From Patescibacteria group bacterium (lineage in GTDB: Bacteria > Patescibacteriota > Microgenomatia > UBA1400 > PJMF01): a stretch of 32,159 nucleotides of DNA. Below are positions 1-32,159 of the stretch, one piece after another. The stretch spans positions 1 through 32,159 of the forward strand of contig JAHJBU010000049.1 in NCBI GenBank assembly GCA_018813375.1. Direction: 5' to 3'. The position numbers were made by a program, and so were the translations under genes. The stretch's first letter is position 1, and each line of letters begins with the position of its first letter. Below the pieces are notes generated by a model. The model did no database searches. It saw nothing but the letters and a program-made list of their open reading frames with translations, and was not told the origin of the DNA.

Positions 1-4
1 AGAT

Positions 5-886
5 TTAATTTAGTTGCTGCTTAATATCTTCCAAAGCCTCATCAATAGTCATTGGTTTGATCCCTAATTCTCGCTGAATTTTTTCATTGCTCATTTTCAT
101 AGTTTTTTGATATGGTCGACTAGTAGTCTTGAGGTATTCAACCAAACTACCTTCTTTAACAGTTGTTGGGTCAAAGCCAAAAGCAGTGGCTACTTTTTTA
201 GCCAGCTCATAAGTTGAAAGTGAGGTTGAACCATTAAGTTGATAGATTCCTTGGGGTTGTTTTTCAATCATGGTGTCAATGGCACGAGCAATGTCGTCAA
301 TATAGGTGGGTGTAATGATCATGTCGGAAAATTGTGGATAAAGAGTGCCGTCGGATAATCCTTGTTTGGTTTTAGCCACAATATCTGGCTTGGCTTCAAA
401 TTGAGCCCGGAAAGGATAATCAATGCGCGCAATTGCATAATGATTTAGAATTTTTTCTACTTCATCTTCTGCCCAAGCCTTAGTTTGACCATACCACTCA
501 ATCGGATCTTTAATATCAGTTTCAATATAAAAATCAGTTTTAGTACCACTAAAAACAAGTCCAGTAGAAATATGAATGAAGTAAATATTATTTTCTTTAC
601 AAATCTCTGCAATATTTTTTGTTCCAACTACGTTAACTTGGTAACACAAGCCCTCTTTATTATCAGTTTGCTCAAAAGCTCCATTAACATCAGTATAAGC
701 AGCCAGATGAATCATAACTTTAGCCGGGTGTTCTTTAACAAATTTTTCAATTTTATTTTTATCAGTAATATCAACTCCCACAGTTAAATCCATATTAAAG
801 AATTCAAATTTATCACCTAACATTTTAGCAATGCGTGAACCAACTAAACCAGTCAGACCAGTAGTTAAGATAGGTGTTTTTTGCAT
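5..886 (-). CDS. rmlD: dTDP-4-dehydrorhamnose reductase-like NAD(P)-dependent SDR protein
   Basis: N-terminal TGLTGLVGS Rossmann motif, YGQTK (YxxxK) catalytic motif, adjacent to rmlC and rmlB homologs. Confidence 0.85.
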   Translation of the reverse strand: MQKTPILTTGLTGLVGSRIAKMLGDKFEFFNMDLTVGVDITDKNKIEKFVKEHPAKVMIHLAAYTDVNGAFEQTDNKEGLCYQVNVVGTKNIAEICKENNIYFIHISTGLVFSGTKTDFYIETDIKDPIEWYGQTKAWAEDEVEKILNHYAIARIDYPFRAQFEAKPDIVAKTKQGLSDGTLYPQFSDMIITPTYIDDIARAIDTMIEKQPQGIYQLNGSTSLSTYELAKKVATAFGFDPTTVKEGSLVEYLKTTSRPYQKTMKMSNEKIQRELGIKPMTIDEALEDIKQQLN

Positions 887-896
887 GAGTTATTCC

Positions 897-1502
897 TTAA
901 AATTTTTGTGGATATTTTTCTCTAAGAGTAATGGTATCAATATCTCTTTTCGAAATAATCATTTGTTTTTTATCAATGGGCCAATTAACGCCTAGATCTG
1001 GGTCAAACAATGAAATAGCTATATCACCAGCTTGATCGCGATCCTTGTAGAGCCTATCTACTGCATATGAGTAAAGCGCTGGTCCTTCTAAGACTAAAAA
1101 TGAGTTAGCAATACCTTGAGGAATATACATACTTCCAAAATGAGTTTCTTCACCTTGTCCTAATTTAATCATTATTACCTGACCAAAAGTTTTTGATTCA
1201 GGTCTAATGTCTGCGAATGCACATAAAGCAATGCCAGTGGTGACAGTAACTAATTTATTCCAACCCTCTGAGTGAAAGCCGCGGATAGAATTAGTTACAG
1301 AGGAGCTAAGATTAAGTTGTGCAATAGAAAAAGGTTGACCAATAAGCTCTTCAATTTCTGGCACTCTACCAATCTCAGTAAAAAATCCCCGTTCGTCTTT
1401 AAAAACTTTTAGAGGCATATAGAACGTTCCTGAAAAAGGAGTTTCTAGAAAAACATCGCTGATTGGCTTGGCTTTAGTGGGATCATATTGGATTGTACTC
1501 AT
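897..1502 (-). CDS. rmlC: dTDP-4-dehydrorhamnose 3,5-epimerase family protein (divergent)
   Basis: RmlC-type cupin pattern: DERGFFTE, NLSSSVTNSIRGFH, YIPQGIANSF, DPDLGVNWP; lies in rml gene order. Confidence 0.8.
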   Translation of the reverse strand: MSTIQYDPTKAKPISDVFLETPFSGTFYMPLKVFKDERGFFTEIGRVPEIEELIGQPFSIAQLNLSSSVTNSIRGFHSEGWNKLVTVTTGIALCAFADIRPESKTFGQVIMIKLGQGEETHFGSMYIPQGIANSFLVLEGPALYSYAVDRLYKDRDQAGDIAISLFDPDLGVNWPIDKKQMIISKRDIDTITLREKYPQKF

Positions 1503-1517
1503 AATTAGTTTTTGTTG

Positions 1518-2552
1518 TTAGTTTCCATGTTGATAATTAATATTGAAAAATTCTTGAGACTTTTTTTTAAGTGGTTGCCACCATTGTTGGTTTTTTTGAT
1601 ACCAGGAAATAGTCTTTTTAAGACCCTCCTCTAGAGTAACTGAGGGTTTCCAACCTAATTTTTTATTTATTTTGCTCCAATCTACACTATAACGTCGATC
1701 ATGTCCTAGTCTATCTTTAACAAAATTTATTTTATCTTCAGATTCATTCATGAGTTTAATAATCATTTTAACTAGTTTTAAGTTGGAAACGTCTTCTGTT
1801 AACCCTCCTACTAAGTATGTTTCACCATCATTGCCTCGATGTAAAACTGCATCAATGGCGCCACAGTGATCTTGAACATAAAGCCAGTCTCTGATGTTTT
1901 TGCCATCTCCATAAACAGGAATATTTTTACCTTCAATTAAGTTTGTAATAGCTAGTGAGATTAGTTTTTCTGGAAATTGATACTCACCATAATTATTGGA
2001 ACAATTAGTGATTATAAATGGTAAACCAAAAGTTTCGCCATAGGCTCTCACTAAATGATCTGATGAAGCCTTGCTAGCCGAGTAAGGACTATGAGGATCA
2101 TATGGGGTATCATCATGAAACTGCTCATTAGAATCAAGTTTTAGTGAACCAAAAACCTCATCGGTAGAGATATGATGAAAACGTTTCACTTGATGTTTTA
2201 GGGCAGCCTCTAATAAAACTTGAGTTCCGATGACATTGGTTTCTAAGAAAATTGCTGGTTCTAGAATTGATCGATCTACATGAGACTCAGCGGCAAAATG
2301 AATTACTGCGTCTATGCCAACCATAATTTTATCTACTAATTGACGATCTAGAATGTTACCTTTAATAAATTTATAGTTAGGTAGGCTTTCAACCTGGTGC
2401 AAGTTTTCTAGATTGCCAGCATAAGTTAGAGCATCTAGATTAATTAAATTAGTATCAGGATATTTTTTAAGCCAATAGTGAATGAAGTTTGAGCCAATAA
2501 AACCAGCTCCGCCAGTAATTAAAATTGTTTGATAAAGACTTGAATTTAACAT
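1518..2552 (-). CDS. rmlB: dTDP-glucose 4,6-dehydratase
   Basis: ILITGGAGFIGSNF, HFAAESHVDRSI, YSASKASSDHLVRAYGETFGLP, NCSNNYGEYQFPEKLI motifs. Confidence 0.95.
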   Translation of the reverse strand: MLNSSLYQTILITGGAGFIGSNFIHYWLKKYPDTNLINLDALTYAGNLENLHQVESLPNYKFIKGNILDRQLVDKIMVGIDAVIHFAAESHVDRSILEPAIFLETNVIGTQVLLEAALKHQVKRFHHISTDEVFGSLKLDSNEQFHDDTPYDPHSPYSASKASSDHLVRAYGETFGLPFIITNCSNNYGEYQFPEKLISLAITNLIEGKNIPVYGDGKNIRDWLYVQDHCGAIDAVLHRGNDGETYLVGGLTEDVSNLKLVKMIIKLMNESEDKINFVKDRLGHDRRYSVDWSKINKKLGWKPSVTLEEGLKKTISWYQKNQQWWQPLKKKSQEFFNINYQHGN

Positions 2553-2559
2553 AAGCGCA

Positions 2560-3702
2560 TCATTTTATTTTTTGATCTAGTAATTTCTGCTGAATTTCTT
2601 TTTTGAAATTCTGCCCATTTCTAATTGTATAAACCCATTGCCCATCATAAAGATATTGTGGCGGATGTTCAATTGCACCTTCGGGATCATCGGGGTAAAT
2701 ATCTAGGTAGACATTCTTGAGTTGTAAAGATTTTTTGATAGGTAAAAGCTTTTTTCCTGTAGAGATAATTTCTTCAGGAGGCAGATTGCTTGCGAAGTTA
2801 TTCAAGTAATATTGATAGAGTTTTCCTAGAAGCCTAGTGTTTAACATAGTTTTTTGGCTAAGAATGCTTCTAGCTAAAGCATTAATCACTGCCTGTTGTC
2901 TAATTGAGCGTGCATTATCTGTATTTTGCTCATTGTTGCCATGACGGCTACGTATATATTTTAAAGCAGTTTCTCCGCTCATAATTTGCTTTCCAGCCTT
3001 AAACTCGATAGTTTCATACAACTCATTTGGATTAGTAGTTATAGTGACATCTACATCAACTCGCGGAAACTGTTCGTCTACAAATCCTTTCTCTACTTTT
3101 ATCTCCACGCCACCAACTAAATCAATTAAATCTGATACTTTTTTCATTGATATCACCATAGTGTGATGGATTGGAACAGAAGTAATGTCAGAAATTACTT
3201 CCTCTGGGAATTTCTCAGGGTTGTTGGGATATTTGTCTATCCCGTAGGTGTACAGAGCATTGATTTTAGCTTGGTAATCTTCACTCCAGAGATCGCGAGG
3301 TAGTGGTAACGTATTTACATCTCCTGTTTTTAGATTTATTGAAACAAGCATAATGCTATCTGTTAGGGGAGTAGAGTTGCCTCTAGTTTCTAATGAATCT
3401 AGCCCTAAAATTAATAAGTTTTTATGATTTTGAGTTTCAGTTGGAATTTGTTGCCAGCCAGTTTTCAAAGTTTGAATAATGTCTTTTTTTTCAATACCAG
3501 CTGAATCGGCAAAAACGGTGAGTTTGTAGTTAGCAATGGCAATGAATGTGGCTGCTAACATGGCAACTACTAAAATTAAGGCTAGCACAGTTGATCTTAT
3601 TAAGATTTGCTTTTTATTTATTACTAGAAAACTTGCACGAGGCTGTTTCTCCTCTGAAACTAGTTGTTTTTTTTCTAAAATTTTATTTTGTATATTTTCC
3701 AT
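2560..3702 (-). CDS. LytR-CpsA-Psr family cell envelope protein
   Basis: N-terminal TM segment; LLILGLDSLETRGNSTPLTDSIMLVSIN, PLPRDLW and YIRSRHGNNEQNTDNARSIRQQAVI are LCP signatures. Confidence 0.9.
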   Translation of the reverse strand: MENIQNKILEKKQLVSEEKQPRASFLVINKKQILIRSTVLALILVVAMLAATFIAIANYKLTVFADSAGIEKKDIIQTLKTGWQQIPTETQNHKNLLILGLDSLETRGNSTPLTDSIMLVSINLKTGDVNTLPLPRDLWSEDYQAKINALYTYGIDKYPNNPEKFPEEVISDITSVPIHHTMVISMKKVSDLIDLVGGVEIKVEKGFVDEQFPRVDVDVTITTNPNELYETIEFKAGKQIMSGETALKYIRSRHGNNEQNTDNARSIRQQAVINALARSILSQKTMLNTRLLGKLYQYYLNNFASNLPPEEIISTGKKLLPIKKSLQLKNVYLDIYPDDPEGAIEHPPQYLYDGQWVYTIRNGQNFKKEIQQKLLDQKIK

Positions 3703-3768
3703 AATTTATTATCTCACAAATAAACTTTGTGTGGTTTGTGTCGTGTTTATTGAGTACAATAAGCTAGA

Positions 3769-5472
3769 ATGAAAAATTTTCTCGTAGGATTATCATTACT
3801 GGCAATAATAATTGCCTCATCATGGGCTTTAGCTCATGACCAATTTTTTCGAGTTCATGATTATGTCCATGCTGCTAGAGTAATTGAAATGCATCGTGCA
3901 TTAGGAGACGGCCAGTTTCCAGTTAGGTGGAGTGAAAATTTTGGCTATGGCTACGGGATGCCTTTGTTTGAATTTTATGCACCCCTGCCTTACTATCTTG
4001 GGGCTGTTTTACACTGGTTTGGTTTTAGTGTATTAACAGCTGTTAAATTACTATTTTTATTTTCAGCTATTTTTACCACCTGGGGATCATATAAATTAGG
4101 TAGTAAATTATTTGGCAGGACAGCTGGAGTTTTGACTGCAGCCGCGATTACCCTAGCTCCTTATAGAGCGGTGAATCTTTTTGTTAGGGGGGCTTTGAGT
4201 GAAGCCTGGGGAATCATGGCTATGCCTTGGGTTTTACTAGGCATACTCCAGGTTATTAGACAAAAAAAGAATGGATGGAAAACTCTAACTCTTTCTTTAG
4301 TAATGTTGATGTTAAGTCATAACATTATGACTATGCTTTTTGTACCGCTTAGTTTATTATTTACTGTGTTGTATTTGGGTTATTATAAATGGGTTATCCA
4401 TAAAAATAAAAATAGTGAGTTAAAGACTTTACTCAAGGTGAGCGGATCCTTGTTGCTTGCAGCCGGTTTGTCTAGCTTTTACCTTTTCCCAGCCTTATTG
4501 GAAAAAAATTTAACTAAAGTCGGTAGTATTTTTTCTGGGTATTTTCATTATTCACATCATTTTTTATATATACGTCAGTTTTTCCAACTTAATTGGGGTT
4601 TTGAGGGGTCTGCGTGGGGGCCAGATGATGGTATTTCATTTTTTTTGGGCTGGGGACAATGGTTAGGGCTGGGAGTTTTGGGACTATTGTTTCTAGTGCG
4701 AGTTTTTAAATATAAAAAATGGCAAAAAATCATTACTGATAAAAAATTAGTGTTAGCAGTTTTATTAGCTTTACTTTTTGGCTTGTCATTATTTATGGCA
4801 ATCCTTAAATCTAAATCTCTCTGGGATGCTTTACCTGGACTATCATTTGCGCAATTTCCCTGGAGGTTCTTGGGAGTGGGGATAATTTTTTTGGGTTTAT
4901 TAGTCGGTATGAGTGCTAGTTTAATTAAACAAAGGTGGCAGAGGTATTTATGGACAGTGGTGTTATTAGTGATATTACTGTTTAATGCTAAGCTTTTTGC
5001 ACCTAAGGAGTTTTTAACTAATGCTCAAGATTTTTACTACACACAAGAAGATCTTATTGAGCGAGAAATGAGCGGTATTTTGCCAGATTATATTCCAGCA
5101 CAGATGGCAGAAAAATTAATTCCCCCAAAAAAATTAGCTTGGTGTGAGGCAGGTTGCCAAGAGCAGATCGAGGTCTTGATAGACAGAAGTCATGAGAATT
5201 TAATTAAAACTAAATTTAATCAAGAACAAATAGTTGAATTTGCGGTTGCAGATTTTCCTGGTTGGAAAGTTGAGTTAGATGGTCAAAGGTTTGAAAAACA
5301 ACAAGGAGAGTTGGGTAATATTGTGGTTAAAGTTCCAGGTGGAGAGCATTTGGTGGGATTGCTGCTTACACAAACTCCAACTCGGTTATTTTTTGATGTG
5401 GTTAGCATAATTAGCCTGTTAATTTTTGCTTATTTAACTATAGAAATTAGAGAAAAATCTAATTTACATTAA
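3769..5472 (+). CDS. Polytopic membrane protein, GT-C-like (resembles YfhO / 6-pyruvoyl-tetrahydropterin synthase-related membrane proteins)
   Basis: Multiple TM segments; FPVRWSENFGYGYGMPLFEFYAPLPYYLG motif; first gene of a glycosyltransferase cluster. Confidence 0.65.
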   Translation: MKNFLVGLSLLAIIIASSWALAHDQFFRVHDYVHAARVIEMHRALGDGQFPVRWSENFGYGYGMPLFEFYAPLPYYLGAVLHWFGFSVLTAVKLLFLFSAIFTTWGSYKLGSKLFGRTAGVLTAAAITLAPYRAVNLFVRGALSEAWGIMAMPWVLLGILQVIRQKKNGWKTLTLSLVMLMLSHNIMTMLFVPLSLLFTVLYLGYYKWVIHKNKNSELKTLLKVSGSLLLAAGLSSFYLFPALLEKNLTKVGSIFSGYFHYSHHFLYIRQFFQLNWGFEGSAWGPDDGISFFLGWGQWLGLGVLGLLFLVRVFKYKKWQKIITDKKLVLAVLLALLFGLSLFMAILKSKSLWDALPGLSFAQFPWRFLGVGIIFLGLLVGMSASLIKQRWQRYLWTVVLLVILLFNAKLFAPKEFLTNAQDFYYTQEDLIEREMSGILPDYIPAQMAEKLIPPKKLAWCEAGCQEQIEVLIDRSHENLIKTKFNQEQIVEFAVADFPGWKVELDGQRFEKQQGELGNIVVKVPGGEHLVGLLLTQTPTRLFFDVVSIISLLIFAYLTIEIREKSNLH

Positions 5473-5474
5473 CT

Positions 5475-6968
5475 ATGCCACATCAAACATCTTTAGATAC
5501 TACCCCTGATTTAGAAGAGGCACTTGGCCAGGAAGAATTACAAGAAATTAAACAAAAATCTATTGTGGGTGCAGTTTCTTATGTAGGCAGAACAGCTGTT
5601 TTACAAGCAATTGGGCTAGTTGCGTCATTGTTTTTAAGCGCCTTTTTTTCTCCAGAAGATTTTGGAATTTATGGGTTTGTAGTTCAGATCATTGGTCTGT
5701 TGGTTTTCTTTTCTGATATTGGACTAGCTGCAGCTTTGGTTCAAAAAAAGAAGCAGCCGTCTTTATGTGAGTATCGGACCGCTTTTACAGTTCAGCAATT
5801 ATTATCATGGTTGATTGTGGCGGTGGTGGGGGCAATTTTGGCTACTGGTATTGTTCAACGAAAAACTGGTCAAGCTGGAGTTTGGGTGTTGCTCAGTCTA
5901 GCTTTTTCTTTTCCTTTGGCAACGCTTAAAACAATTCCCTCAATTATTTTAGAGCGAAAACTAGAATTTTCTAAACTTGTTTTACCTCAAATTTTTGAGC
6001 AAGTTACTTTTTATAGTATTTTGGTTTTTTTAGCCTGGAAAGGTATGGGAGTTCTAGCTTATGCGTATGCAATTTTATCTCGTTCAGTTATTGGGGTATT
6101 AGTCATGATGATTGTTCAACCTTGGAAAATTGGTTTGACATTAAATAAATCTGCCTTGAAAATTTTAATTAGCTATGGGGCTAAGTTTCAATTAGTTGAC
6201 TTTTTAGCTAGAGTAAAAGATCAACTTTTCTTTTTAGCCTTAGGTCTGGTTTTGCCATTGAGGGAATTTGGATATGTTCAGTGGGCAAAAACTTGGTCGC
6301 AGTATCCATATAATTTGACAGTCCAAAGTGTATTAGCAGTAACCTTTCCTACTTTTTCTAGATTGCAAAATAATAAAGATGCACTTAAAAAAGCAATTGA
6401 AAAATCAATCTTTTTTATTACTTTATCTATTTTTCCAATTTTAGTAGGAATGAGTGTTTTTATTAAACCTTTAATTACAGTAGTGCCTAGTTATGCTAAG
6501 TGGCAGCCAGCGGCATTAGGCTTTATATTGTTCACATTGAGTATTGGCTGGGCGGCATTATCAACTCCACTGGTAAATACCCTAAACGCAATTGGTGAAA
6601 TTAATTCCACTCTTAAGTTAATGATGATTTGGACAATTTTGACTTGGATTCTAACCCCAATTTTTATGATGTTTTTTGGTTTTAATGGTGTGGCAGTAGC
6701 CGCTATGGTGATTGCATTCACATCATTTTTACCAGTAATTTATGTTAAAAGATATGTAAAGATAAAAGTTTGGGAAAACATTTGGCGTCAGTTGGTGGCG
6801 ATGGGCGTGATGGCTGGAGTAGGCATTTGGGGAATGTCTCTATGGAGTCAAAGTCTTTCTTTATTATTAATGGGAATATGTGTAACAGGAGCGCTATACG
6901 TTTTAACACTATTAGTGTTAGGATGGAAGAAAATATTGACCGAAGTAACAAGCTTAAGATCTAAATAA
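5475..6968 (+). CDS. Polysaccharide flippase (Wzx/MATE-like, Polysacc_synt family)
   Basis: About 12 TM helices; ALVQKKKQPSLCEYRTAF and LGLVLPLREFGYVQWAKTWSQYP resemble O-antigen flippases; lies in a GT cluster. Confidence 0.8.
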   Translation: MPHQTSLDTTPDLEEALGQEELQEIKQKSIVGAVSYVGRTAVLQAIGLVASLFLSAFFSPEDFGIYGFVVQIIGLLVFFSDIGLAAALVQKKKQPSLCEYRTAFTVQQLLSWLIVAVVGAILATGIVQRKTGQAGVWVLLSLAFSFPLATLKTIPSIILERKLEFSKLVLPQIFEQVTFYSILVFLAWKGMGVLAYAYAILSRSVIGVLVMMIVQPWKIGLTLNKSALKILISYGAKFQLVDFLARVKDQLFFLALGLVLPLREFGYVQWAKTWSQYPYNLTVQSVLAVTFPTFSRLQNNKDALKKAIEKSIFFITLSIFPILVGMSVFIKPLITVVPSYAKWQPAALGFILFTLSIGWAALSTPLVNTLNAIGEINSTLKLMMIWTILTWILTPIFMMFFGFNGVAVAAMVIAFTSFLPVIYVKRYVKIKVWENIWRQLVAMGVMAGVGIWGMSLWSQSLSLLLMGICVTGALYVLTLLVLGWKKILTEVTSLRSK

Positions 6969-6969
6969 T

Positions 6970-7878
6970 ATGTCTCTTTCAGCTATCGTTTCTACCAAAA
7001 ATCATGCCGAGATCGTAGAAAGGGCTTTAAAATCTGTTAAGTTTGCTGATGAAATAGTAGTTGTAGATATGTATAGCGATGACAATACTGTGGAGATCGC
7101 TAAAAAATATACGGATAAAATTTTTCAACATAAAGATTTTGGATACATTGAGCCAGTGCGTAATTTTTCTATTAAAAAAACCACTGGTGATTGGATATTA
7201 ATAATTGATGCAGATGAGGAAGTCTCACCCGGGTTAAGCAAGGCGCTTGCGAGTATTGCTCGGGCTAAAAACCAAGCAGAGTTACCTGATTGTTTTTATT
7301 TACCCCGGAAAAATATTATTTTTAATAAATGGATACAAAAAACTGGCTGGTGGCCAGATTATCAATTAAGATTTTTTAGAAAAGATCATGTAGAGTGGTC
7401 TGATCAAATTCACAGTGTCCCGATTACCAGGGGAGAAGTTAAGGAATTCCCTGCTAAACAAGAGTACTCTTTGATTCATCATAATTATCAATCAATTTCT
7501 CAATTTATTAAGCGATTAGACCGGTATAGTGCTATTCAGGCAGAAGAAAAAAAAGATCATCAGCTATTTTGTTCTCAAGATATTTTAGATGAATTTAGTA
7601 GCTCTTTATTACGACGGCTATTTGCTCAAAAAGGCATTGAAGAAGGCATTCATGGTGTAAGTTTGTCGATTCTACAATCAGTTTCAGATGCTGTGGTAAA
7701 AATGAAGATTTGGGAATCTCAAGATTTTCCACAAATGAATAAAGATAACACTTATGTTTTAAAACATTTATCTCAATTTAAAAAAGAATTAGCTTACTGG
7801 ATTGCTAATTCACAAGTTAGTCACAGTAAAGGTTTGAAAAAACTATCATGGCGTTTGCGTCGGAAACTAATGATTTAA
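6970..7878 (+). CDS. Glycosyltransferase family 2 (WaaE/KdtX-like)
   Basis: LSAIVSTKNHAEIVERALKSVKFADEIVVVDMYSDDNT plus IIDADEEV (DxD). Confidence 0.85.
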   Translation: MSLSAIVSTKNHAEIVERALKSVKFADEIVVVDMYSDDNTVEIAKKYTDKIFQHKDFGYIEPVRNFSIKKTTGDWILIIDADEEVSPGLSKALASIARAKNQAELPDCFYLPRKNIIFNKWIQKTGWWPDYQLRFFRKDHVEWSDQIHSVPITRGEVKEFPAKQEYSLIHHNYQSISQFIKRLDRYSAIQAEEKKDHQLFCSQDILDEFSSSLLRRLFAQKGIEEGIHGVSLSILQSVSDAVVKMKIWESQDFPQMNKDNTYVLKHLSQFKKELAYWIANSQVSHSKGLKKLSWRLRRKLMI

Positions 7879-7885
7879 TAATTTA

Positions 7886-7913
7886 ATGACAGATTTTCTC
7901 AATACGATATAAT
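7886..7913 (+). promoter_or_regulatory. Sigma70-like promoter ATGACA-16 bp-TATAAT upstream of the GT2 gene at 7921
   Basis: -35 ATGACA at 7886-7891, -10 TATAAT at 7908-7913; the start codon lies 8 nt after the last -10 base. Confidence 0.6.
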
Positions 7914-7920
7914 AGAACAC

Positions 7921-8841
7921 ATGGATCACATTTCAATTATTCTGGTTAACTATGATTGCGCGCAACTAACCAAGATATGTCTAAAGTCTTTGCAGGATAT
8001 TAAGGCCAAAAATTTTAATTATTCGGTTATTATTGTTGATAATGCATCGCAGAAACCTCTTAAGCTCTCTAAGTCTTTACAAGCCAGCAATATAGAAGTT
8101 ATTAGAAGTGAATCTAACTTAGGTTTTTCTGGAGGTAATAATTTGGGAATTACTTATGCTGCTGAGCATTATAATCCTGATTATATTTGTTTATTAAATA
8201 ATGACACTACAGTTGAACCTAATTTTTTGGAGTATCTCCACGACTGTATTAAAGATAAAAATCCAGGTGGAATGGTATCTCCAAAAATTTATTTTGCCAA
8301 AGGATTTGAGTATCACCAAGAAGCCTATCCTAAAAATGAATTAGGTAATATTATTTGGTATGGAGGAGGAAGCATTGATTGGCCCAACTTAATTGCATTC
8401 CATCGTGGGGTAGATGAGATCGACCGCGGACAACTAGATATTGAAGGGTCTACGGATTTTTGTACTGGTTGCTGTATTTTGATTTCTAGAGAAGTTTTGG
8501 AAACAGTCGGGATGCTGGATGATAATTTGTTTTTATATTACGAAGATGTAGATTTGAGTCTGAGAGCCAAAAGAGAGGGTTTTCAAGTTTTATATTGCCC
8601 CGATGCTGTTATTTGGCATCACAATGCTGGTTCTAGTGGTGGTGTAGGATCACCTCTTCATACATATTATCAAACCCGCAATCGAGTTTTCATGGGTTTA
8701 AAATATGGGTCACCAAGAATTAAGATAACTAGTATTAGCTATGCCCTGCGCACACTGTTTAATGGTGATCCCATCGAGCGTAAGGCAGCAGCACATGCTT
8801 TAATAGGTAAAATGGGCAAACAACCATATGACAAAATCTAA
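7921..8841 (+). CDS. Glycosyltransferase family 2 (rhamnosyltransferase-like)
   Basis: ISIILVNYDCAQLTKICLKSL, VIIVDNASQ, SNLGFSGGNNLGI, LLNNDT, DDNLFLYYEDVDLSLRAKREGF motifs. Confidence 0.9.
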   Translation: MDHISIILVNYDCAQLTKICLKSLQDIKAKNFNYSVIIVDNASQKPLKLSKSLQASNIEVIRSESNLGFSGGNNLGITYAAEHYNPDYICLLNNDTTVEPNFLEYLHDCIKDKNPGGMVSPKIYFAKGFEYHQEAYPKNELGNIIWYGGGSIDWPNLIAFHRGVDEIDRGQLDIEGSTDFCTGCCILISREVLETVGMLDDNLFLYYEDVDLSLRAKREGFQVLYCPDAVIWHHNAGSSGGVGSPLHTYYQTRNRVFMGLKYGSPRIKITSISYALRTLFNGDPIERKAAAHALIGKMGKQPYDKI

Positions 8842-9661
8842 CCAAAATCGTCCAAGTATCACAGCTATTATTTTAGCTAAAAATGAGGCTGAGATGATTG
8901 TGAACTGTATTAATACTCTCTGGTGGTGCAATGAGATTTTGGTGATTGATTGTGCTTCCAGCGATGAGACTGCTAAATTGGCAGAAACTGCTGGAGCTAG
9001 AGTAGTTAGTTTTTCTCATCGCAGTATGGCTAAAACTAGAAATGAATCTTTAAAAAGAGTTAAAACTAATTGGGTTTTTTATGTTGATGCTGATGAGCGA
9101 GTTACGCCTACATTAGCTAAAGAAATTATGGTTCAGTTAGAAACTTCTTGCGCTACTGCTTTAAAAATTTCTCGCCAGAATGTTCATTATGGAAAAATTA
9201 TGCACCATGGTGGATGGGAAAAAGATTATGTGACGCGCGTATTTAATAAGGAGTATTTTCAAAATTGGTTTGGAGATATTCATGAAAGCCCTAAGTTTAA
9301 AGGGAAGTTATTAGAACTACAATCGCCATTAATTCACCTCACGCATCGTAACACCATAGATGGATTGACAAAGACTATTTCTTGGACACCAATTGAGGCA
9401 GATTTATTAGCCAAAGCAGGCTCAGGATCAGTTAGAGTTAGAACAATTTTGCGTAAGGGAATAATGGAGTTTGTGCGTCGAGGAATTTTTAAATTTGGTT
9501 TTAGAGATGGAGTCGAGGGTTGGATAGAGGCGATGGTGCAAGGGATTAATAGAATGTTAGTTTATATCCAGCTTTGGGAGAAACAGCGCAAGCCTTCTTT
9601 AGAGGATACCTATCAACAGATCGAACAAAAAATTTTAAAAATGTGGCAGGATGAAAAATGA
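8828..9661 (+). CDS. Glycosyltransferase family 2 (WaaE-like)
   Basis: ITAIILAKNEAEMIVNCINTLWWCNEILVIDCASSDET plus YVDADERV; start overlaps the upstream gene. Confidence 0.88.
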   Translation: MTKSNQNRPSITAIILAKNEAEMIVNCINTLWWCNEILVIDCASSDETAKLAETAGARVVSFSHRSMAKTRNESLKRVKTNWVFYVDADERVTPTLAKEIMVQLETSCATALKISRQNVHYGKIMHHGGWEKDYVTRVFNKEYFQNWFGDIHESPKFKGKLLELQSPLIHLTHRNTIDGLTKTISWTPIEADLLAKAGSGSVRVRTILRKGIMEFVRRGIFKFGFRDGVEGWIEAMVQGINRMLVYIQLWEKQRKPSLEDTYQQIEQKILKMWQDEK

Positions 9662-10752
9662 AAGCTTGCCTTTATTCGCCCTATATTCCCAAGCACGTTG
9701 GTGGTGGTGAAAAATACATGCTAGATGTAGCCTGCGCTTTGGCTAAAAAATATACAGTTTCTATTGCTATACCTCAACAATATGCAGGCGATGCCTCAAT
9801 AGTTAAAAAGTATGAAAGTTTTTTAAATCGTTCTTTGGATGATATTTCATTTATCCCTTCACCCTTGGGTTCAAAAACTAATTTTTTACAAAAACTTTTT
9901 TGGACTCGCCAATTTGATGTAATGTATTATCTAACAGATGGAAGTTTATTTTTTAGTTTGGCTAAGAAAAATATTTTACACATCCAATTTCCTTTGAAAC
10001 TGGACAAAAGTTCTTTTCTAGAGCAATTTAAATTAAAAAATTGGCAAATTAAAAATACCAATTCGGAGTTTACTAAAAAAGTGGTTGAAAGTACTTGGCC
10101 AACAAAGATTGATTTAGTGCACCACCCATTGGTTGATGTAGATGAAATTAACCGTATCACTGCGTCAATTAAGAAAGAAAAAATAATTTTAAATGTCGGT
10201 AGGTTTTTCCGCCAGTTACATAGTAAGCGACAAGATGTACTGATCGATATTTTTCGTAAACTAGTTATCAAATATCCTCTTGAAACAAAGGGTTGGAAAC
10301 TAGTTTTAATTGGTGCGGTGGAAGATCAAAAATATTTATCTCAAATTAAGCGCAAGAAAAGAGGTCTTCCGGTTGAATTTTATCATGATCTAGATAGAAG
10401 GAAATTGTTGGAATGGTATGGTAAATCCAGCATTTATTGGCACGCTACAGGATATGGAGTTAATCCAGAAAAACATCCAGAAAAAGTAGAACATTTTGGA
10501 ATAAGTACAGCTGAGGCTATGGCTGCAGGTTGTGTACCAATTGTCCATGGAAAAGGTGGCCAGCTTGAGGTGATAGGGGATGAATTAAATGACCTTTTGT
10601 GGCTCAAGCAGCAAGAGTGTGTTAAAAAAACTAAGCAAATTATCAGTGATCATAAGTTAAGAATGGAGTATCAGCGCAAAGCTAAACAGCAGGTGAAATT
10701 TTTTGGCAAAAATATTTTTGAGCAAAAATTATTTAAGATGATTAAATTATGA
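9658..10752 (+). CDS. Glycosyltransferase family 4 (GT-B fold)
   Basis: GGGEKYMLDVACALAKKYTVSIA, ILNVGRFFRQLHSKRQDVLI, EHFGISTAEAMAAGCVPIVHGKGGQLEVI motifs; 4-nt overlap with the upstream gene. Confidence 0.9.
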   Translation: MKACLYSPYIPKHVGGGEKYMLDVACALAKKYTVSIAIPQQYAGDASIVKKYESFLNRSLDDISFIPSPLGSKTNFLQKLFWTRQFDVMYYLTDGSLFFSLAKKNILHIQFPLKLDKSSFLEQFKLKNWQIKNTNSEFTKKVVESTWPTKIDLVHHPLVDVDEINRITASIKKEKIILNVGRFFRQLHSKRQDVLIDIFRKLVIKYPLETKGWKLVLIGAVEDQKYLSQIKRKKRGLPVEFYHDLDRRKLLEWYGKSSIYWHATGYGVNPEKHPEKVEHFGISTAEAMAAGCVPIVHGKGGQLEVIGDELNDLLWLKQQECVKKTKQIISDHKLRMEYQRKAKQQVKFFGKNIFEQKLFKMIKL

Positions 10753-10770
10753 AAAAATAGGGTCCGTAAT

Positions 10771-11649
10771 ATGAAAAAGAAAAATTATACTGTGAGCGTG
10801 GTGATTCCAACATATTATGGTAGGAAGTTACTAGAGAAAAATTTTAGTTCAGTTTTAATATCGCTACGTGATGGCGATGAGGTGGTTATAGTTGATGACG
10901 GTGGGTTTAAAGAGACTTTGATGTGGTTGAAGAAAAGTTTCAAGTTAAAAAAAAGTGTTGAAAATAATGACTATGTTTTATATCTAGGAGAGTATCAACA
11001 AGCTAAGAAAAAAGTCGAAATTATTTATGTAGTTAATAAAACTAACCTTCGCTTTGCTGCCAATAGCAACCTGGGAGTGAAGTTAGCTAAGAACCCTTTA
11101 ATTTTTTTAGTTAATGATGACGTGAGTACTTATCCAGATACGATTAAAAAATTAGCTCCACATTTTAAAGATAAGAATGTTTTTGCAGTGGGATGCCTAG
11201 AGTTTGATCATGAACACAATGGGGCTAAAAGCGGCAAAAATAAACTTTGGTTTGAGAGGGGAATGTTTATTCATTCTCGTGGAGATGATTTTGAATTTGG
11301 TCCTACAGCTTGGGCAAGTGGAGGTAGTGCTATGTTTAGCAGAGATAAGTGGCTAAAAATTGGTGGGTTTGATTTAGCTTATTATCCAGCTTATTGGGAG
11401 GATATTGATTTATCTTATACTGCTCGTAAAAAAGGCTGGAAAGTTTTATTTAATCCAGAGGCTAAGGTAAGTCATAACCATGAAACTACCAACATTAATG
11501 TTTTTAAGCAAAGAAAAATAGAGCAGATGAGCTGGCGGCATGCTAATATTTTTACTTGGAAGTATGCTGATATCTGGCAAAAAATAGCCTATTTGCTGTG
11601 GAAGCCATACTGGTGGGTTCAACGCAAGCGCACTAAAATAAAATTATGA
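10771..11649 (+). CDS. Glycosyltransferase family 2
   Basis: YTVSVVIPTYYGRKLLEKNFSSV, VIVDDGG, FLVNDDV, WEDIDLSYTARKKGWKV motifs. Confidence 0.88.
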   Translation: MKKKNYTVSVVIPTYYGRKLLEKNFSSVLISLRDGDEVVIVDDGGFKETLMWLKKSFKLKKSVENNDYVLYLGEYQQAKKKVEIIYVVNKTNLRFAANSNLGVKLAKNPLIFLVNDDVSTYPDTIKKLAPHFKDKNVFAVGCLEFDHEHNGAKSGKNKLWFERGMFIHSRGDDFEFGPTAWASGGSAMFSRDKWLKIGGFDLAYYPAYWEDIDLSYTARKKGWKVLFNPEAKVSHNHETTNINVFKQRKIEQMSWRHANIFTWKYADIWQKIAYLLWKPYWWVQRKRTKIKL

Positions 11650-13355
11650 CCTTAATTAAGCGCTATAGTAGTTTTTTATTGTTAGTTTTAGTTTTGTTTT
11701 CTTTTTCAATTCGTTTTTTGTGGTTGGATAGATCTCCCAGAGGTTTATTAATTGACGAAGCTCATTTTGGGTACATTTCTTACTCTTTAGTAGAGACGGG
11801 GAGAGACGAGCACGGAATTTCCTGGCCAATAGTATTCAAGGGTTTTGGTGATCAAAAATTACCAGTTCAAGCATATTTGTTAATGCCGTTTATCAAATTT
11901 ATCGGTTTAAATTCGGTTGCGGTGCGTTTGCCTTCGGCAATTGCAGGATCATTATTAGTGGTTGCAATCTATTGGTTATTGAGGGAATTTAAAATTAAGG
12001 AAGAATTAGCTTTATTTGGGGCATTAATTGTGACCCTAAGCCCATGGACTTTTATTTTGAGTCGCTTTGCATATGAGGCAAATATAGCTTTATTATTTTT
12101 TACTTTAGCAATAACTTTTTTATATAAAATTACACACAAAAAAGGCTGGCTATGGGCAATTATGTCAGCACTTTTAATGGCCTTAACTTGGTATACTTAC
12201 ATTGCTTTCCGTCCTATTACGTTGCTGTTCTCTACTGGATTTTTAATTTTTTTGTTAGCAACTAAGCAAATTAAATGGCAGAAGGCGATGCTGTTTGTGG
12301 TTATTTTTGGTGCCTTAGTAGCACCGCTTTTTCATTCTTCAATAGCTACTAGTTCAATAGCGCGATTTAACCAAGTCGGAATTGTAGCTGATGAGGGTTT
12401 AGTGATGGCAATTAATCAAAACCGGACTTTTTGTCATGATAAATTACCGCGCATCTTGTGCTATGGATTGTGGAATAAGCCACTTTACATTGGTAAAGAA
12501 TTAATCCAGCGTTTTGCAACCACTTATTCTTCACAGTTTTTGTTTACTGTCGGTGATGCTCAGCTTCGTTATCAATCAGTTGAGGATTTTGGGCAGTTCT
12601 ATTTAGTTTTATTACCATTGTTATTTTTGGGGACAATAGGGATTTTATTTAGGGTTGAGGCGCAATCAACCGCTAATAATGCGCGGGTGTTTGTGATATT
12701 GGGCTTATTGATTGCGCCTATTTCATCTATTTTAGCTGGGCAGCCACAGATGGTACGGTTGACGCCACTATTGCCTTTTTTGATTTTTAGCATGGCTTTA
12801 GGGCTACAAGTTTTTTGGCAGTTTTTACCAAAAGTTAGCTGGCAAAAAATTATTTGCGGAGGACTAGTAGCTATTTTTATTTTTTCAAGTCTCCCCTTCT
12901 TAGTTAATTTTTACACCATCCACACAGTTAAACATGATGGGGTTTATCAATCATATTTACCAGAGCTATTTGAGGTTTTGGATTCTTATCCTAAGCAGAT
13001 TTCAATTTATATTAAACCATTTTTCTCTGATCCGATTATGGCTTATGCTTATTATGGAAAAATAGACCCAGATCATTACCAAAAAAGTGTCCAGTTAGGC
13101 AAAATGGAGGAATCTGGTTTTCAGCACGCGATAGGCTTAGATAATTTCAAGGTTTCTGAGGAACCAATGGTAAATTTAGGATGTCGAGCAGTCAAAGAGA
13201 ATAAAGAAGCATATTACGTGACAAATGAAGAATTTAAAAGACCACCGATTGAATATTTGTATAGAGTAGCATCAGAAAACGGCGCAGTTTATTATGCTTA
13301 TATTTATGATGCAGCTGGGTATGCAATCAAACATCCAGAGTTGTGTTTGGATTAA
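11646..13355 (+). CDS. GT-C membrane glycosyltransferase (PMT/GT39, ArnT-like)
   Basis: N-terminal FLWLDRSPRGLLIDEAHFGYISYSL acidic loop motif, many TM helices, 4-nt overlap with the preceding GT2. Confidence 0.75.
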   Translation: MTLIKRYSSFLLLVLVLFSFSIRFLWLDRSPRGLLIDEAHFGYISYSLVETGRDEHGISWPIVFKGFGDQKLPVQAYLLMPFIKFIGLNSVAVRLPSAIAGSLLVVAIYWLLREFKIKEELALFGALIVTLSPWTFILSRFAYEANIALLFFTLAITFLYKITHKKGWLWAIMSALLMALTWYTYIAFRPITLLFSTGFLIFLLATKQIKWQKAMLFVVIFGALVAPLFHSSIATSSIARFNQVGIVADEGLVMAINQNRTFCHDKLPRILCYGLWNKPLYIGKELIQRFATTYSSQFLFTVGDAQLRYQSVEDFGQFYLVLLPLLFLGTIGILFRVEAQSTANNARVFVILGLLIAPISSILAGQPQMVRLTPLLPFLIFSMALGLQVFWQFLPKVSWQKIICGGLVAIFIFSSLPFLVNFYTIHTVKHDGVYQSYLPELFEVLDSYPKQISIYIKPFFSDPIMAYAYYGKIDPDHYQKSVQLGKMEESGFQHAIGLDNFKVSEEPMVNLGCRAVKENKEAYYVTNEEFKRPPIEYLYRVASENGAVYYAYIYDAAGYAIKHPELCLD

Positions 13356-13358
13356 GTG

Positions 13359-14594
13359 CTATTGCATGTGAGCATACAGAGTCATAGTTCCGTCTTCATG
13401 AAAAACTCTAGCATGATTGCCCAGAGAGGTTGCCCCTCGGTAAAAATAGGCCACTCCTTTTTTAACAGATTTAATGGCTAGATTATTAGAATCTGCCATA
13501 TCAACCCCACGATGAAAATTACCCTGATAAACAGAAGAGTAAGGAGTATTTCCATAACACTGAGTAATTCTAGGGTTATTCATAGGCCAAGTTGAGCCAC
13601 CACTACCAATTGATTTTGAGATACCAGATGAAATATCATTGCAAGAGCGAGATTCAAAATAAACATTTTTTGAAATCAAGACAGAAAATGGATCCTTATT
13701 CCTAGAGAAGTAGTAAGAATTGCCGGCAAATAAATCATCATTTTCATCCTCTTTTAGATTAAAGTAGCTGAAATGCAAGTGAGGACCGGTTGAGAAGCCA
13801 GTGCTACCCATAAATCCGAGCACTTCTCCTTCAGACACTTCTCTTTTACCAGCGAATTTGGCATTAACTAATGCTTGTAGCTCAGCTTGAGCTTCAGACA
13901 AAAGTTGTTGATATCTAGATTCATCGTGTTTAGTAACAACTAATAAATATTCTTTTTCCTGTTTTTGATTAGCCAGAGCAATTCTTTGTGTCTCTAGTTT
14001 TTTTTCAATTATTTCTAACTCGTTTTGTTTTTCCTCTTTAAGATTTTTTTGTTCATCGTAAATCAAGCGTTGAGATTCAGCCCGATGCATGGCTTCTATA
14101 GTTTGTTTTTTAGCTAATTTAATGTATTTATACTCAGATAAAAAATTATTAATGGAGTTGCCTTTGAATAATAAAAATATTGGTTCGATTTGAGTTCGTT
14201 TATATTGCTCACTAACTCTTTTTACTAAAATTGAGCTAAGCCTATCTAAAGAAATATTTAGACCACCAATTCTCTCAGTTAATTCTTTAATTTCTTGCTG
14301 TAACTTTTGAATTTGAAATAAGGTCTGATTTATTTGTAGCTGTCCAATTGCAATATTTCCATCAATAATGCCAATGGTAGTACTAAGTGATTGCTTTTCT
14401 TGCTGTTTCTGGCTAACTAAATTACTACATTCGCTAATCGTATCTCGAAGACATTGTTGTTTATCATCGACATTTTCACAAGAATTAGCATCACAGCTGA
14501 CTCCATAAGCAAATCTAGGACTTAAAAAAATACTCAACCCAATTAATAAAAAAAAGATGCTGATAAACGAATGCTGTCGAATTTTATTATGCAT
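13359..14594 (-). CDS. EnvC-like coiled-coil protein with an apparently circularly permuted M23/LytM metallopeptidase domain
   Basis: N-terminal signal-like segment, long coiled coil, then VSEGEVLGFMGSTGFSTGPHLHF, a linker, and WPMNNPRITQCYG...FHRGVDMAD...MTLYAHMQ-stop; downstream of ftsX on the same strand. Confidence 0.85.
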   Translation of the reverse strand: MHNKIRQHSFISIFFLLIGLSIFLSPRFAYGVSCDANSCENVDDKQQCLRDTISECSNLVSQKQQEKQSLSTTIGIIDGNIAIGQLQINQTLFQIQKLQQEIKELTERIGGLNISLDRLSSILVKRVSEQYKRTQIEPIFLLFKGNSINNFLSEYKYIKLAKKQTIEAMHRAESQRLIYDEQKNLKEEKQNELEIIEKKLETQRIALANQKQEKEYLLVVTKHDESRYQQLLSEAQAELQALVNAKFAGKREVSEGEVLGFMGSTGFSTGPHLHFSYFNLKEDENDDLFAGNSYYFSRNKDPFSVLISKNVYFESRSCNDISSGISKSIGSGGSTWPMNNPRITQCYGNTPYSSVYQGNFHRGVDMADSNNLAIKSVKKGVAYFYRGATSLGNHARVFHEDGTMTLYAHMQ

Positions 14595-14598
14595 AATT

Positions 14599-15465
14599 TC
14601 ATTTCATCATCCTTTTTACCGCGGTCATTCCGGAAAATCCTCCCAGTAAAATAGCAATTAGGGTTCCAGTACTTAGTTGAATGGCAAAGATTTCCCAGGG
14701 TACCGGCAGTAGAGAAATCGTACCTAAGAAATTTTTTAGCCAGGGAGTTAGATAGAGTAGAGCAACAAACATTATTCCCCACCCAACTAAAGATCCCACT
14801 AATCCATAAATGACCCCTTCAAAGAAAAAAGGTGCTTTAATAAACCAACTACTGGCACCTAAGAATTTCATAATCTGAATTGCATTTTTTCGTTGTGTGA
14901 CCTTCATACTCACCAGAGCAGTAATAATTAAAAATGAAGTTAGTCCTAGAACCATTACTGCAGCGATGCCAATATACCGCAGAGATGTTGTCCAGTTAGT
15001 TAATGAGTCAACAATGTCTTGTTGGAAAACTACTTCCTCAATTTCATCTAAAGTTTCTAAGTCATTCTTGATTTGTACCAAAGACGAAATTTCATCTGCC
15101 GAGACCTCTATGCTCGCGGGTAAAATATCAGCAGTCACTAGCTCTAGTAATAACGGATCATCCTTATTCTCCATGCGGTAAACAGATAAAGCCTCCTCTT
15201 GAGTAATAAGTTTAATGTCATTGACATAAGATTTTTGTTGTACTTGCTGACCCACTTGATTAATCTCACTGGTAGAAGCATCTAGTTCAAAAAAGCCAAT
15301 GACCTGAGGTCTAGTTTCAAAATAATTCAAGATTTGTTGAGTGCCTAAAATTATTAATGAAAAAAAGTAGGCTACAAATAAAGTCATTGTAGTTATCACT
15401 ATGGCGGTCAAACTCTGAAAAGGTGAGCGGCGAATATTGGTAAAAGCTGAGGAAAGAGGGTTCAT
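14599..15465 (-). CDS. ftsX: Cell division protein FtsX (ABC permease)
   Basis: Four-TM topology with a large extracytoplasmic loop, RRSPFQSLTAIVITTMTLFVAYF, KFLGASSWFIKAPFFFEGVIYGLVG; overlaps ftsE by 4 nt. Confidence 0.92.
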   Translation of the reverse strand: MNPLSSAFTNIRRSPFQSLTAIVITTMTLFVAYFFSLIILGTQQILNYFETRPQVIGFFELDASTSEINQVGQQVQQKSYVNDIKLITQEEALSVYRMENKDDPLLLELVTADILPASIEVSADEISSLVQIKNDLETLDEIEEVVFQQDIVDSLTNWTTSLRYIGIAAVMVLGLTSFLIITALVSMKVTQRKNAIQIMKFLGASSWFIKAPFFFEGVIYGLVGSLVGWGIMFVALLYLTPWLKNFLGTISLLPVPWEIFAIQLSTGTLIAILLGGFSGMTAVKRMMK

Positions 15466-16214
15466 TCTTTAATTTTCCTTTTTATTTTTTTCAGATTAAG
15501 CTTTTTCTTCTCATCCTTGAGTTTTTTTGGTTTGCTTTTGATTTTCTTTTTATGACTGTCAGATATTAGCTCGCCATCTTTTAACTCAATTTTTCTGGTA
15601 TCTTTTAAATCATCTAAAACCACTACGTCATGGGTAGCTAATAAAACCGTAGTGCCCAGCTCATTGATTTTTTTAAGGAGTCTAATAATAGATAAAGTTG
15701 TTTCTTGATCAAGATTGCCCGTGGGTTCATCAGCAAATATTACTGCTGGAGCAGTTGCTAGTGCTCGAGCAATACTGACTCTTTGAGCTTCACCGCCTGA
15801 TAATTCTTTTAGGAAAAGATTTGCCTTGTTTTCTAAATGAACGAGTTTCAATAGATCAGTGACTCTTTCCTCGATGTTTTTTTGTGATTTACCAGCAATT
15901 AAAAGAGGTAGGGCGATATTTTCCCAAACATTGGACTCAGGTAAAAGACGATAGTCTTGAAAGATTACTCCTATTTTACGGCGGTGATCTGGGAGTAATC
16001 TAGGTTTTATTTTTTCTAGATAAGTATCATTAAAAAGAATTCGGCCTTCATCGGGTTGATATTCCTTAGTAATTAGTCTCATAAGAGTGGTTTTACCACT
16101 CCCAGTGGGTCCAGTAATTAAAACTAACTCACCATCTTCAATTAGAAAACTAACTTTTTTTACTCCGTAGGTATCGTTAAAAAATTTTTTGGAGACTTTG
16201 TCAAAAATAATCAT
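15462..16214 (-). CDS. ftsE: Cell division ATP-binding protein FtsE with lysine-rich C-terminal tail
   Basis: Walker A GPTGSGKTT, signature LSGGEAQRVSIARAL, Walker B VIFADEPTGNLD; followed by ftsX. Confidence 0.93.
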   Translation of the reverse strand: MIIFDKVSKKFFNDTYGVKKVSFLIEDGELVLITGPTGSGKTTLMRLITKEYQPDEGRILFNDTYLEKIKPRLLPDHRRKIGVIFQDYRLLPESNVWENIALPLLIAGKSQKNIEERVTDLLKLVHLENKANLFLKELSGGEAQRVSIARALATAPAVIFADEPTGNLDQETTLSIIRLLKKINELGTTVLLATHDVVVLDDLKDTRKIELKDGELISDSHKKKIKSKPKKLKDEKKKLNLKKIKRKIKE

Positions 16215-16224
16215 AGGCAGATTT

Positions 16225-16254
16225 AGTGTAGCGTTTCTGTAGATGGTAATGCAA
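16225..16254 (-). promoter_or_regulatory. Candidate promoter TTGCAT-18 bp-TACACT for ftsEX-M23
   Basis: Minus-strand hexamers; start codon 10 nt after the -10 element. Confidence 0.35.
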
Positions 16255-16285
16255 GTTTACTTGGCGCCAACAGTTTACTTGGCGC
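16254..16285. repeat. Tandem duplication: 14-bp AGTTTACTTGGCGC units, 18-bp period
   Basis: Copies at 16254-16267 and 16272-16285; on the minus strand each carries AAG-TAA in the same frame, the upstream one being the stop of the 16275-16826 ORF. Confidence 0.85.
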
Positions 16286-16826
16286 TTGGTGCTTGGCCTT
16301 CAAGATTTGTTATTTCAATTCTACCCACATCCATTAGCCAGCCAGCCTTTTGACCTTTAAAAGTTTCACCCCAAATTTTAACATCCATGCCGACAAATTT
16401 ATCTAGATCAGTAATAGAAGAGGTTAGGTAGACTGTTTGAGAAACTCCACCAGGCCTGATTAGTTTATGAGAGCCTTCGCCATCAATTCCTCCAGCTTCT
16501 AAGTAGCCTTGGGCTGAATCTTTAAATGTGTTTTCGTCTTGAACTCCAAATACATCACCAGTTTTGACCTGACCTTCTTGAGCTATTCGTTGCAGGCTTG
16601 ATGGACTAGGGAATAAGGCACTAGATTTATTTTTAAGTTTATAACCACCATAACCAGTGGCTGCTCCGGCTATTACTGCGATCACTCCTAAAATAATTAT
16701 AAGTTTGGGAAAATGAGGTGTCATAGGATTGTCATTATTATCGGTTAACAAGCTTTCGTCAACAGCTTTTTCTGCTGAGATAGCTTCTTCTTGTTTTTCT
16801 TCTTGCTTAAGTTCAATTTTATACAT
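16275..16826 (-). CDS. Conserved hypothetical single-pass membrane protein, possible OB-like extracytoplasmic domain
   Basis: One TM segment (LIIILGVIAVIAGAATGYGGY) and a C-terminal block QTVYLTSSITDLDKFVGMDVKIWGETFKGQKAGWLMDVGRIEI. Confidence 0.6.
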   Translation of the reverse strand: MYKIELKQEEKQEEAISAEKAVDESLLTDNNDNPMTPHFPKLIIILGVIAVIAGAATGYGGYKLKNKSSALFPSPSSLQRIAQEGQVKTGDVFGVQDENTFKDSAQGYLEAGGIDGEGSHKLIRPGGVSQTVYLTSSITDLDKFVGMDVKIWGETFKGQKAGWLMDVGRIEITNLEGQAPSAK

Positions 16827-16858
16827 GTTTATATCATACTCATTTTATTTCTGGTTGG

Positions 16859-17971
16859 CTAGAGTTTTATGATTTCTTCTCTAATGAATTGATCTAAGTC
16901 ACCGTCTAAAACGCCAGCAGTATCTGAGGTTTCATATTTAGTGCGTGTATCTTTAACTAGTTGGTAAGGATGAAGGATATAGTTGCGGATTTGAGTTCCC
17001 CATGAGGCTTGTATATGTTTGCCCTTAACTTGGGCTAATTCTTGCTTTTGTTTTTGTTCTTCTTGCTTAGCCAAGATGGCCCTGAGTTTTTTTAAGGCTC
17101 TCTCTTTGTTTTGAATCTGGCTTCGTTCTTCTCTGCATTTAACAATGATTTTAGTAGGAACATGAGTCAGCTCAACTGCCGTGTTAACCTTATTCACATT
17201 TTGACCACCTGCTCCCCCAGAGCGGCTAAACTGCCATTGTAAATCACTGTTTTTTATTTCAATCTCTTTATTGTCTGATTCTATAAGTGGTAAAACTTCT
17301 ACTAATGCAAACGAAGTTTGGCGCAAATTATCAGCATTGAAAGGACTCAAGCGTACCAAGCGATGAGTGCCAGCTTCATGTTTTAAAAAACCATATGCAT
17401 AATTAGTACCAATTTCATACTCACAGCTTTTAATCCCAGCCTCGTCTCCACGCGATTCCAAGATAAATTGATGCTTCCAATTTTGTCTTTCAAAGTATCT
17501 CAGATACATTCGTTGTAGCATTTCTGTCCAGTCCATGGCTTCGGTTCCACCTTGTCCAGCGTGAATGGAAAGAATAGCTCCGCATGCATCATATTTGCCA
17601 TTTAGGAATTGGTTAAGCTCTAGATTTTTTACTTTGCTATGAAATTTTGGTAATAAAGAGATAACTTCTTTTTCAATACTGGCGTCATCGGCCTCTGTTA
17701 ATAACTCTATCATTGTTTGTAAATCTTGAGCTTGTTTTTGTACTGTTGTGATTTGATCTAGCTTAGATTGCAACTGCGCAATTTGTTGGGTTATTGCTTG
17801 AGCATCTGATTTATTCCAGAAATCAGTCTGGTAAGTTTGTTTTTGTAGCTTTTCAAGCTCGATTTTAATTTGTTTAATATCAAGACCAGCTAATATTTTT
17901 TTAGCTCTAGTTATGAGTTCATTGGATTTTTCTTGAGTCTGCTGGGTCATTGAGCGTATTGTAGCAGTCAA
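16859..17971 (-). CDS. prfB: Peptide chain release factor 2 (RF2); start may be ATG at 17950 rather than TTG at 17971
   Basis: GGAGGQNVNKVNTAVELTHVPTKIIVKC (GGQ) and SPF codon-recognition motif in VRLSPFNADNLRQTSF. Confidence 0.93.
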   Translation of the reverse strand: MTATIRSMTQQTQEKSNELITRAKKILAGLDIKQIKIELEKLQKQTYQTDFWNKSDAQAITQQIAQLQSKLDQITTVQKQAQDLQTMIELLTEADDASIEKEVISLLPKFHSKVKNLELNQFLNGKYDACGAILSIHAGQGGTEAMDWTEMLQRMYLRYFERQNWKHQFILESRGDEAGIKSCEYEIGTNYAYGFLKHEAGTHRLVRLSPFNADNLRQTSFALVEVLPLIESDNKEIEIKNSDLQWQFSRSGGAGGQNVNKVNTAVELTHVPTKIIVKCREERSQIQNKERALKKLRAILAKQEEQKQKQELAQVKGKHIQASWGTQIRNYILHPYQLVKDTRTKYETSDTAGVLDGDLDQFIREEIIKL

Positions 17972-19506
17972 GGAGTTAATTCTACGAGCGTATCTTTATT
18001 TAGCTCAAATGATTGAGCTTGGCCTTGATAAGAGACATTGTATAGGGTTGGTGGCAAGCCAGCTTGTTTTTGGATCCAGATTGCTTTCTGCCCAGGCTGC
18101 TCATAATGAGTGAAGTTAATCAAGAGTTTTTTAGATGATTTCTCTGGAATAGTAATTAGAAAACCAATTTGTTTGAAAGATTTATTTTTAGAATTAGTAA
18201 TTAATTCCTCATTCCAGTTAGTGATTTTTGAATTATCAAAAATAATGTCTTGAACATTAAAATTTGTAGGAACAATAAAACGTTGATAGTTCACATAGGT
18301 TAGGTGATTGGCTTGGTCTTTATTTTCATTACTAGTTGTTGGTGGATAATTGTGATTGGTAAAATCAACCTTAATTTGAGTAGAGAATTTTTCTAAGTTA
18401 ATAGTCACAGCTCTATCTAGGTGTTGATTAGCTTTATTAATACCAACGTTTGATTCCACTAACATTAAAGAAGTAGTATGTGTGTGTTTAGATAATTGTC
18501 CAGCAATCTGTAGTTTTTCAAAAATTAATTGAAGTTCTGGATCATGCGAGAAAAACTGGAGATCTTTATGCCAAGCACTGTTGATAATTTCTTTTGCTAG
18601 AGATTTTTGTTTTAATGTATCCAAATCCCCTAATTTAATAATTAGTTGATTAAAGAAAGTAGAAAGAAAATGCTGTTTTTGTTGGCTGCCGGGGAAAAAT
18701 AGATTTCTATCAACTCTGGCAATATCTGCAAAATTTTTATCTGTAACAATTTGATCATAATCTTTTATATATATCGGTCCTGTTATTGCTAAGATTTTTT
18801 CAACTATAGGCAAATTAACAGCAATAGCTCCATCAATACCCGCTTCTTTTCCCCAAGCTAGATAGGTTAAAATTTGTTGAGCACTAGTTGGAAAATCGGG
18901 GTGCCAATTGGCATCACGCAGTCTCAAGCCATCTCCTCCACTTAGGTATTCTTTTGCGCCAGTTGGAGCTTGGATAAACCAATTAAATTGACCATCGGGA
19001 ACATAAATATCTTGGATTTCAAAAGAAGTTAGCACACCTTCATCTAACTCTAGTTTTGCATAAGAACCAAGAAAACCACCTGTTGCTCTAAGTTCTTCAC
19101 TATTTTGAAATAATAAAACATAATTTTGTTTTCCAGTTAGAATTTTCTCCGCAATAACGGCTAGGTCTTGTCCAATGGTGAGTTGGTCATATAGTTGATC
19201 ATATTGATTTTTAATAATTTTTTTAGCCAACCATGATTTCTGACTTTGATTAATAAAAGTATTAAGAGTTTGATCAAGTTTGATTAAATTAGTTTTTAAT
19301 TCAACTGCATTGGTTTGTTGTTTTTTTGGATTATCAATAAAGATATTTTGTCCATAATTAGTTGCGCTAATTAGAGTTTGCTGGGAAATTTTTATTAGTT
19401 TTAAACTAGTCAAAGCTAGCTTTAGAGTTGGAAGTGAAAATCCAACAAAAATTATCAATAAAAGAATAATAATCCACCTGGATTTCATATATAGACATTG
19501 TGCCAC
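17968..19506 (-). CDS. DUF4012-type membrane-anchored protein; likely start is the Met of MKSRWIIILL (ATG at 19489)
   Basis: N-terminal TM; LLFQNSEELRATGGFLGSYAKLELDEGVL and LRDANWHPDFPTSAQQI motifs. Confidence 0.8.
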   Translation of the reverse strand: MAQCLYMKSRWIIILLLIIFVGFSLPTLKLALTSLKLIKISQQTLISATNYGQNIFIDNPKKQQTNAVELKTNLIKLDQTLNTFINQSQKSWLAKKIIKNQYDQLYDQLTIGQDLAVIAEKILTGKQNYVLLFQNSEELRATGGFLGSYAKLELDEGVLTSFEIQDIYVPDGQFNWFIQAPTGAKEYLSGGDGLRLRDANWHPDFPTSAQQILTYLAWGKEAGIDGAIAVNLPIVEKILAITGPIYIKDYDQIVTDKNFADIARVDRNLFFPGSQQKQHFLSTFFNQLIIKLGDLDTLKQKSLAKEIINSAWHKDLQFFSHDPELQLIFEKLQIAGQLSKHTHTTSLMLVESNVGINKANQHLDRAVTINLEKFSTQIKVDFTNHNYPPTTSNENKDQANHLTYVNYQRFIVPTNFNVQDIIFDNSKITNWNEELITNSKNKSFKQIGFLITIPEKSSKKLLINFTHYEQPGQKAIWIQKQAGLPPTLYNVSYQGQAQSFELNKDTLVELTP

Positions 19507-19509
19507 AAA

Positions 19510-20175
19510 TTATTTAAAGATGACGGAAAGAATTTTATCACCTTGTTCAATCTGACCGAGCACTTCTAGGCCAGTTATGATTTCACCAAAAACAGCATGT
19601 TTGCCATCTAGCCAAGGAGTGGCTTCATAAGTAATGAAAAATTGACTCCCACCAGTATTGGGACCAGAGTTAGCCATAGAAAGAACGCCGGCTTTATCAT
19701 GTGTTAGCTCTGGATGAAATTCATCAGCAATTTGGTAGCCAGGTCCACCTGTACCCCAACGGGCTTCCTGACTTGGATCTTTAGTAAGAGGATCGCCAAC
19801 CTGGGCCATGAAATTTTCAATCACTCTGTGAAAAATAATTCCGTTATAAAAACCTTCTTTGGCTAAGGTTAAAAAGTTAATTGTAGTCAGAGGAGCTTTG
19901 TCCCTAAAAAGAGCAAAGGTCATATCTCCTTTTGTAGTTGTTAGTGTAGCTTGGGTAGCCTCAATAGGCTCAAAATCATTTAATGATTTCATAAGAGTGT
20001 TGTCTTTCTGTTCTTGATTATTATTTAAAGGGCTAGGGGGAGTTTGTTCGGCTTGGTTTTGATCAAGATCAATATTTTTAGTGAGTTTGATATTTTGATC
20101 AGAAGCTGTTTGATTGCAGCCAGCAAAAATAAAACTGCTAATTAATATTATAAATAAGAAGGAAAATTTTTTCAT
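19510..20175 (-). CDS. Peptidyl-prolyl cis-trans isomerase, cyclophilin type, predicted lipoprotein
   Basis: Lipobox-like FAGC; cyclophilin motifs [46 protein letters not shown]. Confidence 0.93.
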
Positions 20176-20184
20176 ATGAAGAGA

Positions 20185-20190
20185 AGTATA
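20185..20190 (-). promoter_or_regulatory. Candidate -10 element TATACT for the cyclophilin gene (TTGTTT about 16 bp upstream)
   Basis: 9 nt between the -10 hexamer and the start codon. Confidence 0.4.
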
Positions 20191-20255
20191 AACAAGAAGG
20201 AGGTGAAAACAAAGCCTACTTTTTGCAAAGAATTATTTAGCAATAAATATTTTAT

Positions 20256-20486
20256 CTAAATTCGTTTCAAAATTTCTAAATATTCGTCGTGGTTAATTCC
20301 CAGCGTGCGTAGATTGTTGCGGATAATAAAGACTGGTAGTTGTTTATAGGTGGGTAAAATTATTGGTCGTTTCAAGTTAGTTCGCCAGTAGACCCGATGA
20401 TCGCCTTTCTGTCTTTTAAATTCACAACCTATAAATAACAAAAACTTTTCAAATTTTTTCCAGCTAATCGGAACAATTTTAGGCAT
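20256..20486 (-). CDS. hicA: HicA-like (YcfA family) mRNA interferase toxin
   Basis: 76 aa; SWKKFEKFLLFIGCEFKRQKGDHRVYWR motif with the conserved GDH histidine; follows a HicB-like gene. Confidence 0.8.
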   Translation of the reverse strand: MPKIVPISWKKFEKFLLFIGCEFKRQKGDHRVYWRTNLKRPIILPTYKQLPVFIIRNNLRTLGINHDEYLEILKRI

Positions 20487-20787
20487 ATGCGAATGGTAGG
20501 GGCTGATTAAGTGAGAATTGCTGCATTTGGCTAGATACTACTACTGGTGGAGTTAGGTTTTTCTTTTTCTTTTCCCATCCTAACTCAGATAGAACTTCTT
20601 CTAAAGTTCCTTTTTCGACCAGCTCTTCAAAAAAAATACTAATAATTTCTTTAAAATTTTCTTGTGCTTTCTCAAAGGATTCGCCTACAGCAGAAAGATC
20701 AACTGCGGGAGAATAGGCAATAAAATTCTCACCTTCTTTTAGGACCATCATTGGCAAGCTAAAGTTGATATTTGTTTTTTTAGACAT
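20479..20787 (-). CDS. hicB: HicB-like antitoxin
   Basis: EGENFIAYSPAVDLSAVGESFEKAQENFKEIISIFFEEL pattern; overlaps hicA by 8 nt. Confidence 0.8.
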   Translation of the reverse strand: MSKKTNINFSLPMMVLKEGENFIAYSPAVDLSAVGESFEKAQENFKEIISIFFEELVEKGTLEEVLSELGWEKKKKNLTPPVVVSSQMQQFSLNQPLPFAYA

Positions 20788-20817
20788 ATATTAATATTCT
20801 AACAAAAAGTAATCTAA

Positions 20818-21498
20818 TTGGATAGTCAAGAGATTAAATTGCAGTCATTGCTGGTGAAATTAAAGAGAAATTTTGGTATTATGAAGGATATGGCAGAAAA
20901 TTTAAGCAAAGGGGAACCAAGCAAAGAAAAAAAGCCCGGCTTTTTTGCTAGAATTAGAAAAAGTCTAGTAAGAGAAGAGACTGGTGCTCCTAAACTAGAG
21001 GCTGAATCTGAAGTGTCTCAAGCCGTAAATTTCAATACAGCTAGGTATGAAGCTGATTCAGGACTTCATACAGGATTAATTGGGCTGGAATATCTTACCA
21101 ATAAATTTCTTGAGCTTGCATTTAACAGACGTCAAAAAGATGCAGGGGTTTTTAATAACTTAGGGCAATATGATTATCTCCATCAAGTAGCTCAGGACTA
21201 TCTTAATAAATTTCCGAATCCTCAAAAATTTTTTCAGCAATTTATTTTTCAATTACTTGATGCTAAAGAAAATAAAGACTTTTTTCGAATTACTCATAAT
21301 ATGAATATGTATTTAAACGGGTATAAAAAAGCATGGACTGATTCTCAACAGACTTATGCAAAAATTCCAGAGATGTTTAGAATTCAAATGCAAGAGGCTG
21401 AGGATAGAAATAAAGAAGTTAAAGTTATTTTAGATACTATTGACGAGGCATTTACCACATTTGAAGCAGTAGCTCATGAAAAGGAAATGACTTTTTAG
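20818..21498 (+). CDS. Hypothetical helix-rich cytoplasmic protein (TTG start; an alternative ATG lies at 20881)
   Basis: 226-aa ORF, no TM, no recognised family; first gene of a plus-strand pair. Confidence 0.65.
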   Translation: MDSQEIKLQSLLVKLKRNFGIMKDMAENLSKGEPSKEKKPGFFARIRKSLVREETGAPKLEAESEVSQAVNFNTARYEADSGLHTGLIGLEYLTNKFLELAFNRRQKDAGVFNNLGQYDYLHQVAQDYLNKFPNPQKFFQQFIFQLLDAKENKDFFRITHNMNMYLNGYKKAWTDSQQTYAKIPEMFRIQMQEAEDRNKEVKVILDTIDEAFTTFEAVAHEKEMTF

Positions 21499-21514
21499 TT
21501 TTTAATATCAAGAT

Positions 21515-22162
21515 ATGAAAATCGAATCAAGCATGAACCCAAAATCAATTATTAAATCATCAGATGTTGAGCTGAGACAATTTCAAGAACTTCCTTCAAG
21601 GTTAAAGCAAGTAGCAGGCGAAGCGCTTCAAGGTATGGATTTTTTAAGAAGTTGCGGGGAAGAAATTATCCAACAGTTAGATAATCTTGTCGCTAATTTT
21701 TCAGATGTTCGGAAAAAATATCATGATCCAGCCATTGAAAATTTAAGAAGAAGAATTTCTAATTGGGATCAATCATTTGCTCAAGATTTAATAAAAGCGG
21801 TGACTGCTGGAAAATTTGAGAACTATGAAAAGACTCCGGGAGCTAAATTTTATTTAGAGAGCATGTTTCGCACTATAGTTGCTGTTACACATGAATTTGA
21901 TCTCTTGTTAAACAAATATGAAGAATCCCATAAGACAGCCCGAGAAGAACTGCAAGAGAAATATGGAAGTATTAGAGACACTAATGCCCGTCAATATACA
22001 GAACTTGCTGAAAAGCCAGTAGATGTTTACTGGGATGGTCTTGCTAGTATTCACGATAATGTAGTTCCAAAAGTAAGGCGAATAGGCGATGAGCTTGGTT
22101 CTAAAGTTATAAAAATCGAAAAAATGTTGGCAGATCAATTAGGAGATCGAGCTTCAAGCTAG
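21515..22162 (+). CDS. Hypothetical helix-rich cytoplasmic protein
   Basis: 215-aa ORF 16 nt after the upstream gene; coiled-coil-like composition, no recognised family. Confidence 0.7.
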   Translation: MKIESSMNPKSIIKSSDVELRQFQELPSRLKQVAGEALQGMDFLRSCGEEIIQQLDNLVANFSDVRKKYHDPAIENLRRRISNWDQSFAQDLIKAVTAGKFENYEKTPGAKFYLESMFRTIVAVTHEFDLLLNKYEESHKTAREELQEKYGSIRDTNARQYTELAEKPVDVYWDGLASIHDNVVPKVRRIGDELGSKVIKIEKMLADQLGDRASS

Positions 22163-22207
22163 ATGGTTAATCGCTTTTTTTTCTTTGAATTGCAAAAAAC
22201 TAAAAAA

Positions 22208-23081
22208 TTACAAAGATAAAAGACTGTAGGTTTTTTGTACAGTCTTTTGATTGTCAGGATTTTGCCAATCTTCTTCATTTATTACAAAAGTTTCGAGATA
22301 ATGCAATGTGTCCTCGGCAATTTTTGTAAGTCCATATTGATGAGTAAGATCAGATTTTAGTATTTTTTTTATCTTGCCCAGTTTTTAAGTTTAGAGCAAT
22401 AAGACTAGCTGCTTCTCCAGCTGCCCAAGGACGATTCTGGAAAGTGTCGCAATTACCATAAATAACATAATCTTTATAAAACAGAAAGTCGAGAGAAGTC
22501 GCACAAAAGTTTGTTGCAACCAAATTTTCTTTTACTAGAGAAAGAGGGATAATCGTTCTTGACACGTTTGTCCCCGTGGATAGTAAGACGTACTCTCCTT
22601 TGTTGTCGTCAATTACAATTGTCGCACCAAAGATCGAAACAGTACCAGTAATTTTAATTACTGCTTGATTTTTTTTATCATAAACAATAATTTCACCTAT
22701 TTTTTCTGGCGTATCTCCTTTTTGATTTATCAAGTAAACAGAATAATTGTTATTCTCTCCTAATAACTCTTTATTTATAAAATCCTCAAGTTTTACATTG
22801 GTTGTTGGGGTAGTGGTGGGAATACTCGTTAGCTCTTGTTTAATAGCTGCTGGAGGTTGATTAGTTTCTGGTGTTGGACTTGGTAAATAAGATTGACTAT
22901 TTTTTGTTTTAAAGTAATTTGATGCAAATACTCCTATCATTATTATAAATAAAAGTGTGAGAATTGCAGTTGAAACCATCCAAAAATTGATTTTTGACTT
23001 GATTTTAATTTCAGTTGGCTTATCAGGAAATTGATCAATCTGATTAATGCTTTGATCACTAGAATTTATTTGATTTTCCAT
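22208..23081 (-). pseudogene. Single-TM protein with extracytoplasmic domain; ORF 22350-23081 plus a frameshifted C-terminal extension to 22208
   Basis: Removing one A from the minus-strand A8 tract (22363-22370) extends the protein as ...DKKILKSDLTHQYGLTKIAEDTLHYLETFVINEEDWQNPDNQKTVQKTYSLLSL-stop instead of DKKNTKI-stop; error, true mutation and slippage not distinguished. Confidence 0.6.
22218..22248. terminator. Candidate bidirectional intrinsic terminator hairpin between convergent genes
   Basis: AAAAGACTGTA-9 nt-TACAGTCTTTT, perfect 11-bp inverted repeat; T-tracts are short. Confidence 0.5.
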
Positions 23082-23082
23082 T

Positions 23083-23100
23083 TTTTATCTCCAGATAAAA
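23083..23100 (-). promoter_or_regulatory. 7-bp hairpin (TTTTATC-TGGA-GATAAAA) containing the Shine-Dalgarno sequence of the 23081 gene
   Basis: Perfect inverted repeat next to the ATG; GGAGA lies in the loop and stem. Confidence 0.4.
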
Positions 23101-23219
23101 GCATATCACATTTTTAAAACCGGCAATTATGCAAGATTCAACAACCTCTTCAACACCTTTTTCCCAGATATGAAATCGCTTGGGTTAATGTATTCCTATG
23201 GGTTATTGAATCCTTTTAG

Positions 23220-23225
23220 TATAAT
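23220..23225 (+). promoter_or_regulatory. -10 element TATAAT upstream of peptide deformylase
   Basis: Consensus TATAAT 9 nt before the ATG at 23235; no clear -35. Confidence 0.45.
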
Positions 23226-23234
23226 AGCGATATT

Positions 23235-23801
23235 ATGAATATGACTAAAAACCTACTACAAATTGCCTTACTAGGGCATCCCGTTCTTAGAAAGAAAGCT
23301 CAAAGAGTAAAGTCTATAAAAGAAAGAGCTGTTCAAAGTTTGATTGATGACCTAATTTATACTGTTATGGATGCTAATGGAGTGGGTATTGCTGCACCTC
23401 AAGTTTATCGGTCGTTACAGATATTTATAATGGCGTCACATCCAAATGAGAGATACCCAAATGCACCCGAGATGCCTGCTACTCCAGTAATTAACCCTAA
23501 AATTACTCATTATAGTGAAGAAACTGAACTAGACTGGGAGGGCTGCTTAAGCATGCCCGGAGTAAGAGCTTTAGTGCCTCGTTCAAAAACAATAAAAGTA
23601 ACTTTTCAAGATAGAGAGGGTAATAAACATTGTGATGAATATGAAGGCTTTATCGCTCGCATATTCCAGCATGAGTATGATCATCTTAATGGTTTAGTTT
23701 TTTTTGATAGGCTAGATAGTTTGAAAGACATTTATATGGAGAAAGAATATAAAAAGATTATTTCTACACATAAATTAGTAAGGTATGATATTATCTGTTA
23801 A
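23235..23801 (+). CDS. def: Peptide deformylase
   Basis: GVGIAAPQV, EGCLSMPG and FQHEYDHLNG motifs. Confidence 0.95.
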   Translation: MNMTKNLLQIALLGHPVLRKKAQRVKSIKERAVQSLIDDLIYTVMDANGVGIAAPQVYRSLQIFIMASHPNERYPNAPEMPATPVINPKITHYSEETELDWEGCLSMPGVRALVPRSKTIKVTFQDREGNKHCDEYEGFIARIFQHEYDHLNGLVFFDRLDSLKDIYMEKEYKKIISTHKLVRYDIIC

Positions 23802-23804
23802 TAT

Positions 23805-24686
23805 ATGAACGAATACTTTCGCATGCCTGATTTTAGGAAATTCTTTATTAGTTATTTTACCCCTGCTATTGTTATAGTCTTGTTTTTATTGTCAATTAGA
23901 ATTATTTCTGCGGGTGAAGTTTCGGTTGTTGCTAGATTTGGAAGAGTAACAGGCAGAGTGCTTGATCCAGGTGCTCACCTTATAATTCCGCTTGTAGAAA
24001 ATACGAAGTCATACAACACCAAAAAAATAATTTATGAGACTTCTACAGTAGATAAGCAAAAGGCTTCTGAAGCAGACTATAAAGATTATCCTGTGGATAC
24101 CAATACTGAGGATGGACAACAAGTAAATATTTTTTACACAGTAAGATTCAGTATTGACTCGACAAAAGCAGCCTGGATAGCACAAAACATCGGTTCAGAA
24201 ATTGCTTTGGTTGAAAAAGTTGTAAAGACAGAGTCTAGGATTTGGGCAAGAAATGTTCCCAGAAGATTTTCTGCACACATGCTTTACACTGGTGACGGGT
24301 CAATTAAAGTTCAGAACGAAATATTTGACGCTTTAAAACCCACATTTGAGGAAAACGGGTTGGTTTTAGATTCTGTGGGAATTAGAGAAATTCAGTTTAC
24401 AGACCAATACATAAGCGCCATAGAAACTAAGCAGATTGAAGCTGTAAAAGTGGAAACCGAACAAAATATAGCTGAACAGGCAAAGCATCAGAAAGACGCC
24501 AGAATTACTCAGGCTCAAGGTGAGGCAGAGGAGCAAAGACTGCAAAGACTAACGCTTGATGCTCAAGTTTTACAAAAAATAAGCCTGGATAACCAAAAGT
24601 TATTTATTGAAAAGTGGAATGGAACAATGCCGAAAATTATCGGCTCAGAGGACATGTTGTTTGATGTTTCAAATATTATTGAGTAA
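23805..24686 (+). CDS. SPFH/Band 7 (prohibitin-like) membrane protein
   Basis: N-terminal TM; SAGEVSVVARFGRVTGRVLDPGAHLIIPLVENTKSYNTKKIIYE and an Ala/Glu/Gln-rich C-terminal helix. Confidence 0.88.
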   Translation: MNEYFRMPDFRKFFISYFTPAIVIVLFLLSIRIISAGEVSVVARFGRVTGRVLDPGAHLIIPLVENTKSYNTKKIIYETSTVDKQKASEADYKDYPVDTNTEDGQQVNIFYTVRFSIDSTKAAWIAQNIGSEIALVEKVVKTESRIWARNVPRRFSAHMLYTGDGSIKVQNEIFDALKPTFEENGLVLDSVGIREIQFTDQYISAIETKQIEAVKVETEQNIAEQAKHQKDARITQAQGEAEEQRLQRLTLDAQVLQKISLDNQKLFIEKWNGTMPKIIGSEDMLFDVSNIIE

Positions 24687-24729
24687 ATAGCTTGTTCTCC
24701 CTAACGATTCCGCAACCGAACCCGGTAAA

Positions 24730-26040
24730 TCAAATAAGTTGCTTCCTTTGCCTTTCCCAATACCTAGTCTGCCTACATAAAATCTTTGAAGCTTGCTCTG
24801 GGTGAGCCATAATTGCTTTAACTACAATTTCTAAAAAGATAGTATTTTGTGAACCTTTGACTAAAATTAAATCGTGAGGCTCAATTATTTTTTTAACAGT
24901 TCCCAGCGCCTCATAGGAAGTGATAAAAGAATGAATCTTGGTCTTAGCAAATTTTAATTTTTTTAATTTAGGCAAAATATATTTAGCAGTGAGAGGGCCG
25001 ACTAAAATTATTTCATCAGCATTTTTAGAAACTACCTCTGCTAACTTTTCATGATCTTGTTTTTCTTGTTTACCGATCTCACGCATGTCACCTAAAATAG
25101 CTATTTTTTTACCCCTAGCAGAAATTTGGTTCAACATCCTCAGCGTGGCCGAGGTAGGTTCTAAAGAAGAATTATAGGAAGAATCTATAATTACTGAATT
25201 ATTAATTCCTTCTAAGACAGTCATCCTACCTGGCAATAATTTAAATCTTTTTTCTAGAGCATTAACTCCATCTTCAATATTAACTCCAAAATATTCTCCA
25301 GCTAGTAATGCAGAAGCAAACCCTCCAAATGCTTCCTTGAAATGAACCTGATTTGCTAAATTTAAGACAAACTGCTTGCCACCAGCTAAAAATACAAACT
25401 TAGTGCCATTTAAGCTGACATCGTATTTTAATAACTGCATATCAGAATGTTGATTGATAGAAAATTTTTTCTTTTTAGCCCTGATATTTTTTTCTAAATT
25501 AACAATACTGTGGTGATCTGCAGAAAATATAGCTAGGCCATTTTCTGGCAGTGAAGACAATAACTTGCCCTTTTCTGTAGTAATAGCTTTAATTGTATCT
25601 TTGCCTGAAAAATTTGCGCCATGAACATTATTAACATTTAGAAATATTCCCACCATAGGCTTAATAATTTTTAATAGATAAGTCATATTTTTAGGAATCT
25701 GATCACTATCAATTCCCATCTCAACTATTAGCAACTCATATTTGGGCCAATAAAAAATAACCTGCCAAATGCTGAGCAAAATGACCCCAATCCATCTCAA
25801 GCCAGTGTAGTTTTTAATCGGAATACCTAAAAGTTCAAGGGGAATGCCGGTTTCACTATTGCCCTTAAGAGTGCATTTAACTGAGTGCTTTGTTTTTAAA
25901 ACTTCACCAATAGCTTTAACAGTACTAGTTTTTCCAGCACTCCCAGTGACACCAATAATAGTGGGCTTATTTTTTTTGATTTGTAGTCTTGCTATCAAGC
26001 GCAACCACATAAGAATATATTTTTCAGCCTGTTTTTTCAT
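24730..26040 (-). CDS. murF: Mur ligase family protein, MurF-like (UDP-MurNAc-tripeptide:D-Ala-D-Ala ligase)
   Basis: IIGVTGSAGKTSTVKAI P-loop, KGNSETGIPLELLG, VIIDSSYNSSLEPTSATLRML, ILGDMREIG; overlaps ddl by 4 nt. Confidence 0.85.
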   Translation of the reverse strand: MKKQAEKYILMWLRLIARLQIKKNKPTIIGVTGSAGKTSTVKAIGEVLKTKHSVKCTLKGNSETGIPLELLGIPIKNYTGLRWIGVILLSIWQVIFYWPKYELLIVEMGIDSDQIPKNMTYLLKIIKPMVGIFLNVNNVHGANFSGKDTIKAITTEKGKLLSSLPENGLAIFSADHHSIVNLEKNIRAKKKKFSINQHSDMQLLKYDVSLNGTKFVFLAGGKQFVLNLANQVHFKEAFGGFASALLAGEYFGVNIEDGVNALEKRFKLLPGRMTVLEGINNSVIIDSSYNSSLEPTSATLRMLNQISARGKKIAILGDMREIGKQEKQDHEKLAEVVSKNADEIILVGPLTAKYILPKLKKLKFAKTKIHSFITSYEALGTVKKIIEPHDLILVKGSQNTIFLEIVVKAIMAHPEQASKILCRQTRYWERQRKQLI

Positions 26041-27089
26041 GGCTGGTATTCATATGAAAGTTGCTGTTTTTCTTGCCATTGTTCCTCAGCAAGCTCTAGT
26101 AGTTTTGTGATTAAATTAGTGTAGGATAATCCAGTTGCATTCCATAGTTTAGGATACATACTAATGGAGGTAAAACCAGGAAGGGTATTAATTTCATTTA
26201 GAAAATATTTGCCAGTTTGTGATTGATAGAAAAAATCAACGCGCGATAATCCAATGCAGTCTAAGGCTTTAAATGTTTGAACAGCTGTGTTTCTAATTAG
26301 CTTGGCAGTTTTTTGAGGGATATTAGCTGGAATGGCTATTTTAATATCATCGGTGATGTATTTAGTTTCGTAGTCATAAAACTGTGTATTTGGGATAATT
26401 TCTCCGCAAACTGAAGCCTCGGGTTCGTGGTTTCCAAGCACTGAAACTTCAATTTCTTTAATATCATTTACACCTTCTTCAACGATAATTTTATGGTCAT
26501 ATTTGAGAGCTTCTAAGACAGCATCTTTGAGAGTTTTTTTAGAATTAACTTTACTAACGCCTACGCTTGAACCCATATTCGCTGGCTTAATAAATAAAGG
26601 GTATTTGAGTTGTTCGTCGATATTTTGAATTATTAAGTTAGGCACATTTTGCCATTGATAACTAGAAAAACCCACGTATTTAGTTTGAGGAATATTGTAA
26701 AAAGCACAGACCTGTTTCTGAATAATTTTATCCATGGCTAGTGCAGAGCCAAGCACTCTAGATCCAACATAAGCTACATTTAATAGTTCTAATAAGCCTT
26801 GCATAGTGCCATCTTCACCGTTTGGACCGTGCAAAATTGGAAAAATAATGTCAGAGTTTAAAATTTGTTTATTTGGGATAAGTGATGGATTTTCTGGCGA
26901 GACAACCTTTCCATTTTTAGTTATACCCTCTACTGTGGCGCCATAGTGCCAATATCCCTGATGAGTAATGCCCATGGCAGTAGTTTTATATAAAGCAGGG
27001 TTGATTTTTTCTTCAATGGATTTTGCAGATTTAACTGAAACTTCATGTTCTCCAGATTTTCCGCCAAAAATAATTAAAACATTTTTCAT
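26037..27089 (-). CDS. ddl: D-alanine--D-alanine ligase
   Basis: IIFGGKSGEHEVSVKSAKSI, LHGPNGEDGTMQGLLEL, KPANMGSSVGVSKV, FFYQSQTGKYFLNEINTLPGFTSISMYPKLW. Confidence 0.96.
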   Translation of the reverse strand: MKNVLIIFGGKSGEHEVSVKSAKSIEEKINPALYKTTAMGITHQGYWHYGATVEGITKNGKVVSPENPSLIPNKQILNSDIIFPILHGPNGEDGTMQGLLELLNVAYVGSRVLGSALAMDKIIQKQVCAFYNIPQTKYVGFSSYQWQNVPNLIIQNIDEQLKYPLFIKPANMGSSVGVSKVNSKKTLKDAVLEALKYDHKIIVEEGVNDIKEIEVSVLGNHEPEASVCGEIIPNTQFYDYETKYITDDIKIAIPANIPQKTAKLIRNTAVQTFKALDCIGLSRVDFFYQSQTGKYFLNEINTLPGFTSISMYPKLWNATGLSYTNLITKLLELAEEQWQEKQQLSYEYQP

Positions 27090-27121
27090 ATAGCTCTATT
27101 TTATATAGTTCTATTATAACG

Positions 27122-28525
27122 TTATTTCCTCTTAATCTCGTAACTAGTCAAATGTTTAAGAAAAATAGCTGGGGCGTCTTCTAATAAAAACTGTTGGAAT
27201 TCTTGATAAATAGCCCTACGCTCATTTTTTTCTGCAATTTTACGACCTTTTTCCAATAGAGCATCAATGCGGGTGTTTTTGTAACCAGTAAAATTAGTGC
27301 TTTGTTCTGAATGCCAGAGATTATATTGGTCTGGGTCAGGAGGAATTTCTTGACCAATTAAGAGAGCCTGGAAGTTACTTGTATCAGGAAAATTAGTAAC
27401 TCTAATGCTTACTTGAATTTGAGCATTTACGCATTGATCTTTATCTAAAACAATATCTCCTTCTAGACAAGCTTGATAAGTTTCTGCGCCCAATTTTTCC
27501 CAATCTTTTTTAATTTGTTCAGCTTCAGCCACAAAATTATCTGTGGTCGTCAGCTCAATGTGCGGTGGTTCAAAAGGAATTTCATCTAGGATTCTTTCAA
27601 TTGCACGCTCTGTGTCTAGAATATAAGATTTTCCACCTTCTAGGTATGCCCAAGAATCAGGATTAATAGGTCCCAGAGCTCTTTCTTTTCCCTCTGGCTT
27701 ATTAGTCACATATGATAAAGCTTGGCGAATATTTTTGGGGAAAAGTGGGTGAGAATTATTAAAAAAAACAGCTAAATAGCGGTTATTGTGCAGGCGTTGA
27801 CTAGCCTCAACGTTAGGCCAAGTAGCAATATCATGTGGTGAAGATAGGTCCGGGAGTTCGTCAACCTCCCCTCTTTTGAAAGCCAATATTGCTTCATCTT
27901 CGGTAAAGTAAAAACGATAAATTAATTTTTCTTCGGCACTACTTAGAACTATCTCAGTAATTTTTTGACCTTCTTGTTTGTAGTTTTCTAAAGTATATTT
28001 GCCAATTCCGATTAACATAGGTCGTTTAAAAAATACAAGGTATTTTTTTTGCACAGTTCTAAAAACTGGTTTTGAGACTACAGTGGGGAAAGGCACATAT
28101 TCGTCTGGAAGTTTAAAAATAATATCATTGGGAGTAGTTAAAATTTCTACTTCTTGCAAATTATATTCAATATCACTTGGCTTAAGCTCTTGACCATCTT
28201 GCCATTGGATTCCTTTTTTAACTACGAATCGATAAGTTTTACCACCATCTTCAATAGCCCAACGTTCAGCAAGATATGGGCTAATAGTGTTGTCATCATT
28301 TATTTTAGTCAATCCTGCACTAAGTTGGTTTTGAATATTAAGAGGAAGGCTATACAGGGTGTGTTTGCCAATTAGCCCGATATAACGGCTGGGCTTTTGT
28401 TCTAATTTTTGAGCAATTATAGAAATAAAAAAAGAAAATACTATTAAAGCTCCTGCAATAGAGGTAATCAACACCCAGCCATGTTTTTTAAAGTAAGTGG
28501 TGACGTACCAGTAAATCTTGCGCAT
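27122..28525 (-). CDS. Membrane-anchored family 5 (oligopeptide-type) extracellular solute-binding protein
   Basis: N-terminal TM, LSAGLTKINDDNTISPYLAERWAIEDGGKTYRFVVKKGIQWQDGQELKPSDIEYNL; C-terminal YQEFQQFLLEDAPAIFL. Confidence 0.85.
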   Translation of the reverse strand: MRKIYWYVTTYFKKHGWVLITSIAGALIVFSFFISIIAQKLEQKPSRYIGLIGKHTLYSLPLNIQNQLSAGLTKINDDNTISPYLAERWAIEDGGKTYRFVVKKGIQWQDGQELKPSDIEYNLQEVEILTTPNDIIFKLPDEYVPFPTVVSKPVFRTVQKKYLVFFKRPMLIGIGKYTLENYKQEGQKITEIVLSSAEEKLIYRFYFTEDEAILAFKRGEVDELPDLSSPHDIATWPNVEASQRLHNNRYLAVFFNNSHPLFPKNIRQALSYVTNKPEGKERALGPINPDSWAYLEGGKSYILDTERAIERILDEIPFEPPHIELTTTDNFVAEAEQIKKDWEKLGAETYQACLEGDIVLDKDQCVNAQIQVSIRVTNFPDTSNFQALLIGQEIPPDPDQYNLWHSEQSTNFTGYKNTRIDALLEKGRKIAEKNERRAIYQEFQQFLLEDAPAIFLKHLTSYEIKRK

Positions 28526-28534
28526 GGCTTTATT

Positions 28535-28750
28535 TTAAACCATGATGATAGCTAGAGATACTGCGGCAAAGATTGTGATGGTTGCAATAGTTAAGTAGAA
28601 TAATACTTTTTCTAGCCCTCGTTTCGTGTGATAAGTTTCACCACCTCCGCCCCAAGTTGACCCCAAGCCTGTACCCTGAGCCTGTAGTAAGATTAGGGTG
28701 GCAATAAGAATTGATAAAACTATTTGTGAAATTAGTAAAATATTTTTCAC
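28535..28750 (-). CDS. secG: Preprotein translocase subunit SecG (GTG start)
   Basis: 71 aa, two TM helices; LILLQAQGTGLGSTWGGGGETYHTKRGLEKVLFYLT. Confidence 0.88.
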   Translation of the reverse strand: MKNILLISQIVLSILIATLILLQAQGTGLGSTWGGGGETYHTKRGLEKVLFYLTIATITIFAAVSLAIIMV

Positions 28751-28776
28751 CTGTGCCCTTCGGGTATAATTATTTA

Positions 28777-30345
28777 TTACTTAGCCACTGCTTGAGATCT
28801 AGTTTCTCTAATAACAGTGACAGTTACTGTACCAGGATAAGTTAAGTTGTCTTTAATTTCATCTCTAATTTTACTTGCAAGTACTGTAACATCATCATCT
28901 TTTGATTGATTAGGTTTGAGTAAGACTCTAATTTCTCTGCCTGCCTGGATAGCATACGAATTTTCAACCTCTTCGTATTTATTAGCAATTTCTTCTAGTT
29001 TTTCTAATCTTTTTACATATTCATCATAGTTTTCATATCTAGCCCCAGGTCTTGCTCCTGAAATGGCATCAGCTACATAGACAGTCATTTGCTCAGGTCC
29101 TGAAAAAGGTTCATCTTCGTGATGCTGGGCGATACAGTCAACTACCTCTTGGGGTAAGTTGAATTTTTTTGCAATCTTTACTCCCAGTTCAACATGGCTA
29201 CCTTCTACTTCATCAGAAACTTTACCAATGTCATGAAGTAAGCAACCAAGCTTTACAATATTTACATCAAGTCCAAGCTCATGAGCTAGTTTAATCCCAA
29301 TTCGAGTTTCTTCCAGAGTATGTGCAATTAAGTTTTGGCCGTATGAAAAGCGGTATTTAAATTTGCCGATCATTTTCATCAAATCATTGGGGAGATTGTA
29401 AATCCCTATTTCGTGGCATAGTTCTTTACCTGCTTCAAAAGTGATTTTATCAATTTCTTTTTCTACTTTTTCTACGATTTCTTCAATTCTAGTAGGTTGA
29501 ATACGACCGTCTCTAATAAGCCTTTCAAGTGAAATTCTACCAATTTCTCTGCGAACTGGATCAAAGCAAGACAGTCTAACTGATTTAGGGTCAGCGTCTA
29601 GATCAACATCAACTCCAGTGCGTTGTTCAAAGGCGTGGATATTTCTACCTGATTTTCCAATAATTTTTCCTTTAACTTCTTCAGTAGGTAGCTCAACTGT
29701 AGAAATAGTGTACTCAGCCACGTAATCAGTGGCTCCATGCTTCATTGCATCAACAACAATCTCTTGAACCCGACTGTCCGCCTGTTGAGTAGCCTCTTCT
29801 TCTTTTTGACGAATCAGTTGAGCCATTTCTTTTCGGAGGCGTTTTTCTAAATCATCAAAAAGTTGTTTTTTTGCTTCTTGCGTAGTCATTCCAGATACAG
29901 CTTCTAGTTTTGTTAGAATGTTTTGTTCTTTATCAGCTAGTTTTTGTTTAGATTTTTCTAATTGCTGTTTTTGAAGATCAAGGTGTTCTTCTTTTCTATC
30001 AATACTACTCAAGCGATCCTCAATCTTAGATAGCTTGTCATCTAAAGACTGCTGCTGTCTCTCGAGTTTAATATTGAGCTCACGAGCGTTATTTTCAGCC
30101 TCAGATCTAACAGCTAAAGCTTCATCTTTTGCCTCAACAATGATCTCCCTAGCTTTGGCTTTAGCCTCCACAACAATTACTTGAGTATTAATAATTGGAG
30201 TAATTGGTTTAGGCTGAGCCTGTTTTTTGGGTGGTTTAGCTTCAGTTTTTTGATCCTGCTTAGATTTTATCTTGAGATTGCTTGGTTTAGAACCGCTTTT
30301 AGCCTGTGAATCAAATAAACTCGATAAATTACTAAAAAAAGACAT
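28777..30345 (-). CDS. rny: Ribonuclease Y without a recognisable N-terminal TM anchor
   Basis: Coiled coil, KH motif GKIIGKSGRNIHAFEQRTGVDVDLD, HD motif GCLLHDIGK; Lys/Pro/Gln-rich N-terminus; SD AAGGAG upstream. Confidence 0.93.
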   Translation of the reverse strand: MSFFSNLSSLFDSQAKSGSKPSNLKIKSKQDQKTEAKPPKKQAQPKPITPIINTQVIVVEAKAKAREIIVEAKDEALAVRSEAENNARELNIKLERQQQSLDDKLSKIEDRLSSIDRKEEHLDLQKQQLEKSKQKLADKEQNILTKLEAVSGMTTQEAKKQLFDDLEKRLRKEMAQLIRQKEEEATQQADSRVQEIVVDAMKHGATDYVAEYTISTVELPTEEVKGKIIGKSGRNIHAFEQRTGVDVDLDADPKSVRLSCFDPVRREIGRISLERLIRDGRIQPTRIEEIVEKVEKEIDKITFEAGKELCHEIGIYNLPNDLMKMIGKFKYRFSYGQNLIAHTLEETRIGIKLAHELGLDVNIVKLGCLLHDIGKVSDEVEGSHVELGVKIAKKFNLPQEVVDCIAQHHEDEPFSGPEQMTVYVADAISGARPGARYENYDEYVKRLEKLEEIANKYEEVENSYAIQAGREIRVLLKPNQSKDDDVTVLASKIRDEIKDNLTYPGTVTVTVIRETRSQAVAK

Positions 30346-30533
30346 ATTTCTCCTTGCCGTAGTTAGTTTAAGTCAAATAATATTACTACACACAACAGCT
30401 ACTAGAATTGAGAAGTTTAGTTGATTAATACAGCACCATCTGGTACTGAATGAAAATAAATGTTGCTAACTTTGTACTTCATATCTCTAATATTAATGCA
30501 CTAATTTTGCTGTTTGTGTGCAAGATAAGCACT

Positions 30534-30562
30534 ATTGTACTTAGCGCCAGCGAGTTAGTCAA
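30534..30562 (-). promoter_or_regulatory. Strong sigma70-like promoter TTGACT-17 bp-TACAAT driving rny
   Basis: Minus strand: TTGACT (30562-30557), 17-bp spacer, TACAAT (30539-30534); implies a leader of about 180 nt. Confidence 0.75.
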
Positions 30563-30613
30563 TGCGGAGGGCTTTTGGCACGGAAGATTTTTAAGTGCTT
30601 TTAACGCGAAAGT

Positions 30614-31660
30614 TTAATCTATTGCCTTGACTTTTTCCCAGATTTCTTTTTCAATCTCTCGTAGTAATTTTGAGTTTTCCATTAATTTAACTTTAGTCGC
30701 CTCACGGCCTTGAGCAATGACTTCACCTTGATATTTATAGAAACTTCCAGATCTTTCAAGTACTTTTTTACTAACCCCAACATCTATTACGTCTCCCACC
30801 CAAGAAATACCATTTATATCCATATCAAACTCAACGACCTTAAAAGGTGGAGCGAGTTTATTCTTTTTAACCTTAACTCGATGTCTAGTACCAATAATCT
30901 CTTCTCCCTCTTGGATGTTGCCGATTTTTCTAATGTCTAGGCGTTGTGAAGCGTAGAACTTAAGTGCATTTCCACCACTGGTGGTTTCTGGGCTACCAAA
31001 CATGACGCCAATTTTCATTCGGATTTGGTTTGTAAAAATGACCAGAGTATTAGTTTTATTGATAGCTGCAGCTAGTTTTCGCATAGCTTGAGACATAAGC
31101 CTAGCCTGACGGCCAATAGAATGATCACCCATTTCTCCTTCAATTTCTGCTTTTGGCACTAAGGCTGCAACAGAATCTATAACTACCACATCAACTCCTC
31201 CAGATCTAATTAGTGTTTCTGCAATTTCTAAAGCCTGTTCACCATAATCTGGCTGGGAGATTAGCATGTCGTTTACATTTACTCCAATTTTTTCAGCTCT
31301 GATGGGGTCTAGGGAATGTTCTACGTCTATAAAAGCGGCAACCCCACCTTTTTTCTGGGCATTGGCAATACCGTGTAAACACAAAGTAGTTTTACCTGAA
31401 GCTTCTGGGCCGTAGACTTCAACAATTCTTCCCCTGGGAAAACCGCCAATTCCTAAAGCAAGATCTAAGGAAAGTGAGCCAGTAGAAATAGAAGGGAAAT
31501 TTTTATTAGCTTTAAGCGAATCTCCCATTTTCATAATCGAGCCAGAGCCATGTTGTTTATCTATTTGTTGCATAGCAATATTAACCGCTTGATTTTTTTC
31601 AGATTCTTTTACTGGGTTAGTGTCCTCGATTTTAGTACTTTTACTTTTGTTTTTAGCCAT
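30614..31660 (-). CDS. recA: Recombinase RecA
   Basis: [13 protein letters not shown] Walker [51 protein letters not shown]. Confidence 0.98.
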
Positions 31661-31724
31661 AAATTCCTTTCTTTGGGGCAGTGGGTTTTGGGTTTTTTAT
31701 TGTTTATATGAAATCATAGTACTG

Positions 31725-31730
31725 TATAAT
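31725..31730 (+). promoter_or_regulatory. -10 element TATAAT, candidate promoter for the tRNA-Pro transcript
   Basis: Consensus TATAAT about 95 nt upstream of the tRNA; weak -35. Confidence 0.4.
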
Positions 31731-31757
31731 TAATTAGCTTAGAAGTATGAAATTGAT

Positions 31758-31784
31758 GTTTTATTACACAAAGTGTAGTAAAAC
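31758..31784. repeat. Palindrome GTTTTATTACAC-AAA-GTGTAGTAAAAC between recA and tRNA-Pro
   Basis: 12-bp arms with a single non-Watson-Crick (T/G) position, 3-nt centre. Confidence 0.8.
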
Positions 31785-31824
31785 TAAGAAATTGCTCTTA
31801 AAAATTTAAAATAAGTTTGAAAAA

Positions 31825-31897
31825 CGGGCTGTGGCGCAGTTGGTAGCGCGCGCGCATGGGGTGCGTGAGGTCGCTGGTTCAAGTCCAGTCAGCCCGA
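31825..31897 (+). tRNA. tRNA-Pro (anticodon GGG), CCA not encoded
   Basis: Cloverleaf by eye: acceptor CGGGCTG/CAGCCCG, D-stem GCGC/GCGC, anticodon stem CGCGC/GCGTG with loop ATGGGGT, T-arm GCTGG-TTCAAGT-CCAGT, discriminator A; C1-G72 typical of bacterial tRNA-Pro. Confidence 0.93.
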
Positions 31898-31898
31898 C

Positions 31899-32069
31899 AT
31901 GAGCCTAAAACAAAAACTAAACTCCATGTACTCTCAACAGCGCAAATTAACTGGGGCTAGGAATAGCGTTAATGATCCTCGTCTAAAAAGAACTTTAGAA
32001 TTAAAACAGCAGATGATGGGGCGAAGAATCGGTAGAATGCAGGCGGATCAAAGAGCAGGTAAAAAGTAG
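31899..32069 (+). CDS. 56-aa basic hypothetical protein MSLKQKLNSMYSQQRKLTGARNSVNDPRLKRTLELKQQMMGRRIGRMQADQRAGKK
   Basis: Open ATG-to-TAG frame missing from the supplied ORF track; starts 1 nt after the tRNA discriminator base; no SD. Confidence 0.5.
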   Translation: MSLKQKLNSMYSQQRKLTGARNSVNDPRLKRTLELKQQMMGRRIGRMQADQRAGKK

Positions 32070-32095
32070 ATAAAAATAGAAGGTAGGAGAAATTT

Positions 32096-32159
32096 ATGTC
32101 TAGGGTTGTAACTTCTATTAAAGCTCTAATTTTTAAAGATGATAAGTTTTTATTACTTA
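32096..32159 (+). CDS. N-terminus of a possible NUDIX hydrolase, truncated by the window edge
   Basis: SD AGGAG before the ATG; MSRVVTSIKALIFKDDKFLLL resembles NUDIX first strands; too short to be sure. Confidence 0.45.
   Translation, partial: MSRVVTSIKALIFKDDKFLLL

Follow-up and report, generated by a model that had tools for sequence, protein, structure and literature searches.

In a Patescibacteria group bacterium, the gene directly downstream of ftsE–ftsX encodes a coiled-coil protein whose C-terminal M23/LytM peptidase domain is circularly permuted; the swapped order is genuine and not an artefact. As the third gene of an ftsE–ftsX–hydrolase operon, it probably specifies a peptidase that acts by itself and is gated by FtsEX. 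Catalytic activity, FtsX binding and gating are properties we infer.

The window, meaning the whole 32,159-nucleotide stretch of contig JAHJBU010000049.1 that we analysed, belongs to a 1.13 Mb genome that is 99% complete. The permuted M23 gene occupies positions 13359–14594 of the minus strand (stop codon included), starts with ATG and encodes 411 amino acids. As originally predicted, FtsE and FtsX are encoded upstream on the same strand: ftsX at 14599–15465 (PF18075 and PF02687, with a full-length but sub-threshold match to TIGR00439) and the inferred ftsE at 15462–16214 (assigned from PF00005 and its position directly before ftsX). The ftsE and ftsX frames overlap by 4 bases, and a gap of 4 bases separates ftsX from the permuted M23 gene. 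AlphaFold predicts a hydrophobic N-terminal helix, two long helices and a strand-rich C-terminal domain. In this model, residues 1–24 (14523–14594, minus strand) would form a signal or anchor, with the hydrophobic helix spanning 2–24 and the sequence in agreement, followed by a predicted antiparallel coiled coil of helices 45–134, 138–144 and 148–245 (13860–14462, minus strand). Cysteines lie just past the signal helix (CDANSCENVDDKQQCLRDTISEC; 14425–14495, minus strand) and recur in many relatives, where they perhaps form a disulfide-bonded N-terminal knot.

The Pfam Peptidase_M23 profile (PF01551) matched the 411-residue protein with 57.4 bits against a cut-off of 28.7 (E 1.7e-15), in two stretches that run through the profile in reverse: profile positions 58–88 align with residues 248–278, and positions 2–53 with the C-terminus. 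The M23 C-terminal half thus comes first (residues 249–278, 13761–13850, minus strand), with H272 and H274 in its HLHF motif. It is followed by an inter-half region of variable length in the alignment (residues 279–331, 13602–13760, minus strand), comprising the strand region after HLHF, a family-specific insertion and a Ser/Gly linker. The N-terminal half is placed last (residues 332–411, 13362–13601, minus strand) and carries H361xxxD365 and Y407-A-H409, with the stop 2 residues later. Read along the chain, the motifs, with every one quoted in the original prediction present, are VSEGEVLGFMGSTGFSTGPHLHF, WPMNNPRITQCYG, FHRGVDMAD and TLYAHMQ-stop, an order that departs from the canonical linear series HxxxD–YxH–HxH. 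Each half aligns separately to solved M23 chains; in the alignments we inspected, all of these chains have the N-half before the C-half, unlike the Patescibacteria domain. The zinc-ligand motifs HxxxD and HxH and the catalytic YxH (H361, D365, H272, H274 and H409) are nevertheless all present, as in the M23 peptidases LytM, lysostaphin and MepM.

These residues are under strong conservation, and the arrangement lies well outside what chance would produce. Among 25 full-length relatives of the same order aligned end to end, H272, H274, H361, D365, Y407 and H409 are invariant. Across 83 permuted domains, H272, H274, D365 and H409 (window numbering) remain invariant and H361 is conserved in at least 90%, which bears out the original prediction that the domain is permuted rather than degenerate. 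All 83 match Pfam M23 at E 0.001 or better; in some permuted families HxxxD is stretched to HRGxGWPGGxD. The C-terminus lies 2–6 residues past YxH in 81 of the 87 permuted proteins measured, so the breakpoint of the permutation is fixed. The same regularity ruled out a C-terminal read-through or frameshift, and a remnant of tandem domains was rejected too, no permuted protein among those scored having two copies of one half. The source genome additionally has genes for a large secreted protein whose tandem M23 domains follow the canonical order (contig C72) and for a LysM–M23 protein (contig C23).

We then looked at how widely the arrangement extends. A match was found in 55 of 56 relatives, mostly of the same family and order. 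Thirty aligned loci comprised 25 complete proteins with the same order, 1 cut by a contig end and 4 in which the same coil carries another C-terminal domain, identified as Peptidase_C39 in the one of these four that was checked. When 381 genomes of the phylum were scanned with a permuted-domain profile, matches spanning its full length turned up in many families. Neighbourhoods were then retrieved and each half was scored on its own, which gave 103 permuted and 25 canonical proteins. Members of this set were chosen for resembling the permuted domain and its FtsX, so the ratio does not measure frequency in the phylum. The 103 permuted proteins come from about 100 Patescibacteria genomes in about 40 GTDB families. 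An error of assembly or annotation, conceivable because the genomes are metagenome-assembled, is refuted by these homologues, which include proteins from single-contig assemblies. In three genomes of one family (loci L082, L085 and L100), ftsX is followed first by a permuted and next by a canonical coiled-coil M23 gene, so that a single gene cluster holds both orders.

Linkage to ftsX is similarly broad. ftsX is the immediate upstream neighbour at 30 of the 31 loci examined first; at the exception (L015) the two genes converge. The original prediction had proposed searching homologues for conservation of the permuted order beside ftsEX, and such conservation was indeed found: for 87 of the 103 permuted proteins, the start lies no more than 600 bp downstream of a same-strand ftsX. 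Three more, in longer frames, overlap an ftsX, and several of the rest sit at contig ends. About twelve permuted copies have no adjoining ftsX in the stretch seen, and one family (f39) includes an unlinked copy.

The partner behind ftsX is not always a permuted M23 protein. An ftsX stretch was available from 174 genomes: the neighbour carried a permuted M23 domain in 87 of them, a canonical one in 11, a C39-like domain in 18 and a CHAP domain in 11, while the remaining genomes had a partial, other or no neighbour. The C39-like and CHAP classes were set by motif, with a Pfam spot-check confirming 1 of 2 C39-like and 2 of 2 CHAP assignments. An HMM of the permuted family's coil matched 86 of 87 permuted, 18 of 18 C39-like, 11 of 11 canonical and 8 of 11 CHAP partners. 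Because it recognises every partner type, we describe one coil with exchangeable hydrolase domains. Loci in which a C39-like or CHAP domain replaces M23 on the same FtsX-linked coil include L018, L022, L024, L029 and others. On the ftsX tree, partner type switches at least 23 times, which points to repeated exchange of hydrolase domains behind ftsX.

The predicted structure is consistent with a single folded domain. Modelled whole, the protein reached a pLDDT of 81.0 and a pTM of 0.47; the domain alone reached 90.7 and 0.88, with nine strands. AGKREVSE, VLGFMG and HLHFSYF come earlier in the chain, and RITQ, VDMA, AIK, GVAYFYR, HARVFHE and MTLYAHM later, a set that we take, from sequence match and general knowledge, for the strands of LytM in permuted order. 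A whole-protein Foldseek search returned 8tzl (FtsE/FtsX/EnvC), 6tpi (EnvC), 6ewy (RipA), 8idc (RipC) and 4cgk (PcsB) among many coiled coils, all with weak E-values; coiled coils match unspecifically. By sequence, the coil region gave a sub-threshold match to the EnvC model NF008644 (E 9.8e-07), and the CC_PcsB coil profile recognises some of the Patescibacteria relatives. The original prediction had the coil grafted into the loop between YAH and the glycine-rich strand. The point of attachment does correspond to that loop of a canonical domain, but the coil itself is an N-terminal leader and not an insertion.

Searched against the PDB with Foldseek, the domain model retrieved no M23 structure, a gap that the permuted order, which handicaps a sequential aligner, likely explains, because the same model found a protein of swapped order in a viral library. 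There, whole-domain matches fell on cyanophage virion proteins (best E 6.3e-4), among them gp33 of cyanophage P60 (E 0.12, probability 0.47). The C-terminal domain of P60 gp33 and its relatives in S-CBP1 and DSL-LC07 has the permuted order and stops a few residues past YxH or FxH, as here. The phage domains have HxD where the Patescibacteria domain has HxH and are not recognised as M23 by Pfam; P60 gp33 is moreover part of the virion and joined to a tail lysozyme domain, without the FtsEX context of the Patescibacteria protein. In the loci examined (Synechococcus phage P60 gp33, L243:4778–7780; L245:120–572; L246:120–545), the apparently permuted M23-like domain ends internal virion or tape-measure proteins, with the STGPHLDVK half leading, H..RGSHGIDY and FSFLHG at the end and a stop shortly afterwards; in P60 it stands behind a Phage_lysozyme2 domain. 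Plasmids and phages searched by sequence for permuted M23 gave no match that covered 80% of the domain. The two-piece phage matches measured about 107 amino acids, as a canonical domain does, and a match in Synechococcus phage B23 was rejected since its sequence order is canonical.

On a domain tree built with the halves in the same order, the permuted label needs 2 changes, against a mean of 25.5 for shuffled labels. Constraining the permuted domains to a single clade gave a likelihood above that of the free quick search and was not rejected (p-AU 0.67). These trees are compatible with one old permutation but do not prove it.

Known FtsEX partners provide a framework for function. EnvC, the murein hydrolase activator that partners FtsEX in E. 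coli, shares with the Patescibacteria protein a signal, a coiled coil and an LytM/M23-type domain. The EnvC LytM domain, however, keeps the canonical order and lacks the zinc and catalytic residues (PMC11627006), whereas the Patescibacteria domain is permuted with its residues intact, so the contrast drawn in the original prediction holds. PcsB, CwlO and RipC are FtsEX-linked coiled-coil proteins that are themselves hydrolases, as the Patescibacteria protein would be; they carry cysteine-peptidase-type CHAP or NlpC/P60 domains, in contrast to a zinc M23 domain. Partners acting as hydrolases themselves are an established mode (PMC11627006; PMC12505981), and a review of such partners names EnvC, PcsB, CwlO, RipC and RipA and lists none with an intact M23 domain (PMC11627006). 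Precedent for a permuted peptidase fold, including wall hydrolases, comes from the circularly permuted NlpC/P60 enzymes (YaeF/G6R, LRAT-like; PMC6403190), which are unrelated to M23 in fold and catalytic chemistry. Our search of the open-access literature returned no earlier description of a permuted M23/LytM domain, and the Patescibacteria papers that we read only list ftsE and ftsX.

We weighed a self-acting, FtsEX-gated peptidase against other roles. A regulator of the EnvC or DipM type, itself non-hydrolytic, would recruit another hydrolase, switch it on and keep the residues for folding or zinc structure only, and it is suggested by EnvC being the nearest characterised homologue with a like partner and coil, its LytM domain inactive. 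EnvC has lost its catalytic residues, though, and these are near-invariant in the permuted domains. Amidase_3, the family that EnvC activates, is also absent from the source genome and from 52 of 56 relatives (E. coli and others served as positive controls), and in other Patescibacteria this coil bears a C39-like or CHAP hydrolase domain, making a purely regulatory role improbable. Because Amidase_3 is mostly absent and FtsEX partners that are hydrolases are established, we favour the self-acting peptidase.

Patescibacteria are often epibionts, and the protein, being secreted and in some copies free of ftsX linkage, could be an active hydrolase aimed outward at the host cell wall rather than at the cell's own septum. 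The strong operon linkage to ftsEX across the phylum and the resemblance of the coil to those of FtsEX-bound division hydrolases leave this reading similarly unlikely. Still less probable is that the halves form no single-chain site, being either separate degenerate domains or complementary only between two chains. FtsX acts as a dimer, which makes an exchange between chains conceivable, and the PDB search yielded no M23; yet the isolated domain is modelled confidently as one chain, M23 is the sole Pfam family matched in 83 of 83, each permuted protein scored has one copy of each half, and the linker and both halves are co-conserved.

As a self-acting peptidase, the protein would be exported and, in the manner of EnvC, PcsB and RipC, tethered by its coiled coil to the extracellular domain of FtsX. 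H361, D365 and H274 would hold the zinc, with H409 and H272 as catalytic histidines. ATP cycling by FtsE, relayed through FtsX, would move the coil and let the hydrolase cut, so that the permuted domain itself would cleave septal peptidoglycan cross-links or stem peptides. The permutation would shift attachment of the coil from the usual N-terminus of the domain to the loop after YxH, and coil movement could thus act directly on the catalytic domain. Gating might rely on a restraining arm, as in EnvC, or on positioning only. A wider proposal, to which we give even chances, is that permuted, catalytically intact M23 endopeptidases gated by FtsEX are phylum-wide and had a single early origin, the permutation being kept for coupling to the coil at the post-YxH loop, unlike in EnvC, PcsB and RipC.

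Pipelines in which such proteins are labelled EnvC, or simply M23, overlook the permutation as well as the likely activity. If the self-acting, FtsEX-gated reading is true, a very large phylum with hardly any cultured members would gain a named hydrolase for daughter-cell separation, and nature would have supplied a test of how force from FtsEX is passed to an enzyme.
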